From NCBI RefSeq assembly GCF_037055355.1, contig NZ_CP146350.1, positions 5,603,001 through 5,667,000 of the forward strand: a DNA stretch of 64,000 nucleotides, written 5' to 3'. Made by a program: the position numbers and the translations under genes. This document shows positions 1 through 64,000 of this stretch, piece after piece. The DNA comes from Streptomyces sp. DG1A-41 (GTDB lineage Bacteria; Actinomycetota; Actinomycetes; Streptomycetales; Streptomycetaceae). Numbering within the stretch: the first letter of the stretch is position 1; each line of letters starts with the position of its first letter. The notes below the pieces were generated by a model. It did not search any database. It worked only from the letters and a program-made list of their open reading frames with translations, and had not been told where the DNA came from.

Positions 1-271
1 CCACGACCCGTTCCTTCGACGTGCGGCCCGACGTGAGGCTGCTGACGGCCGCCTGGACTGCGGCGCGCATGTCGGTGCCGGTGTAGACGGTGCTGCTGCC
101 GCGCCGGGCGGTCCAGTTGCTGCCGCTCTGCACGGCCTCGGCCTGGTAGGAGCCGTCTCCGCAGGCCGTCGCTCGCGTGGGGGCGGCGGTGGCGGGGGCG
201 GTCAGGGTGCCGGCGGCGGTGAGGACGGCGGTGGCACCGGCGGCGGCGAGGAATGCGGCTCTGCGTCCCAT
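1..271 (-). CDS. Exported protein, N-terminal fragment (possible polysaccharide lyase)
   Basis: Only about 90 N-terminal codons are present; the gene reads leftward from an ATG at 271 and leaves the window. The start resembles a Tat leader: GRRAAFLAAAG, a twin arginine followed by a hydrophobic run, ending in an Ala-rich stretch (TAPATAAPTRA). The mature part contains SYQAEAVQSGSNWTARRG and VYTGTDMRAAVQAAV. This opening resembles secreted beta-helix carbohydrate-active enzymes of Streptomyces, but no catalytic region is visible, so the enzymatic role is inference. A LacI-family operator lies 33 bp upstream, which supports carbohydrate-responsive control. The next gene, nnr, is divergent. Confidence 0.6.
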   Translation of the reverse strand, partial: MGRRAAFLAAAGATAVLTAAGTLTAPATAAPTRATACGDGSYQAEAVQSGSNWTARRGSSTVYTGTDMRAAVQAAVSSLTSGRTSKERVV

Positions 272-303
272 GGGGGCCTCGGTTTCGTCGAACGTGGGGG
301 GTG

Positions 304-317
304 TGCAAGCGCTTTCT
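304..317. promoter_or_regulatory. LacI-family operator candidate
   Basis: TGCAAGCGCTTTCT matches the classical LacI/GalR operator pattern TGNAANCGNTTNCA at every fixed position except the last. It lies between the divergent exported-protein gene (start 271) and nnr (start 432), close to the former. The usual reading is sugar-inducible repression of the exported protein. The cognate regulator is not identified; the LacI protein encoded at 12773 appears to sit next to a different motif. Confidence 0.6.
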
Positions 318-431
318 GCGCGGCCGGTGAGTCTGGCAAAGGGCAGGCAAAGCGTCAATGGATGCGACACGGTTCGGAGTTGCGCGAGATACGGGGGAGT
401 GGCCGGGCGGTCGTACGGGAAACTCGACCGC

Positions 432-1880
432 ATGCGTACTGCGTACAGCGTGGAGACGGTCAGGACCGCCGAACGGGAGCTGATGACGCGGCTGCCGGAG
501 GGGGCGCTGATGCAACGCGCCGCCGCCGGACTCGCCGCGGCCTGCGCCGACCTGCTGGGGCGGGTGTACGGCAGCAGGGTCGTGCTGCTGGTCGGGAGCG
601 GGGACAACGGTGGTGACGCGCTGTACGCCGGGGCCCGGCTGGCCCGGCGCGGGGCCGGTGTCACCGCGGTGTTGCTCGCGCCGGAGCGGGCTCATGCCGG
701 GGGGCTCGCGGTCCTGCGGCGGGCCGGGGGGCGGGTCGTGAGCGCCGATGGCACCGAGGGTGCGCGGGGCGTCGAGGAGCTGGTCGAGCGGGCGGATCTC
801 GTCATCGACGGCATCGTCGGTATCGGTGGGAAGGGCGGCCTGAGGCCGGACGCGGTGCCGCTGGCCGCCGCCGCCGAACGGTCGCGGGGCGCCGTGGTCG
901 CCGTCGATCTGCCCAGCGGGGTCGACGCCGACACCGGGGAGGTGCGCGGCGTGGCGGTCCGGGCCGATCTGACGGTGACGTTCGGGACGCACAAGCCGGG
1001 GCTGCTGATCGATCCGGCGCGGGAGTACGCGGGGTCGGTGCGGCTGGTCGACATCGGTCTTGAGCTGCCGGCCGAGCCGGAGCTGGAGGCGTTGCAGCAC
1101 GCGGACGTGGAGCGGTTGCTGCCGGTGCCGCGGGCCGAGAGCGACAAGTACCGGCGGGGTGTCGTCGGCATCGCCGCCGGGTCCGCGCGCTACCCCGGGG
1201 CCGCCGTGCTCGCCGTCGCGGGGGCGCTGCGGGGCGGGGCCGGGGCCGTGCGGTACGTCGGGCCGGCCGGGGACGCCGTCATCACACGGTTCCCCGAGAC
1301 GCTCGTGTCGGACCACGGGCCGAAGCATGCCGGGCGGGTGCAGGCGTGGGTCGTCGGGCCGGGGGCCGGGGACGACGCGGCGACGGTCGGGGAGGTGCTG
1401 GCGGCCGACGTCCCGGTGCTGGTCGACGCGGACGGGCTGCGGTTGGCCGAGGCGGGGGTCGTGCGGGCGCGGCGGGCGCCGACGCTGATGACGCCGCATG
1501 CCGGGGAGGCGGCGGCGCTGCTCGGGGTCGACCGGGCGGACGTCGAGGGCGGGCGGCTGGCGGCGGTGCGGGAGCTGGCCGGGCGGTACGGGGCGACCGT
1601 GCTGTTGAAGGGGTCCACGACGTTGGTCGCCGACTCGGGGGGCGGGGCGGTGCGGGTGAATCCGACGGGGACGTCCTGGCTGGCCACGGCGGGGAGCGGG
1701 GACGTGCTCTCGGGGCTGGCGGGGTCGTTGCTGGCGGCGGGGCTTTCCGCGGTGGACGCGGGGAGTGTCGGGGCATATGTGCACGGACTGGCCGGGAGGC
1801 TGGCGGCGGACGGGGCGCCGGTGGGGGCGCATGACGTGGCGGAGGCCGTCCCCGAGGCCTGGCGGAATGTTTTCGGCTGA
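432..1880 (+). CDS. nnr: Bifunctional NAD(P)H-hydrate repair enzyme
   Basis: A 482-residue fusion that repairs hydrated NAD(P)H. The N-terminal YjeF_N domain (about 1-220) epimerises NAD(P)HX and carries GSGDNGGDAL at 55-64. The C-terminal ribokinase-like domain (about 235-482) is the ADP-dependent (S)-NAD(P)H-hydrate dehydratase, with KYRRGVVGIAAGS near its start and the nucleotide-binding AGSGDVLSG around 419-427. The open frame extends upstream to 177, but that part overlaps the divergent gene. The ATG at 432 (MRTAYSVETVRTAE) gives the normal family N-terminus. Cytoplasmic housekeeping enzyme, often next to alr in actinobacteria, as here. Confidence 0.93.
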   Translation: MRTAYSVETVRTAERELMTRLPEGALMQRAAAGLAAACADLLGRVYGSRVVLLVGSGDNGGDALYAGARLARRGAGVTAVLLAPERAHAGGLAVLRRAGGRVVSADGTEGARGVEELVERADLVIDGIVGIGGKGGLRPDAVPLAAAAERSRGAVVAVDLPSGVDADTGEVRGVAVRADLTVTFGTHKPGLLIDPAREYAGSVRLVDIGLELPAEPELEALQHADVERLLPVPRAESDKYRRGVVGIAAGSARYPGAAVLAVAGALRGGAGAVRYVGPAGDAVITRFPETLVSDHGPKHAGRVQAWVVGPGAGDDAATVGEVLAADVPVLVDADGLRLAEAGVVRARRAPTLMTPHAGEAAALLGVDRADVEGGRLAAVRELAGRYGATVLLKGSTTLVADSGGGAVRVNPTGTSWLATAGSGDVLSGLAGSLLAAGLSAVDAGSVGAYVHGLAGRLAADGAPVGAHDVAEAVPEAWRNVFG

Positions 1881-1995
1881 GTGAGAGGGAGGGTGCAGGT
1901 GGGTGGGGGTTGCTGTGGGTGGGTCGCCCCCGCCTCCCCTTCCCGTCCCGAGTTCCGGGGGCCGCCGCCCCGGGCCCCCGCCTGGGCCTGGGCGG

Positions 1996-2023
1996 CCTCG
2001 TCCTCAAGCGCCGGACGGGCTGA
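1996..2023. repeat. Probable dispersed intergenic repeat
   Basis: The segment contains TCAAGCGCCGGACGGGCTGA inside the 240-bp gap between nnr and the L,D-transpeptidase gene. From memory, near-identical strings recur many times in intergenic DNA of streptomycetes. Only one copy is seen in this window, so the repeat status rests on prior knowledge. The rest of the gap is G/C-skewed low-complexity sequence with no obvious gene. Confidence 0.4.
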
Positions 2024-2118
2024 GAGGGGCTGAGCGCCGCTGTCAGGTGCGGGCCGTCCGGGGGAACCGGCCGCGCGGCAACCCCGGGCCTCCCCATCAC
2101 CCCCGTTTGTCTGATCAC

Positions 2119-3021
2119 ATGACCAGCAGACGTACCGCCGGGTGCGCCCTCGCCCTCCTGCTCGCCGCTGTCACCGCGCTGCCCGCCGGTGTCGCCCGTG
2201 CGGCTCCCGTGCCGCCCGCTCCCGTGCCGCCCGCTCCCGGGCCCCTGGGCGAACTGGTCCCGGGGGTCGCTCCCAGGCCCGCGCAGCCCTGGTCCGTCGA
2301 CACGCCCGACCAGGCGCTGCCGCCGGTGGTGTACACACCGTCGGCCGAGGAGGAGGCCGTCGAGCCGCGGAGGGCGGTGGAGGGGACGTACGCACTCGTC
2401 GAGTACGTGCCGTTGGGTGAGGCGGTCGCACGGGTGAGCTGCACCGGGAAGGCCGGCCCGTATCAGCGGCAGGTCGAGCGGTGGCTGGGGCTGAGGGTGG
2501 ACGGGACGCAGTCGGCGGCCGACTGCCGGGCCGTCCGGGCGTTCCAGGTGAGGCAGGGCATCAAGCCGGCCATCGGGTTCGCCGGGCCCGTGACCTGGGC
2601 CCGGATGCAGTATCTGTCGGCGCGCCGGAATCCCAACGCCGCCGGTCGGTGCCCGGTGCGGAGCTACCCCGTGGCGTGTGTGGATCTCAGCCGGCAGCTG
2701 ACCTGGGTGCAGAAAGGGCGCAAGGTCGTGTTCGGGGCGGTGCCGATCCGCAGCGGGCGGGCCGGATACCGGACCCGGGCCGGGTGGCACAAGGTCTACT
2801 GGCGGCACAAGAACCACTGGTCGACGCTGTACAACACGCCCATGCCGTACTCCCAGTTCTTCAGCGGCGGGCAGGCCTTCCACGGCGTCTACGGCAGCCT
2901 CAACACCACCGTCGGCTCCATGGGCTGCGTCAATCTCTCCGTCCCCGACGCGCGGAGGCTGTGGAGCGTGCTGAAGAAGGGCGACCGCGTGTTCGTGTGG
3001 GGGCGCAGGCCCGGGACGTAG
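2119..3021 (+). CDS. Secreted L,D-transpeptidase with peptidoglycan-binding domain
   Basis: A 300-residue exported protein that should form 3-3 crosslinks in peptidoglycan. The start is the ATG at 2119 (MTSRRTAGCALALLLAAVT), a clean signal peptide ending near ARA; the upstream in-frame sequence is non-coding in character. A Pro-rich linker precedes a PG_binding_1-like module (about 100-165: a Cys pair, QRQVERWLG, AVRAFQVRQGI). The YkuD catalytic domain follows, with His255 (HGVYGS) and catalytic Cys270 in GSMGCVNL. The middle residue of the signature is Met rather than the usual His, as in some actinobacterial members. It sits next to alr, another cell-wall gene. Confidence 0.9.
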   Translation: MTSRRTAGCALALLLAAVTALPAGVARAAPVPPAPVPPAPGPLGELVPGVAPRPAQPWSVDTPDQALPPVVYTPSAEEEAVEPRRAVEGTYALVEYVPLGEAVARVSCTGKAGPYQRQVERWLGLRVDGTQSAADCRAVRAFQVRQGIKPAIGFAGPVTWARMQYLSARRNPNAAGRCPVRSYPVACVDLSRQLTWVQKGRKVVFGAVPIRSGRAGYRTRAGWHKVYWRHKNHWSTLYNTPMPYSQFFSGGQAFHGVYGSLNTTVGSMGCVNLSVPDARRLWSVLKKGDRVFVWGRRPGT

Positions 3022-3081
3022 CAGCCGCCGCCGGGGGCCGCTGCCTCGGGCGTGTCGGGCCCCTCTGAGACACTGGGCGCG

Positions 3082-4251
3082 ATGAGCGAGAGAACAGTCC
3101 CGCGGACCGCGCCCCTGCGCGCCCGCGCGGAGATCGACCTGGCCGCCCTGCGGGCCAATGTGCGGGCGCTGCGTGCCCACGCGCCGGGCGCGGCCCTGAT
3201 GGCCGTGGTGAAGTCAGAGGCGTACGGCCACGGGGCTGTGCCGTGTGCCCGCGCGGCCGTCGCCGCGGGGGCGGACTGGCTGGGCACGGCGACGCCCGAG
3301 GAGGCCCTCGCCCTGCGGGCCGCCGGGCTGCCGGGCCGCATCATGTGCTGGCTGTGGACGCCCGGCGGACCCTGGCGCGAGGCCATCGAGGCGGACCTCG
3401 ACGTGTCCGTCAGCGGGATGTGGGCCCTGGCCGAGGTCACCGAGGCGGCCCGGCTCGCCGGTCGGCCCGCGCGGGTGCAGCTCAAGGCCGACACCGGGCT
3501 CGGCCGGGGCGGCTGCCAGCCCGGGGACGACTGGGCCGGGCTGGTCCGGGAGGCGCTGCGCGCCGAGGCCGAGGGGCTCCTGCGGATCACGGGGCTGTGG
3601 TCGCACTTCGCCTGTGCCGACGAGCCCGGCCACCCTTCCATCGCCGCCCAGCTCGGCCGCTTCCGGGAGATGGTCGCGTACGCCGAGGAGCAGGGCGCCC
3701 GCCCCGAGGTCCGGCACATCGCCAACTCGCCGGCCACGCTCACGCTCCCCGAGAGCCATTTCGACCTGGTCCGGGCCGGCATCGCCACCTACGGCATCTC
3801 GCCCAGCCCCGAGCTCGGCACCCCGGCCGACTTCGGGCTGCGCCCGGTGATGACGCTGTCCGCCGCGCTCGCCCTGGTCAAGCACGTGCCGGGCGGGCAC
3901 GGCGTCAGCTACGGCCACCGGTATGTGACGCCCGGCGAGACCACCCTCGGCCTCGTCCCGCTGGGCTACGCCGACGGCATCCCGCGGCACGCCTCCTCGG
4001 CCGGGCCGGTCCTGATCGAGGGCAAGTGGCGCACGATCGCGGGGCGGGTCGCCATGGACCAGTTCGTGGTCGACCTGGGCGGTGACGAGCCCGCGCCGGG
4101 CGCCGAGGCGGTGCTCTTCGGGCCGGGGGACCGCGGCGAGCCCACCGCCGAGGACTGGGCCCAGGCGGCCGGAACCATCGCCTACGAGATCGTGACCCGG
4201 ATCGGAACGCGTGTTCCCCGCGTCTATGTGAATGAGGAACAGGACGGGTAA
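3082..4251 (+). CDS. alr: Alanine racemase
   Basis: A 389-residue PLP enzyme that interconverts L- and D-alanine for peptidoglycan synthesis. The PLP-binding Lys is K44 in VVKSEAYGHG, the family signature. The C-terminal beta domain contains GVSYGHRYVTPGETTLGLVPLGYADG, interrupted here only for length by its own continuation (DGIPRHASS), and includes the catalytic tyrosine region. The ATG at 3082 (MSERTVPRTA) is preferred over an upstream GTG at 3052 that would add ten unconserved residues. It is followed 134 bp later by an alpha/beta hydrolase on the same strand. Confidence 0.96.
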   Translation: MSERTVPRTAPLRARAEIDLAALRANVRALRAHAPGAALMAVVKSEAYGHGAVPCARAAVAAGADWLGTATPEEALALRAAGLPGRIMCWLWTPGGPWREAIEADLDVSVSGMWALAEVTEAARLAGRPARVQLKADTGLGRGGCQPGDDWAGLVREALRAEAEGLLRITGLWSHFACADEPGHPSIAAQLGRFREMVAYAEEQGARPEVRHIANSPATLTLPESHFDLVRAGIATYGISPSPELGTPADFGLRPVMTLSAALALVKHVPGGHGVSYGHRYVTPGETTLGLVPLGYADGIPRHASSAGPVLIEGKWRTIAGRVAMDQFVVDLGGDEPAPGAEAVLFGPGDRGEPTAEDWAQAAGTIAYEIVTRIGTRVPRVYVNEEQDG

Positions 4252-4385
4252 CTCGCACAGAGGACCGTTCACGCGAAGAACACCAGGCACCCTGGCAACA
4301 GCAGCAAGCAAGCGCGACAGCAGCCACAACCACGGCGGCAGCCACAAGCATCGGCAGCAGTCCCCCGGGCGAAGAGGAGCGGTAC

Positions 4386-5645
4386 GTGAGCGAGAGCAGT
4401 GCGGAGGTCGTCGCGAACGCCGCCACCGCGGCCGTCGCGGCCTCCGCCGCGGGCGCGGCGGGAGGCTGGCGCCGGGCGACCGGCATCGCCGGTGTCGCGA
4501 TAGGCGTGGTGGCCGCGGGAGCGGCCGCCGGTGTCGCCCTGGAGCGGATGACGGTCGGCCGGGGCATGCGCCAGAAGGCCCGGCTCGCCCTCGACTCCGC
4601 GGGCCCCTACGGCTCGCTGCGCGGCATGCCCGGAAAGGCGTCCGCCGACGACGGCACGGAGCTGTACTACGAGGTCGACGACCTCGACCCGGAGGCCGCC
4701 CCCGCCGCCATCGGCCCGCGCCGCCGACGGCTCTTCGGCCGCAAGGCCCCCGCCCCCGTCACCGTCGTCTTCAGCCACGGCTACTGCCTCAACCAGGACT
4801 CCTGGCACTTCCAGCGGGCGGCGCTCAGAGGCGTCGTACGGACCGTCCACTGGGACCAGCGCAGCCACGGCCGGTCCGGGCGGGGCGTGGCCCAGGGGCG
4901 GGACGAGCCGATCACCATCGAGCAGCTGGGCCGCGACCTGAAGGCCGTCATCGACGCGGCCGCGCCCGAGGGGCCGATCGTGCTGGTCGGGCACTCGATG
5001 GGCGGCATGACGGTGATGGCGCTGGCCGACCAGTACCCCGAGCTGATCCGGGAGCGGGTCGTCGGGGTGGCCTTCGTGGGCACGTCGTCGGGGCGGCTCG
5101 GCGAGGTCAACTACGGGCTTCCGGTGGCCGGCGTCAACGTGGTGCGGCGGGTGCTGCCCGGCGTGCTGAAGGCGATGGGGCAGCGGGCCGACCTGGTGGA
5201 GAAGGGGCGCCGGGCCACCGCGGAGCTGTTCGCCGGGATCATCAAGCGGTATTCGTTCGCGTCCCGGGACGTCGACCCGGCCATCGCCCGGTTCGCCGAG
5301 CGGATGATCGAGAGCACGCCCATCGACGTGGTCGCCGAGTACTACCCGGCGTTCAACGACCACGACAAGACCGAGGCGCTCGCCCACTTCGCCGACATAC
5401 CGGTCCTCGTCCTGGCCGGGGTGCAGGACCTGGTCACGCCGAGTGAGCACAGCGAGGCGATCGCCGATCTGCTGCCGGACGCCGAGCTGGTGCTGGTGCC
5501 GGACGCGGGGCACCTGGTGATGCTGGAACACCCGGAAGTGGTCACCGACCGCCTCGCCGACCTGCTCACCCGCACGGGTGCCGTGCCCGCAGGAGCTACC
5601 GTGAAGGGTTATGGAAGCACCAGCAGCACTGCACAACCCGGCTGA
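4386..5645 (+). CDS. Membrane-anchored alpha/beta hydrolase
   Basis: A 419-residue alpha/beta-hydrolase-fold protein with a GTG start 5 nt after an AGAGGAGC ribosome-binding site. A hydrophobic segment (about 32-57, GIAGVAIGVVAAGAAAGVA) suggests an N-terminal membrane anchor. The likely catalytic triad is Ser204 (GHSMGG), Asp348 (AGVQDLVTP) and His376 (DAGHLVMLEHP); HGYCLNQDSW is the oxyanion region. The substrate is unknown. In Streptomyces this gene consistently sits between alr and tsaE, and its last 35 bp overlap the start of tsaE, implying translational coupling. Confidence 0.85.
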   Translation: MSESSAEVVANAATAAVAASAAGAAGGWRRATGIAGVAIGVVAAGAAAGVALERMTVGRGMRQKARLALDSAGPYGSLRGMPGKASADDGTELYYEVDDLDPEAAPAAIGPRRRRLFGRKAPAPVTVVFSHGYCLNQDSWHFQRAALRGVVRTVHWDQRSHGRSGRGVAQGRDEPITIEQLGRDLKAVIDAAAPEGPIVLVGHSMGGMTVMALADQYPELIRERVVGVAFVGTSSGRLGEVNYGLPVAGVNVVRRVLPGVLKAMGQRADLVEKGRRATAELFAGIIKRYSFASRDVDPAIARFAERMIESTPIDVVAEYYPAFNDHDKTEALAHFADIPVLVLAGVQDLVTPSEHSEAIADLLPDAELVLVPDAGHLVMLEHPEVVTDRLADLLTRTGAVPAGATVKGYGSTSSTAQPG

Positions 5646-6132
5646 GCCCGGGTCCGTCCAGATCGTCGTCACGTCCCCCGAGCAGATGAGGGAGCTGGGC
5701 CGCCGGCTCGCGAAACTGCTGCGCGCGGGTGATCTGGTGATGCTCAGCGGAGAGCTCGGGGCGGGCAAGACGACACTGACGCGCGGGCTGGGCGAGGGGC
5801 TCGGTGTGCGCGGGGCCGTCACCTCGCCGACGTTCGTGATCGCCCGAGTGCATCCGTCGCTGGGCGACGGGCCGCCGCTGGTCCATGTCGACGCGTACCG
5901 GCTGTCCGGCGGGCTGGACGAGATGGAGGACCTCGATCTCGATGTCTCGCTGCCCGAGTCCGTGGTCGTGGTGGAGTGGGGCGAGGGCAAGGTCGAGGAG
6001 CTGACCGAGGACCGGCTCCAGGTGGTCATCCACCGGGCGGTGGGCGACACGACCGACGAGGTCCGGCAGATGACGGTCACCGGTGTGGGGGAACGCTGGG
6101 CTTCGGTGGACCTGAGCGTGCTCGCGGCGTAG
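5611..6132 (+). CDS. tsaE: tRNA t6A biosynthesis ATPase TsaE
   Basis: A 173-residue P-loop ATPase needed for N6-threonylcarbamoyladenosine (t6A37) formation on ANN-decoding tRNAs, acting with TsaB and TsaD. The Walker A motif GELGAGKTT lies at 47-55. Conserved SPTFVIARVH and HVDAYRL, containing the TsaE-specific acidic residue, follow. It overlaps the end of the upstream hydrolase by 35 bp. Its partner genes tsaB and tsaD lie 1.1 kb downstream on the same strand, separated by two small genes. Confidence 0.93.
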   Translation: MEAPAALHNPAEPGSVQIVVTSPEQMRELGRRLAKLLRAGDLVMLSGELGAGKTTLTRGLGEGLGVRGAVTSPTFVIARVHPSLGDGPPLVHVDAYRLSGGLDEMEDLDLDVSLPESVVVVEWGEGKVEELTEDRLQVVIHRAVGDTTDEVRQMTVTGVGERWASVDLSVLAA

Positions 6133-6227
6133 CTCCCGCCGCGTGGTGTTCTGATGAACGTTCCGACAAGGCGTCGGCAAAATGTTGCGTTCGGCGTCTC
6201 GTGCGTGGTCACATGGTATCCAGTCCG

Positions 6228-6247
6228 TAGTTAGGTGTGCCTAACTA
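6228..6247. promoter_or_regulatory. DtxR/IdeR-type iron-box-like palindrome
   Basis: A perfect inverted repeat, TAGTTAGG-TGTG-CCTAACTA. The core TTAGGTGTGCCTAAC matches 13 of the first 15 positions of the DtxR/IdeR/DmdR consensus TTAGGTTAGCCTAACCTAA as I recall it. It ends 27 bp before the ATG of the 61-codon gene at 6275, a good position for an operator over the promoter or leader. Iron control is inferred from the motif alone. Confidence 0.5.
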
Positions 6248-6274
6248 CGTCCGCCCCGCCTTCGGGAGGCGTCC

Positions 6275-6460
6275 ATGTCGGCTACAGAGAGCAAGGGGCA
6301 GCCGCTGCCGTTCGCGGTCGCCGGGGTGTCCATGCGTGACCTGCTCGCGGCGGGCGAGGCGGCAGCGCTGATCTCCACGCCACCGCGGGCTCCCGAGCCG
6401 GAGTTCGCCGAGCCGGGCGAGCCGGTCGGGTCGGTGGCGAACCACCGCGAAGCGGCCTGA
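6275..6460 (+). CDS. Small conserved protein of unknown function (61 aa)
   Basis: A short protein beginning MSATESKGQPLPFAVAGVSM with a strong GGGAGG ribosome-binding site 5 nt before the ATG. There is no membrane segment or cysteine. The N-terminal half (PFAVAGVSMRDLLAAGEAAAL) could form one amphipathic helix, and the C-terminal half is acidic and proline-rich. I recall similar short proteins at this position in other streptomycetes but no function. The perfect TTAGG/CCTAA palindrome just upstream suggests metal-responsive expression. Confidence 0.7.
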   Translation: MSATESKGQPLPFAVAGVSMRDLLAAGEAAALISTPPRAPEPEFAEPGEPVGSVANHREAA

Positions 6461-6467
6461 TCCGCAC

Positions 6468-6554
6468 GACAGGCCCTGGAACGACGGGCCCTGCAACGAC
6501 GGGCCCTGGAACGACGGGCCCTGGAACGACAGGCCCTGGAACGACAGGCCCTAG
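6468..6554. repeat. 15-bp tandem repeat array (about 6 units)
   Basis: Six near-identical 15-bp units of the form GACRGGCCCTGGAAC fill the convergent gap between the 61-codon gene (ends 6460) and the membrane protein read from the other strand (stop at 6551). Units differ only at A/G position 4 and one terminal base. Each contains a GGCC core. The last unit overlaps the stop codon of the minus-strand gene. The array may act in termination or simply be replication slippage. Confidence 0.85.
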
Positions 6555-7108
6555 CCGACGACCACGACCTTGCGGCCGATCGTCGCGAACGTCCACATCG
6601 CCGCGCCGTCCGCGCGTGACTCGCGGATGCCGCCCGTGCGGACCTTCCTGGCCGGTGCGGCGGTCGAGTCGGCCACGGCCGCGCTGAAGCCGATGACCAC
6701 GCCGTCCACGCTGGTGAAGCGCACGACGTGCTCGACGGGGACGCCGTCGGAGCCGGTGACCGCGTTCGAGCGGGACGTGACCGCGTAGGTGCCCGGGGCC
6801 GGGTCCACCGCGCTCGGCTCGACCTCGAACGTGCGGGTGACCGTCCCGCCCTCGCCGACCAGCCACACCCGGTCGCCGCGCAGGGAGTACACGACCCGTG
6901 CGCCCTCGCCGGAGCCGCCGGGCAGCGCGGCGGGGTCCTTCCTGGCCCGGGGCGGCGCCTTCGAGACGCCGGCCGCCGGTGCGGCGCCCGCCTGTTCCCT
7001 GCCCAGCCCTGCCGGGAGGGTCTGTGACGCCTGGTGGGCGAGGTAGCCGACCGCCGCGAGGGCCGCGGCGGTGAGCCCGGCCACGATCCCCGAACTGCTG
7101 ACTGCCAC
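6551..7108 (-). CDS. Membrane-anchored protein with degenerate YkuD-like domain
   Basis: A 185-residue protein starting at a GTG (VAVSSSGIVAGLTAAALAAV) 7 nt after GGAGGTG. It has one N-terminal membrane segment and an Ala/Pro linker. The C-terminal half (about 80-185) resembles a YkuD L,D-transpeptidase domain: GTYAVTSRSNAV, HVVRFTSVDGVVIGFSA and a terminal TIGRKVVVVG. However, the usual FHA...HGCIR catalytic His/Cys are replaced (GFSAA, RTGGIRES). If the fold assignment is right, it is a catalytically dead homologue. It is divergent from tsaB. Confidence 0.7.
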   Translation of the reverse strand: MAVSSSGIVAGLTAAALAAVGYLAHQASQTLPAGLGREQAGAAPAAGVSKAPPRARKDPAALPGGSGEGARVVYSLRGDRVWLVGEGGTVTRTFEVEPSAVDPAPGTYAVTSRSNAVTGSDGVPVEHVVRFTSVDGVVIGFSAAVADSTAAPARKVRTGGIRESRADGAAMWTFATIGRKVVVVG

Positions 7109-7245
7109 CGGCGCCCACCTCCGCGTCGTACGTCCCTGTCGTGCACGGTGCGCATGCCGCGCCGTGACGGAAGGTGACGGTAGCAGCAGGTGACGGCCCG
7201 GGCGGTGCGGCCGTGCCGGGCCCCGGGGAGCCGTAGGCTGTTTGC

Positions 7246-7899
7246 GTGCTCTTGCTCGCTCTGGATACCGCCACACCCGCCGTCACCGTCGCGCTGCACG
7301 ACGGCCGGGACGTCATCGCCTCGTCGAGTCAGGTGGACGCGCGCCGGCACGGGGAACTGCTGCTGCCCGCGATCGACCGGGTGCTCGCCGAGGCCGATCT
7401 GACGCTCGACGCCGTCACCGGGGTCGTCGCCGGCATCGGGCCGGGCCCGTACACCGGGCTGCGGGTCGGGCTGATGACCGCCGAGACCTTCGGGCTCGCG
7501 CTCGGCGTCCCCGTGCACGGCGTGTGCACGCTGGACGGCCTCGCCTACGCCGCCGACATGGAGGGCCCGTTCGTCGTGGCGACCGACGCCCGCCGCAAGG
7601 AGGTGTACTGGGCGCGCTACGCCGACTCCCGCACCCGCGTCACCGACCCGGCCGTCGACCGGCCCGCCGACATCGCCGAGCAGGTCGCGGGGCTGCCCGC
7701 GGTCGGCGCGGGCGCGCTGCTGTACCCGGACGCCTTCCCCCAGGCGCACGAGCCCGAGCACGTGTCCGCCGCCGCGCTCGCCCGGCTGGCCGCCGAACGG
7801 CTGGCGGCGGGCGAGGAACTCCCCGCGCCCCGGCCGCTGTATCTGCGCCGCCCCGACGCCCAGGTCCCCAAGAACTACAAGGTGGTCACGCCCAAGTGA
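7246..7899 (+). CDS. tsaB: t6A complex subunit TsaB
   Basis: A 217-residue ASKHA-fold protein that dimerises with TsaD in the threonylcarbamoyl-transfer complex. The N-terminus LLLALDTATPAVTVAL and GIGPGPYTGLRVG (63-75) are diagnostic. It is shorter than TsaD and lacks the metal-binding histidines, as expected. It uses a GTG start. Its stop overlaps the rimI start in GTGA, so the two genes should be translationally coupled. Confidence 0.94.
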   Translation: MLLLALDTATPAVTVALHDGRDVIASSSQVDARRHGELLLPAIDRVLAEADLTLDAVTGVVAGIGPGPYTGLRVGLMTAETFGLALGVPVHGVCTLDGLAYAADMEGPFVVATDARRKEVYWARYADSRTRVTDPAVDRPADIAEQVAGLPAVGAGALLYPDAFPQAHEPEHVSAAALARLAAERLAAGEELPAPRPLYLRRPDAQVPKNYKVVTPK

Positions 7900-8426
7900 C
7901 CGAGCCCGAGACCTGTGTGCTGCGCGAGATGCGCTGGTGGGACATCGACCCCGTGCTGGAGCTGGAGCGTGACCTGTTCCCCGACGACGCCTGGTCGCGG
8001 GGCATGTTCTGGTCGGAGCTGGCCCATGCGCGCGGGCCGGAGGCGAGCCGGAAGTACTTCGTGGCCGAGGCGGGGGAGCGGATCGTCGGGTACGCCGGTG
8101 TCGCCTCCTCGGGCGAGCAGGCCGACATCCAGACCATCGCCGTCACCCGGGAGTACTGGGGGACGGGGCTGGGCGGCCGTCTCCTCACCGGACTGCTGCG
8201 GGCCGCGACCGCCTTCGAGTGCGCCGAAGTGATGCTGGAGTGCCGTGTGGACAACGTCCGCGCGCAGAAGCTGTACGAGCGCTTCGGCTTCGAGGCCATC
8301 GGCTTCAGGCGCGGCTACTACCAGCCGGGGAACGTGGACGCCCTGGTGATGCGACTGACCACGAAACCCGACAGCGGCTCCGCCGCGGGTTCGACTTTCG
8401 TACAAGGGACCCAGATCAATGACTGA
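7896..8426 (+). CDS. rimI: Ribosomal-protein S18 N-acetyltransferase RimI
   Basis: A 176-residue GNAT-family acetyltransferase. The start GTG overlaps the tsaB stop (GTGA). Family features include [15 protein letters not shown], the acetyl-CoA loop region [17 protein letters not shown], and [19 protein letters not shown] followed by GYY, the conserved C-terminal tyrosine segment. It typically N-acetylates ribosomal protein S18 and possibly other proteins. It is embedded between tsaB and tsaD, as in many bacteria, and overlaps tsaD by 8 nt. Confidence 0.92.
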
Positions 8427-9534
8427 CTCACGCGACTCACGCGACGAGCCTCTCGTCCTCGGCATCGAGACCTCCTGTGACGAGACCGGCGTCGGCATCG
8501 TCCGCGGCACCACCCTGCTCGCCGACGCCGTCGCCTCCAGCGTCGACGAGCACGCCCGCTTCGGCGGTGTCGTGCCCGAGGTCGCCTCCCGGGCGCATCT
8601 GGAGGCGATGGTCCCCACCATCGACCGCGCGCTGAAGGAGGCGGGAGTCAGCGCCCGCGACCTCGACGGCATCGCCGTCACCGCCGGTCCCGGCCTCGCC
8701 GGTGCCCTGCTGGTCGGCGTCTCGGCGGCGAAGGCGTACGCGTACGCGCTCGGCAAGCCCCTGTACGGCGTCAACCACCTCGCCTCGCACATCTGCGTCG
8801 ACCAGCTGGAGCACGGCGCGCTGCCCGAGCCGACCATGGCGCTGCTGGTGTCCGGCGGCCACTCCTCGCTGCTGCTGTCCACGGACATCACCTCCGACGT
8901 CCGCCCGATGGGCGCGACCATCGACGACGCGGCCGGTGAGGCCTTCGACAAGATCGCCCGCGTGCTGAACCTGGGCTTCCCGGGCGGCCCGGTCATCGAC
9001 CGCTACGCACGCGAGGGCGACCCGGACGCGATCGCCTTCCCGCGCGGCCTGACCGGCCCGCGCGACCCGGCCTACGACTTCTCCTTCTCCGGGCTGAAGA
9101 CGGCCGTGGCCCGCTGGATCGAGGCCAAGCGGGCGGCGGGCGAGGAGGTTCCGGTGCGGGACGTGGCGGCCTCCTTCCAGGAGGCGGTCGTGGACGTGCT
9201 GACCCGCAAGGCCGTCCGGGCCTGCAAGGACGAGGGCGTCGATCACCTGATGATCGGCGGCGGTGTGGCCGCCAACTCCCGGCTGCGCGCCCTGGCCCAG
9301 GAGCGCTGCGAGGCGGCCGGGATCCGGCTGCGGGTGCCGCGGCCCAAGCTGTGCACGGACAACGGGGCGATGGTCGCCGCGCTCGGCGCCGAGATGGTGG
9401 CCCGCAACCGCACCGCGTCGAGCTGGGACCTGCCGGCGGACTCCTCGCTGCCGGTGACGGAGCCGCACGTGCCGGGCCACCAGCACGGCCACGACCATGT
9501 GCACGAGATCAGCAAGGAGAACCTCTACTCGTGA
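8419..9534 (+). CDS. tsaD: tRNA threonylcarbamoyltransferase TsaD
   Basis: A 371-residue catalytic subunit that transfers the threonylcarbamoyl group to A37. [14 protein letters not shown] opens the ASKHA fold. The metal-binding His120 and His124 lie in NHLASH and Asp314 in [17 protein letters not shown] and [11 protein letters not shown] are also conserved. The C-terminus is extended by a His-rich tail: six His between about 350 and 362, in [13 protein letters not shown], which is not part of the catalytic core. It overlaps rimI by 8 nt and the next small gene by GTGA. Confidence 0.95.
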
Positions 9535-9788
9535 CGGTCGCCCTGATGTGGGAGGCGCGGGCGGTGCCCGGCCGGGGCGAGGACCTGCTGGCCTGGGCAC
9601 GCGCGCAGGAGCTGTCCCGTGAACCCCTGCGCCGGGAGACCCTGCGCGCCCCCCAGGACCGGGTCCTCGTCATCACCTGGTGGAACGCCCCGTACGACGC
9701 CGAGCTGCCCGAACTGCCGGAGCCGGACGGAGAGTTGGTCACCCGGGCCGTGCACCGGTGGCGGTTCGAGTCGGTGGGCGCCGGCTGA
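9531..9788 (+). CDS. Small conserved protein, possible dimeric alpha/beta barrel (85 aa)
   Basis: Starts with a GTG overlapping the tsaD stop (GTGA), so it is the fourth gene of the tsaB operon. The sequence [20 protein letters not shown]... ...RVLVITWW...VHRWRFESV has the beta-alpha-beta spacing and small size of an ABM-like ferredoxin fold, but this is only pattern resemblance. No catalytic motif is visible. Tight coupling to tsaD suggests co-expression rather than a specific role in t6A synthesis. Confidence 0.75.
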
Positions 9789-9903
9789 CCGGGAGCTCGC
9801 ACGGCCTGCTCTCGACGTGACCCCGCCACAACAGCAGGCCGTGCCCGCGCTCCCAGTGGGCGGCGACCGCGGCCTGGCCCAGCCAGTCGAGAGCCGACCA
9901 CAG

Positions 9904-10193
9904 TCAGATCACCGCCGTCCACGGCTCCCACAGGGCCGACGGCACCGCGAACAGCGTGTACAGCACGAACTCCGCGGGCTGAACGGCCGGTCGCGCAGGA
10001 AGCGCTCGGTGGCCAGGGCCGGGTCGGTGCCGTCGAGCCGTACCGCCTTCTCGAAGTCCCGTACCTCGCCGAACCACTTGATCCTGGTGGCCTTGAGGAG
10101 CGTCCACACCACGATGGAGGCGAGCACGGCGGCGGCGTACAGCCCCAGCCGGCCCGGTTCGGACGGCGGGGAGAATCCGCGGACCGGGCCCAC
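9904..10193 (-). pseudogene. Small membrane protein, frameshifted
   Basis: Reads leftward from a GTG at 10193. The first part (LGLYAAAVLASIVVWTLLKA, a membrane helix, then RIKWFGEVRDFEKAVRLDG...FLRDRPFS) is in one frame. The second part (AEFVLYTLFAVPSALWEPW) is in another, and both look like real coding sequence. Adding one base near 9985 (AGCCCGCGG) joins them into about 96 residues. The function is not recognised. A 22-codon ORF ends 5 nt upstream. The most likely cause is a one-base sequencing deletion. Confidence 0.5.
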
Positions 10194-10198
10194 GGTCG

Positions 10199-10267
10199 TC
10201 AGGCGACGGCCGTGGCGGCCAGGACCGAGACGAAGGCCCGCAGTTCGTGGTGCACCAGCTTGTCCAT
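10199..10267 (-). CDS. Possible 22-residue hydrophobic peptide
   Basis: ATG at 10267 preceded by GGGGGAAACGC, a good ribosome-binding site. The product is MDKLVHHELRAFVSVLAA followed by four residues, then TGA. The small membrane protein begins 5 nt after this stop, so it could be a coupled upstream ORF. Alternatively it is the true N-terminus of that protein, cut off by another indel. The evidence is only the ribosome-binding site and the composition. Confidence 0.35.
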   Translation of the reverse strand: MDKLVHHELRAFVSVLAATAVA

Positions 10268-10298
10268 GCGTTTCCCCCGGCATCCCCCGAGCGGAGGC

Positions 10299-12610
10299 TC
10301 ACCCCACCCCCGACACCTCCGTCTCGCACCGCAGCCGCCGGTCGGCGCCGAGCACCCGGGCCGGGCCCGTGAGGGCGAGGCGGGCCGTGTGGCGTAGGTC
10401 CGTGCTGGACGCCGCCAACCGTAGTTCCAGGGCGCCCGGTTCGACCACCTTGCGGCCCGAACGGCCGGTGAACGCGGAGAGGTCCGTGTGGAAACGGAAC
10501 GTCACCCGTGCCGCCTCGCCCGGGGACAGCTCCACGCGCCGGTAGCCGACCAGCCGGATGTCGGGCCGGGTCACCGACGCCACCGGGTCGTGCAGGTACA
10601 GCTGCACCACCTCCGCGCCCTCGCGGTCGCCTGTGTTGCGGACGGTCACCGAGACGTCGTACGCCCCGTCCGTGCCGATCTGAGCCGGCTCCTCGCCGCC
10701 CGTGCCGTCCTCCCACGCGAACGTCGTGTACGAGCGGCCGTGCCCGAAGGCGTACAGCGGGGTCGGGTCGAGGCTGCTGACCTCGCCCGCGAGGCCGAGG
10801 GGCGGCTGGAGGTAGGTCCAGGGTTGGCCGCCGGGGGCCTGCGGGACGCTCACGGGGAGGCGGCCCGACGGGTTCACGCGGCCCGACAGCACTCCCGCGA
10901 CCGCCGGGCCGCCCTCCTCCCCCGGGAAGAACGCCTGGACGACCGCGCCCAGGCGTCCGTGCCAGCGGCCGAGAGCGTAGGGACGGCCGGTCAGCAGCAC
11001 CAGCACCACGGGGACCCCCGTGGCGACCAGCTCGTCCAGCAGCTCGCCCTGGGCGCCCGGCAGGGCGAGGTCCGTCGCGTCGCAGCCCTCGCCCGAGGTG
11101 CCGCGGCCGAACAGTCCCGCCCGGTCGCCGAGGACCGCCACGCACACGTCCGCCTCGGCGGTGCGGGCGATGGCCTCGTCGAAGCCGGAGGTGTCCGGGT
11201 CCGTCACGTCGCAGCCCTGCGCGAACGTCACCTTGGCGTCGGGGAGTTCGGTGCGCAGGGCGTCGAGGACCGTCGGGATCTCGATGCCGGTCGGGACACC
11301 GGGGTGGTGGGTGAGGACGTGGGAGGGGAAGGAGTAGCAGCCCAGCATGGCCAGGGCGTCGGCCGCCCGGGGGCCGATCACCGCGATCCGGGTGTCGGGG
11401 GCCAGCGGGAGCAGGCCGTCGGGGTTGTCGAGCAGGACGACGGACTCCTCGGCCAGGCGGCGGGCCAGGATCCGGTTGCCCGTCGAGTCGAGCTCGACCG
11501 TGATGGCCGGCTGGGGGTCCAGTCCTCGTCCAGCAGGCCCAGTTCGCACTTCTGGAGCAGGACGCGGCGGGCCGCGCGGTCCACGAGCTCCTCGGGGATC
11601 TCGCCCGAGCGGACCGCGTCCACCAGCGGATCGCCGTAGCACCTCAGGCTCGGCAGTTCCACGTCGATGCCGGCCTCCAGGGCCGCGTGGGCCGCCTCGG
11701 CCGGGGTGCCGGCGACCCGGTGGAGGGTCTGGAGGAAGCCGATGCCGAAGTAGTCCGCGACGACCGTGCCGGTGAAGCCCCACTCCTCGCGCAGGAGCCC
11801 GGTCAGCAGCTCGGGGTCCGCCGAGGCCGGGACGCCGTCCCGCTCCGTGTACGCGGCCATCACCGAACGGGCCCCGCCCTCGCGCAGCGCCATCTCGAAG
11901 GGCGGGAGCGTGATGTCGGCGAACTCGCGGATGCCCGCCCGCACGGGCGCCAGGTTGCGGGCGCCGGCCGAGGAGGCGTACCCGGCGAAGTGCTTCAGCG
12001 TGGCGACGACCCCGGCCGACTCCAGGCCCCGCACATAGGCCGTGCCGACCGTGCCGACCAGGTACGGGTCCTCGCCGATCGTCTCCTCCACGCGGCCCCA
12101 GCGCGGATCGCGTACGACGTCCAGAACGGGCGCGAGGCCCTGGTGGACGCCGACCGAGCGCAGGTCGGCGCCGATGCGGCGGGCCATCTCCTCGACCAGT
12201 GCGGGATCCCAGGTCGCTCCCCAGGCCAGCGGGACCGGGTAGGCCGTGGCCTGCCAGGCGGTGAAGCCGGCCAGGCACTCCTCGTGCGCGATCGCCGGGA
12301 TGCCGAAGCGGCCGGCCTCGGTGATACGGCGCTGGGCGCGGGCCAGGGCCTGCGCGCCCAGCGCCGGGTCGACGGGGGCGGTGCCGAAGGAGCGCGTGAG
12401 CTGGCCGAGTCCGCGGGTGATCAGCTCGTCCCACTCGTAGTCCACGGTCATGTCGTGCTGGTGCGGAGCGACTCCGTCGCCGTCCGTCGCGGCACCCACC
12501 CACACGCCGTACAGCTGGGCGGTCTTCTCCTCCAGGGTCATCCGGGAGAGCAGGTCGTCGACGCGGGCGGGGGCGGGCAGGGCGGGGTCACGCCAGGGCG
12601 CGGTGGTCAT
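10299..12610 (-). pseudogene. GH3 beta-glucosidase/beta-xylosidase, frameshifted
   Basis: A cytoplasmic (no signal peptide) GH3 glycosidase reading from an ATG at 12610 (MTTAPWRDPALPAPARV) behind CAGGAG. The N-terminal TIM barrel contains KHFAGY and the nucleophile Asp286 in GTVVADYFGIG. The alpha/beta sandwich (RRLAEESVVLLDNPDG) and the terminal fibronectin-III-like domain (VSVTVRNTGDREGAEVVQLYL) lie in another frame. The break is in a run of five G at 11513-11517; one more base gives about 770 residues, the length I recall for streptomycete BxlA-type enzymes. It should release xylose or glucose from imported oligosaccharides. Divergent from a LacI regulator. Confidence 0.85.
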
Positions 12611-12681
12611 GAAGCTCCTGTCGGGTGGACGGACGGCCCTCTCACGAACGGTGCTCACGAGCGCTCTCACGCCCGCTTCCA

Positions 12682-12713
12682 CGAATGTTTCGATAAGTAT
12701 GTCGAATGTTCCG
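12682..12713. promoter_or_regulatory. Paired operators in the GH3/lacI divergent promoter
   Basis: CGAATGTTTCG (12682-12692) and CGAATGTTCCG (12703-12713) are two copies of a CGAA-N3-TTCG inverted repeat, the second with one mismatch. Their starts are exactly 21 bp apart, two helical turns. They lie between the GH3 start (12610) and the LacI-regulator start (12773). The same CGAA-N3-TTCG pattern occurs at the xylanase start, so this is the best candidate binding site for the adjacent LacI protein. Confidence 0.65.
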
Positions 12714-12772
12714 GGAACCTATGGCGCCACGGGGACTTCGTCAAGGGGGCCCGCAGGGATACGATCGCCGCC

Positions 12773-13837
12773 ATGACATCCCCGGAGCCGGTGGAAAGCC
12801 GGACGCAAAACCGGACGCAGGGGCGCAGCGCGCAGACCGCGACGCTCGCCGAGATCGCCCGTGAGGCCGGTGTGTCGGCGCCGACTGTTTCGAAGGTGCT
12901 CAACGGCCGGGCCGACGTCGCCCCCGCCACCCGGGCCCGCGTCGAGGACCTGCTGCGGGCCCACGGCTACCGGCGCCGCCGAGCCGAGGCCACCCGCTCA
13001 CCCCTGATCGACCTGGTCTTCCACGAGCTGGAGAGCGCCTGGGCGCTGGAGGTCATCCGGGGCGTGGAGAACGTGGCCCGGGACGCGGGGCTCAGCGTGG
13101 TGCTGTCCGAGAGCGCGGGGCGGCTCACTCCCGGGCGGACCTGGGCCGACCAGGTCGCCGCGCGCCGCCCGCACGGCGTGATCCTGGTCCTGTCCGGGCT
13201 CGACGAGTCACAGCGGGCGCTGCTGACCAGCCGCTCCATCCCGTTCGTGGTGATGGACCCGGCCGGCGACCCGGGGGCCGACGTGCCGTCGATCGGCGCG
13301 ACCAACTGGCAGGGCGGTCTCGCCGCCACCCGGCACCTGGTCGAGCTGGGGCACCGCAGGATCGGCGCGATCAGCGGGCCGACGCAGATGATGTGCAGCC
13401 GCGCCCGGGTCGACGGCTACCGGGCCGCGCTGGAGACGGCCGGGCTGCCGGTGGATCCCGGGCTGATCATGAACGGCGACTTCCACCACGAGGCCGGCTA
13501 CCGGCTGGGCCTGGAGTTGCTGCGCCGCCCCGACCGGCCGACCGCCGTCTTCGCCGGGAACGACCTCCAGGCGCTCGGGCTGTACGAGGCCGCGCGCGAA
13601 CTGGGGCTGCGCATCCCCGAGGACCTGAGCGTGGTCGGGTTCGACGATCTGCCGGTGGCGCCCCTGGTCGGGCCGCCGTTGACGACCGTACGGCAGCCGC
13701 TGACGGAGATGGCCGAGGCGGCGGCCAAGCTGGTCCTCGACCTCGGCCGCGAGGCGGGCACCCCGGCGGCCACGCGGGTCGAGCTGGCGACGAGCCTGGT
13801 GGTGCGCAGCAGTACGGCGGCGCCCGCGGGCGGCTGA
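12773..13837 (+). CDS. LacI-family transcriptional regulator
   Basis: A 354-residue regulator. The N-terminal HTH (about 24-46, TLAEIAREAGVSAPTVSKVL) has the LacI recognition pattern. The periplasmic-binding-protein-like effector domain contains RPHGVILVLSG, HRRIGAISGP, RPTAVFAGND and EDLSVVGFDDLPVA. It most likely represses the divergent GH3 gene and the downstream xylanase in the absence of xylo- or cello-oligosaccharides. The shared operator motif upstream of all three supports this. The effector is not deducible from sequence. Confidence 0.9.
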   Translation: MTSPEPVESRTQNRTQGRSAQTATLAEIAREAGVSAPTVSKVLNGRADVAPATRARVEDLLRAHGYRRRRAEATRSPLIDLVFHELESAWALEVIRGVENVARDAGLSVVLSESAGRLTPGRTWADQVAARRPHGVILVLSGLDESQRALLTSRSIPFVVMDPAGDPGADVPSIGATNWQGGLAATRHLVELGHRRIGAISGPTQMMCSRARVDGYRAALETAGLPVDPGLIMNGDFHHEAGYRLGLELLRRPDRPTAVFAGNDLQALGLYEAARELGLRIPEDLSVVGFDDLPVAPLVGPPLTTVRQPLTEMAEAAAKLVLDLGREAGTPAATRVELATSLVVRSSTAAPAGG

Positions 13838-13944
13838 CCACTGGTGCCGTAGTGACGGTGTTGCGGTGTCCTGACGCGTGGTCCGGTGCCTTGACGGGTG
13901 TTGAGGTCCCCTCCACACTGCACCGAAGCCAATCGGTTGCACCA

Positions 13945-13957
13945 CCGAAACTTTCGG
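13945..13957. promoter_or_regulatory. Xylanase operator palindrome
   Basis: CCGAAA-C-TTTCGG is a perfect inverted repeat that runs into the CGGAGG ribosome-binding site of the xylanase gene (ATG at 13968). GAAA-C-TTTC elements have been described upstream of streptomycete xylanase genes. It contains CGAA-N3-TTCG, the motif duplicated upstream of the GH3 gene and the LacI gene. Confidence 0.65.
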
Positions 13958-13967
13958 AGGCACCGCA

Positions 13968-15319
13968 ATGAGATCGCTGAGATCGGGCTTACTCACATCC
14001 CTGCTGGCCGGCGTCGTCGCGGCCGGCTCCTGCTGGTGGCGGCCCCCGCGTCCCACGCCGCCGACGCCCCGCTGCGCGACCTGGCCGACGCCAAGGGCAA
14101 GGTCATGGGCACGGCGGTCACCGGCTCGAAACTCACCGGCACGTACGGCGAGATCGCCGGGCGCGAGTTCAACTGGCTCACCCCCGGCAACGCCATGAAG
14201 TGGGGCTCCGTCGAGCCGAGCCGGGGCAGCTACAACTGGGCCGAGGCCGACCAGATCGTGAACTTCGCCCAGGCCCACGACCAGCAGGTGCGCGGCCACA
14301 CCCTGCTCTGGCACCAGCAGAACCCGGGCTGGCTGACGAACGGCAACTGGACCCGGGACCAGCTCAGCGCCATCGTCCAGGATCACATCGCCACCGAGGT
14401 CGGCCGCTACAAGGGCCGGGTGGCCGCCTGGGACGTGGTGAACGAGCCCTTCAACGAGGACGGCACCTACCGCCCGACCCTCTTCCACACCACCCTCGGC
14501 CAGGACTACATCGCACAGGCCCTCACCTGGGCCCGGGCCGCCGACCCGAGCGCCAAGCTGTACATCAACGACTACAACGTCGAGGGCGTCAACGCGAAGA
14601 GCACGGCTCTGTACAACCTGGTCAAGTCGCTGAAGGAGCGCGGGGTTCCGATCGACGGGGTCGGGCTTCAGGCCCATCTCATCGTCGGCCAGGTGCCCTC
14701 GACGATGCGGCAGAACATCCAGCGCTTCGCCGACCTGGGCGTCGACGTGGCGATCACCGAGCTGGACATCCGGATGCAGCTGCCGGCGACGCAGGAGAAG
14801 CTGACCCAGCAGGCCGCCGACTACAAGGCGGTCATGAACGCCTGCCTGGCGGTCGCGCGCTGCACCGGCGTCACCGTCTGGGGCTTCACCGACTCCGACT
14901 CCTGGATCCCGGACACCTTCCCCGGCCAGGGCGCGGCGACCCCGTACGACGAGAACTACCAGCCGAAACCGGCGTACCACGCCATCGCCGAGGCCCTCGG
15001 CGGGACGACGACCCAGCCGCCGACGGGCGCCTGCTCGGCGACGTACAGCGTCACCAGTCAGTGGAGCACGGGCTACACGGGCCAGGTGCGGATCGCCTGC
15101 TCGGGGGCCTCGCTCGCGTCGTGGAAGGCCAACTGGACGTTCGGCGCCGGGCAGCGGATCACGCAGGCCTGGAACGCGAGCTGCACGCAGTCGGGTGCGG
15201 CGGTCAGTTGCGTGAACGCCCCGTACAACGGATCGGTGCCGGACGGCGGTTCGGTCACCTTCGGCTTCAACGGCTCGTGGAGCGGGAGCAACCCGGTGCC
15301 GGTGGCGACTCTGGGATGA
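13968..15319 (+). pseudogene. GH10 endo-xylanase with CBM2, frameshifted in signal peptide
   Basis: A secreted endo-1,4-beta-xylanase. The ATG at 13968 (MRSLRSGLLTSLLAGVVAAG) starts the leader. One missing base around 14028-14031 shifts the rest (LLLVAAPASHAADAPLRDLA) into another frame; the mature protein is intact. The GH10 domain has acid/base Glu in VVNEPFNED (codon 14444) and nucleophile Glu in ITELDIRM (codon 14759). After a PPTGACS linker, a C-terminal CBM2 carbohydrate-binding module carries conserved tryptophans. About 450 residues once corrected. It follows the LacI gene and carries the shared operator at its start. Confidence 0.88.
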
Positions 15320-15391
15320 GAACGGACCGAGAAGTCTGAGAATTTCCGAAGAAAATCGCCCTGGGTGCTCTGCTCGTAATAATTCGGACTT

Positions 15392-16447
15392 ATGTTCCTG
15401 CCCGTGACGGGACGCGAAGGGAACGGGGACGCGGGCGGAGCGGTGGGCCGGCGGTCGAGAGCGCTGCGGATCGCCGGCCTCGCCCTGGCGGGTGCGCTGG
15501 TGCTCGGCATCGGGGCGGCGGGCTGGGCCTACCGGCATCTCAGCGACAACATCACCAGCGTTGACATCAACAACGCCCTGGGCGACAACCGCCCGTCGAG
15601 GCCGGCGGTCATGCCGTCCCCCTCCGCACCGGCCCTGCCCAGCGGGGCTCTCAACATCCTCGTTCTGGGCTCCGACTCGCGCAGCGGCGAGGAGAACCGG
15701 AGGCTCGGCGGCGGCGACAGTGCCGGTGCCCGCTCCGACACGGCGATGGTCGTCCACCTCGACGCCGGGCGCACCAGCGCGACGGTGGTGAGCATCCCGC
15801 GCGACACCCTGGTCACCCGCCCCTCCTGTCCGCGCCCGTCCGGCGGGTCGACGGCGGTGGCGTACAACTCCATGTTCAACAGCGCGTATGCGGTGGGCGG
15901 TCCGGTCTGCGCGGTGAAGACGGTCGAGGCGGTCACCGGCGTCCGCATGGACCACTACATCGAGATCGACTTCTCCGGCTTCGCGAAGCTCGTGGACGCG
16001 CTCGACGGCGTCACCGTCACCACGGACGAGGACATCGCCGACGACGACAGCCATCTGCACCTCAAGGCGGGCACCCACCACCTGGACGGCGCCCAGGCCC
16101 TCGCCCTGGCCCGCACCCGGCACGGCATCGGCGACGGCAGCGACCTGGGCCGCATAGGCCTCCAGCAGAAACTGGTGAAGGCACTGCTGGACCAGATCGC
16201 CGCGCAGGACCTGCTCACCGACCCGGCGAAGCTGTACCGGGTCGCGGACGCCGTGACCGCCGGTCTTACCACCGACACCGGCCTGGACTCCCTCGGCGAG
16301 CTGACCCGGCTCGGGCAGAGCCTGAAGGGCCTGTCGGCGAGCGCGGTGCGGACGGTGACGATGCCGGTCGTGCGGGCGCCCTCGGATCCCAACCGGGTGG
16401 TGGCCGAGGAGCCGGAGGCGCGGGAGCTGTGGGAGTCGCTGCGCTGA
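15392..16447 (+). CDS. LytR-CpsA-Psr family protein
   Basis: A 351-residue LCP protein: short cytoplasmic tail, one membrane helix (about 27-47), then the extracellular LCP domain. Conserved features are NILVLGSDSR, RSDTAMVVHLD, VVSIPRDTLV and ALALARTRHG...DLGRIGLQQ. Members transfer lipid-linked glycopolymers to peptidoglycan. No ribosome-binding site precedes the ATG, but TAATAAT lies 8 nt upstream as a -10 element, suggesting a leaderless transcript. A GTG at 15407 is an alternative start. Confidence 0.88.
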   Translation: MFLPVTGREGNGDAGGAVGRRSRALRIAGLALAGALVLGIGAAGWAYRHLSDNITSVDINNALGDNRPSRPAVMPSPSAPALPSGALNILVLGSDSRSGEENRRLGGGDSAGARSDTAMVVHLDAGRTSATVVSIPRDTLVTRPSCPRPSGGSTAVAYNSMFNSAYAVGGPVCAVKTVEAVTGVRMDHYIEIDFSGFAKLVDALDGVTVTTDEDIADDDSHLHLKAGTHHLDGAQALALARTRHGIGDGSDLGRIGLQQKLVKALLDQIAAQDLLTDPAKLYRVADAVTAGLTTDTGLDSLGELTRLGQSLKGLSASAVRTVTMPVVRAPSDPNRVVAEEPEARELWESLR

Positions 16448-16481
16448 AGGTGCGCCGTGTCGGCGTGTCTGCCGACGTGCC

Positions 16482-17162
16482 CTATCGGTGGGCGAGCAGC
16501 CCGTCCACCACCGCCGCCAGCTGTGCGGCCACGTCGTAGCCGCCGGTGATCTCCTCCCACTGCTCAGACAGGGCGGCGAGACGCGGCAGTTCGGCGGCGT
16601 CGGCCGGGGTGACGAGGTCGGGGAAGAAGGGCCTGCGGCCGGGGTCCGACGCGGCGCGGCGTTCGTCGGCGCGGCGGAAGACCAGGGCGCCGTGGACGAC
16701 GTACCAGACGGTGCGGTAGGCGTGCACCGCCTGGCGGGGCGTCAGGCCGCAGCGGATGGCGCAGTCGATGATCTCCTCCGTCATCCACAGCGCGCCCTTG
16801 TCGGTGAGGTCGCCGAGGCTCAGCACGTCGACGACCCAGGTCATCTCGCTGAGCACCGCGTGCATATGGACGGCGGTGGCCAGCAGGCGGTCCCGCGGCT
16901 CCTCGGGCAGGTCCGGGCGCGGGACCTTCGCCGCCAGGCCGGACAGCACGAGCATCAGCAACTGGTCCTTGTCGCGCACGTGGTGGTAGAGCGCCATCGG
17001 CGTCGCGCCGACCTCCTTGGCCACCCGGCGCATGGAGACCGCCTCGACGCCCTCCTCCTGGATGATGCGCCGCGTCACGTCGACGATCTGCCCCGCCTCG
17101 ATGCGCCGGGGGCGGCCCACGGCCCGCTTCTGTCCTCCACCTGTCACGCGTGCATTCTCCAT
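16482..17162 (-). CDS. TetR-family regulator
   Basis: A 226-residue repressor with an N-terminal HTH (about 42-62, VSMRRVAKEVGATPMALYHHV), preceded by a basic GRPRRIEAG segment. The C-terminal ligand domain resembles the TetR_C type. It is divergently transcribed from an MFS exporter. Two 11-bp direct repeats lie in the gap, so it most likely represses both itself and the pump and is released by the pump substrate. Confidence 0.9.
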   Translation of the reverse strand: MENARVTGGGQKRAVGRPRRIEAGQIVDVTRRIIQEEGVEAVSMRRVAKEVGATPMALYHHVRDKDQLLMLVLSGLAAKVPRPDLPEEPRDRLLATAVHMHAVLSEMTWVVDVLSLGDLTDKGALWMTEEIIDCAIRCGLTPRQAVHAYRTVWYVVHGALVFRRADERRAASDPGRRPFFPDLVTPADAAELPRLAALSEQWEEITGGYDVAAQLAAVVDGLLAHR

Positions 17163-17195
17163 CGGCCGGTCTCCGCACGGGCACGGCTGTTTTCC

Positions 17196-17227
17196 GTACG
17201 CGTATAGCTATTTTATGTACGCGTATA
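17196..17227. promoter_or_regulatory. Operator repeats between tetR and MFS genes
   Basis: GTACGCGTATA occurs twice (17196-17206 and 17217-17227), with starts 21 bp apart. The second copy overlaps TATACT (17224-17229), a good -10 element for the MFS gene starting at 17242. The region is unusually AT-rich for this genome. The spacing and placement fit cooperative binding by the divergently encoded TetR protein. Confidence 0.7.
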
Positions 17228-17241
17228 CTAACCTGCCGGGC

Positions 17242-18714
17242 ATGATGAACTCGCAGGCCCTCTCCCGTTGGTTACTGCCGGTGCTGCTCACCGTGCAGTT
17301 CCTCGTCTCCCTCGACATCTCCGTCGTCAACGTCGCGCTGCCCGACATCGACAGCGGACTGCACTTCGACCCCGGCTCCCTGGCCTGGGTCGTCAACGCC
17401 TACGCCCTGACCTTCGGCGGGCTGCTCCTGCTCGGCGGTCGGCTCGCGGACGTGGCCGGGCGGCGCCGGCTGCTGGTGGCCGGGTTCGTCGTGTTCGGCG
17501 TGGCGAGCCTGTTCGGCGGACTCGCCCAGACGCCCGGGCAGTTGATCGCGGCCCGGGCGGCGCAGGGCGTCGGGGCCGCCGCGCTCGCGCCCGTCGCGCT
17601 CGCCCTCATCACGGTCAACTACGCGGAGGGGACGGCCCGTTCGCGCGCCCTGGGGCTGTGGGGTGCCGCAGGGGCGGCCGGGGCTGCGGTCGGCGTGCTG
17701 GCCGGCGGGCTGCTCACCGACTGGGCCGGCTGGCGGTCGGTCATGCTGGTCAACGTGCCTGTCGTGGCCGCCGCCCTCGCCGTCGTACGGCCCGCCGTGC
17801 CCGCCGACGACCGGCCCGGGGACGGCCCGCGGCCCCGGCTGGACCTGGTCGGCGCGCTGCTCGCCACCGCCGGGACCGCGCTGCTCGTGCTCGGGCTGGT
17901 GCGGACCGAGTCCTACGGCTGGACGTCCTGGCCGACCGCCGCAGCGCTGGGCGCCGCGGCGGTGCTGCTCGCCGCGTTCACGGTCACGGAGACGCGGGTA
18001 CGGCAGCCCCTGCTGCGGCTCGGGCTGCTCCGGAGCGGCCCCGTGCTCGCCGCGAACGTCTTCGCGCTGCTGATGTCGGCCGGGCAGTTCGCCGCGTTCT
18101 ACTTCACCTCCCTCTACACGCAGCAGGTGCTCGGCTACGGGCCGACGGCCGCAGGCAGCGCTTTCCTGCCGTTCTGCGTCGGTGTCGTGGCCGGCTCGGT
18201 GATCGCCACCCGTGCGGTCGGCCGGGTCGGCCCCGGCGCCCTGCTGGTGGCGGGCGGGCTGCTCGGCGCCGCCGGGTTCGCCTGGTTCGCGGCGGCGGTG
18301 GCGGTGGACGGCGGCTTCCTGCTCACCGTCCTCGGACCGTCGGTGGTGGCGAGCGTGGGTACCGGCCTGTGCTTCGTCCCGCTCGGGACGGCCGCCACGA
18401 CCGGCGTCCCGGCAGCGGAGACGGGCATGGCGGCCGGACTGCTCAACAGCTCACGGCAGGTGGGCGGTGCGGTGGGGCTCGCGGTGCTGGTCACGGTGGC
18501 GGCGCAGGCCGGGGGCCCGGGAGTGCGAGGGCTGGTCGACGGGTTCTCGGCGGCGTACTGGGTGTCGGCGGGACTGCTGGCGGTGGCGGCCGGGGCGGCC
18601 GGGCTGCTGTACGGGAAGAGGGCGCTGCCCGCGGAAACGCCGGCCGGAGAAAAAACTTCGAAGAAATCCGGGGCGCGTGTCGAATCGGGCGTCTCCCGAT
18701 CGACGCAGGGGTGA
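17242..18714 (+). CDS. MFS drug-efflux transporter (DHA2-like)
   Basis: A 490-residue integral membrane protein with about 14 hydrophobic helices. It carries DHA2 signatures: LDISVVNVALPDI in helix 1, GGRLADVAGRRRLL after helix 2 (motif A) and RAAQGVGAAALAPVALALI (motif B region). Such proteins export antibiotics or dyes using the proton gradient. The ATG at 17242 follows TATACT closely with no clear ribosome-binding site, so the leader is very short. Regulation is probably by the divergent TetR. Confidence 0.9.
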   Translation: MMNSQALSRWLLPVLLTVQFLVSLDISVVNVALPDIDSGLHFDPGSLAWVVNAYALTFGGLLLLGGRLADVAGRRRLLVAGFVVFGVASLFGGLAQTPGQLIAARAAQGVGAAALAPVALALITVNYAEGTARSRALGLWGAAGAAGAAVGVLAGGLLTDWAGWRSVMLVNVPVVAAALAVVRPAVPADDRPGDGPRPRLDLVGALLATAGTALLVLGLVRTESYGWTSWPTAAALGAAAVLLAAFTVTETRVRQPLLRLGLLRSGPVLAANVFALLMSAGQFAAFYFTSLYTQQVLGYGPTAAGSAFLPFCVGVVAGSVIATRAVGRVGPGALLVAGGLLGAAGFAWFAAAVAVDGGFLLTVLGPSVVASVGTGLCFVPLGTAATTGVPAAETGMAAGLLNSSRQVGGAVGLAVLVTVAAQAGGPGVRGLVDGFSAAYWVSAGLLAVAAGAAGLLYGKRALPAETPAGEKTSKKSGARVESGVSRSTQG

Positions 18715-18757
18715 GAGCGAGGAAAGGCCTCGCTCCGCAGAGTGCCGAGGAGTCACC

Positions 18758-19114
18758 ATGCCGCGCTTTCTCACCCTGATCCGCATCGACGAGAAGAACG
18801 CCCCCGCCGAGGGCCCGAGCCCCGAACTCCAGGAGCGGATGGGCAAGCTCCTGGAGGAGATCACCAAGGCCGGCGTCATGCTCGACACGGCCGGGCTCAC
18901 CCCGACCGCGGACGGCAGCCGGGTGACCTGGGAGGGCGGGAAGCTGTCCGTCACCGATGGGCCGTTCACCGAGTCGAAGGAGGTCATCGGCGGCTACTCG
19001 ATCAGCCAGTGCAAGGACAAGGCCGAGGCGATCGAGTGGACCAAGCGGTTCCTGTCCCTGCACGAGGACTACTGGACGATCACCGCGGAGGTCCGGCAGA
19101 TCGCCGAGGGCTGA
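18758..19114 (+). CDS. YCII-related DGPF-domain protein
   Basis: A 118-residue protein with SVTDGPFTESKEVIGGYSI (64-82), the DGPF signature of the YCII-related superfamily, in a dimeric ferredoxin-like fold. GAGGAG precedes the ATG. It sits directly upstream of an ECF42-type sigma factor, and such DGPF proteins are the standard genomic partners of that sigma class. A regulatory or sensing role is inferred from this pairing; no enzymatic activity is established. Confidence 0.88.
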   Translation: MPRFLTLIRIDEKNAPAEGPSPELQERMGKLLEEITKAGVMLDTAGLTPTADGSRVTWEGGKLSVTDGPFTESKEVIGGYSISQCKDKAEAIEWTKRFLSLHEDYWTITAEVRQIAEG

Positions 19115-19162
19115 CCGGTACTGGCTTGGCCGGGAGGCGCCAGGGGTGTCTGATGGTGGGCT

Positions 19163-20620
19163 GTGACCCCGCAGCCCACCGCCGACCCGAGCGGCGCCAT
19201 TGCCGATCCGAGTGGTGCCGCCGCCGATCCGGGCGGCGCCATCGACGGCCCGAGCGGTATCGCCGCCGATCCGAGTGGTGCCGCCGCCGGTCCGAGCGGT
19301 ATCACCGTCGGTCCGGGCGGTGCCGCTGCCGGTCCGAGTGGTGCCGCCGCCGGTCCGGGCGGCACTACCGCCGACCCGAACGGCGCCAACACGGCCATCG
19401 AAACCGTCTTCCGGCTCGAGTCGCCCCGCATCATCGCCGGCGTCGCCCGGGTCGTCCGGGACGTCGGCATCGCCGAGGAACTCGCGCAGGACGCGCTGGT
19501 CGCCGCGCTGGAGCGGTGGCCGCGGGACGGGTTGCCCGACAATCCGGGCGCCTGGCTCATGGCCACCGCCCGCAACCGCGCCGTCGACCTGGTCCGCCGC
19601 CGCGAGAACTACGCCCGCAAGCTGGCGGAGATCGGCCGGGACCTGTCGACGGTGTCTCCACCGGAGGTGCCCGCCGACCCGGACGACATCGACGACGACC
19701 TGCTCCGCCTGGTCTTCACCGCCTGCCACCCGGTCCTGTCCACCGAGACCCGCACCGCCCTCACCCTGCGCCTCCTCGGCGGCCTCACCACGGCCGAGAT
19801 CGCCCGCGCGTTCCTGGTCCCCGAGCCGACCGTCGCACAGCGCATCGTCCGCGCCAAACGCACCCTGGCCACGAGGAACATCGCCTTCGAGGTGCCCTAC
19901 GGCCCCGACCGCGAGGCCCGCCTCGGCTCGGTCCTCGACGTCATCTACCTCGTCTTCAACGAGGGATACGCCGCCACGGCCGGCGAGGACTGGCTCCGCC
20001 CGTCCCTGTGCGAGGACGCCCTGCGCCTTGCCCGGGTGCTCTCTGCCCTCATGCCGAAGGAACCCGAGGTGCACGGCCTGACCGCGCTCCTGGAGTTCCA
20101 GGCGTCCCGCACGGCGGCCCGCACGGGCCCCTCGGGCGAACCCGTCCTCCTCAAGGACCAGCACCGCGCCCGCTGGAACCGCATGCTCATCGCCCGTGGC
20201 ATCACCGCGCTGGGCAGGGCAGAGGCCACCTCCTCCGGCGCCCCGGGCCCGTACCTCCTTCAGGCCGCCATCGCCGCCTGCCACGCGCACGCGTACACCT
20301 ACGAGGAGACCGACTGGTCCCGCATCGCTACCCTGTACGGCCTGCTGGCCGCCCGCTCCCCGTCCCCGGTCGTGCAACTGAACCGCGCGGTGGCCGTCTC
20401 GATGGCCGACGGCCCGGGCCCGGCCCTGGCCCTCGTCGACGCCCTGACGGACGACCCCGCCCTGCGCGACTACCACTTGCTGCCCAGCGTGCGAGGCGAC
20501 CTGCTGTCCCGCCTCGGCCGCACGACGGAGGCCCGGGCGGAGTTCGAACGGGCGGCGTCGCTGACGCGCAACGAACGGGAACGGGAACTGCTGCTGGGAC
20601 GGGCGGCGGAGCAGGTCTGA
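19163..20620 (+). CDS. ECF42-type RNA polymerase sigma factor with repeat-rich N-terminus
   Basis: 485 residues from a GTG. Residues 1 to about 75 are an imperfect seven-residue repeat (ADPSGAA/AGPSGAA-like). Sigma region 2 follows (FRLESPRIIAGVARVVRDVG...AWLMATARNRAVDLVRRREN), then region 4 (LTLRLLGGLTTAEIARAFLV...IVRAKRTL). The long C-terminal helical extension (about 260-485, including LNRAVAVSMADGPGPALALVD and LLSRLGRTTEARAEFERA) is TPR-like and typical of ECF42. No anti-sigma gene is adjacent; the DGPF-protein gene lies 48 bp upstream. The true start could lie nearer residue 75. Confidence 0.9.
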   Translation: MTPQPTADPSGAIADPSGAAADPGGAIDGPSGIAADPSGAAAGPSGITVGPGGAAAGPSGAAAGPGGTTADPNGANTAIETVFRLESPRIIAGVARVVRDVGIAEELAQDALVAALERWPRDGLPDNPGAWLMATARNRAVDLVRRRENYARKLAEIGRDLSTVSPPEVPADPDDIDDDLLRLVFTACHPVLSTETRTALTLRLLGGLTTAEIARAFLVPEPTVAQRIVRAKRTLATRNIAFEVPYGPDREARLGSVLDVIYLVFNEGYAATAGEDWLRPSLCEDALRLARVLSALMPKEPEVHGLTALLEFQASRTAARTGPSGEPVLLKDQHRARWNRMLIARGITALGRAEATSSGAPGPYLLQAAIAACHAHAYTYEETDWSRIATLYGLLAARSPSPVVQLNRAVAVSMADGPGPALALVDALTDDPALRDYHLLPSVRGDLLSRLGRTTEARAEFERAASLTRNERERELLLGRAAEQV

Positions 20621-20630
20621 CGGTTCCCGC

Positions 20631-21794
20631 CTAGGCGGGGTGCCCGATGAGCATCGCCGGTGCTCCCGCCACCCGGGTCAGGAACACCGTGGCCGAGTGC
20701 CGGCCCTGGGGCTTGACCTTCCTGCGGAGCTCCTCCGGCTCGACCGCCGAGCCCCGCTTCTTCACGGTCAGATTGCCGACCTCCCGCTCCCGCAGCAGGG
20801 CCTTCAGCTTCTTGACGTTGAAGGGGAGATGGTCGGTGATCTCGTAGGCGGTGGCATACGGGGTGGGGTGCAGTGCGTCGGCCGTGACGTACGCGATGGT
20901 CGCGTCGAGCAGTCCGCCGCCGACCTCGTCGGCCACCTCGGCGACGAGGTGGGCCCGGATGACGGCGCCGTCGGGCTCGTACAGGTAACGGCCGGGCGGG
21001 CGGACCTCCGGGTCGGGCAGGCCGCGGGAGAGCAGGGTGCGCGGACCCGGCAGCAGGGTGGCCCGTACCGCCCCGGGCGCGGTGCCGAACCACAGCACCG
21101 CCTCCTTCACGTCGCCGCCGTCGGAGATCCACTCGGCCTCGGCGTCCTCCGGTACCGCCTCGTGCGGGATGCCGGGCGCGATCTTCAACGCGGCGGCGCG
21201 AGGGGCGCGGCGGGCTGCGGAAACGGCCCAGGACAGGGGTGGTGAGTACGCCTCGGGGTCGAAGATGCGGCCCCGGCCGCCGCGCCTGGCCGGGTCGACG
21301 AACACGGCGTCGTAACCGGCCGTGTCCACCTCCGTGACATCCGCCTCCCGCACCTCGATCAGGCCGGCCAGCCCCAGCGCCTGGGCGTTGGCCCGCGCCG
21401 CCGCGGCCGTCGACGGGTCCCGGTCGACGGCCAGGACCCGGATCCCGGCCCGGGCCAGCGCGATCGCGTCACCGCCGATGCCGCAGCACAGGTCGGCGAC
21501 CGAGGCCACGCCCGACTCCGCGAGCCGTCGCGCCCGGTAGGCCGCCACGCTCGCCCGGGTCGACTGCTCCACCCCGTTCGGCGTGAAGAACATCCGTCCC
21601 GCGTCCTCGGCCCCGAACTTCACCACCGCCCGCTGCCGCAGCCGCGCCTGGCCCAGCGCCGCCGACACCAGCTCGGCGGGGTGCTCGCGACGCAGCCGGG
21701 TCGCGACGGCCAGTTCCCGCGCCGGATCGGTGTCCCGCACCTCGTCGAGGAGGGCGCGGCCTTCGGGAGTGAGGAGGAGGGCGAGGTCGTTCAC
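20631..21794 (-). CDS. Class I SAM-dependent methyltransferase, THUMP-like C-terminus
   Basis: 387 residues from the GTG at 21794 (VNDLALLLTPEGRALLDEV). The SAM-binding motif I is DLCCGIGGDAIALA (101-114); the acidic residue ending strand 2 is VLAVDRDP. AVFVDPARRGGRGRIFDPE occupies the motif IV position, as in RNA or protein methylases. The C-terminal part (FNVKKLKALLREREVGNLTV, KKRGSAVEPEEL) matches the THUMP-like domain family, suggesting an RNA substrate. The frame stays open upstream to 22331, but that part is low-complexity Pro/Arg sequence and is not included. It converges on the ECF sigma gene, whose stop is 10 bp away. Confidence 0.85.
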   Translation of the reverse strand: MNDLALLLTPEGRALLDEVRDTDPARELAVATRLRREHPAELVSAALGQARLRQRAVVKFGAEDAGRMFFTPNGVEQSTRASVAAYRARRLAESGVASVADLCCGIGGDAIALARAGIRVLAVDRDPSTAAAARANAQALGLAGLIEVREADVTEVDTAGYDAVFVDPARRGGRGRIFDPEAYSPPLSWAVSAARRAPRAAALKIAPGIPHEAVPEDAEAEWISDGGDVKEAVLWFGTAPGAVRATLLPGPRTLLSRGLPDPEVRPPGRYLYEPDGAVIRAHLVAEVADEVGGGLLDATIAYVTADALHPTPYATAYEITDHLPFNVKKLKALLREREVGNLTVKKRGSAVEPEELRRKVKPQGRHSATVFLTRVAGAPAMLIGHPA

Positions 21795-22209
21795 CGGCTC
21801 ATTGTCGGCCACGGGTGGTGTGGGCGTTGGGTGCGGTGTGGCGGTGGGCGGTTTGGTCTGGGGTGCGGGCCGGTCCAGATGTGGGGGTGAGGAAGGGGCA
21901 GGGCCCGGCACGCCGGTCGGTGCGGGGCCGGGCGTCGGGCGACGGCTCTTGGTCCGCGGGGCGTCCTCCGCTCCGGTTGCGCCGGGAGCGGCGCCGGCTC
22001 CGGCATCCTGCGGCGCCGCCGGAACAGGGCGGCCGACCCGGTGGTCCGTCGTGTCGCGGAGGTCGGCCCGGCCCGGGGCCGGGCCGGCCGGCGTGGTCCG
22101 TCCGCGTGCGCGCGGAGCCGGGCCCTGTGTGAGCCACTCGGTGGATGGTGCGCCGTCGGTCGCGGTGTCGGGGCCGATCCGGGAAGGCCGGCTGCGAGGA
22201 TCCCGCACC
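21795..22209. other. Intergenic region, no gene identified
   Basis: A 415-bp gap between the divergent methyltransferase and deacetylase genes. It is extremely GC-rich and open in several frames, but the predicted products are low-complexity Pro/Arg/Gly sequences with no ribosome-binding site or recognisable family. No repeat, tRNA or convincing promoter was found. Confidence 0.5.
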
Positions 22210-23132
22210 ATGCGAGCAGTCGTACAAAATAACAAAAGCCGGGCATCTGGCGGTGTGCGGATCGGCATCGCCGTGCTCGCCCTCGCCGCCGTCGCCTCGG
22301 GCTGCGCGCAGGGCGACAACGGCCGGATCACCCCGGCCGGCGGCCAGCAGCCCCTCGACGCGCCCCCGGCACGCGCCCTCGACTCCTACGCCTCCAAGCT
22401 GCGCGCCGCGCACGCCGCCCGGGTCGTCGCCGCACAGCGCTGGGGGCTGAAGAGGGTTCCCCTGGGCGCCCCGCCGGCCCCGCGAAGAAGCCGAGCATCA
22501 GGACCCGCGAGGGCTTCGAGGTGGACGGCCACCGGAGACTGAACCTGCCGCCCGTCTTCACCACGGTCCCCACCAAGGACAAGGTCGTCTTCCTCACCAT
22601 CGACGACGGCGCCGAGAAGGACCCGGCGTTCCTGCGGATGATGAACGAGCTGAAGATCCCGTACAGCGCCTTCCTCAGTGGCTACCTGATCAAGGACGAC
22701 TACCGCTACTTCGAGAAGATGCAGGACGGCGGCGTGGTCCTGAACAACCACACCCTCCGCCACCGCTCCATGCGGGGCCTGTCGTACCGCGCGCAGATGC
22801 GCGAGATCTGCGGCATGCAACGCCTCATCGAAAAGCGCTACGGCAAGCGCCCGACGCTCTTCCGCCCGCCCTTCGGCAGCTACGACAGGACGACCCTGCG
22901 CGCCGCCAAGGCCTGCGGCATCGAGTACGTGCCCCTCTGGAACGAGGAGGTCTTCGCCGACCGCTGGGAGTACCGCGAGTGGGACCGGAGACTGCACCCG
23001 GGTGACATCGTCCTCACCCACTTCCGCGGCCGCGGCCAGTGGCGGGGCACGATGCCCGACATGATCCGCCGCTTCCTGAACGAGGTCACGGCCGAGGGGT
23101 ACGCGGTGGCGCGGCTGGAGGACTACCTGTGA
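22210..23132 (+). pseudogene. Polysaccharide deacetylase lipoprotein, frameshifted
   Basis: Starts at the ATG at 22210 (MRAVVQNNKSRASGG), with a lipoprotein-type leader ending VASGCAQGD. The first about 90 codons (to LKRVPLGAPPAP) and the NodB domain lie in different frames. One base lost near 22481-22485 (CCCCGCGAAG) explains the break, and correction gives about 307 residues. The deacetylase motifs are FLTIDDGAEKDP (metal/catalytic Asp pair), NNHTLRHRSM (HxxxH) and RPPFGSYD. It would deacetylate cell-wall or extracellular polysaccharide. Its stop overlaps the start of a paralogue (GTGA). Confidence 0.82.
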
Positions 23133-23875
23133 GGCGGTGGTCGCCGGCCGCCGTGGTCTGCGCCGGGGTGATCCTGCTGGCCGGCTGCGCCGGGGGCGCG
23201 GGGGAGCGGGCGGGAGCGGACGGCCGGGGCCAGTCCCCGACGCACGCGTCGAGCGCCGTCCGCGGGCCGGACCGCGGCGACCGAGGCGGTCTCCCGTCCG
23301 TCGTGGACCGCGTCCGCACCCGCGACCGGGTGGTCTTCCTGACCTACGACGACGGCGCCGAGCGCGACCCCCGCTTCGTCGGCCTCGTCCGCGAACGGCG
23401 GCTTCCGGTCAGCATGTTCCTCACGGACAGCGTCGTAGGGCCCGGTTACGGCCACTTCGCCCGCCTGCGCGCGGTCGGCGCGTCCATCCAGAACCACACC
23501 CTCGACCACCCGGCCCTGCGCGGCCTGCCCTACGCCGGCCAGCGCGCCGAGATCTGCGGCCAGCAGCACAAACTCCGCTCCCGCTTCGGCGTCCGCCCCC
23601 GCCTCTTCCGCCCGCCCTACGGCACCTACGACACGACGACCCTGCACGCCGCCGCCGACTGCGGCATCACGGCGGTCGTCCTCTGGCGCGCGTCCCTGGG
23701 GGCCGACGGCGATCTGACCTACACCCGCGGCGAGCCCGCCCTGCGCCCCGGCGACATCGTCTCCGTCCCGTCGGGCGAACCCGCGTCCCTGACCCTGACG
23801 GAACGGACGGTACGGCTGCTGCGCGAGATCGAGGGACGGGGGCTGCGGGTGGGGCGGCTGGAGGACTACCTGTGA
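23129..23875 (+). CDS. Polysaccharide deacetylase lipoprotein (paralogue)
   Basis: 248 residues from a GTG overlapping the previous stop. The lipobox ILLAGC gives a mature lipoprotein after about 20 residues. The NodB domain contains FLTYDDGAERDP, QNHTLDHPAL and RPPYGTYD, and ends GLRVGRLEDYL, nearly identical to the end of the upstream gene (YAVARLEDYL). The two are clearly tandem duplicates. It is extracytoplasmic and probably acts on peptidoglycan or another N-acetylated polymer. A GC hairpin follows the stop at once. Confidence 0.88.
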   Translation: MRRWSPAAVVCAGVILLAGCAGGAGERAGADGRGQSPTHASSAVRGPDRGDRGGLPSVVDRVRTRDRVVFLTYDDGAERDPRFVGLVRERRLPVSMFLTDSVVGPGYGHFARLRAVGASIQNHTLDHPALRGLPYAGQRAEICGQQHKLRSRFGVRPRLFRPPYGTYDTTTLHAAADCGITAVVLWRASLGADGDLTYTRGEPALRPGDIVSVPSGEPASLTLTERTVRLLREIEGRGLRVGRLEDYL

Positions 23876-23891
23876 GGGGGCGCCAGCCCCC
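23876..23891 (+). terminator. GC hairpin after deacetylase pair
   Basis: GGGGGC-GCCA-GCCCCC begins at the base after the stop codon. It is a short perfect stem with no T-run, a common streptomycete terminator form. Confidence 0.5.
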
Positions 23892-23969
23892 GGAGGGCGG
23901 GACACCGACGCCGGGTGCCCAGCACAAACGTACGCCGACCCGACTCCATGGCCGACGCGCCGAGGGCGA

Positions 23970-23996
23970 TTGGCACTCCGCTTGACCGAGTGCTAA
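23970..23996. promoter_or_regulatory. CIRCE operator 1 (HrcA site)
   Basis: TTGGCACTC-N9-GAGTGCTAA matches the CIRCE inverted repeat TTAGCACTC-N9-GAGTGCTAA with one change. Its spacer contains TTGACC (23983-23988), a -35 element, with CATAGT/TAGTCT about 15-17 bp downstream as the -10. HrcA bound here would block polymerase at the groES-groEL promoter. Confidence 0.92.
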
Positions 23997-24016
23997 TCGC
24001 AGTCATAGTCTCGGCT

Positions 24017-24043
24017 CTGGCACTCCCCACCGGAGAGTGCCAA
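24017..24043. promoter_or_regulatory. CIRCE operator 2 (HrcA site)
   Basis: CTGGCACTC-N9-GAGTGCCAA is a second, slightly more degenerate CIRCE element. It begins 47 bp after the start of the first and lies in the untranslated leader of groES. Dual CIRCE sites are typical of streptomycete groESL1 operons. Confidence 0.88.
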
Positions 24044-24142
24044 CACAGCGACGGGCAGGTCCGGCACCCGCGACGACGGATCCACCTGGTCGCCACCTCA
24101 GACAGTTAACCCCGTGAGATCTCCGAAGGGGGAGGTCGGATC

Positions 24143-24451
24143 GTGACGACCACCAGCTCCAAGGTTGCCATCAAGCCGCTCGAGGACCGCATCGTGGTCC
24201 AGCCGCTCGACGCCGAGCAGACCACCGCCTCTGGCCTGGTCATCCCGGACACCGCCAAGGAGAAGCCCCAGGAGGGCGTTGTCCTGGCCGTGGGCCCGGG
24301 CCGCTTCGAGGACGGCAACCGTCTTCCGCTCGACGTCTCCGTCGGCGACGTCGTGCTCTACAGCAAGTACGGCGGCACCGAGGTGAAGTACAACGGCGAG
24401 GAGTACCTCGTCCTCTCGGCCCGCGACGTTCTCGCGATCATCGAGAAGTAG
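24143..24451 (+). CDS. groES: Co-chaperonin GroES
   Basis: 102 residues from a [24 protein letters not shown] is the signature start, interrupted for length at [18 protein letters not shown]; the latter contains the mobile loop that docks on Gro[23 protein letters not shown] completes the fold, broken here as [15 protein letters not shown] at its end. It forms the heptameric lid. It is controlled by two CIRCE operators and followed by groEL1 117 bp downstream. Confidence 0.97.
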
Positions 24452-24537
24452 TTCACCCCAAGCACATTGCTTTCAGCTGCGCCCCTGGCCCCCCGCGATC
24501 GATAAGAAGCCGGGCGCCCGGGGCGCAGTGCCGTTAA

Positions 24538-26193
<1,656 letters not shown>

Positions 26194-26210
26194 GGCACCG
26201 ACCTCGCGGC

Positions 26211-26249
26211 AGAAGCCCCCGTCCCGCCTCGTGCGGAACGGGGGCTTCT
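26211..26249. terminator. Strong terminator after groEL1
   Basis: A 17-bp stem, AGAAGCCCCCGTCCCGC with GCGGAACGGGGGCTTCT (one G:T pair), closes a CTCGT loop 18 bp after the groEL1 stop and is followed by CTCCCTT. It lies between convergent genes and is nearly symmetrical, so it probably serves both strands. Confidence 0.88.
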
Positions 26250-26268
26250 CCCTTAGGTCCTGCGCGGC

Positions 26269-26976
26269 TCACAACTCCAGTGGCTCCAGCGCCCCGAGCT
26301 GCTGCATCAGCCCCAGCCGGTCGTACTGCCACCAGCCCTCGGCGAGCTTGCCGTCCGGCGTGCAGCGGTGGATGGTCGTCCCGGTCATGGTGACGTCCTT
26401 CCCGGTCGGCGGGATCCCGAGGAAGTCGCCCTTGTGCCTGCCGTGGAAGGTCCACCGGGTGCAGACCCGGTCTCCCTGGGCGAGCTGGTCGTCGATCGTG
26501 AACGAGAAGTCGAACCCGCCCCGCCACACCTCCACCTCGCGCCGCACCGCGTCCAGCCCGATGACGTCCTGCGCATTGGCTGGATCGTGGTCGTGGTAGC
26601 CCTCGATGAACACGTCGTTGAACGCGGGCGCCGCACCCTGCCCGGGCGCCAGCTCGAAGAACCTGCGCGCGGTGGCCGAGTTCAGCTGCTCGTCCCGCAC
26701 CACGTCCAGGTCCGTGAACGTCGGCGTCTCGTCGCAGAGCGCCACCATCTCCTGGAAGATCCGGTCGGTCTCCGGGAGCTCGGAGTTCCGCATCGCCTCC
26801 TCGTACGACGGGAACTCCACGATCTCGACGATGTGCGAGGCGTCGGCCCGGTCCTTCGCCACCACACTGTGCGTAGCGGTCCGCTTCCCCTTGGTCTGCT
26901 CGACCCACGTGTCCATCAGCCGGTTCATCTCGTCGAGCCGGCTGGTCCTGCATTCGATGAGCTGTACGAAGGTCAT
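26269..26976 (-). CDS. Two-domain protein: ABM-like plus SnoaL-like
   Basis: 235 residues. The first about 105 (MTFVQLIECRTSRLDEMNRL...SHIVEIVEFPSYEEAMRNSE) look like a ferredoxin-like (ABM-type) domain. The second (about 108-235, FNDVFIEGYHDHDPANAQ...DFSFTIDDQLAQGDRVCTRW, HKGDFLGIPPTGKDV) is a SnoaL/NTF2-like polyketide-cyclase-type domain. SnoaL-like proteins bind small hydrophobic ligands and may or may not be enzymes. The substrate is unknown and there is no biosynthetic cluster around it. Convergent with groEL1 across a shared terminator. Confidence 0.8.
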   Translation of the reverse strand: MTFVQLIECRTSRLDEMNRLMDTWVEQTKGKRTATHSVVAKDRADASHIVEIVEFPSYEEAMRNSELPETDRIFQEMVALCDETPTFTDLDVVRDEQLNSATARRFFELAPGQGAAPAFNDVFIEGYHDHDPANAQDVIGLDAVRREVEVWRGGFDFSFTIDDQLAQGDRVCTRWTFHGRHKGDFLGIPPTGKDVTMTGTTIHRCTPDGKLAEGWWQYDRLGLMQQLGALEPLEL

Positions 26977-27188
26977 GGCCTCGCCTCCGGCCCCCCTGGT
27001 TCCGGCTGAGCACCTTCATTGTCCCAGCGGGAGCCGGCCGTCGCCTCCCGGCACCTCGGCACCACGACGGCATGCGCCGGCGGCGGAAGCGGGGCCGCAC
27101 CCGCCGCCGGGGAGCAGGATCGTGCCCCTCTCCGCCACGGCCCGCCCGGGCGCCCGGAACGACGAAACCGGACCCGTTCCCAAGGCGC

Positions 27189-27962
27189 CTACCGCGGCCC
27201 GTACTTCCGCCCCGTCCTGGACGAGACAGCCCCGAGCATCCCGCGCGGCACCAGCTTCGCCGCCCCCATCAGCGCCTTGTAGCGCGGGTCCGGGATGGAC
27301 AGCGTCTTGCCGCGTGCCAGGTCGTGCAGTGCCGCCGCCACCAGCTTGTCCGCGTCGAGCCACATCCAGCCCGGGATGTTGTCCGTGCCCATGCCGGCCC
27401 GCTCGTGGAACTCGGTGCGCACGAAGCCGGGACAGAGCGCCATGAGCCGTACGCCGCTGCCGGCCAGGTCGCGCGCGGCGCCCTGGGAGAACTGCACGAC
27501 CCAGGCCTTGGACGCGCCGTAGGTCCCCCGCGGGACGAACGCGGCCACCGACGCGACATTCACGACCCCGCCGCGGCCGCGCTCCCTCATGGCCTCCGTC
27601 GCCGCCGACGTCAGCCGCAGCACCGCCTCGCAGTGCACCTTCAGCATCCGCAGCTCATCGGCCATGGGGACGTCGAGATAGCGGCCCTTGTTGGCGAAGC
27701 CGGCGTTGTTGATCAGCAGGTCGACGGGGTTCTTGCGGTCGCCCAGCCGGTCGGCCACCGACTCGATGCCCTTGTCCTCGGCGAGGTCGGCCGTCAGTAC
27801 CTCCGCCTCGATGCCGTGCCGGTCGTGCAGCTCGGTCGCCTGCTCCCGGAGCCGTTTGGTGTCGCGGGCCACCAGCACGAGGTTGTGCCCGTCCGCCGCC
27901 AGTCGCCGCGCGAACGCGGCCCCGATGCCTGCCGTCGATCCCGTAATCAGAGCCGTTGTCAT
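27189..27962 (-). CDS. Short-chain dehydrogenase/reductase
   Basis: 257 residues of classical SDR. The NAD(P)-binding TGSTAGIG is at 7-14, NNAG at 85-88, and the catalytic Ser138, Tyr148 and Lys152 (YGASK) are all present. Arg after the glycine motif (VARDTKRL) favours NADPH. A ketoreductase or alcohol dehydrogenase is likely; the substrate is not inferable. No tight operon partner; 27010-27188 holds nothing recognisable. Confidence 0.9.
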   Translation of the reverse strand: MTTALITGSTAGIGAAFARRLAADGHNLVLVARDTKRLREQATELHDRHGIEAEVLTADLAEDKGIESVADRLGDRKNPVDLLINNAGFANKGRYLDVPMADELRMLKVHCEAVLRLTSAATEAMRERGRGGVVNVASVAAFVPRGTYGASKAWVVQFSQGAARDLAGSGVRLMALCPGFVRTEFHERAGMGTDNIPGWMWLDADKLVAAALHDLARGKTLSIPDPRYKALMGAAKLVPRGMLGAVSSRTGRKYGPR

Positions 27963-28062
27963 GGCAGAAGGGTAGTGACCTGGATTCTGTGCGTCCGCTT
28001 CCGTGCGGGGACCGGGACCCCACTGGTGAAGGGCTGGTGGAGACCCGCACGGTGAGCGGCCG

Positions 28063-28731
28063 TCAGGCTCCGTGCTTGGCCACGTACTCCCGTGCCGCCC
28101 TCAGCGACTCCGGGTGCAGCGCCTCGCCCGCCGCCAGCAGCCGCGGCAGCAGCGTCCGCTCGGTGGTCACCGCCCGGAACTGGAGGGCCACCGTCACGTC
28201 GTGCTCCGGCCGGCGCACGAGCTCGACGGGGTCGCCCGCCCGTATCTCACCGGGCTCGATCACCCGCAGATACGCCCCGGGCGCGCCCCGCTGCGTGAAC
28301 CGCTTCACCCACTGCTTCTCGCCCAGATGGCCCTGGAACGTGCGGCACGGGATCCTCCCGCAGGTCACCTCCAGCACCACCGCGGGCCCGACGCGCCAGC
28401 GCTCGCCGATCCGCGCCCCGGTGACGTCGAGGCCCTCGGTCGTGAGGTTCTCGCCGAAAGCCCCGTGCGCCAGCGGCCGGCCCAGCTCGCGCTCCCATGC
28501 GTCCAGGTCCTCGCGCGCCATCGCGTAGACCGCCTGGTCGTCGCCGCCGTGGTGCTCCAGCTTGCACACCGCGTCCCCGGCCAGCCCGCTCCCGCCGACG
28601 CCCTTGGGCCCGGGCGCCGACACCCGCACCGGCCCGTCCACCGGCTGTTTGTCGATGCCGGTCACACCCTCCGGGTTGTCCGTGTACGGCACAGCTGTGG
28701 CACGGCCCAGATTCACTGACAGAAGCTTCAT
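28063..28731 (-). CDS. MOSC-domain protein (YiiM-like)
   Basis: 222 residues. HHGGDDQAVYAMAREDLD, GAFGENLTTEGLD, and CGRIPCRTFQ with Cys124 and Cys129 are the MOSC core; the conserved cysteine is the proposed sulfur/molybdenum-cofactor ligand. The C-terminal three-helix extension (LPRLLAAGEALHPESLRAA) is YiiM-like. YiiM-type proteins reduce N-hydroxylated purines, but activity here is inference. Divergent from a LysR regulator 80 bp away. Confidence 0.87.
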   Translation of the reverse strand: MKLLSVNLGRATAVPYTDNPEGVTGIDKQPVDGPVRVSAPGPKGVGGSGLAGDAVCKLEHHGGDDQAVYAMAREDLDAWERELGRPLAHGAFGENLTTEGLDVTGARIGERWRVGPAVVLEVTCGRIPCRTFQGHLGEKQWVKRFTQRGAPGAYLRVIEPGEIRAGDPVELVRRPEHDVTVALQFRAVTTERTLLPRLLAAGEALHPESLRAAREYVAKHGA

Positions 28732-28811
28732 GCCCGCACGGTAGGGGACCCCGCCCCAAAGCGTCGACGCATTATTCGGAGCGTCTTCAAAGGGTCGCTT
28801 ATCCTCGAAGG

Positions 28812-29708
28812 GTGATCGAAGCTCGTCATCTCCGCGTACTGCGCGCCGTCGCGGCCACCGGCTCCTTCTCCGCCGCGGGCCGCGAACTGGGCTGCACCCA
28901 GCCCGCCGTCAGTCAGCAGATGAAGGCCCTGGAAGCCTCCGTCGGCACTCCTGTGCTGATCCGCACGGGCCGCGAGATGCGCCTGACCCAGGCCGGCGAG
29001 GCGCTGGTGCGGCACGCCGCCGGGATCCTCGCCGGGCTCACGGCCGCGGAGGAGGAGGTCGCCGCCATCGCCGGGCTGCGGGCGGGGCGGGTCCGGCTCG
29101 TCTCCTTCCCCAGCGGCAGCTCCACCCTCGTGCCGACGGCCCTCGCAGCGCTGCGCGACGCGCACCCCGGCACCCGGGTCTTCCTCGAGGAGGCCGAACC
29201 GCCCGCGTCCGTCGGCATGCTGCGCGAGGGCGACTGCGACGTGGCGCTCGCCTTCCGCTACGAGGGGGCGGCGGGTGCCGAGGAGTGGGAGGACCTCGTC
29301 GTACGGCCGCTGCTGACGGACCGGCTCGTCGCGCTCGTGCCGGAGCGGCACCGGCTCGCGGGCGCGGAGTCCGTCGCCATCGGCGAGCTCGCGCGGGAGC
29401 CGTGGATCGCGGGCTGCCCGCGCTGCCGCGGCCAGCTGGTCGAGGTGTGCGCGGCGGCCGGCTTCACTCCGCGCATCGACTTCGCGACCGACGACTACCC
29501 GGCGGTCGCCGGCCTGGTCGGCGCCGGTCTGGGCGTGGCCGTGCTGCCCCAGCTGGCCGTCGAGTCCGTACGGCCCCGGGGGGTACGGGCCGTGACGCTG
29601 GAACCGGCGGTGCGCCGGGAGATCGTCGCGCTCACCCTGCCCGACCTCGCACAGGTCCCGGCGGTGGCGGCGACGCTCGACCAACTGGCACGGGCGGGCC
29701 ACCGCTAG
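28812..29708 (+). CDS. LysR-family regulator
   Basis: 298 residues from a GTG (VIEARHLRVLRAVAATGSF). The winged HTH is at about 4-60 (FSAAGRELGCTQPAVSQQMK) and the periplasmic-binding-type effector domain at about 90-295. LysR proteins usually control a divergent neighbour; here that is the MOSC gene. The 80-bp gap is AT-rich for this genome and contains CTTATCC as a possible -10. The inducer is unknown. Confidence 0.9.
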   Translation: MIEARHLRVLRAVAATGSFSAAGRELGCTQPAVSQQMKALEASVGTPVLIRTGREMRLTQAGEALVRHAAGILAGLTAAEEEVAAIAGLRAGRVRLVSFPSGSSTLVPTALAALRDAHPGTRVFLEEAEPPASVGMLREGDCDVALAFRYEGAAGAEEWEDLVVRPLLTDRLVALVPERHRLAGAESVAIGELAREPWIAGCPRCRGQLVEVCAAAGFTPRIDFATDDYPAVAGLVGAGLGVAVLPQLAVESVRPRGVRAVTLEPAVRREIVALTLPDLAQVPAVAATLDQLARAGHR

Positions 29709-29795
29709 CCACTGCGGAACCGCGTCGGGCCACTGCGGAACCGCGTCAAAAACCAACGGCACGCGTGCGCGTGCCTGTCTCGCAGAAACGTTCCT

Positions 29796-30125
29796 TCAAT
29801 TGTTCGAGGCGGCGTGCCCGCCGGATGCCGACGCCGACACCAGCCGGTTGCGCGCCCGCCCCATCAGCTCTTCCCGCTCGTCCTCGGTCAGGCCGCCCCA
29901 CACGCCGTACGGTTCACGCACCGCCAGTGCGTGGGCGGCGCACTCGGCACGCACAGGGCACCTCATGCAGACCTCTTTGGCCGAGTTCTCGCGAGCGCTC
30001 CGAGCCGCACCGCGCTCGCCCTCCGGATGGAAGAAGAGCGAGCTGTCCACACCGCGACAGGCAGCCAGCAGCTGCCAGTCCCACAGGTCCGCGTTCGGTC
30101 CGGGAAGGCGGGAGAAATCTGCCAT
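29796..30125 (-). CDS. whiD: WhiB-like developmental protein WhiD
   Basis: A 109-residue [4Fe-4S] Wbl protein required for late sporulation (septation and spore maturation). The cluster ligands are Cys23, Cys53, Cys56 and Cys62 (AACRG, CMRCPVRAEC). The GVWGG turn motif and a basic tail (RARNRL) follow. The sequence MADFSRLPGPNADLWDWQLL is essentially that of S. coelicolor WhiD as I remember it. AAGGGG precedes the ATG. Wbl proteins act by binding region 4 of the principal sigma factor. Divergent from bldM. Confidence 0.95.
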   Translation of the reverse strand: MADFSRLPGPNADLWDWQLLAACRGVDSSLFFHPEGERGAARSARENSAKEVCMRCPVRAECAAHALAVREPYGVWGGLTEDEREELMGRARNRLVSASASGGHAASNN

Positions 30126-30322
30126 TACGTGACCCCTTGTAGCCGTTCTGGGCGGATCCGGTGTCCACGACCGTACAACTACGATCTAAGGAGATGAAAA
30201 TATGACTCATTGCGAATCTAGCTCTAAACACTGGCAAAGCGGAAGAAATGGGTCTGAATGGGGCATAGGTTGTGATGAAAGTTGGAGGGTCTGTTGCGCA
30301 TGTCTGCACCGTGTCCGGCCCC

Positions 30323-30335
30323 TCACGTAGAGTGC
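30323..30335. promoter_or_regulatory. Weak BldD-box-like sequence
   Basis: TCACGTAGAGTGC matches seven of the nine fixed positions of the BldD consensus TNACNCWGNGTNA. It lies 20 bp upstream of the bldM -35 element. bldM is a reported BldD target in S. coelicolor, which makes the weak match worth recording, but the sequence alone is not convincing. Confidence 0.3.
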
Positions 30336-30354
30336 CGAAGATGTCAGCCGCCCC

Positions 30355-30382
30355 CGTAACTCTTTCGAGTGACCGTCGTTGA
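30355..30382 (+). promoter_or_regulatory. Sigma-BldN-type promoter of bldM
   Basis: CGTAAC-N16-CGTTGA, with the -35 at 30355-30360 and the -10 at 30377-30382. This is the exact recognition sequence reported for sigma BldN and known at bldM. The transcript would start about 115 bp before the bldM ATG (30506). Confidence 0.88.
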
Positions 30383-30505
30383 GAGTGCGAGGCGGTTGAC
30401 GGAACAAGTGCTCGGGCAGGTGTCCGAGACGGTCGACCGCACAGGTGACGATTTCGTACCAGCCTGGAGGCTCAAGGTGACGCGCATCAGCTGCGGAGGG
30501 CGGCC

Positions 30506-31117
30506 ATGACTTCCGTCCTCGTCTGCGACGACTCCCCGCTTGCCCGAGAGGCGCTCCGTCGCGCGGTCGCAACCGTGCCCGGCGTAGAGCGCGTGACGAC
30601 GGCGGCCAACGGCGAGGAAGTCCTCCGCCGCTGGGGGGCCGACCGCTCGGACCTGATTCTGATGGACGTACGCATGCCCGGTCTGGGTGGCGTCGAGACG
30701 GTCCGGCGGCTGCTGTCCGCCGACCCCGGTGCGCGCATCATCATGCTCACCGTCGCCGAGGACCTGGACGGCGTGGCCCTCGCGGTCGCCGCCGGTGCCC
30801 GCGGCTATCTGCACAAGGACGCCTCCCGCGCGGAGCTCCGCGCGACGGTGACGCAGGCACTGGCCGACCCGACCTGGCGGCTCGCCCCGCGCCGGCTGCG
30901 CTCGGCCGAGATGGGCGCCGCGCCGACGCTCACGGCGCGTGAGATCCAGGTTCTCGAAGGCATGAGCCACGGCCGCTCGAACGCGGAGATCGGCCGCGAG
31001 CTGTTCCTCTCCGAGGACACCGTCAAGACGCACGCCCGGCGCCTGTTCAAGAAGCTCGGCGCCTCGGACCGGGCCCACGCCGTGGCGCTCGGCTTCCGGT
31101 GGGGTCTGGTGCGCTAG
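30506..31117 (+). CDS. bldM: Orphan response regulator BldM
   Basis: 203 residues: a receiver domain (1 to about 120, acidic DD at 8-9, Asp54 in [10 protein letters not shown], Lys in LHKDAS) and a LuxR/FixJ-type HTH (about 137-200, [21 protein letters not shown], interrupted before [19 protein letters not shown]). No sensor kinase is adjacent. BldM acts without phosphorylation, as a homodimer for early genes and a WhiI heterodimer for late genes, to switch on aerial growth and sporulation. It is expressed from the sigma-BldN promoter upstream and lies next to whiD. Confidence 0.95.
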
Positions 31118-31517
31118 GGCCTGTCGTTTGGATCGGGCCGGCTTCGACACGCGGCCTCCGGCGCGGGCCGGAGAGCGGGGGCACGCGGATGCCCCCGCGC
31201 GAGCCGTACCCGCGCGTGCGGGAGCCGGCGGCCGACGGCAGCGCCGGTGGGGGTTTCCTTCCCCCGGCCGGGCGAGGTCGAGAGCTCGGGCGGATGCGCG
31301 CGAGGACCCACGTCCCCGGGACGATCCGAACAGCAGGCCCCAGGGGCGATCGCGGGTGTGGCGGCGGTCGCAGTGGGGGCACGGAAAGCCAGGTCGGCGG
31401 GGGCGGGCCGGGGGTCCGCCGGGTGCCCGCTGCTCGTTTCGCCGCGGATGCCGCATCCTTGAGGGTGTGGAGTTCCTCGGGGACGAGTCGGTCGAGCGGA
31501 AGGGGAGGGCGCAGGGG
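31115..31517. other. bldM-sigD intergenic region with hairpins
   Basis: About 400 bp without a convincing gene. A perfect hairpin (GCGGGGGCA / TGCCCCCGC, 31175-31198) 58 bp after the bldM stop is the likely terminator. The segment from the bldM stop (GCTAGGGCCTGTCGTT) also occurs, 16 nt identical, at the stop codon of the minus-strand gene ending at 6551. The remainder is GC-rich with short inverted repeats and presumably the sigD promoter. Confidence 0.5.
31175..31198 (+). terminator. bldM terminator candidate
   Basis: A nine-base perfect stem, GCGGGGGCA with TGCCCCCGC, around a six-base loop. It lacks a T-run, as is usual here. Confidence 0.55.
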
Positions 31518-32195
31518 ATGAGTTCCGGCGCACCTGCTCATAACGCTTCGGTGCACAACAACGGGCGCGGTGCCACGGACCCGGCGGCCGCAAGGCACCA
31601 TGGACCGATGCGCGACGACGAGGCGGTCAATGCCCAAGGGGCGATCGGCGCGCTCGTCCACCGCGCCGTCGACGGGGACGAGCAGGCCACGCACGACCTG
31701 CTCGCGCATGTCCACCCCCTGGCCCTGCGCTACTGCCGCACCCGTCTGTCCCGCCTCCCGGGCGACGCCCGGCACTTCGTGGAGGACCTCGCCCAGGAGG
31801 TCTGCGTGGCGGTGCTCCTCGCACTGCCCCGCTACCGGGACACCGGGCGCCCTTTCGAGGCCTTCGTCTTCGCGATCGCCGCGCACAAGGTCGCCGACCT
31901 CCAGCGCGCGGCGATGCGGCACCCGGGCTCGACGGCCGTCCCCTCGGACGAGATGCCCGAGCGGCCCGACGACTCCCTGGGTCCGGAGGAGCGGGCGCTG
32001 CTGAGCAGCGATGCCGAATGGGCCAAGAAGCTGCTGGCCAACCTCCCGGAGAACCAGCGGGAGCTGCTGCTGCTGCGGATCGCGGTGGGGTTGACGGCGG
32101 AGGAGACGGGTCAGATGTTGGGAATGTCACCCGGCGCGGTCCGTGTGGCCCAGCACCGGGCCCTGAGCAGGCTGAGGGCGCTCGCCGAGCAGTAG
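31518..32195 (+). CDS. sigD: ECF sigma factor SigD
   Basis: About 225 residues from the ATG at 31518, which has GGGAGG 9 nt upstream; an ATG at 31608 is a possible shorter start. Region 2 ([19 protein letters not shown]...[39 protein letters not shown]) and region 4 ([40 protein letters not shown]) are clear. The order groEL-whiB-sigD-guaB is shared with mycobacteria, where this gene is sigD. No anti-sigma gene is adjacent. Confidence 0.85.
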
Positions 32196-32292
32196 TGCCT
32201 TCGTTGAACAGGGACTGCGCCGGTTCCGTACGAAGATACGAAGCCCCCGGTCAGGCGGAACGCTGGAATTCGGGCTCCCTGCTTCCCGTTAG

Positions 32293-33840
<1,548 letters not shown>

Positions 33841-33857
33841 CGGCCCCGCGCGCGTGA

Positions 33858-33906
33858 GGCACGGCGAGGGCGGCCCCGGAGCATCCGGGGCCGCCCTCGC
33901 CGTGCC
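33858..33906 (+). terminator. Perfect 23-bp hairpin after guaB
   Basis: A perfect 23-bp inverted repeat around a GCA loop begins 17 bp after the guaB stop. It ends about 50 bp before guaB3, so guaB3 probably has its own promoter or depends on read-through. Confidence 0.9.
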
Positions 33907-33956
33907 CGTCGGCGATACTGGAAGACGCTGAAACGCAACAGGGAAAGGCCACCAAC

Positions 33957-35081
33957 GTGACTGAGATCGAGATCGGGCGCGGCAAGCGCGGCCGCCGGGC
34001 GTACGCCTTCGACGACATCGCCGTCGTCCCCAGCCGCCGTACGCGGGACCCGAAGGAGGTCTCGATCGCCTGGCAGATCGACGCCTACCGCTTCGAGCTG
34101 CCGTTCCTGGCCGCTCCCATGGACTCGGTCGTCTCCCCGGCCACCGCCATCCGCATCGGCGAGCTCGGCGGCCTGGGCGTGCTGAACCTCGAAGGTCTGT
34201 GGACGCGGTACGAGGACCCGCAGCCGCTGCTCGACGAGATCGCCGAGCTGCCCGCCGACGCGGCGACCCGGCGCCTTCAGGAGATCTACGCCGCGCCCAT
34301 CAAGGAGGAGCTGATCGGCGCGCGGATCAAGGAGGTGCGCGACTCGGGCGTGGTCACGGCCGCCGCGCTCTCCCCGCAGCGCACGGCCCAGTTCTCCAAG
34401 GCCGTCGTCGACGCGGGCGTGGACCTCTTCGTCATCCGCGGTACGACGGTCTCGGCGGAGCACGTCTCCGGTTCGCACGAGCCGCTGAACCTGAAGCAGT
34501 TCATCTACGAGCTGGACGTCCCGGTGATCGTCGGCGGCTGCGCCACGTACACCGCGGCCCTGCACCTGATGCGCACGGGCGCGGCGGGCGTGCTGGTCGG
34601 CTTCGGCGGCGGCGCCGCGCACACCACGCGCAACGTGCTGGGCATCCAGGTCCCGATGGCCACCGCGGTCGCCGACGTGGCCGCGGCCCGCCGCGACTAC
34701 ATGGACGAGTCCGGCGGCCGGTACGTGCACGTGATCGCGGACGGCGGTGTCGGCTGGTCCGGTGACCTGCCCAAGGCGATCGCCTGCGGCGCCGACGCGG
34801 TCATGATGGGCTCCCCGCTCGCCCGCGCGACCGACGGCCCGGGCAAGGGCAACCACTGGGGCATGGAGGCCGTGAACGAGGAGCTGCCGCGCGGCCAGAA
34901 GGTCGACCTCGGCACGGTCGGCACCCTCGAGGAGATCCTCACCGGCCCGTCCCACACCCCCGACGGTTCGATGAACCTCTTCGGTGCGCTGCGGCGGGCG
35001 ATGGCCACGACCGGGTACAGCGAGCTGAAGGAGTTCCAGCGGGTCGAGGTGACGGTGGCGGACTCGCAGCACCGGCGGTAG
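33957..35081 (+). CDS. guaB3: GuaB3-family IMP dehydrogenase-like protein
   Basis: 374 residues, an IMPDH-fold TIM barrel without CBS domains, the standard neighbour of guaB in actinobacteria. It shows KRGRRAYAFDDIAVVPSRRT, AAPMDSVVSPATAIRIG and IADGGVGWSGDLPKAIACGA. At the position of the IMPDH active-site loop (GPGSICTTR in guaB) it has GFGGGAAHTTRNVLG, with no cysteine. IMP oxidation by the usual covalent mechanism is therefore not expected. The role is unsettled in the family; a regulatory or reductase function is possible. Confidence 0.9.
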   Translation: MTEIEIGRGKRGRRAYAFDDIAVVPSRRTRDPKEVSIAWQIDAYRFELPFLAAPMDSVVSPATAIRIGELGGLGVLNLEGLWTRYEDPQPLLDEIAELPADAATRRLQEIYAAPIKEELIGARIKEVRDSGVVTAAALSPQRTAQFSKAVVDAGVDLFVIRGTTVSAEHVSGSHEPLNLKQFIYELDVPVIVGGCATYTAALHLMRTGAAGVLVGFGGGAAHTTRNVLGIQVPMATAVADVAAARRDYMDESGGRYVHVIADGGVGWSGDLPKAIACGADAVMMGSPLARATDGPGKGNHWGMEAVNEELPRGQKVDLGTVGTLEEILTGPSHTPDGSMNLFGALRRAMATTGYSELKEFQRVEVTVADSQHRR

Positions 35082-35100
35082 TCGGTAGCCCCCAGGACGA

Positions 35101-35140
35101 GGAAGGGCCTGGTCACTCGGGTGAGTGACCGGGCCCTTTC
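35101..35140 (+). terminator. Terminator after guaB3
   Basis: GGAAGGGCCTGGTCACTC pairs with GAGTGACCGGGCCCTTTC around GGGT, with one G:T pair and one terminal mismatch. It lies 20 bp after the guaB3 stop. Confidence 0.85.
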
Positions 35141-35251
35141 GCGTGCGCAACTGGCCCTGACGGGGCGCGTGTTGCCGTATGAGGGCGCGTGGTTGCCTTC
35201 GGGCCGGATGGTGCGGTGGAGGGCGGTTCCGAGGCGCTGGTGTCCGTGATC

Positions 35252-35391
35252 GGCGCCCAGGCTCTTCTGGGCGCCCCCTTCCAAGGACACGGTTCCGGAC
35301 CCCGGCCCCTCGGGGCCCGGCCCGATTCCGACGTGCTGCCTACCGGGCCAATGGGTGGCGTCGTGGAAGGGGGCGCCCATGGGACGCCACC
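35252..35391 (+). promoter_or_regulatory. Structured leader with alternative hairpins around a start codon
   Basis: Three perfect pairings can be drawn. (A) GGCGCCCAG/CTGGGCGCC, 35252-35275. (B) GGGCGCCCCCTTCCA (35269-35283) with TGGAAGGGGGCGCCC (35364-35378), which contains the ribosome-binding site of the ORF starting at 35379. (C) GGTGGCGTC (35354-35362) with GACGCCACC (35383-35391), which encloses that site and the ATG. A and B share 35269-35275 and are mutually exclusive. The layout resembles a translational switch; no ligand or trans factor is known. Confidence 0.45.
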
Positions 35392-35474
35392 GCAAGCCCA
35401 CCCGCTGGGACCGACTCCGTCTTCGGATGGTGCAGTGCCGGAGGAGGTGGATCTTGCGACTTTTCGGATGGTGA
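35379..35474 (+). CDS. Candidate 31-residue highly basic peptide
   Basis: The ATG at 35379 follows GGAAGGGGG by 5 nt. The product begins MGRHRKPTRWDRLRLRMVQC and ends RRRWILRLFGW. It is rich in Arg and Trp, with a hydrophobic C-terminus, as in cationic amphipathic or nucleic-acid-binding peptides. It is bracketed by the structured leader and by a hairpin 4 nt after the stop. I do not recognise it. The evidence is the ribosome-binding site, the composition and the flanking structures. Confidence 0.4.
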   Translation: MGRHRKPTRWDRLRLRMVQCRRRWILRLFGW

Positions 35475-35478
35475 GCGG

Positions 35479-35503
35479 CCGCCCCCACGAAGACTGGGGG
35501 CGG
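35479..35503 (+). terminator. Hairpin after the short basic ORF
   Basis: CCGCCCCCA pairs with TGGGGGCGG around a seven-base loop, starting 4 nt after the TGA at 35472-35474. The rest of the gap to 35633 holds only further short GC hairpins. Confidence 0.55.
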
Positions 35504-35633
35504 ACACTCCGTGATCCATCCAGAAGCCTGCCGCAGTGGCCTCTGCGGTGGGCTCCGCCGTCTCCCAAGGTACTGGCGGCGGGGTGCCCCGCGCCACCAG
35601 CCCAGGGGGCTCAGCGCCCCCACGCGCCCCTCT

Positions 35634-36842
35634 TCACAACCGATGAGCCGCCCCCGTAGGCGCCGCCCCCCGCGTGTCCAGCAGCAGCTGTGCCTTCACC
35701 GACAGGCCTTGCAGGTCGTACGTGCGGTGCTGCTGGAGGAGGATGGTCAGGTCCGCGTCGGCGACCGCCTCGTAGAGGGAGTCCACGCGGGGGACGGGGC
35801 GGTCCAGGACGCTCCAGGCGGGGACGTGCGGGTCGTGGTAGCTGACCGAGGCGCCCAGTTCCATCAGGCGCAGGGCGATCTCCTGCGCGGGGGTGCCGTG
35901 CAGGTCGGCGAGGTCGGGCTTGTAGGTGACGCCCAGGAGCAGCACACGTGCGCCGCGGGCCGACTTGCCGTGCTCGTTGAGGAGCGTGGCGGCGCGCTGG
36001 ACGACGTAGCCGGGCATCCGGCTGTTGACCTGCTGGGCCAGTTCCACCATGCGCAGGGTGCGGCCGCCGTGGGCGGTCAGGTCCTGCGGGACGGCGTGGC
36101 CGCCGACGCCGGGGCCGGGGCGGAAGGCCTGGAAGCCGAACGGCTTGGTCTCCGCACAGCGGACGACGTCCCACAGGTCGACGCCCAGGTCGTGGCAGAG
36201 GACGGCCATCTCGTTGACGAGGGCGATGTTGACGTGCCGGTAGTTGGTCTCCAGGAGCTGCACGGTCTCCGCCTCGCGGGGTCCACGCGCGCGTACCACC
36301 TTGTCGGTGAGCCGTCCGTAGAAGGCGGCGGCCGACTCCGTGCAGGCCGGGGTGAGGCCGCCGATGACCTTGGGGGTGTTGGCGGGGGTGAAGTCGCGGT
36401 TGCCGGGGTCGACGCGGCTGGGGGAGTAGGCGAGGTGGAAGTCGCGTCCCGCGCGCAGACCCGATCCCTCTTCGAGGAGGGGGCGCAGGATTGCCTCTGT
36501 CGTCCCTGGGTACACAGGTGACTCCAGGATCACAGTGGTGTGCGGGCGCAGGTGGGCGGCCAGGGTGCGGGCGGCCGCCTCCAGCTGGCTCAGGTCCAGT
36601 CCGCCGTCCGCGCCCCGCGGGGTCGGTGCGCAGATGACCGCGGTGCGCACCCGGCCGAGTTCGGCGGCGTTCGTGGTCGGGCGGAAGCCCCCCGAGAGCA
36701 TCCGGCGCTGTTCGGCGGGGCTGAGCGAGCCGGCCTCGGGGCCGGTCCGGTAGCCGATGGTGGCGACGCCGGCGGCGACGGCGGCCTGAGCCAGGGGCAG
36801 GCCGTAAGGGCCGAGTCCGATGACGGCGAGATCTGCGGGCAT
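35634..36842 (-). CDS. Nucleotide-sugar dehydrogenase homologue lacking catalytic Cys and Lys
   Basis: 402 residues from the ATG at 36842 (MPADLAVIGLGPYGLPLAQA). The fold is that of UDP-glucose/UDP-ManNAc 6-dehydrogenases: Rossmann GLGPYG at 9-14, SPSRVDPGN at 140-148, LLLGVTYKPDLADL near 300. The catalytic cysteine of GGHC is Ala250 (GPGVGGHAVPQDL), and the catalytic lysine of the E-x2-K-L-x-E-N motif is Gln195 (AETVQLLETNYR). Two-step oxidation to a uronic acid should be impossible, so it may be a binding or regulatory protein. Isolated gene, convergent with the short ORF region. Confidence 0.85.
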   Translation of the reverse strand: MPADLAVIGLGPYGLPLAQAAVAAGVATIGYRTGPEAGSLSPAEQRRMLSGGFRPTTNAAELGRVRTAVICAPTPRGADGGLDLSQLEAAARTLAAHLRPHTTVILESPVYPGTTEAILRPLLEEGSGLRAGRDFHLAYSPSRVDPGNRDFTPANTPKVIGGLTPACTESAAAFYGRLTDKVVRARGPREAETVQLLETNYRHVNIALVNEMAVLCHDLGVDLWDVVRCAETKPFGFQAFRPGPGVGGHAVPQDLTAHGGRTLRMVELAQQVNSRMPGYVVQRAATLLNEHGKSARGARVLLLGVTYKPDLADLHGTPAQEIALRLMELGASVSYHDPHVPAWSVLDRPVPRVDSLYEAVADADLTILLQQHRTYDLQGLSVKAQLLLDTRGAAPTGAAHRL

Positions 36843-37114
36843 GGCGTGGCCGTCCTTCCCGATAGCCGAAGTGGGACAGGTGCGCAAGCCCTGTGGACAG
36901 GACGGGCGAGTGCAATGTCAGACTAGGAGTAAATATGACCGATATGCGGGATTTCTCGCCCGAGTTTCGGTGAGTCTTCCGTGGGCGTTGTCCACAGGCT
37001 GACGGCCCGTGGTGGCTGAAGTCGGGCAACACGGTCAGAATTTGGGCATGGGGGATACGGACGGGGTCTCACCCGACGGGTGCGGCCGGCGCGACCGATG
37101 AGCTGGAGGCAGCG

Positions 37115-38821
37115 GTGAGGACAGCGATACTCGGGCCGGCGCAGCGCGCCGAGTCACTCGCATCTATGGCCGAGCGCGAACTGGACGTGCTGGTGGTGGG
37201 CGCAGGCGTGGTCGGTGCGGGCACCGCCTTCGACGCGGCGACCCGGGGCCTGTCCACGGGACTGATCGAGGCGCGTGACTGGGCGTCCGGCACCTCCAGT
37301 CGGTCCAGCAAGCTGATCCACGGCGGCCTGCGCTACCTGGAGATGCTCGACTTCGCGCTCGTACGGGAGGCCCTGAAGGAGCGCGGCCTGCTGCTGGAGC
37401 GGCTCGCACCGCATCTGGTGAAGCCCGTGCCGTTCCTGTACCCCTTGCAGCACAAGGGCTGGGAGCGCCTGTACGCCGGGTCGGGCGTCGCGATGTACGA
37501 CGCCATGTCCATGGCCCGAGGTCATGGCCGGGGCCTGCCGATGCACCGCCATCTGACCCGCTCTCACGCCCTGCGCGTCGCGCCCTGCTTGAAGAAGGAC
37601 GCGCTGGTCGGGGCGCTCCAGTACTACGACGCCCAGATGGACGACGCCCGCTACGTGGCGACCCTGGTGCGTACGGCGGTGGCGTACGGCGCGAAGGCCG
37701 CCAACCGCGCACGCGTGACGGGCTTCCTGCGCGAGGGCGAGCGGGTCGTCGGAGCGAAGGTGCAGGACGTCGAGGCGGGCGGGGAGTACGAGATCCGCGC
37801 CAAACAGGTCGTCAACGCGACCGGCGTGTGGACGGACGACACACAGGCGATGGTCGGGGAGCGCGGTCAGTTCCACGTACGGGCGTCCAAGGGCATCCAC
37901 CTGGTCGTACCGCGCGACCGGATCCACTCCACGACCGGCCTGATCCTGCGCACGGAGAAGTCCGTGCTGTTCGTCATCCCCTGGGGCCGGCACTGGATCG
38001 TCGGGACGACGGACACCGACTGGGACCTGGACAAGGCCCATCCGGCCGCGTCCAGCGCGGACATCGACTACCTGCTGGAGCACGTGAACTCGGTGCTCGC
38101 GGTGCCGCTCACCAGGGACGACGTCCAGGGCGTGTACGCGGGCCTGCGGCCGCTGCTCGCGGGCGAGTCGGACGCCACCAGCAAGCTGTCGCGCGAGCAC
38201 ACCGTGGCGCATCCGGTGCCCGGGCTCGTCGTCGTGGCGGGCGGCAAGTACACCACCTACCGGGTCATGGCCAAGGACGCGGTGGACGCGGCGGTGCACG
38301 GGCTCGACATGCGCGTCGCCGAGTGCGTCACCGAGGACGTGCCGCTGCTGGGCGCCGAGGGCTACCGGGCGCTGTGGAACGCGCGGGCGCGGATCGCGGT
38401 CCGGACCGGACTCCATGTGGTGCGGGTGGAACACCTGCTGAACCGGTACGGCACGCTGGCCGAGGAGATCCTCGCCCTCATCGCCGAGAACCCGTCGCTG
38501 GGCGAGCCCTTGCCGGCGGCCGACGACTATCTGCGCGCCGAGATCGTGTACGCGGCCTCGCACGAGGGGGCGCGGCACCTGGACGACGTGCTGACCCGGC
38601 GGACGCGCATCTCCATCGAGACCTTCGACCGGGGCACGCGCAGCGCACGCGAAGCCGCCGAGCTGATGGCGCCGGTCCTCGGCTGGGACAAGGACCAGAT
38701 CGAGCGCGAGGTCCAGCACTACGAGAAGCGGGTGGAGGCGGAGCGGGAGTCGCAGCGGCAGCCGGACGACCTGACGGCGGACGCGGCGCGGCTGGGCGCG
38801 CCGGACATCGTGCCGCTGTAG
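37115..38821 (+). CDS. glpD: Glycerol-3-phosphate dehydrogenase (FAD, aerobic)
   Basis: 568 residues from a GTG with GGAGGCAGCG upstream. The FAD motif VVGAGVVGAGTAFDAATRG (27-45) is followed by SSRSSKLIHGGLRYLE, the classical GlpD signature, and VAGGKYTTYRVMAKDAVD. The C-terminal helical domain (about 400-540) is of normal length. It oxidises sn-glycerol-3-phosphate to DHAP and feeds the quinone pool at the membrane. No glpF or glpK is adjacent in the window. Confidence 0.95.
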   Translation: MRTAILGPAQRAESLASMAERELDVLVVGAGVVGAGTAFDAATRGLSTGLIEARDWASGTSSRSSKLIHGGLRYLEMLDFALVREALKERGLLLERLAPHLVKPVPFLYPLQHKGWERLYAGSGVAMYDAMSMARGHGRGLPMHRHLTRSHALRVAPCLKKDALVGALQYYDAQMDDARYVATLVRTAVAYGAKAANRARVTGFLREGERVVGAKVQDVEAGGEYEIRAKQVVNATGVWTDDTQAMVGERGQFHVRASKGIHLVVPRDRIHSTTGLILRTEKSVLFVIPWGRHWIVGTTDTDWDLDKAHPAASSADIDYLLEHVNSVLAVPLTRDDVQGVYAGLRPLLAGESDATSKLSREHTVAHPVPGLVVVAGGKYTTYRVMAKDAVDAAVHGLDMRVAECVTEDVPLLGAEGYRALWNARARIAVRTGLHVVRVEHLLNRYGTLAEEILALIAENPSLGEPLPAADDYLRAEIVYAASHEGARHLDDVLTRRTRISIETFDRGTRSAREAAELMAPVLGWDKDQIEREVQHYEKRVEAERESQRQPDDLTADAARLGAPDIVPL

Positions 38822-38923
38822 GCGCGCTGTTTCAGGGGCGCGCGGACGGGGTTCGTGCGATCACCCCGGACATCACCCGAACGAGTGTCGGGAACCGGCA
38901 TCTTCGTTCGGGACCCGGTCGTT

Positions 38924-39965
38924 CTATGAGGTGCGGGGGCAGAACTCGGCCGCGAGCACCGCGGGTTCGAGACCGGGATCTGCGACCGCGTCCGTGTTCA
39001 CACGGAAGGTGAGGACACGCCGGCCGTCGACGGTGGCTGCGGTGCGCACGTAGCTGCCGGATATGTGCCCGTTGTGCCCCCACACCGTGATGCCGCACGG
39101 CAGTTTCTCGGGGAACAGGCCCATGCCGTACGCGCCGTGTGCGGCACGGGTGTCGAGCATCTCGCGCAGCCGGCGCGGGCAGCAGTCGCCCGCCGAGCAG
39201 GGCCGAGTAGAAGCGGTCCAGATCGGCGAGCGTGGTCACCAACTCGCCCGCGGCGCTGGCCACCCGCGGGTCGAGATCGGTGACGTCGGTTCCGTCGGCG
39301 GCGTAGGCGCGGCCGTGCGGAGAGGGCAGCGAGGAGCGGGAGCCGGGGAAGGAGGTGCCCGTCAGACCCAGGGGAGTGATGATGCGGCGCTCGGCCTCGG
39401 TGGCGTACGAGTGACCGGTGACCTGCTCGACGACCAGGCCGAGCAGGACGTAGTTGGTGTTCGAGTAGGAGAAGCGGCCGCGTTCGGCCGGGGGGTGGGT
39501 GAGTGCGATGCGTACGGCCTGACGGGGTGTGACGGGTGTGGTTCCGCCGGTGTCCTTGGTGTAGTCGTACAGGCCGCTGGTGTGGGTGAGCAGGGAACGC
39601 AGGGTCAGCGCGCGGCCGTCGTTGCCCGCTCCCCGCACCAGGCCCGGCAGGTGCTGCTCCACGGTGTCGGACAGTGACAGCCGGTGCTCGGCGGCCAGTT
39701 GCAGCACGACCGTCGCGATGAACGTCTTCGTGACGCTGCCGGCGCGGAAGTGGTCCGACCGGGCGATTCCCTGTCCGGCGTGGGCATAGCGGGTGGTGGT
39801 TCCCTCCAGGGCGAGCAGGGCCGCGGCGGGTGCTCTGCCCTGGGTCACCAGCAGCGGGAGCACCGCGTTCGTGGGCGGGACGGAGAGAGCCGACGAGTCG
39901 GCCGGAGGCAGGCCGAGGAGGGCGACGGACACAGGCAGGGCCAGCAATGTCCGAAAGGGCGGCAC
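38924..39965 (-). pseudogene. Secreted serine hydrolase (beta-lactamase/DD-peptidase family), frameshifted
   Basis: Starts at the GTG at 39965 behind GGAGGAG (MPPFRTLLALPVSVALLGLP, a signal peptide). The SxxK nucleophile motif is Ser77-Lys80 (GSVTKTF), YxN is YSNTNY, and HTSGLYDY precedes it. The C-terminal part with the third motif (VWGHNGHISGSY) is in another frame after about 39170-39176. Removing one base in CCCGCGCCGG joins them into about 346 residues. Probably a DD-carboxypeptidase or esterase of the class C/AmpH-like group. Confidence 0.8.
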
Positions 39966-40148
39966 ACGGGCTCCTCCCTCGTCGGGGCGTCAGGGGCCCA
40001 TCATGCAAGGCGGCGCGCGGTGTGCCGCACCCGGGTTCCGGGCGGGCCTGCCCGCGGGGGCGTTCCGCCAGGGGGCCCCTGGGCGCTGGGCACTTGTCGG
40101 GTGAGAGACAATGGAGGCTCTGTCAGGGCGGGTTGTATGAGGGGACGC

Positions 40149-42191
40149 ATGTCGGAGGCGGAGCGGGCGGGCACATCTCGTCAGGACACTCGTCAGGGCA
40201 ACAGGGAGCGTCTCCTCGCGGGGCGTTACCGGCTGGGCAAGGTGCTCGGCCGCGGCGGCATGGGCACGGTGTGGCGGGCCCAGGACGAGACCCTGGGACG
40301 GACGGTCGCCGTCAAGGAGCTGCGGTTTCCGTCGAACATCGACGAGGAGGAGAAGCGGCGGCTGATCACGCGGACGCTGCGCGAGGCCAAGGCGATCGCG
40401 CGGATCCGCAACAACAGCGCCGTGACGGTCTTCGACGTGGTTCAGGAGGACGACCGGCCCTGGATCGTGATGGAGCTCGTCGAGGGCAAGTCGCTCGCCG
40501 AGGTCATACGGGAGGACGGCCTGCTCGAGCCGAAGCGGGCAGCCGAGGTCGGGCTCGCCGTCCTGGACGTGCTGCGGTCCGCGCACCGCGAAGGCATCCT
40601 GCACCGCGATGTGAAGCCGTCGAACGTGCTGATCGCCGAGGACGGCCGGGTCGTGCTCACGGACTTCGGGATCGCCCAGGTCGAGGGCGACCCGTCCATC
40701 ACCTCGACCGGCATGCTCGTCGGCGCGCCCTCCTACATCTCCCCGGAGCGGGCGCGCGGCCACAAGCCGGGCCCGGCCGCCGACCTGTGGTCGCTCGGCG
40801 GGCTGCTGTACGCGGCGGTGGAGGGCGCGCCGCCCTACGACAAGGGGTCGGCCATAGCGACCCTCACGGCGGTGATGACCGAGCCGTTGGAGGAGCCGAA
40901 GAACGCCGGCCCGCTGAAGGACGTCATCCACGGGCTGCTCACCAAGGACCCCGCCAAGCGGCTCGACGACGCGGGCGCCAGGGCGATGCTGAACTCGGTC
41001 ATCCACGCACCCGAGCCGGCCGCCGAACCGGAGCCGGTGGACGCGACGAAGGTCGTGCCGCTGCCGGCCCAGCCGGACAAGACCTCGGGCAAGGGGAGTT
41101 CGGCGGGTTCCGGGAGCAAGCGGGGCGAGGAAGCCGGGGAGCGGTTGCGCGGGGCGCTGCGTTCCGTGCGCAAGGCCACCGCGGGAACGGCCGGGGCGTC
41201 GGCCGCGTCCCGGACCGAGTCCGAGGCGGGTACGGCCGCTTCCGGACCGCAGGGCGCGAAGGCCGGGGCCGGGGACACGGGTGCGTCCGCGTCGAAGCCG
41301 GGTCCGGCGTCGTCCGCGGGGGCGGCCGCCGGAGCCGGTGAGCGGGGTGCGCAGGGGGCGCGGGCGGCTTCCGGAGGCCGGAGTTCGGGGTGGCCCGTCA
41401 TGCCGCCGCCGGACCTGCCGCCGCGGCCGCGCCCCGCGCCGCCCAGGGCGCCGCTCACCGATGTGGTGCCGCGGCGGGCCCTGATGATCATCGCGGTGGT
41501 CGTGGCGCTCGCCGTGATCGGCACCGTGCTCGCCCTCGCGCTCAGCGGAGACGACAAGGGCCCGAAGGGGGCCGCCGCCGGCTCGAGCGGCGACAAGACC
41601 GTCGCCACCGCGTCGAGCAGCGCCGATACCAAGGGCGACGAGACCGACGGCACGCGCACCGACAGCGCGACGACGCAGCCCGCACCGTCGAAGCCCACCT
41701 CGAACAGCACGGCCGGCGACCAAGCGGGCGGGTCTGCCGGTGGCGGCGGCAAGGGCACCGCCGCGCAGTCGACGCACCAGGGCAGCCAGGGCTACTCGAT
41801 CGGACTGCCGAAGGGGTGGACGTACCGGTCCACGGGTGCCGCGGGCGACCGGTTCACCGGGCCCGACGGGCAGAAGCTGCTCATCGCCTGGACGTCCACG
41901 CCCAAGGGCGACCCGGTGGCGGACTGGAAGAGCCAGGAGCGCTACATGCAGCGCGCGCAGTACAGGAAGATCCGAATAGAGCAGGTGGACTACCGCGGCT
42001 GGAACACGGCCGACTGGGAGTTCACCTACGTGGAGGGCGGCACCAAGTACCGGACGATCGACCGCGGTTTCGTCGTCGACGACCGACAGGGCTACGCGCT
42101 GATGTACACGGCGAAAGCGGCCGACTGGGACGGTGAGCTGCGCAAGGAGACCTGGCGGACGCTGACGAAGACCTTCGAACCCAAGTCCTGA
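40149..42191 (+). CDS. Receptor Ser/Thr protein kinase (kinase 1 of cluster)
   Basis: About 680 residues from the ATG at 40149 (AGGGGA upstream; an ATG at 40137 is possible). Hanks-type kinase: GRGGMGTVW loop, Lys56 in VAVKEL, catalytic Asp154 in HRDVKPSN, LTDFGIAQ, SPERA. A long Ala/Gly/Ser/Pro-rich juxtamembrane region leads to one membrane helix (about 443-466). The extracellular about 135-residue domain (GYSIGLPKGWTYRSTG...YRGWNTADWEFTYVEGG) is shared with kinases 2 and 3. No PASTA repeats. First of six kinase-fold genes in a row. Confidence 0.92.
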   Translation: MSEAERAGTSRQDTRQGNRERLLAGRYRLGKVLGRGGMGTVWRAQDETLGRTVAVKELRFPSNIDEEEKRRLITRTLREAKAIARIRNNSAVTVFDVVQEDDRPWIVMELVEGKSLAEVIREDGLLEPKRAAEVGLAVLDVLRSAHREGILHRDVKPSNVLIAEDGRVVLTDFGIAQVEGDPSITSTGMLVGAPSYISPERARGHKPGPAADLWSLGGLLYAAVEGAPPYDKGSAIATLTAVMTEPLEEPKNAGPLKDVIHGLLTKDPAKRLDDAGARAMLNSVIHAPEPAAEPEPVDATKVVPLPAQPDKTSGKGSSAGSGSKRGEEAGERLRGALRSVRKATAGTAGASAASRTESEAGTAASGPQGAKAGAGDTGASASKPGPASSAGAAAGAGERGAQGARAASGGRSSGWPVMPPPDLPPRPRPAPPRAPLTDVVPRRALMIIAVVVALAVIGTVLALALSGDDKGPKGAAAGSSGDKTVATASSSADTKGDETDGTRTDSATTQPAPSKPTSNSTAGDQAGGSAGGGGKGTAAQSTHQGSQGYSIGLPKGWTYRSTGAAGDRFTGPDGQKLLIAWTSTPKGDPVADWKSQERYMQRAQYRKIRIEQVDYRGWNTADWEFTYVEGGTKYRTIDRGFVVDDRQGYALMYTAKAADWDGELRKETWRTLTKTFEPKS

Positions 42192-42231
42192 GCATGAGCG
42201 GCCCCGGGTTTGGGGAGTGAGATCTGGCATC

Positions 42232-42244
42232 CCCACAATGTGGG
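42232..42244. promoter_or_regulatory. Palindrome upstream of pseudokinase gene
   Basis: CCCACA-A-TGTGGG is a perfect 13-bp inverted repeat in the 150-bp gap between kinases 1 and 2. It could be an operator or part of a promoter. No regulator is assigned. Confidence 0.3.
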
Positions 42245-42344
42245 TTGTCTGCGGCACGTATCGTAAATGTTTGCGGACCGTGCGCAGCCGGAACGGACCG
42301 TGGGGCGAACGGATGTGACCGACCAGGCTGCCGGGGGAGGCAAC

Positions 42345-44834
42345 GTGGACGACTATGCGGGACGGGTGCTCGCCGACCGCTACCGCCTGCCGCTGCCGCC
42401 GTCCGACGAGTACGAACTCACCGAGTCCCGGGCCTTCGACACCTACAGCGGACAGGAAGTCCTGGTCAGGCAGGTGCCGTTGCCGGAGGTGGTCGAGGCG
42501 GAGGTCCTCGACGCGGAGGGGCTGCCCGACGGCTTCACGGCACGTGACGGTGGCGCGCGCAGGCCCGGCGCCCGTCCGGGCACCCGGCGGCCCACGGATC
42601 CGGTGGTACGGCGCGCCGTCGAGGCCGCGCAGGCCGCGGCGGCGATTCCCGACCATCCCCGACTCGACCAGGTCTTCGACGTGTTCGCCGAGGGCGGCTC
42701 GCTGTGGATCGTCAGCGAACTGGTGGCGGCGCGTCCGCTGGCGGCGCTGCTCGCCGAGAAGCCGCTGACGCCGTACCGGGCGGCCGAGGTGGCCTCCGAC
42801 GTCCTCATGGCGCTACGGGTGCTGCATGCCCATGGCTGGGTGCACCGGAACATCACCGCGCGGACGGTCCTCGTCTGCGACGACGGACGGGTGATGCTGA
42901 CCGGGCTGGCGGTGGGCGCGGCGGAGGAGGCGCTGTGCGGGTACGACCCCGTTCCGGCCCCGGTTTTGGACGAGCCCGGCCAGGAGGCCGGCGGTTCCGG
43001 GCTGGTCGATGGCGCCGGCGGCCCGGGAGGCATCGGCGGCGCGGCCGATCCCGAGGCCTCGCGGCGTGCCGCCATAGAGGCTCGGGAGGCCCGGGGGCTG
43101 CCGACGGCCGGAGCCGGTCCGGGGAGCGGGGGCTCGGCCGTACCGGCCCACCGGAGCGTGGAGGACAGCGAGGACCCGAGGGCCGCGCGAGCCGGGGCGA
43201 TCGCGGCCTACCGGGCGGGTGCCCGGGCCGCCGCCCGGGTCCAGGAAACGCAGAACGGCCGGGCGGCACTGCCGGGCGCCCGGTCCGCCCCGGACCGCGG
43301 GCCCGGGCCGCACGGCGACGGCTCGGCGCAGTCGCCGTACGTCCCCGGGCAGAGCACAGGGGCCGGTGCGGCCCCGCCGGGGCAGATAGCCGACCCCTAC
43401 GGCGTGGGCGGCGCCCCCCGCACGACCGCCTGGCACGGTGCCACGCCCCGCGGCGGAACGGGCAGCGCGTCCTCGCCGCAGGGACACGAGCAGACGGCTC
43501 TCCCCCCGGCCTCGGACCCCGCTGCCCCCAGCGAGCCCACCCGGTGGGACGACCTGGTCGCCCACACCCCCGCACCCCGGCGCGGTCCGGCCACGGCCCT
43601 GGCCGCCGAGCGGGCGCGGCAGGCGCGGATGGCCGTGGTGGGGCCCGTGACGGAGCGCTGGGCGCCGGAGCAGGCCGGACCCGTTCACGAGAACTGGCAG
43701 TTGGCCGCGCCGATCGGCCCCGCCACCGACCTGTGGGCGCTCGGCGCGCTGCTCTTCAGGGCCGTGCAGGGGCATGCGCCCTACCCGGAGGAGTCGACGG
43801 CCGAGCTGGTGCAGATGGTGTGCGCGGAACCGCCCGCCTACGCCGAGGAGTGCGGGCCGCTCCGGCCGGTGGTCGAGTCGCTGCTGCGTCAGGACCCGAC
43901 CGAGCGCCTCGACTTCGAGGAACTGCGCGGCTGGCTGCGCTCGCTCGTGCGCTCGGCGCCCGAGCCGGAGGCCGGTGTGCACGTCGTCGCGGCGCCGCCC
44001 GCCGACGCGAGCCGGCTGCCCGTCGTACGCCGCCGGGGCGAGCTCGTGCGCAGGCGGCGGGCCGGGCTGCCCGCGCACCACGGGCGCCACAAGCGGGCCA
44101 GGAAGGAGTCGCGGTCGCCGCACCGCCTCGGCCGCACCCTGCTCGTGCTCGTGCTGCTCGCGATGGCCGCCGCGATCGCCTACGCCATGCTCTTCATGCC
44201 CAAGTCGCAGACCGACGGCGCGCGGGGCACGGACCGCACCGGTGCCGCCGGTGAGGTCAGCCGGGCGCCCGAGCCCGACGCCAGCGGCGAGCCCCGGCCC
44301 GACCAGGCGTCGCCCGAGCCGGAGAAGAGCCCCTCGACGTCGGCCGGTTCCACGCAGACGCAGACCACCGGCCCCGAGGTCGCCGACGGCTTCACCCTGC
44401 GCAAGGACTCGGCGGGCTTCCAGGTCGCCGTCGCCAAGGGCTGGGACCGCACCCCGGGGAACGGCAGCGGCCAGGTCGTCTACGCGAAGGGCGACTTCGA
44501 GCTCATCGTCGTACCGGGCCGGGACAGCGCGTCGGAGTACGGCAGCGATCCGATGGCCTACCAGCGGGAGGAGGAGCGCGAATTGCAGCCGTACCGCGAC
44601 TCCAGCTGGGCCACCTCCACGGGGCTGAAGACGATCGAGGTCGGCGGGCGGACCATGGCCGAGGGGCAGTTCACCTGGACCGGCGACGACGGGGGCGAGC
44701 TGTATGTGCGCAACCTCGCGATGCTGGTCGACGGGCGGTACCACGTGGTCCAGGTACGCGGCCCGGAGTCCGAACGGGACGAGGTGACGCGGCTGTACGA
44801 GCAGGCGGCGGCGACCTACAAGGCGACGAAGTGA
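42345..44834 (+). CDS. Transmembrane pseudokinase with giant activation-segment insert (kinase 2)
   Basis: About 829 residues from the GTG at 42345 (GGGGGAGG 4 nt upstream); longer starts at 42315 or 42267 cannot be excluded. The kinase fold is recognisable (LWIVSELVAARPLAALLAEK, DLWALGALLFRAVQG), but catalysis is lost. There is no Gly-rich loop, HRD has become HRN (Asn169), and DFG has become TGL (Thr186). Between there and WAPEQ (near 442) lie about 250 Gly/Ala/Pro-rich residues where the paralogues have about 25. A membrane helix (about 598-618) and an extracellular domain (GFQVAVAKGWDRTPGN...) like those of kinases 1 and 3 follow. Probably a scaffold or allosteric partner. Confidence 0.88.
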   Translation: MDDYAGRVLADRYRLPLPPSDEYELTESRAFDTYSGQEVLVRQVPLPEVVEAEVLDAEGLPDGFTARDGGARRPGARPGTRRPTDPVVRRAVEAAQAAAAIPDHPRLDQVFDVFAEGGSLWIVSELVAARPLAALLAEKPLTPYRAAEVASDVLMALRVLHAHGWVHRNITARTVLVCDDGRVMLTGLAVGAAEEALCGYDPVPAPVLDEPGQEAGGSGLVDGAGGPGGIGGAADPEASRRAAIEAREARGLPTAGAGPGSGGSAVPAHRSVEDSEDPRAARAGAIAAYRAGARAAARVQETQNGRAALPGARSAPDRGPGPHGDGSAQSPYVPGQSTGAGAAPPGQIADPYGVGGAPRTTAWHGATPRGGTGSASSPQGHEQTALPPASDPAAPSEPTRWDDLVAHTPAPRRGPATALAAERARQARMAVVGPVTERWAPEQAGPVHENWQLAAPIGPATDLWALGALLFRAVQGHAPYPEESTAELVQMVCAEPPAYAEECGPLRPVVESLLRQDPTERLDFEELRGWLRSLVRSAPEPEAGVHVVAAPPADASRLPVVRRRGELVRRRRAGLPAHHGRHKRARKESRSPHRLGRTLLVLVLLAMAAAIAYAMLFMPKSQTDGARGTDRTGAAGEVSRAPEPDASGEPRPDQASPEPEKSPSTSAGSTQTQTTGPEVADGFTLRKDSAGFQVAVAKGWDRTPGNGSGQVVYAKGDFELIVVPGRDSASEYGSDPMAYQREEERELQPYRDSSWATSTGLKTIEVGGRTMAEGQFTWTGDDGGELYVRNLAMLVDGRYHVVQVRGPESERDEVTRLYEQAAATYKATK

Positions 44835-45040
44835 GGTCCGTGCCTGCTGCGCCCGAAACGTCCTGAAACACACCCTGAGCAACGCCCTGAACCGTTCGCC
44901 GTACGCCGGACTTCACCCCACGGTCCCCTCCTGTCCCGGATGGCGACAACCGTCACAGTGCGGTCACCGTGGTACCCCGCTTGTTCCCTGGGGAAGGGCG
45001 GGTCCTTACGCTGACCCTGTCAAGACCATTGCGGGGCAAC

Positions 45041-46650
45041 GTGAATCAGATGCAGGGCCTGCTCGTCGCGGGCCGCTACCGGCTTGCCGACTCCATCGGC
45101 AGTGGCGGCATGGGCCGGGTATGGCGCGCACATGACGAAGTGCTGCACCGGTCCGTCGCCATCAAGGAGCTGACGGCTGCCCTCTACGTCTCCGAGAGCG
45201 AGCAGGCCATCCTGCTGGCGCGCACCCGGGCCGAGGCCAGGGCCGCCGCGCGGATCAACCACTCCGCGGTCGTCACGGTGCACGACGTGCTGGAGCACGA
45301 CGGCCGCCCGTGGATCGTGATGGAGCTGGTCGAGGGCCGCTCCCTGGCCGACGCGGTCAAGGAGGAAGGGCGCGTCGAGCCGCGCGAGGCGGCGCGCATC
45401 GGCATGTGGGTGCTGCGGGCCCTGCGCGCCGCGCACACCGCCGGCGTCCTGCACCGCGACGTCAAGCCGGGCAATGTCCTCCTCGCCCGGGACGGACGTG
45501 TGCTGCTCACCGACTTCGGCATCGCACAGATCGAGGGCGACACCACCATCACCCGGACCGGAGAGGTCGTCGGCTCGGTCGACTATCTGGCGCCCGAGCG
45601 CGTACGCGGCCACGACCCCGGCGCGTCCTCCGACCTGTGGGCGCTCGGCGCGACGCTCTACACGGCGGTGGAGGGCCGGTCGCCGTTCCGCCGCACCACA
45701 CCGCTGACCACCATGCAGGCCGTGGTCGAGGAGGAAGCCGCCGAGCCTCAGCACGCGGGTCCGCTCACGCCCGTCATCACCGCCCTGCTGCGCAAGGACC
45801 CGGCCACCCGGCCCGACGCGTCCGAAGCCGAGCAGATGCTCGCCGAGGCGGCGGAGGGACGGCGCCCGAGCGCGGCACACGTGTACGTGCCGACGCGGCA
45901 CGGGTCGTACGGACATCAGGGGCCCCACGAGCAGCCGCGGACCGGTGTCACCAGGCCGCACCAGACCACCGTCACCCAGGTCGGCCCGTCCGCCGCGCCC
46001 CCGAAAGGGGGGCGCCGTCTGCGAACGGCCGCCCTCGTCGTCGCCCTTGCCGCGGTCATCGGTGCGGGAGCCGCGGTCGTGCTGCAGCAATTCGGCACGG
46101 CCGGCCCGGCAACTCCGCCTCTGCGTCGACTCCGAGCGCCAGTGCCACGCCGAGTGACGAGGGCGGTCAGGGGGTGGTTCCAGCCGGTTGGGTGCGGCGC
46201 CACGACCCGGTGGGCTTCAGCATCCCCCTGCCCAAGGGGTGGAAGCGGTCCGTCTCCATCGACCAGGACGGCCTCCAGCAGGTCGACTACTCGCCCGACA
46301 AGGGCAAGCACCTCGTGCGGGTCGCCGTCGACACCGCACCGGACTTCAGCACCTCTTACGAGCACATGAGCAACCTGGAACAGCGGGTCTCACGGCTGCA
46401 GGACTACAAGCGTCTGCGCCTCAAGGAGGAGCTTTTCCGCGATCAGCCGGGCGCCCGCTGGGAGTACACGTGGAACGCGCTGGCCAAGGACGCGCCGCAC
46501 TACTTCCCGGGGCCCTACCGTGCGATCGACGTCGGGTACATGGACGGTGACGGCACCGAGTACTCCATCTACGCGGCCTCACCGACCGACGACTGGGCCA
46601 CCACCAGGAAGCAGTTCGACTGGATCCTGCGGGGCTTCCAGGAGGGTTGA
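45041..46650 (+). pseudogene. Receptor Ser/Thr protein kinase, frameshifted (kinase 3)
   Basis: From the GTG at 45041 (VNQMQGLLVAGRYRLADSIG). An intact kinase domain: GSGGMGRVW, VAIKEL, HRDVKPGNVLL (Asp140), LTDFGIAQ, APERV. A membrane helix spans about 326-350. The extracellular domain (VGFSIPLPKGWKRSVSID...WEYTWNALAKD) is in another frame. One C lost from the run at 46107-46109 explains it, and correction gives about 536 residues. Without correction the kinase would be membrane-anchored but lack its sensor domain. The sensor resembles that of kinases 1 and 2. Confidence 0.87.
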
Positions 46651-46767
46651 TCGAGAACGTCGTGACCTACGGACGACGACCTCACGGAAGGCGGCCGCGT
46701 ATCGGCCCAACCGGACATGGCGTGGGCCGATACGTCGTCGCGATGACATTGGTTGTCGCGCCGAGGC

Positions 46768-47181
46768 TCAGGCCCAGTCCGTGCAAGAACGGACGATCTT
46801 GGTTCCTTCCCTGACCGCCACCTGCGCGCCGATGGAGTCGAGATCATCGCCGGAGGGGTTTGCGTATGTGGTGAAGGAGGTAGTCGATCCGTTTCCGTCG
46901 TATTCGGTACGCCAGGGCCAGTCCGTCACCCATCCGGTGTAGTGGTCAATGGATCTGAATCTGATGGCCACATGGTGACCGTCGGCAGCGGTGTCCTTGA
47001 CCCAACCGCTGATGTCCACGTAGTCGGATGTCCAGTTGGTGAACGTCATGCTCCCCGAGGCGCCGGTCACCGAGCACGCGGCTCCGCCACTCGCCGCGTT
47101 GGCATTGGTCACTGTGGTCGTGGCGAATATCGCCACCGCTGCGACGCTCGTGACTGAAAAGCGCTTCCATGTGTTTCCCAT
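46768..47181 (-). CDS. Small secreted protein of unknown function
   Basis: About 137 residues from the ATG at 47181 (MGNTWKRFSVTSVAAVAIFA), a good signal peptide ending TNANA. The mature part (about 107 residues) has two Cys (ACSVTG, RSCTDWA) and a beta-rich, aromatic sequence (FTNWTSDYVDISGWVKD, IRFRSIDHYTGWVTDW). No ribosome-binding site is close; an upstream in-frame ATG at 47220 is possible. The gene and its flank are distinctly less GC-rich than the neighbours and lie, in reverse orientation, inside the kinase array, suggesting horizontal arrival. Confidence 0.7.
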   Translation of the reverse strand: MGNTWKRFSVTSVAAVAIFATTTVTNANAASGGAACSVTGASGSMTFTNWTSDYVDISGWVKDTAADGHHVAIRFRSIDHYTGWVTDWPWRTEYDGNGSTTSFTTYANPSGDDLDSIGAQVAVREGTKIVRSCTDWA

Positions 47182-47840
47182 AAGGAGAAGGTAAGACTTC
47201 CATGATTCACATGACAGCATGATTCCAGCCACCCGTTTTGTCTTATATGGGGCACATGTCCTGCTAATTGTCGTGCTTTGTAGCCGTTTTCAAGACTATG
47301 TGGCTGAAAATGATCGCCCCCAGGGGTTGTCGCCGCGGTGAGCCGCTGCATCGCTGTGTGGCCGTCCGGCCCGACCTGGTCAAACCCAGCGCCGACGGCC
47401 TGCGGGACTCACCGTGGGTGAGTTCTGCAGGCTTGCGTTCGATGCCGGTGGTCATCCAGGGGTCGCCGCCCTGGCAGGCGGAGTTCGGCCAGGATGGGGA
47501 CGCCCCTGGCGCTCTCAGATGCCCGTAATCCGGTGGGTGCGGGCAGGGTCAGGTCGTGAGTGCGGCCGCAACGCGGGTGAGAGCCACAGCAGTCGGCCGA
47601 CCGGATCGGTTGGCTCGGACAGGGGCCCATCGGCGACCTGACGCTCGAACGGCCGAATGCGTTCCTCGACACGAGCGTTGAGGCGCCGTTCCATCGCGGT
47701 GGCCTCGTCGATCCGATCCAGCATGGTCCGCGCCAAGGCCTGAGCGCGCAGGAGTGTGCCATCGACTGTCTTGGGGCGGCGGCATACTTGGCCGGTCGCC
47801 GCCCCGGAAGGCGTGCGTCCCCTGCGGCATCATGGGGCGT
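47182..47840. other. Low-GC and transposon-derived gap within kinase cluster
   Basis: Contains an AT-rich stretch (about 47190-47310) upstream of the small secreted-protein gene, short open frames with no recognisable product, and an IS110-like transposase fragment. No intact mobile element or flanking terminal repeat could be identified by eye. Confidence 0.5.
47515..47736 (-). mobile_element. IS110-family transposase remnant
   Basis: A minus-strand frame encodes MARTMLDRIDEATAMERRLN followed by ARVEERIRPFERQV. This resembles the coiled-coil segment just before the C-terminal helix-hairpin-helix region of IS110/IS116-type transposases. The reading is open upstream to about 47770, but neither the N-terminal DEDD domain nor the C-terminal domain is present. 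It is a fragment and cannot be active. Recognition is from sequence memory only. Confidence 0.5.
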
Positions 47841-49040
47841 ATGGGGACCGAGGCAGGCGGCCGTGTCGTCGCGGGCCGTTACCGGCTGGAGGAGAGGCTC
47901 GGGCGTGGCGGCATGGGTGTCGTCTGGCGGGCCACCGACCAGTTGCTCGGCCGGCAGGTCGCCGTCAAGGAACTCCCCGTCGATGAGACCCTCTCCGCCG
48001 CCCAGGCCCGGCGGCGGCGCGACGGCGTCCTGCGCGAGGCCCGCGCGGTCGCCCAGCTGAGCCATCCGCACGTCATCGTCGTCCACGACGTCGTCGAGGA
48101 GGACGAACGCCCCTACATGGTCATGGAACTGGTCGAAGGCGGCTCGCTCGCCGACCGCATCGCCACCGGCGGCCCGGTCGACGCCGCCGAGGCCGCCCGC
48201 ATCGGCATCGCCCTGCTCGGCGCGCTGAGCACCGCGCACGCGGCCGGTGTGCTGCACCGGGACGTGAAGCCGTCGAACGTGCTGATAGCCGAGGACGGCC
48301 GGGTCGTCCTCACCGACTTCGGCATCGCCCAGGTGGCGGGCGCCCCCACGCTCACTGAGAACGGTTCCTTCGTCGGCTCGCCCGAGTACACCGCGCCCGA
48401 GCGGATGTCCGGGGCCCGGACCGGGCCCGAGTCCGACCTGTGGTCGCTGGGCGCGCTGCTGTGTGCGGCCCTCAGCGGCGAGTCGCCGTTCCACCGCGAC
48501 TCGCTGGGCGGCGTCCTGCACGCGGTCGTCGTCGGCGACATACGCCCGCCCGCGCAGGCCGTGCCGCTCCTGCCCGTCGTACAAGGTTTGCTGGACCGCG
48601 ATCCGGACCGGCGGCTGGACGCGGACCGGGCGGAGCGGATGCTGCGGGCGTTCCGCGAGACGGGCAGGACGCCGCAGGCGCCGCCGCCCGGGTACGCGCC
48701 GGCGGTGCGGGGTGCCGCGCACGGACGGCCGCGGGACAACGCCGAGCGGCAACCGCCGCCGTCGACGGACATGCCCGGCCCGGATGAGCAGCACGAGCAG
48801 ATGCTCCGGCAGCCCACGCGCCGGGTGCTGGTGGCCGCGCTGCTGGTCGCCGCGATGGCCGGGGCGGGTGTGTCGGCGGCGGCACTGCTCATGGACGAGG
48901 GCGGCGGGAACGGCGGCCGTACGCCGAAGAGTTCCGCGCCGAAGACGCCTTCGGCCGGCCCGTCCTCCCACGGCACGCGCGCTCCGAGCACTCCTGCGGC
49001 CACCAGCGCCACCACCGCCGCCGCCTCGCCCTCGCCCTGA
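47841..49040 (+). CDS. Membrane Ser/Thr protein kinase without sensor domain (kinase 4)
   Basis: 399 residues from the ATG at 47841 (MGTEAGGRVVAGRYRLEERL); an ATG at 47832 would add three residues. A complete kinase domain: GRGGMGVVW, VAVKEL, HRDVKPSNVLI, LTDFGIAQ, APERM. A membrane helix (about 328-350) is followed by only about 45 Ser/Thr/Pro/Ala residues and the stop. It thus lacks the folded extracellular domain of the other kinases and may be truncated or signal by dimerisation only. It begins right after the transposon remnant. Confidence 0.88.
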   Translation: MGTEAGGRVVAGRYRLEERLGRGGMGVVWRATDQLLGRQVAVKELPVDETLSAAQARRRRDGVLREARAVAQLSHPHVIVVHDVVEEDERPYMVMELVEGGSLADRIATGGPVDAAEAARIGIALLGALSTAHAAGVLHRDVKPSNVLIAEDGRVVLTDFGIAQVAGAPTLTENGSFVGSPEYTAPERMSGARTGPESDLWSLGALLCAALSGESPFHRDSLGGVLHAVVVGDIRPPAQAVPLLPVVQGLLDRDPDRRLDADRAERMLRAFRETGRTPQAPPPGYAPAVRGAAHGRPRDNAERQPPPSTDMPGPDEQHEQMLRQPTRRVLVAALLVAAMAGAGVSAAALLMDEGGGNGGRTPKSSAPKTPSAGPSSHGTRAPSTPAATSATTAAASPSP

Positions 49041-49168
49041 CACGGCGTGCGGCCGATGAGCCCCGTACCGGCATGAAGAGGAGATAAGCCCCGGACCGCG
49101 TCACGGGTCTGTGACCGGGACGCGTCCGTGCTGGATACGTAGGCGCTGGGCGCGATATGGATGACCTC

Positions 49169-50812
49169 ATGAGCAACAACGGGGGAGCCCGATCCGGGGC
49201 CGACGAGCCAACGAGTTTCGCTCTGCAACCACCGAGTCCACCGAATCCGCCGGCGCCGGTACCGGGCAACCCGTACGCGACGCCCACCCAGGTCGTGCCG
49301 CCCCAGTCAGCGGCAGCGGTCCAGGATGCAGGTGTCGGGCGACTCATCGCCGGGCGTTACCGGCTGATCGCCAAGCTCGGGCACGGCGGCATGGGCACGG
49401 TGTGGCGCGCCAAGGACGAGACGGTGGACCGGGAAGTCGCCGTCAAGGAGCCTCGCGTTCCTGAGTATCTTCCCGAACGCGAACGTGTCAACGCCTTCGA
49501 GCGGATGCGCCGCGAGGCACGTGCCGCGGCCCGGCTCGACCACCCGGCGGTGGTCGACGTCCACGACGTCGCGGTCGTGGACGGGCAGCCGTGGATCGTG
49601 ATGGAGCTCGTGCAGGGCCGTTCGCTGGGCGACGCGCTCCAGGAGGGCACCCTGTCCGCGCGCGAGGCCGCCCGGCTCGGCCTGGAGGTGCTCGGCGCGC
49701 TGGAGGCCGCGCACGCGGCGGGCATCCTGCACCGCGACGTGAAACCGGACAACGTGCTGCTGGGCCGGTACGACCGGGTCGTCCTCACCGACTTCGGCAT
49801 CGCGCAGATCGAGGGCGAGAGCGACCTGACCGACACCGGCGGCTTCGTCGGCTCGCCCGAGTACATCGCGCCGGAGCGGGTGCTGGGCCAGCGCCCGGGC
49901 CCGGCCAGCGACCTGTGGTCCCTGGGCGTGGTGCTGTACGCGGCGACGGAGGGCGTCTCGCCGTTCCGCCGCAGCAACACCGCCGCCACACTCCAGTCCG
50001 TCCTCAACGCCACGCCCGCGCCGCCCGCCTCGGCCCGGGGCCCGCTCGCCGAGGCCATCACGGGCCTGCTGCACAAGGACCCGGCCCGCCGCCCGGACGC
50101 CGCCCGGGTGCGAGCCCTGCTGGAGGCCGCCGCGAACCCGCCGGCCGTCCAGGCCACGCAGGCCGTCCGGGTCGCGGGCGGTGGGGGCCGAAGACTCCGG
50201 CTCGGCCGCACGGCGTGGCTCGGACTCGGTGCGGCGGTCGTCGCGGCGGCGGTGACGGCGTACCTGGTGCTCGCGAACCCGTTCGCCGGGCCGTTGCCCG
50301 AGGGCTGGACGACACGCCAGGAGAAGGACCTCGCCGCGTCTCTGGGCGTCCCCGACGCCTACCAGCGGACCGTGCCCGACCGGGAGTCGGACCGGGGGCA
50401 CTGGGTCACGTACACCGACTGGAGCGGCAGCATCTGGATCGGCCTGACCCTCGACGAGAAGGCGGAGGACACCGGCAGTACGATCGCGGGCTCCGCCGCC
50501 GCCGAGATGTACGACGACGACAGCGGGTTCAAGGACAGCGGCAGCTACAGCCTGGACATGCCGAAGAACCCGAAGACGGAGCCCAAGGAGACCACGTACA
50601 GGGGCGGGAAGGCCGCCGAGAACACCGTCATCTACGAGACCGACGACAGCGACAACCCCCGCCCCCGCGAGCTCAGGATCTTCTACTACAAGACCTCCGG
50701 CGGCGACATGTACAAGCTCACCGTCAGCTACCCGGGCAAGGGCGACTTCACCGATCGCGGGCGCGAGGTGGCCGAGACGGCCATCGCGAACCTGGACATC
50801 GACGGGACCTGA
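49169..50812 (+). CDS. Receptor Ser/Thr protein kinase (kinase 5)
   Basis: 547 residues from the ATG at 49169 (MSNNGGARSG, matching MSNDGGGTG of kinase 6); an ATG at 49157 is the alternative. A Pro-rich N-terminal extension of about 65 residues precedes the kinase: GHGGMGTVW, VAVKEP, HRDVKPDNVLL, LTDFGIAQ, APERV. A membrane helix spans about 347-370. The extracellular domain (DLAASLGVPDAYQRTVPDRE...WSGSIWIGLTLDEKAED) differs from that of kinases 1-3 but resembles kinase 6. No PASTA repeats. Confidence 0.92.
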   Translation: MSNNGGARSGADEPTSFALQPPSPPNPPAPVPGNPYATPTQVVPPQSAAAVQDAGVGRLIAGRYRLIAKLGHGGMGTVWRAKDETVDREVAVKEPRVPEYLPERERVNAFERMRREARAAARLDHPAVVDVHDVAVVDGQPWIVMELVQGRSLGDALQEGTLSAREAARLGLEVLGALEAAHAAGILHRDVKPDNVLLGRYDRVVLTDFGIAQIEGESDLTDTGGFVGSPEYIAPERVLGQRPGPASDLWSLGVVLYAATEGVSPFRRSNTAATLQSVLNATPAPPASARGPLAEAITGLLHKDPARRPDAARVRALLEAAANPPAVQATQAVRVAGGGGRRLRLGRTAWLGLGAAVVAAAVTAYLVLANPFAGPLPEGWTTRQEKDLAASLGVPDAYQRTVPDRESDRGHWVTYTDWSGSIWIGLTLDEKAEDTGSTIAGSAAAEMYDDDSGFKDSGSYSLDMPKNPKTEPKETTYRGGKAAENTVIYETDDSDNPRPRELRIFYYKTSGGDMYKLTVSYPGKGDFTDRGREVAETAIANLDIDGT

Positions 50813-50873
50813 ACCGGTGTCCGGCCACTGACACGCGTCGACAAGCGGCCGCCTCGCGGGGTACTGATGGGGC

Positions 50874-52582
50874 ATGAGCAACGACGGGGGCGGGACGGGC
50901 GCCCAGGGCCGGTCGGTCGGTGGGCGGTACCGGCTGATGGAGCGCATCGGCTCCGGCGGAATGGGCACCGTCTGGCGGGCCTACGACGAGCTCGTGCAGC
51001 GTGAAGTCGCCGTGAAGCAGCCCCGGTTGCCGGGCGACCCGGAGGACGAGGGCCACCGGCGTGCGGCCCACCGGCTCTACCGCGAGGCCCGCGCCGCCGC
51101 CCGAGTCGACCACCCCGCCGCCGTCACCATCCACGACGTGGTTGTCGAGCCGGAGCGGCAGCCGGACGCAGGCGGCGGGCGGATCGATCGCCACCGGCCG
51201 GTCGGGCGCGACGGGCTGAACGCGGTCGACGCGGTGCTCGACGGACTCCCCTGGATCGTCATGGAGCTGGTGCGGGGCGAGTCCCTGCACGAGGTGCTCC
51301 GGCGCGGTCCGGTCGACGCGCGCGAAGCCGCCCGGATCGGCCTCGCCGTCCTCGGTGCCCTGCGCGCCGCGCACTCCGTCGGCATCGTGCACCGGGACGT
51401 GAAACCGGCCAATGTGCTGCTGGGCCCGCACCAGCGCGTGGTCCTCACCGACTTCGGCATCGCCCATGTGCAGGGCGGGGAGTCGCTCACGGCCGACGGG
51501 GAGTTCATCGGCTCGCTGGAGTTCGTCGCCCCCGAGCGGATGTCCGGCCGCATCGCCGGGCCCGCCTCCGACCTGTGGTCCCTGGGCGTACTGCTGTACG
51601 CCGCCGTCGAGGGGGCGTCCCCGTTCCGCCGGACCACGCCGGAGGCCACGCTCGCCGCGATCCTCGCCGCCGACCCGCCCGAACCGAAGCAGGCCGGACC
51701 CCTGGGGCCGCTGATCGCACGACTGCTGGTCCAGGACCCCGAACAGCGGCCGGACGCCGAGGAGGTCGCGAAGGCGCTCGAGGCGGCGGCCGGGCCGGCA
51801 GCGGCCGAGGTGCCCGAAGAGGCTCTGGAGGCCGAGCGCATACAGGAGTTCACGGAGGACGCCGGCACGCTACGGCCCGAGGAGGCCGCCGAGCCGCGGG
51901 GCTCCTCGCCGGAGATTGCCGAGCCGCGGGACTCAGCCGAATCGCCGGAGACTGCCGAACCGCCCGAGACCGGCCCCGCAAGGCGGCAGGACCCCGCACC
52001 CCCCAATCGTCAGAGCCTCCTCCGCCCCGCCCCCATCGCCCTCCTGGGCGCGCTGCTCGCCGGCGCCATAGGGGCCGCCACCCACCTCGGCGACACCAGC
52101 AGCGCCGAGACCGCCGAACAGGGCGCCGACGCGACCGAGACCTGGACCCCCCATCGCGATCCGGACCTGGCGGCCGTACTCCATCTCCCGCGCCACTACC
52201 GCGAACTCGACCGGACCGGCAGCGCGACCGACCAGCCCCGCACGGTGCTCTACGGCGACGAACAGGGCGGCACCGTCCAGGTCCGCCTCCTGCTCTGGGA
52301 CCGGGCCCCGGGCTCTCCGATGGAGCAGGCGCAGAACGCCCCTGTCGTGCGGGGGACACGCAGTACACCCGCACCAGCGTCCAGGGTTACGAGGCCGCCC
52401 TCGCCGACACCGCCTACAACCTGGACGAGGACCCCAGGCGGGTCATGCGGGTGATGATCCGCACCGACGACGACCGCATGTACGAACTGCGCGTCGACAT
52501 GCCCAAGGGCACGCCCGAAGAGCAGGAGGGCACCTCGGTGTTCAAGGGCGCCCGGGACCGGCTCGGAATCGTAAAAGGCTGA
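50874..52582 (+). pseudogene. Receptor Ser/Thr protein kinase, frameshifted near C-terminus (kinase 6)
   Basis: From the ATG at 50874. Kinase domain: GSGGMGTVW, VAVKQP, HRDVKPANVLL, LTDFGIAH, APERM, with an unusual about 25-residue insert in the N-lobe (ERQPDAGGGRIDRHRPVGRD...) before PWIVMELV. An acidic/Pro-rich linker and a membrane helix (about 386-405) follow. The extracellular domain (DPDLAAVLHLPRHYRELDRT...GTVQVRLLLW) changes frame near 52349. Adding one base restores GDTQYTRTSVQGYEAAL and a normal end at 52582 (about 569 residues). Confidence 0.87.
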
Positions 52583-52719
52583 ATCACACCAACTCGTCGC
52601 CGCACAACACCCTGATCAGGGCGTTCGTTGCCAGCAGCCACTGGCGCCTTGTGTGCACTCGGTGAAGCGGTATTACCGACGGGTACCCAAAGGCTCCGCC
52701 GGGGCATACCCTGCGCCTC

Positions 52720-54348
52720 ATGACGGACGCGCACGCCCCGGAGAAGCCCGGCACGGCACAGGCCGGCACGAACCCCCTCGCCCCCGCCCCGGAGGGCGCC
52801 CGCACCGCCGCCGACGTGGTGACCCCCGAGCTGGTCGCCCAGCTCACCAAGGGCGTGGCCGGTTCCGGCCGGACCGCCAACCACACGCCGTTCACCGGTG
52901 AGAAGCTGGCCGACCTCCCCGAGTCGACGCCCGAGGACGTGGCGAAGGCCTTCGAACTGGCCCGCGCCGCCCAGGCCGTGTGGGCGCAGACCCCGGTACG
53001 GCAGCGCGCCGCCGTCCTGCTGCGCTTCCACGACCTGATGCTGGAGCGCCAGGCCGAGGTGCTCGACCTGATCCAGCTGGAGACCGGCAAGGCCCGGCTG
53101 CACGCCCACGAGGAGGTCCAGGCCGTCGCGGTCGCCGCCCGGCACTACGGCCGCAAGGCCCCCGCCTACCTCCGCCCGAAGCGGCACGCCGGCGCCATGC
53201 CGACCCTGACGAAGGTCACCGAACTGCGCCACCCGCGCGGCGTCGTGGGTCAGATAGCCCCCTGGAACTACCCCCTGGAGCTGTCGGTCGGCGACGCGCT
53301 GCCGGCCTTCGTCGCGGGCAACGCGGTCGTCATGAAGCCGGACACCGAGACCTGCCTGACCGCCCTGTGGGCCCGCGACCTGCTCATCGAGGCGGGCCTG
53401 CCCGCCGGCGTCTTCCAGGTCGTCCTCGGCGACGGCCCGGTCATCGGCCCGGAGGTCGTCCGGCACGCCGACTACGTCTCCTTCACCGGCTCCACCCGCA
53501 CCGGCCGCGAGGTCGCCCAGGGCGCCGCCGCCCGGCTGGTCGGCGCCTCCCTCGAACTCGGCGGCAAGAACGCCATGCTGGTGCTGGAGGACGCCGACGT
53601 CGAGAAGGCGGCGGCCGGAGCGGTCCGCGCCTGCTTCTCCTCGGCCGGCCAGCTGTGCATCTCCATCGAGCGGCTCTACGTCCACGAGTCGATCGCGGAC
53701 GCCTTCCTGGAGCGCTTCGCCGCCCGCACGAAGGCCATGCGCCTCGGCACCTCCCTGGCGTACGGCGCCGACATGGGTTCCCTGGTCGGCGAACGCCAGC
53801 TGGAGACCGTCACGCGGCACGTGGAGGAGGCGGTCGCCAAGGGCGCGAAGCTCGTCGCGGGCGGTGTGGCGCGGCCGGACATCGGCCCCTACTTCTTCGA
53901 GCCCACGATCCTCGACGGGGTCGGGACGGACATGTCCGTCTGTACGGAGGAGACGTTCGGCCCGGTCGTCTCGGTCTACCGCTTCACGAGCGAGGACGAG
54001 GTGATCGAGCGCGCCAACGCCACGGCGTACGGCCTGAACTCCTCGGTGTGGACGAAGAACGGCCGACGCGGCCAGGAGGTCGCGGCCCGCCTGCGCACCG
54101 GCACGGTCAACATCAACGAGGGCTACGCCCCCGCCTACGGCAGCGTCCAGTCGCCCATGGGCGGCATGAAGGACTCCGGCCTCGGCCGCCGCCACGGCTC
54201 CGAGGGCATCCTCAAGTACACCGAGGCCCAGACGGTCGCCCACCAGCGCGTGCTCCCGATGGCGCCCGCGCTGGGGATGGACGACGAGCAGTACGCCCAG
54301 TTCATGAGCAGGAGCCTCCGCCTGATGAAGGCATTCCGGTTCCGGTGA
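52720..54348 (+). CDS. Succinate-semialdehyde dehydrogenase (NAD(P)+), GabD2-like
   Basis: 542 residues of the aldehyde dehydrogenase superfamily. Glu279 (LELGGKN) is the general base and Cys313 ([15 protein letters not shown]) the nucleophile. [20 protein letters not shown] and [20 protein letters not shown] are also conserved. The SIERLYV/NEGYA pattern fits the GabD2/SSADH subgroup, which oxidises succinic semialdehyde to succinate in GABA catabolism. The exact substrate is an inference. The GMC oxidoreductase gene follows within 20 bp and is probably co-transcribed. Confidence 0.9.
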
Positions 54349-54365
54349 TTCAGCGAGGAGCACAC

Positions 54366-56151
54366 GTGCCTCAGGACGCTTACGACTACGACGTCATCGT
54401 GGTCGGCTCCGGCTTCGGCGGCTCCGTGACCGCCCTGCGCCTCACGGAAAAGGGCTACAAGGTAGGCGTCCTGGAAGGCCAGGCGCTTCACCCGCGAGTC
54501 CCTCCCCAAGAACTCCTGGGACCTCAAGAACTACCTCTGGGCGCCGAAACTCGGCATGTACGGCATCCAGCGCATCCACCTCCTGGGCAACGTCATGGTC
54601 CTGGCGGGTGCGGGCGTGGGCGGGGGCTCCCTCAACTACGCCAACACCCTCTACGTCCCGCCCAAGCCGTTCTTCGAGGACTCGCAGTGGCGGGACATCA
54701 CGGACTGGCAGGAGGAGCTGAAGCCGTACTACGACCAGGCCCGGCGCATGCTCGGCGTCCGGCTGAACCCGACCATGACCCCGTCCGACGTGCACCTGAA
54801 GGCCGCTGCGGAGCGCATGGGCTGCGGCGACTCCTTCCACCTCGCCCCCGTCGGCGTCTTCTTCGGCGACGGTGAGGACGCCGACGGCACGGTGAAGGCG
54901 AAGCCGGGCGAGGAGGTGCCCGACCCGTACTTCGGCGGGGCGGGGCCGGCCCGCAGGGCCTGCGCGGAGTGCGGTGAGTGCATGACCGGCTGCCGCCACG
55001 GCGCGAAGAACACCCTCAACGAGAACTACCTGTACCTCGCCGAGAAGGCCGGCACGGTCGTGCACCCCCTGACGACGGTCGTCTCGGTCACCGACGACTC
55101 GCGCGGCGGGTACGCGGTCGCCACCCTCCCCACCGACGACCGCCGCAAGGCCAAGGGCCGGACCTACACGGCCCGCCGGGTCGTCCTCGCCGCCGGCACG
55201 TACGGCACCCAGACGCTGCTGCACCGCATGAAGGCCGGCGGCCAGCTGCCGTACATATCGGATAAGTTGGGCGGGCTGACCCGCACCAACTCCGAGGCCC
55301 TGGTCGGCGCCCAGACCGACGACCGGCGCTACCGCAAGGCGCACGGCGCGCCGAAGGCCGACTTCACGCGGGGCGTGGCCATCACGTCCTCGATCCACCC
55401 GGACGAGAACACCCACATCGAGCCGGTCCGCTACGGCAAGGGCTCCAACTCGATGGGCAGCCTGTCGATCCTCCAGGTCCCGTACGCCGGGAACAACTCG
55501 GGCACCTCGCGGGTCCTGGGCTTCCTCGCCCACGCGGCGAAACACCCCTTGCTGGTGCTGCGCTCGCTGTCCAACCGCCGCTGGTCGGAGCGGACCATCA
55601 TCGGCCTGGTGATGCAGTCGCTGGACAACTCCCTGACGACGTACCTGAAACCGTCGGGTGTCGGCCGCGGCCTGCTCACCGCCCGCCAGGGCCACGGCGC
55701 CCCCAACCCGAAGCAGATCAAGGCGGCCACGGAGAGCGCCTCGGCACTCGCCGCCGAGATCAACGGCTTCGCGGGCTCGAACGTCGGCGAACTGATGGGC
55801 ACCCCGCTCACGGCCCACTTCCTGGGCGGCTGCCCGATCGGCGCCTCCCGCGAGACCGGCGTGATCGACCCGTACCACCGCCTCTACGGCCACCCGGGCA
55901 TCTCGGTGGTCGACGGTGCCGCGGTCTCCGCCAACCTGGGTGTCAACCCGTCCCTGACCATCACCGCCCAGGCCGAGCGGGCGATGTCGTTCTGGCCCAA
56001 CAAGGGCGAGCCCGACCCGCGGCCGCAGCAGGGCGCGGCCTACGAGCGACTCCAGCCGGTCGAGCCGAAGTCCCCGGCGGTCCCGGCGGAGGCGTTCGGC
56101 GCGCTGCGGCTGCCGTTCCTGGGCATGCCGGCCGTGCCGCCGAAGAACTGA
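54366..56151 (+). pseudogene. ChoD-like GMC oxidoreductase, frameshifted
   Basis: From the GTG at 54366 with GAGGAG upstream. The FAD-binding [20 protein letters not shown] lies in the first frame. After about 54481-54485 the rest ([20 protein letters not shown] onward) is in another. Removing one G restores about 594 residues. Conserved parts are [38 protein letters not shown] (four spaced Cys) and the C-terminal VVDGAAVSANLGVNPSLTI. It resembles mycobacterial ChoD and related flavoenzymes annotated as cholesterol oxidases. The real substrate is uncertain. Confidence 0.87.
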
Positions 56152-56162
56152 CCGGCAGCGGA

Positions 56163-56214
56163 CAGCGGAAGAGGGACCTGCACCCCCCTCCGAGCGCAGG
56201 TCCCTCTTCTGCTG
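56163..56214. terminator. Bidirectional terminator
   Basis: A 19-bp stem (one G:T mismatch), with core GAAGAGGGACCTGC/GCAGGTCCCTCTTC, around a 14-base loop between the convergent GMC and surface-protein genes. Confidence 0.88.
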
Positions 56215-56242
56215 GGCGTCGCCCCTCGCGGGGCGCTCCGTC

Positions 56243-57220
56243 TTACGCCTGGGCGCCGGTCTTACGGCGACGCACCACGAAGATCGCGCCGGCGCCGGCG
56301 ACGACCGCGGCACCGCCGACGAGGCTGATCATCGGCAGGGCGGAGCTGGAGCCGGTCTCGGCGAGGCTGCCGGTGACCTCCGGCGTGTTGCCGCTCGGCT
56401 TCTCGTCGGTGACCGGCGCCTTGCCGCCTTCCTGCGGCTTGGTGCCACCGGTGTCCGTACCGGCGGAGACGATCTGGAACTTGTACGAGATCTGACCGAA
56501 GCCGGTGCACTCGGCGTCGTTGTCGCCGTAGATCGTCGCGCCGAGCGAGAAGCCGGCACCGACCGGGGCGGACGGCTTGACGTTGAGGCGCAGCGGGATG
56601 TTGACCTCGTAGTCCGGCTTCAGCTCGTCGGTGTAGCCGACGTAGCCGACCGCGTAGCCACCCGCGTTCAGGTCGACCCAGATCTTGTCCTCAGGGTCCC
56701 AGGCCTGGAGCTGGACCTTCTTGCTGGAGAACAGCTCCTCGCCGTTCTTGTCGGCGGAGGCCCCGGCGAAGAAGTCGAGGTCGTTGAGCGTGGAGTCGGA
56801 GTTGTTCTGCACGTTCAGCGAGAACTTGTGCCATCCGCTGCCCGCCGCGATCTTGCCGGGCAGGCCGCTGATGCTGACGTCGACCTTGCTGTCCTCGCAC
56901 GCCGAGGACTCGGGGTCCGGGGTCTCGGACTCGGACGCGGTGGGCGCCGGGGAGGACTCGCTCGCGGACGGGCTCGGCGGGGGCGTCGTCTCGGGAGTGG
57001 ACTCGCTCACGGACGGGCTCGGCGGGGGCGTCGTCTCGGGAGTGGACTCGCTCACGGACGGGCTCGGCGGGGGCGTCGTCTCGGGAGTGGACTCGCTCAC
57101 GGACGGGCTCGGCGGGGGCGTCGTGCCGTCGGTCGCGTACGCGGCCGGTGCCGCGAGCAGTGCCACCGGGGCTATGACCGCCGTGGCGGCCGCTACTGCC
57201 ATGGTGCGGCGAAGCTTCAT
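56243..57220 (-). CDS. Sortase-anchored (LAETG) surface protein with PPPSPSVSEST repeats
   Basis: 325 residues from an ATG at 57220: signal peptide (ends AAPAAYA), then three and a half 15-residue repeats (TTPPPSPSVSESTPE), a Ser/Thr/Pro stalk and a folded beta-rich domain (about 105-240). The cell-wall sorting signal is LAETG, a hydrophobic helix (ALPMISLVGGAAVVAGAGAI) and RRRKTGAQA. LAXTG is the substrate motif of class E sortases in streptomycetes. The domain (HKFSLNVQNNSDSTLNDLDF) looks like a DUF11/fibronectin-type fold. No sortase gene is in the window. Confidence 0.88.
   Translation of the reverse strand: MKLRRTMAVAAATAVIAPVALLAAPAAYATDGTTPPPSPSVSESTPETTPPPSPSVSESTPETTPPPSPSVSESTPETTPPPSPSASESSPAPTASESETPDPESSACEDSKVDVSISGLPGKIAAGSGWHKFSLNVQNNSDSTLNDLDFFAGASADKNGEELFSSKKVQLQAWDPEDKIWVDLNAGGYAVGYVGYTDELKPDYEVNIPLRLNVKPSAPVGAGFSLGATIYGDNDAECTGFGQISYKFQIVSAGTDTGGTKPQEGGKAPVTDEKPSGNTPEVTGSLAETGSSSALPMISLVGGAAVVAGAGAIFVVRRRKTGAQA
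56967..57124. repeat. 45-bp coding tandem repeat (3.5 units)
   Basis: Units start at 56967, 57012, 57057 and 57102 with essentially identical sequence; the last is partial. They encode the Pro/Ser/Thr/Glu-rich stalk repeats of the surface protein. Near-perfect nucleotide identity indicates recent expansion, and copy number probably varies between strains. Confidence 0.92.
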
Positions 57221-57436
57221 GAAGACCTCGGAGAGTCCGGCGTACCGCGGGCTGCGGTACGAACGTTGGGGGGGGAGGCCTCCGCGTGTGGGGCGCGGGA
57301 GTGCCCTTGGTTCGGCAGGTTTGATCCGTGAAACCTGTGAATGGTTGCGCTGACATTCACAGAATTCTTATGTGGTCTGCGTCACATCCGAGATCTTCTT
57401 GTGAAGGCACTTCACACCCGCTTAGATCTGGACTTC

Positions 57437-58567
57437 GTGCCTGAAAAGCCGTCCGACGATCAGCCGTCGGCCTCGGAGATCCCCGACGACGTCTGGGAGC
57501 AGTTCACCCGTGCCACCGAGCGGGACAGTCACGCCTCCGCCCCTAAGGAACCGTCCGCGCGGGCGCGCATGGTGACCGAACGGCTGCGACAGCAGGAGGC
57601 CCGGGGTGAGTCGCCTCCGGGGTGGCGAACGGGTCCGGACATGATGAACGGCCGGGCGGCGCGGCGCCGCAAGCCGTGGGCCTTTCTCGGTGTGCCGGTC
57701 GCCGTCGCCGTGGCCCTGGTGGCGCTGAAACCGTCGCTGCTGCCCGGCGACCCCTTCGGCGCGGACGGGTCGTCGGCCGCGGCCTCACCGCTGCCCGTCG
57801 AGACCGCGGCCCCCACCGCCGCGCCGGGGGCGTCGGACCCCGAAATCCCCACCCTGGACGAGCCGTTCGCCGGCTCCCCGGCGCTGCGCTGGGCCGACGG
57901 CGAGGCCGGCATCGTGCTGCCCGAGGCCAAGGCCGTCGGTTCGGTTCCCGAGGAGCGCGTGGAGCAGGCGCTGAAGCTGACGAAGAAGCTGCTGGTGGGA
58001 GCCAACCTCGACCCGAAGGCGGTGCGCGGCGCCCGCCCGGACGCCGCGCTCTCCGTACTCGACCCCAAGCAGCCGGAGCTCCTCGACGAGCTGGACACCG
58101 CCCTGCGCTCCCCGAGCAGGAAGCACGACCCGGTGACGCTGTTCAGCCGCTTCGACCCCGACGAGGTGCGTCCCGTCGGCGATGTGATCAAGACACGCGG
58201 GCACATGACGTTCGAGAAGGGCGCGCACGGGGGCGTGGCGGTGCGCGCCGACTACACCTTCGTCTATCCCCTCGTGCGGGCCGACGGCCCCACCGAGGTC
58301 ACCCGCACCATCGTGCGCCGGGTGATCGACGTCGAACTCGCCGACCCCGCGCGATACAGGGTCACCCAGGGCCGGCTGCTGCTCATGGAGTACGACCAGG
58401 AGATCGGCAACTCCTCCTGCGACGTCCATGACGGCTATCTGCACCCGGAGTTCTCGTCGAGCGAGCCCACGGGCGCGGCGCCGAGCGGCCCGACGACGGA
58501 TCCGTACGACCGGAGCAGGGACCTCGACCACGATCCGGACGAGTGCGGGACGGTGTCGCGCACCTGA
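57437..58567 (+). CDS. Membrane protein of unknown function
   Basis: About 376 residues from a GTG at 57437 (VPEKPSDDQPSASEIPDDVW); a GTG at 57401 is also possible and neither has a strong ribosome-binding site. The N-terminal cytoplasmic part is acidic then basic (ARARMVTERLRQQEARGE). One membrane helix (WAFLGVPVAVAVALVAL) lies near residue 77-95, then an extracytoplasmic domain (about 130-350; VRADYTFVYPLVRADGPTEV, RVTQGRLLLMEYDQEIGNSS). I recall conserved streptomycete membrane proteins of this shape but no function. A strong terminator follows. Confidence 0.8.
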   Translation: MPEKPSDDQPSASEIPDDVWEQFTRATERDSHASAPKEPSARARMVTERLRQQEARGESPPGWRTGPDMMNGRAARRRKPWAFLGVPVAVAVALVALKPSLLPGDPFGADGSSAAASPLPVETAAPTAAPGASDPEIPTLDEPFAGSPALRWADGEAGIVLPEAKAVGSVPEERVEQALKLTKKLLVGANLDPKAVRGARPDAALSVLDPKQPELLDELDTALRSPSRKHDPVTLFSRFDPDEVRPVGDVIKTRGHMTFEKGAHGGVAVRADYTFVYPLVRADGPTEVTRTIVRRVIDVELADPARYRVTQGRLLLMEYDQEIGNSSCDVHDGYLHPEFSSSEPTGAAPSGPTTDPYDRSRDLDHDPDECGTVSRT

Positions 58568-58637
58568 CGGTCCCCGGACGACTGCCGAGGGGAGAGTCAC
58601 GGGACGACCGGCGACGGGACGACTGCCGGGGCAGAGC

Positions 58638-58672
58638 GAAGGGCCCCGCGGGGTGGAGCCGCGGGGCCCTTC
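58638..58672 (+). terminator. Terminator after membrane-protein gene
   Basis: A 14-bp perfect stem, GAAGGGCCCCGCGG with CCGCGGGGCCCTTC, around GGTGGAG and followed by TTCTC. Confidence 0.9.
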
Positions 58673-59199
58673 TTCTCGTCAGCACCGACGTCAGGGCAGC
58701 GCCGGTGCCTGGAAGCGGCGCCGGGGGTGCGCCGCTGGTCTCGACCGGACCCGACGGGACCCGACCGGACTATTGGTCTCAACCTTTGGCAGTCGGGCAA
58801 CGCGGGTGTGCATCGGGGGCACTTGGGCTGTGTACGCATCGTGCTGGATGAACGCGGCGCCCGCAACCGTTTGACCCGGCCTTGTGCACTTCTGCAAGGG
58901 CCGCCGGTCGGCCCCGGGCGTCCCCGGAGCCGACCGTTCTCTTGGGTGACCGGGCTGCTGTCCCCTGCCGTCCGGTCACTTCCCTGGAGCGAGGTCCCAC
59001 GACGTACGGCGCGATCCGTACGTCTCTCGCTCCAGCGAGCCACGCGTGGTTTCCCTCGGGCCCGCGCCTGGCTGGCACGGACACGGGGACCAACGAAGCG
59101 GCTCGCGGGACGGTCACGCGCCGTACGGGTGAGAAGGGGGGCGCACGTCTGTACCGGGTACGGGGATTCAGACCCGGTCGCTGTACTGGGAACGGGGAT
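58673..59199. other. Intergenic region with large hairpins and a short direct repeat
   Basis: About 530 bp without a convincing gene. It holds CGGTCGGC/GCCGACCG (58905-58936) and a compound hairpin at 58984-59035, in which CTGGAGCGAG/CTCGCTCCAG encloses GACGTACGG/CCGTACGTC. A direct repeat, ACGGGGATTCAGA with flanking similarity (about 59150-59174 and 59182-59207), reaches into the 3' end of the chorismate-mutase gene. It could encode a structured RNA, but no promoter is obvious. Confidence 0.45.
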
Positions 59200-59481
59200 T
59201 CAGATCCTGCCGCGGCACAGCTCCAGCAGGGTCATCGCGAGGGCGGTGCCCGGCTTGCCCAGCGCCTCCCGGTAGCGGCCGAGGACCTCCATCTCGCGGG
59301 AGAGGTTCACGCGTCGGCCGCCGGAGGAGATCCGGGCTTCCTGGATGACGGCGGAGACGGCCGCCCGTTCCTGGATCAGGCCGATGATCCGGTCGTCCAG
59401 CGCGTCGATGCGCTCACGCGCGCCCGAGATCACGCCGGCGGCCTCGGGAGTACGGGCGCCGGTCACGTCGGTGGCGTTCAT
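59200..59481 (-). CDS. aroQ: Chorismate mutase (AroQ type)
   Basis: 93 residues from the ATG at 59481 behind GAGGAG. The AroQ helical fold: RERIDALDDRIIGLIQERAA (35-54 region, with the conserved Arg and the ELDDRI-like start), VSAVIQEARISSGGRRVNLS and REMEVLGRYREALG. It converts chorismate to prephenate for phenylalanine and tyrosine. No signal peptide, so cytoplasmic; such small mutases often need a DAHP-synthase partner for full activity. A leader ORF and hairpin upstream suggest attenuation control. Confidence 0.9.
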   Translation of the reverse strand: MNATDVTGARTPEAAGVISGARERIDALDDRIIGLIQERAAVSAVIQEARISSGGRRVNLSREMEVLGRYREALGKPGTALAMTLLELCRGRI

Positions 59482-59534
59482 GGGGGCTCCTCGTCGTCGA
59501 AGGGTGCCCCGGAGCGGCAAGGCCCGGACGACGA

Positions 59535-59569
59535 CAGGCGCCCCGGACCTTGTCGGCCCGGGGCGCCTG
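59535..59569 (-). promoter_or_regulatory. Attenuator-type hairpin upstream of chorismate mutase
   Basis: CAGGCGCCCCGG pairs perfectly with CCGGGGCGCCTG around an 11-base loop. On the minus strand it begins 20 nt after the stop of the 23-codon leader ORF and ends about 53 nt before the aroQ ATG, the expected position for a transcription attenuator. No T-run follows, as is usual in this genus. Confidence 0.6.
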
Positions 59570-59589
59570 GGAAGTCGCTTGTCAGTTGC

Positions 59590-59661
59590 TCAAGCAGCAC
59601 GACCATGGCAGCCGGCGGGCCGGATGCCATAGCTAAAGAGGAACGTCTGGTGCTGGAGCAT
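59590..59661 (-). CDS. Leader peptide candidate (23 aa) for chorismate mutase
   Basis: An ATG at 59661 starts MLQHQTFLFSYGIRPAGCHG plus three residues. It contains two Phe and one Tyr within six residues (TFLFSY), the products of the chorismate-mutase branch. The A of the ATG lies 7 nt after the CATACT -10 element, so translation would begin at or next to the 5' end (leaderless), as for other streptomycete leader peptides. The attenuator-type hairpin follows 20 nt after the stop. Confidence 0.6.
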   Translation of the reverse strand: MLQHQTFLFSYGIRPAGCHGRAA

Positions 59662-59667
59662 GGGGCA

Positions 59668-59696
59668 AGTATGCCCCGCTCCCCGGGGGCGTCCAA
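59668..59696 (-). promoter_or_regulatory. Promoter of leader ORF/aroQ
   Basis: On the minus strand TTGGAC (-35, 59696-59691), a 17-bp spacer and CATACT (-10, 59673-59668). This is a good vegetative-type promoter that places the transcription start at the leader-ORF ATG. Confidence 0.65.
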
Positions 59697-59808
59697 CACG
59701 GTTCGCATCCTGAGACGGCACCCGTCCCCGGCGCCCGGCCGGCGCGCGGCGGCACCCCGGTAGAATCGGGTGGCACAAGACCCCCGCCCCACCGCCGGAA
59801 GGCACCCT

Positions 59809-61389
59809 GTGTCATCAGCGACTCCCGCTGCCAGCGCCGCCGACACCGTCCTGGTCGTCGACTTCGGCGCGCAGTACGCCCAGCTCATCGCCCGTCGTGT
59901 CCGCGAGGCGCGGGTCTACAGCGAGATCGTGCCGAGCACCATGCCGGTCGCCGAGATGCTCGCCAAGAACCCCGCGGCGATCATCCTCTCCGGCGGCCCC
60001 TCGTCGGTCTACGAGGAGGGCGCCCCGCGCCTGGACCGCGCGCTCTTCGAGGCCGGCGTCCCCGTCTTCGGCATGTGCTACGGCTTCCAGCTGATGGCGC
60101 AGACCCTCGGCGGCACCGTCGACAACACCGGAGCCCGCGAGTACGGCCGCACCGACCTGCACGTCTCCAAGTCGTCCTCCACCCTCTTCGAGGGCACCCC
60201 CGCCGAGCAGGCCGTCTGGATGTCGCACGGCGACGCCTGCTCCGCCGCCCCCGAGGGCTTCTCCGTGACGGCCTCCACGGACGTCGTGCCGGTCGCCGCG
60301 TTCGAGAACGACGAGAAGAAGCTGTACGGCGTCCAGTATCACCCCGAGGTGATGCACTCCACACACGGGCAGCAGGTGCTGGAGCACTTCCTGTACCGGG
60401 GCGCGGGCCTGACCCCGTCCTGGACCACGGGCAGCGTGATCGAGGAGCAGGTCGCCGCCATCCGCGAGCAGGTCGGCGACAAGCGCGCCATCTGCGGGCT
60501 GTCCGGCGGTGTGGACTCCGCCGTCGCCGCCGCCCTGGTCCAGAAGGCCATCGGCTCCCAGCTGACCTGCGTGTACGTCGACCACGGCCTGATGCGCAAG
60601 GGCGAGACCGAGCAGGTCGAGAAGGACTTCGTCGCCGCGACCGGCGTGCAGCTGAAGGTCGTGGACGCCGAGGAGCGGTTCCTCAAGGCGCTCGCTGGAG
60701 TCTCCGACCCCGAGGAGAAGCGGAAGATCATCGGCCGGGAGTTCATCCGGGTCTTCGAGCAGGCCCAGGCCGAGATCATCGCGGACGAGGGCCCGGCGGT
60801 GGAGTTCCTCGTCCAGGGCACCCTCTACCCGGACGTGGTCGAGTCCGGTGGCGGCACCGGCACGGCCAACATCAAGTCCCACCACAACGTGGGCGGCCTC
60901 CCCGAGGACCTCGAGTTCCAGCTGATCGAGCCGCTGCGCAAGCTCTTCAAGGACGAGGTCCGCATGGTCGGCCAGGAGCTCGGCCTGCCGGACGAGATCG
61001 TCCAGCGCCAGCCCTTCCCCGGCCCCGGCCTCGGCATCCGTATCGTCGGCGAGGTCACCAAGGAGCGCCTGGACCTGCTGCGCGAGGCCGACGCCATCGC
61101 CCGCGAGGAGCTCACGGCGGCCGGCCTCGACCGGGACATCTGGCAGTGCCCGGTGGTCCTGCTCGCGGACGTCCGCAGCGTCGGCGTCCAGGGCGACGGC
61201 CGTACGTACGGCCACCCGGTCGTCCTGCGCCCCGTCTCCTCCGAGGACGCGATGACCGCTGACTGGTCGCGCCTGCCCTACGACGTCCTCGCGAGGATCT
61301 CGACCCGGATCACCAACGAGGTGCGCGACGTCAACCGTGTCGTCCTCGACGTGACCTCGAAGCCGCCGGGGACGATCGAGTGGGAGTAG
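59809..61389 (+). CDS. guaA: GMP synthase (glutamine-hydrolysing)
   Basis: 526 residues from the GTG at 59809 (GGAAGG upstream). The class I glutamine amidotransferase domain has [20 protein letters not shown], Cys90 in [11 protein letters not shown] and His in QYHPEV. The ATP pyrophosphatase domain has the P-loop [14 protein letters not shown], and the C-terminal dimerisation domain ends [13 protein letters not shown]. It aminates XMP to GMP, completing the pathway begun by guaB at 32335. Divergent from the chorismate-mutase leader. Confidence 0.97.
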
Positions 61390-61392
61390 GCC

Positions 61393-61866
61393 CTAGGTGC
61401 GCTTGATGGTGCGCAAGGGCTCGCCGGGTGTCCAGATCTGGACGACGAGGTACGTGTCGTCCTCGACGTAGGTCCGCACGACCTCCGTGAGCTCGGTGCG
61501 GAAGAGGTGGAACGGCTCCGGCGGTTCCACCTCTTCGGTGTACGCGGCCTTCAGCTCGGGGTCCTCGACCTCGATCGCCCGCCCGGCGATCCGCACATCA
61601 CCTCCGCCCATGGACTGCCCCTCCCCGGGGTTCGCCTGGAGCGCGAAGCGCGGGTCGCGGCGCAGGTCGAGCGCCTTGAGCGAGTCCGGCATCATGCCCA
61701 GCCACAGTTCGCCGTTCAGGAACCGCACTTCCAGGCCGCTGGTGCGCGGCGAGCCGTCCTTCCGGAGGGTGGCGAGGACGTGGTGGGTGTAGGCGCCGAA
61801 GCGCTTCTCGACGGTGCCGGCCAGATCCGGTTCGGCAGTGGCGAAAGCCGCCCAGTTCGCTGTCAT
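61393..61866 (-). CDS. Pyridoxamine-5'-phosphate-oxidase-fold (FMN/F420-binding) protein
   Basis: 157 residues of the split-barrel flavin-binding family: FGAYTHHVLATLRKDGSPRT, LWLGMMPDSLKALDLRRDPR (conserved KxxxLRRDPR phosphate-binding region), FALQANPG. Members bind FMN, F420 or haem. The specific cofactor and reaction are not inferable. Its stop is 3 bp from the guaA stop (convergent). Confidence 0.87.
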   Translation of the reverse strand: MTANWAAFATAEPDLAGTVEKRFGAYTHHVLATLRKDGSPRTSGLEVRFLNGELWLGMMPDSLKALDLRRDPRFALQANPGEGQSMGGGDVRIAGRAIEVEDPELKAAYTEEVEPPEPFHLFRTELTEVVRTYVEDDTYLVVQIWTPGEPLRTIKRT

Positions 61867-62086
61867 ACGGAGAGTCTGGCGCCGAAACCCGACATCCTCT
61901 GTCGGCTATTCGGGGGGTAGGGGAGACCGGGAGCGAAAGGGTGCGCACGGTGCGTATGAGTGCGCATGGGTGCTCACGGGGCGTTCGCAGGGGGCACTCG
62001 TCTCATCTTTACGAAACGGTTCTGTCCTTCCCCGCCCGACCGGCGGTAGCTTCCGCCCCGTACGGAGAACCAGCGCTGGAGGACCT

Positions 62087-62881
62087 ATGCACGGGCCCAC
62101 CCCGCCCCTGCCACTGCCCACCGACCGGCTGCGGTTCGCGATGCCGCCGATGCACGAGTCGGTCGAGGACGAGCGCCGGCACCGCAAGGAACGGCTCGCG
62201 GGCGCCCTGCGGATCTTCGGGCGGCTCGGCTACGAGGACGGCGTGTCCGGGCACATCACCGCCCGCGACCCGGAGTACACCGACTGCTTCTGGGTCAACC
62301 CGTTCGGCATGCCCTTCCGGCACGTCACCGTGAGCGACCTGGTGCTCGCCAACCAGGACGGCCAGGTCGTCGACGGCGAGTACCACGTCAACCAGGCCGC
62401 CTTCACCGTGCACGCCCAGGTCCACGCCGCCCGCCCCGACGTGGTCGCCGTCGCCCACTGCCACTCGGTGCACGGCCGGACGCTCGCAGCCCTCGGCGAA
62501 CTGCTGGAGCCGATCACCCAGGAGAGCTGCGCCTTCTACGAGGACCACGCCCTCTACGACGCCTACACCGGCGTCGTCGTCGACGCCGAGGAGGGGCGGC
62601 GCATCGCGGCCGCGCTCGGCTCCCGCAAGGCGCTCGTGCTGCGCAACCACGGGCTGCTGACCGTCGGCGACTCGGTGGACGCCGCCGCCTGGTGGTACGT
62701 GTCGATGGAACGGTCCTGCCAGGTGCAGCTGACGGCGCAGGCGGCCGGGCGGCCGGTCCGCATCGACCACCGGATGGCGGTGGCGACGCGGGAACAGCTG
62801 GGGGGCGACCTGGTGGCGTGGATCAACTACCAGCCGATGTGGCAGGAGGTCAGCCGCAGTGAGCCGGATCTGCTGAGCTGA
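62087..62881 (+). CDS. Class II aldolase/adducin family protein
   Basis: 264 residues from the ATG at 62087 with GGAGG 5 nt upstream. The zinc-dependent class II aldolase fold: GRLGYEDGVSGHITARDPE, HVNQAAFTVHAQVHAARPDV, VAHCHSVHGRTLA (His ligands) and RNHGLLTVGDSVDAAAWW (third His). Relatives include L-fuculose-phosphate aldolase and decarboxylases. The metal ligands are intact, so it is probably enzymatic; the substrate is unknown. Confidence 0.88.
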   Translation: MHGPTPPLPLPTDRLRFAMPPMHESVEDERRHRKERLAGALRIFGRLGYEDGVSGHITARDPEYTDCFWVNPFGMPFRHVTVSDLVLANQDGQVVDGEYHVNQAAFTVHAQVHAARPDVVAVAHCHSVHGRTLAALGELLEPITQESCAFYEDHALYDAYTGVVVDAEEGRRIAAALGSRKALVLRNHGLLTVGDSVDAAAWWYVSMERSCQVQLTAQAAGRPVRIDHRMAVATREQLGGDLVAWINYQPMWQEVSRSEPDLLS

Positions 62882-62893
62882 GCGGCCGGCCCG

Positions 62894-63793
62894 TCAGAAG
62901 CCGCGGAGCACCGCTGCCTTCGCCACGGCGAACTCCTCGTCGGTGAGCACACCGTCCCGGTGCAGCTCGCCCAACTCGCGCAGACGGCGCAGCAGTACGT
63001 CGTGGTGGTCGGCCGCGGGCGGTACGGCGGGTGCCGGACGGGGGCCGGCGTGCACACCGGCCTCGCGGTTGTCAGCCGCGGTGCGGGTGGACGGGTGCGG
63101 CAGCCGGGCGGTCACCGCCGTCGCGACGAGCGCGGTCAGCAGGTCGCGGCGGGCGCTGCCCCACAGGTCCAGGGCGTACGGGTCCTTCTCCGGCGGCAGT
63201 TTCGAGAACACCGTCTCGCGGGTGACGAAACGCAGACAGCCGTCCTCGTAACCGGAGTTCGGCAGCCACTCGACCTGGACGAGGTCACCCAGGTCGACGA
63301 TGCGCGGGCCGGTGGCGCGTTTGACCCGCTCGGAGGTGTCGGCCCAGTCGATCCGTACCCGGGTCCCGTCGAAGGACACCGTCCCGTCGGACGAGCGCAC
63401 CGACACCGGAACCGGCGGGCCGGGCAGCAGATAGGCCCTCACCGGCTCCTTCGGGATCTGGTCGAGCAGCAGCGCGCGGCGGATCTCCTCGGCGACGTAC
63501 TCGGCGACCCCCGTCCGGTCGACGTCCACCGCCAGCCGGTACGGATCGGCCGCGTCCGGCAGCCGTCCGCCGGTCGCCTGGAGCAGCGGGTCGGCGCCCT
63601 CCCGCAGCCGCAACCTGAGCCGTCCGCGCTTGCGTTCGGGTTCGAGGACCACACCCGAGACCGCCTCCAGCGGCACGGTGATCTCCCCGTACGTCTGCCG
63701 GAACAGCGACACGGAGCGGTGCAGACCGGGCGTGATCCGGATCGTGCTGCCGTCGAAGGCCCAGGTCCCGTCCCGCTGGATGATCTCGGCCAT
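62894..63793 (-). CDS. DUF4429/SHOCT-domain protein
   Basis: 299 residues. Two related beta-rich repeats (1 to about 110, GTWAFDGSTIRITPG; about 130-225, GTVSFDGTRVRIDWA) fit the PH-like DUF4429 family. The C-terminus (VLLRRLRELGELHRDGVLTD followed by EEFAVAKAAVLRGF) is a SHOCT oligomerisation motif. No membrane segment. The function is unknown; PH-like plus SHOCT proteins are common cytoplasmic or membrane-peripheral proteins in streptomycetes. Confidence 0.87.
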   Translation of the reverse strand: MAEIIQRDGTWAFDGSTIRITPGLHRSVSLFRQTYGEITVPLEAVSGVVLEPERKRGRLRLRLREGADPLLQATGGRLPDAADPYRLAVDVDRTGVAEYVAEEIRRALLLDQIPKEPVRAYLLPGPPVPVSVRSSDGTVSFDGTRVRIDWADTSERVKRATGPRIVDLGDLVQVEWLPNSGYEDGCLRFVTRETVFSKLPPEKDPYALDLWGSARRDLLTALVATAVTARLPHPSTRTAADNREAGVHAGPRPAPAVPPAADHHDVLLRRLRELGELHRDGVLTDEEFAVAKAAVLRGF

Positions 63794-64000
63794 GAGGGAA
63801 TTCTCGCAGCCAGGTCAACACGGCACGCCGAAGTTCACTCGTGCTGACCGGGCCGGGCGGACGCGGACCGGGTGGTGAAGGGATAATCCGCTGTCGTCGC
63901 ACAGGAGTTGTACAGCGGTGTTTCCGGGGTCCGGAAGACCGACGGTGGTGGGGTCGCGGGAAGGCGGGCGTCGGGCGTGACGGTGCGCGAGGCGGGGCAG
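63794..64000. other. Right-hand end, start of next gene not resolved
   Basis: After the divergent DUF4429 gene the last 207 bp contain AGGAGTTG (63901-63908) before a GTG at 63918 that meets a stop after 20 codons, and a GTG at 63977 (VTVREAGQ...) that runs off the edge. A rightward gene probably begins here, but its start cannot be fixed. Confidence 0.3.

Follow-up and report, generated by a model that had tools for sequence, protein, structure and literature searches.

A conserved micropeptide gene of Streptomyces with a predicted self-locking mRNA leader, and its relatives at other chromosomal loci

The analysed window is a stretch of 64,000 nucleotides from Streptomyces sp. DG1A-41 (contig NZ_CP146350.1, positions 5,603,001 to 5,667,000, forward strand). 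Between guaB3 and the next gene, a convergent sugar-dehydrogenase gene, it contains a short open reading frame (ORF) that extends from ATG 35379 to TGA 35474. Its 31 codons, read directly from the sequence, encode the peptide MGRHRKPTRWDRLRLRMVQCRRRWILRLFGW, and a strong Shine-Dalgarno (SD) site, GGAAGGGGG at 35365-35373, precedes the start codon. The ORF, its SD site and its position between the two genes had all been given in a preliminary description of this DNA and were found as described; the gene arrangement is kept in many Streptomyces. The following features are referred to below:

35238-35243, forward strand: -10-like box, TGGTGT in the window and TAGTGT, TAGCGT and the like in relatives.
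35252-35275, forward strand: P1, the 5' hairpin (arms 35252-35260/35267-35275), whose 3' arm overlaps the anti-SD.
35269-35283, forward strand: conserved anti-SD, the 5' arm of helix P2 and exact complement of 35364-35378.
35295-35324, forward strand: P4, a nearly invariant hairpin of the pattern CCGG[A/G]CCCC-loop-TCGGGGCCCGG plus a CCCG tail.
35336-35358, forward strand: P5, a hairpin between P4 and the SD (arms 35336-35341/35353-35358).
35364-35378, forward strand: SD region, TGGAAGGGGGCGCCC, the 3' arm of P2; its 9-bp core is complete in 72 of 77 relatives.
35379-35474, forward strand: ORF of 31 codons for an Arg/Trp-rich basic peptide, supported by a coding-pattern test and in-frame insertions.
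35440-35450, forward strand: internal SD-like sequence GGAGGAGGTGG (codons CGG AGG AGG TGG), largely kept at the nucleotide level.
35466-35521, forward strand: P6, in which the last two codons (35466-35471) pair with 35516-35521 around the stop codon and P7.
35479-35503, forward strand: P7, a hairpin that begins 4 nt past the stop codon (arms 35479-35487/35495-35503).
35526-35553, forward strand: P8, a conserved terminator-like hairpin with a few double changes (arms 35526-35536/35543-35553).

A terminator-like inverted repeat past guaB3 (35105-35142) would separate guaB3 from the small gene. An extended ORF of 39 aa, starting at GTG 35355, was discarded, as its frame is broken in relatives by indels of 1-2 nt between the SD and the ATG, and a role as leader peptide of a downstream gene was ruled out because the next gene is convergent. 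The peptide, referred to below as type A, is hydrophilic and very basic, not hydrophobic, and had no match in Pfam or NCBIfam at the curated cut-off.

A DNA search with the locus gave matches in 14 of 61 genomes (its own included), some of them merely short pieces, and a six-frame peptide search (E <= 0.01) matched 92 of 392 genomes of the genus. In the set of 90 loci, some of which come from short stretches, guaB3 shares the strand of the ORF in 87 and the convergent dehydrogenase gene occupies the opposite strand in 81; peptide-search matches outside this set were two in G230, one in G298 and the second in G268. Alignments were made for 88 of the 90 loci (guaB3/dehydrogenase were not found at L109 and L110), and 77 of these entered alignments A1 and A2. 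The 11 exclusions were loci with no recognisable anti-SD (L041, L043, L070, L086, L089, L091, L092, L098 and L107), an incomplete locus (L090), and L103, which was set aside. A comparison across Streptomyces, suggested in the preliminary description, showed the ORF and the SD core kept in nearly all of the 77 alignable relatives, with compensatory changes in P6 and P7.

The start codon is ATG in 75 of the 77 and the stop codon TGA in 74, the TGA being absent from three aligned copies. Insertions within the ORF are of 3, 21 and 33 nt, and indels directly 5' of the ATG are mostly of other lengths. In a coding-pattern test on 76 sequences (L093 omitted because of a gap) that ignored kinship, substitutions favoured similar amino acids (p = 0.0005 against random placement), synonymous changes were in modest excess (p = 0.0085), and avoidance of stop codons was not significant (p = 0.18). 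Judged from these patterns, the 31-codon ORF is evolving as a coding sequence. Broken type A copies also occur, with an in-frame stop (L105), an ATA start (L099), a one-base gap (L093) or a frameshift (L103).

The longest perfect inverted repeat in 35201-35503 measures 16 bp, compared with at most 13 bp in 200 dinucleotide shuffles. A perfect match of 15 bp between an upstream strand and the SD site, proposed earlier, was recovered exactly, 35269-35283 being the reverse complement of 35364-35378; the local 9-bp hairpin assigned to the same upstream strand is likewise present (P1). In relatives the 9-bp core of the SD helix is fully paired in 72 of 77 and all 15 pairs are formed in 34 of 77, while P1 keeps at least 8 of its 9 pairs in 54 of 77. 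P5 is paired in 98.4% of cells among 32 sequences, with mostly one-sided G-U changes. A third stem (35354-35362/35383-35391), said to enclose the SD site and the ATG, does form 9 bp in the window but is complete in just 2 of the 77 relatives, two of its positions being often mismatched, and was rejected as a functional element. The hairpins had been called mutually exclusive, which proved accurate in part: P1 is incompatible with the outer pairs of the SD helix, but the helix core can coexist with P1, as in the predicted fold of an RNA ending at 35370.

Folding of the leader with and without its 5' strand, another comparison put forward in the preliminary description, gave a probability of 0.00 that the SD is unpaired in the full transcript, 0.39 for a modelled RNA beginning at 35276, and 0.60 for one beginning at 35284, from which all bases up to 35283 have been removed. 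Because this probability rises once the anti-SD is removed, the anti-SD is predicted to act as the lock, which its removal could plausibly open. In predicted folds of the growing RNA, P1 is formed first and stands without SD pairing for as long as the SD has not started to emerge; the SD core then pairs with the anti-SD beside P1, and the longer helix subsequently displaces P1. Within type A, compensatory change in the leader helices did not exceed that in shuffles (2 of 27 pairs; alignment A3, 32 of the 77 relatives); since the helices barely vary, covariation within this type is uninformative either way. With almost no compensatory change in type A, support for the leader helices comes from their invariance and from the comparison of types given below.

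The end of the ORF is structured as well. The mean pairing score of P6 was 17.5, compared with a mean of 14.3 and a maximum of 15.1 in 1000 shuffles of the partners, in a test on 76 sequences with kinship left in (L062 omitted, having no P7 match). The last two codons vary (GGATGG, GGAAAG, GGGCGA, AGCTGG and others) and their partner usually changes along with them; in some copies P6 includes the stop codon. On this alignment evidence, pairing of the last codons with the 3' UTR is upheld by clear compensatory changes. One pair of P7 is G-C in 51 of 77 relatives and A-U in 26, and a predicted stem inside the ORF shows a double change in 16 of 77. The terminator-like hairpin reported 4 nt after the stop codon is there (P7) but has no T-run; P8 is the better terminator candidate, being followed by T-rich sequence in many relatives, poorly so in the window.

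A cluster of TANNNT sequences was found about 140 nt upstream of the ATG in 59 of 76 relatives. The box is absent from 17 of the 76 loci retaining the anti-SD, the window locus included; as its usual A has been lost (TGGTGT instead of TAGTGT), the window copy may be weakly transcribed. The position of this putative promoter would place the 5' end of the RNA next to P1. None of the nine type A loci without recognisable anti-SD has TANNNT at the promoter position (in L089 such a box occurs further upstream), and seven of them keep an open ORF. The joint absence of anti-SD and promoter box may point to a harmful product, but a single deletion could remove both. On the reverse strand no convincing antisense promoter emerged, the best -10-like cluster occurring in 35 of 76 relatives. 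Past P8, at about 35566-35570 of the window, there is a GGTACC-like site with -10-like matches on both strands (26 of 76 and 35 of 76 relatives). Upstream of the promoter (about 35180-35216), a stretch resembling GGTTGCGTTYGGGGCGAAT in relatives seems to be conserved among type A loci and is a possible operator.

Loci of the same design were found elsewhere in Streptomyces chromosomes. With strict filters, at which weak matches are lost, leader covariance model R1 matched 54 of 394 genomes of the family (1 of 17 genera), and model R2 matched 9 of 41 genomes of the genus at E <= 0.5 and 26 of 119 genomes of the order at E <= 0.001 (1 of 5 genera). Four of the 54 genomes had a second R1 match at another locus; these and some lone weaker matches share the plan and differ in sequence, and others are decayed type A copies. 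Streptomyces sp. DG1A-41 itself has one copy. The exact P4 pattern occurred at 84 places in 71 of 392 genomes, as against 2 places for its reversal. Named GTDB genomes contain it in at least 120 stretches; among the 80 matches listed, 77 were titled Streptomyces, the others being 'Actinobacteria bacterium', Kitasatospora aureofaciens (L210), which has the helix and a type A peptide, and Thermocatellispora (L253), which under our own rules has no ORF and a helix of only 9 nt. The type A element had no match in plasmid or phage collections and the P4 pattern was absent from viral contigs, so a mobile origin of the window element was rejected.

The common plan comprises a 5' hairpin, an anti-SD, the nearly invariant hairpin, an SD that matches the anti-SD of the same copy, and a basic peptide of 27-40 aa (15 aligned representatives), mostly starting with MG[R/C]H and ending near an R-W motif. 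Anti-SD and SD sequences differ between types yet match within each copy. In total 138 distinct copies (loci from L111 on) had the exact P4 pattern with enough flank; 122 of them combine an SD helix of 8 nt or longer with a peptide fitting one of six types (A 89, B 17, C 7, E 5, D 3, F 1), and in the other 16 the ORF or helix failed the rules or the peptide fitted no type. The rules are our own, and types A and C include some shortened, frameshifted or wrong-frame copies (in the type C entries L240 and L241 a later ATG in the wrong frame was picked). An internal GGAGGTG or GAAGGTG is present no more than 150 nt from the SD in 118 of the 122 copies. In several copies the SD helix is retained with a shortened or frameshifted ORF (e.g., L115, L120, L190, L218 and L222). 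Searches with one peptide each of types B-F gave only DUF7439 in Pfam, with at most 17.4 bits (type C) against a cut-off of 27 bits; the type F peptide has one entry in the protein collection, a hypothetical protein on 14 contigs.

Surroundings were inspected at 13 paralog loci. By eye, decayed type A copies included some that kept the leader and lost the ORF (L147, also L205, and L159), some damaged in both (L150 and L152), and one, L153, that retains SD and ORF with the 5' hairpin and anti-SD gone. Types B (L198, L199) and F (L141) adjoin the same putative LacI-type gene and type C (L144, L272, L288) a putative L,D-transpeptidase-like gene, also judged by eye. Of three type B copies scanned, two have a tmRNA gene upstream (L198, 6414-7320; L199, 3551-4531; not L221), and the type E locus L225 also contains a tmRNA gene.

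Comparison of types provided the variation that type A lacks. In alignment A4 (14 loci, five of type A), which was aligned to a model already holding this structure, the four helices showed 46 double-change cells, compared with 14.0 +- 4.2 after shuffling (0 of 500 shuffles); changes on both sides with pairing kept were found at 6 of 9 P2 pairs and 4 of 5 modelled P1 pairs. The SD helices of individual copies were found in unaligned sequence. The longest anti-SD:SD helix averaged 11.6-13 nt within types A, B, C, D and F, compared with 5-11 nt between types; type E, a mixture of loci, is the exception (8.5 within the type, 8.6 with F, 8.4 with A). The per-copy test of P1 was weak, with 120 of 122 copies positive compared with 102.8 for shuffled upstream sequence. 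From these sequence comparisons, the anti-SD:SD helix is covarying across types, and the recurrence of one RNA and micropeptide design at other chromosomal places points to a family of tightly silenced small-peptide genes that has not been described.

On balance, the element is probably, by a modest measure, a stand-alone unit in which a 31-aa basic micropeptide is encoded by a self-locking mRNA, representing type A of a multi-locus Streptomyces family with a type I toxin-like plan. A self-contained regulated small-protein or RNA unit had been suggested before, and this is well supported by the conserved locus, coding signal, retained SD sequestration, cross-type covariation and frequent -10-like box. 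Transcription would start just upstream of P1, which would form first; the newly made SD core is predicted to pair with whatever part of the anti-SD P1 leaves free, and the SD helix then to extend, displacing the 5' arm of P1. The finished transcript should therefore be hard to translate. The most likely opening trigger would be loss of the 5' strand by cleavage, another option being a factor that binds P4 or competes for the anti-SD. The last codons and the stop codon would also be buried in the covarying 3' structure, and the peptide could act on membrane or nucleic acid and be harmful if freely made. More tentatively, and with rather less confidence than in the unit itself, the 5'-terminal hairpin and anti-SD may be a strand-displacement lock, P4 a docking site for a release factor and the ORF end a second locked part, in a chromosomal family of type I toxin-like genes.

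As to harmfulness, type F alone has a hydrophobic, membrane-like stretch (maximal 15-residue Kyte-Doolittle mean 2.27). The hydrophobic moment was reached by 6 of 500 shuffles for type B, 7 for D, 17 for E1, 48 for E2, 59 for C, 191 for F and 323 for A; segments of B, D and E1 are thus amphipathic beyond most shuffles, and type A no more so than its composition gives. The toxin reading is a lead, not a result, because one deletion could remove anti-SD and promoter together, the box is absent from 17 of 76 loci with the anti-SD, and the type A peptide is not amphipathic beyond its composition.

A regulated but harmless small protein is possible, if rather unlikely: the leader would be a sensor of ligand, protein or temperature built around P4 that opens the SD, and the peptide an ordinary regulator or a partner of membrane or ribosome. 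P4 is nearly invariant across types, more so than a mere spacer would seem to require; the type A peptide is hydrophilic and strongly basic; and its locus is a fixed chromosomal site with no trace in the plasmid, phage and viral collections. However, the element has no Rfam match, no downstream gene is available for control, and the retention of the SD helix beside shortened or frameshifted ORFs is as expected for a dispensable product.

We consider it improbable that the element is mainly a structured regulatory RNA, with an ORF that is incidental or a translation-coupled part of the folding. Structure does extend into the ORF, as the double changes of the internal stem show, the last two codons follow RNA pairing, and GGAGGTG or GAAGGTG is retained in nearly all copies; yet the coding-pattern test, the insertions in multiples of three, and a start codon and N-terminus kept across types of very different RNA sequence argue against this. 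GC-rich leaders fold readily, the P1 control is weak and leader covariation in type A inconclusive, so that unremarkable GC-rich intergenic sequence, its repeats and terminators conserved through close kinship alone, might be suggested. This we regard as very improbable, since it is contradicted by covariation over unlinked loci, by SD helices that differ in sequence by type, and by P6 and an inverted repeat exceeding shuffles.

Small-peptide genes are readily overlooked in annotation, and literature searches on the locus, on peptide strings and on Streptomyces type I toxins found no description; no type I-like locus of Streptomyces is described in the literature searched. A recurring RNA-peptide module with a covarying lock offers base pairs that can be tested directly, along with a nearly invariant hairpin as bait for the trigger, and, if the peptides are harmful, would give Streptomyces a built-in growth switch.

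In translational riboswitches and other SD-sequestering leaders, SD pairing alternates with an upstream hairpin, and the leader contains a nearly invariant element. The Streptomyces leader shares both properties but controls a stand-alone micropeptide with a convergent next gene. No Rfam model matched the element at gathering score, either in window 34000-37000 or at seven paralog loci, and a riboswitch or known sRNA was set aside on that ground. The Streptomyces sRNA scr4677 (Rfam RF02673; PMC3896431) is comparable in being an intergenic RNA of this genus; its model, however, does not match the element itself, and scr4677 is a separate RNA. At locus L146 a match to the type B leader (3027-3150) precedes a scr4677 match (3436-3686) on the same strand, the latter beginning 286 nt past the end of the former.

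Type I toxin-antitoxin loci are characterized by an ORF typically shorter than 60 aa, an SD occluded by an anti-SD, a hydrophobic or membrane-spanning peptide, an antisense RNA, and toxicity. The ORF of the present element is small (31 aa; 27-40 aa in 15 representatives), and sequence, conservation, cross-type covariation and folding predict that its SD is occluded by the anti-SD. In PMC6733600 a non-translatable primary transcript is named as a major hallmark of type I loci, and the predicted plan of the element matches it; the class itself is defined by antisense RNA and toxicity. The same text presents aapA/IsoA of Helicobacter pylori as a type I toxin mRNA family. As described there, it resembles the Streptomyces elements in being a small-peptide mRNA whose primary transcript hides the SD by long-range pairing with an anti-SD, in its transient early hairpins and in occupying several chromosomal loci. 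By the same account, the anti-SD of aapA/IsoA is at the 3' end, whereas that of the Streptomyces elements is at the 5' end, and the Streptomyces peptides, unlike those of aapA/IsoA, are very basic and mostly not hydrophobic.
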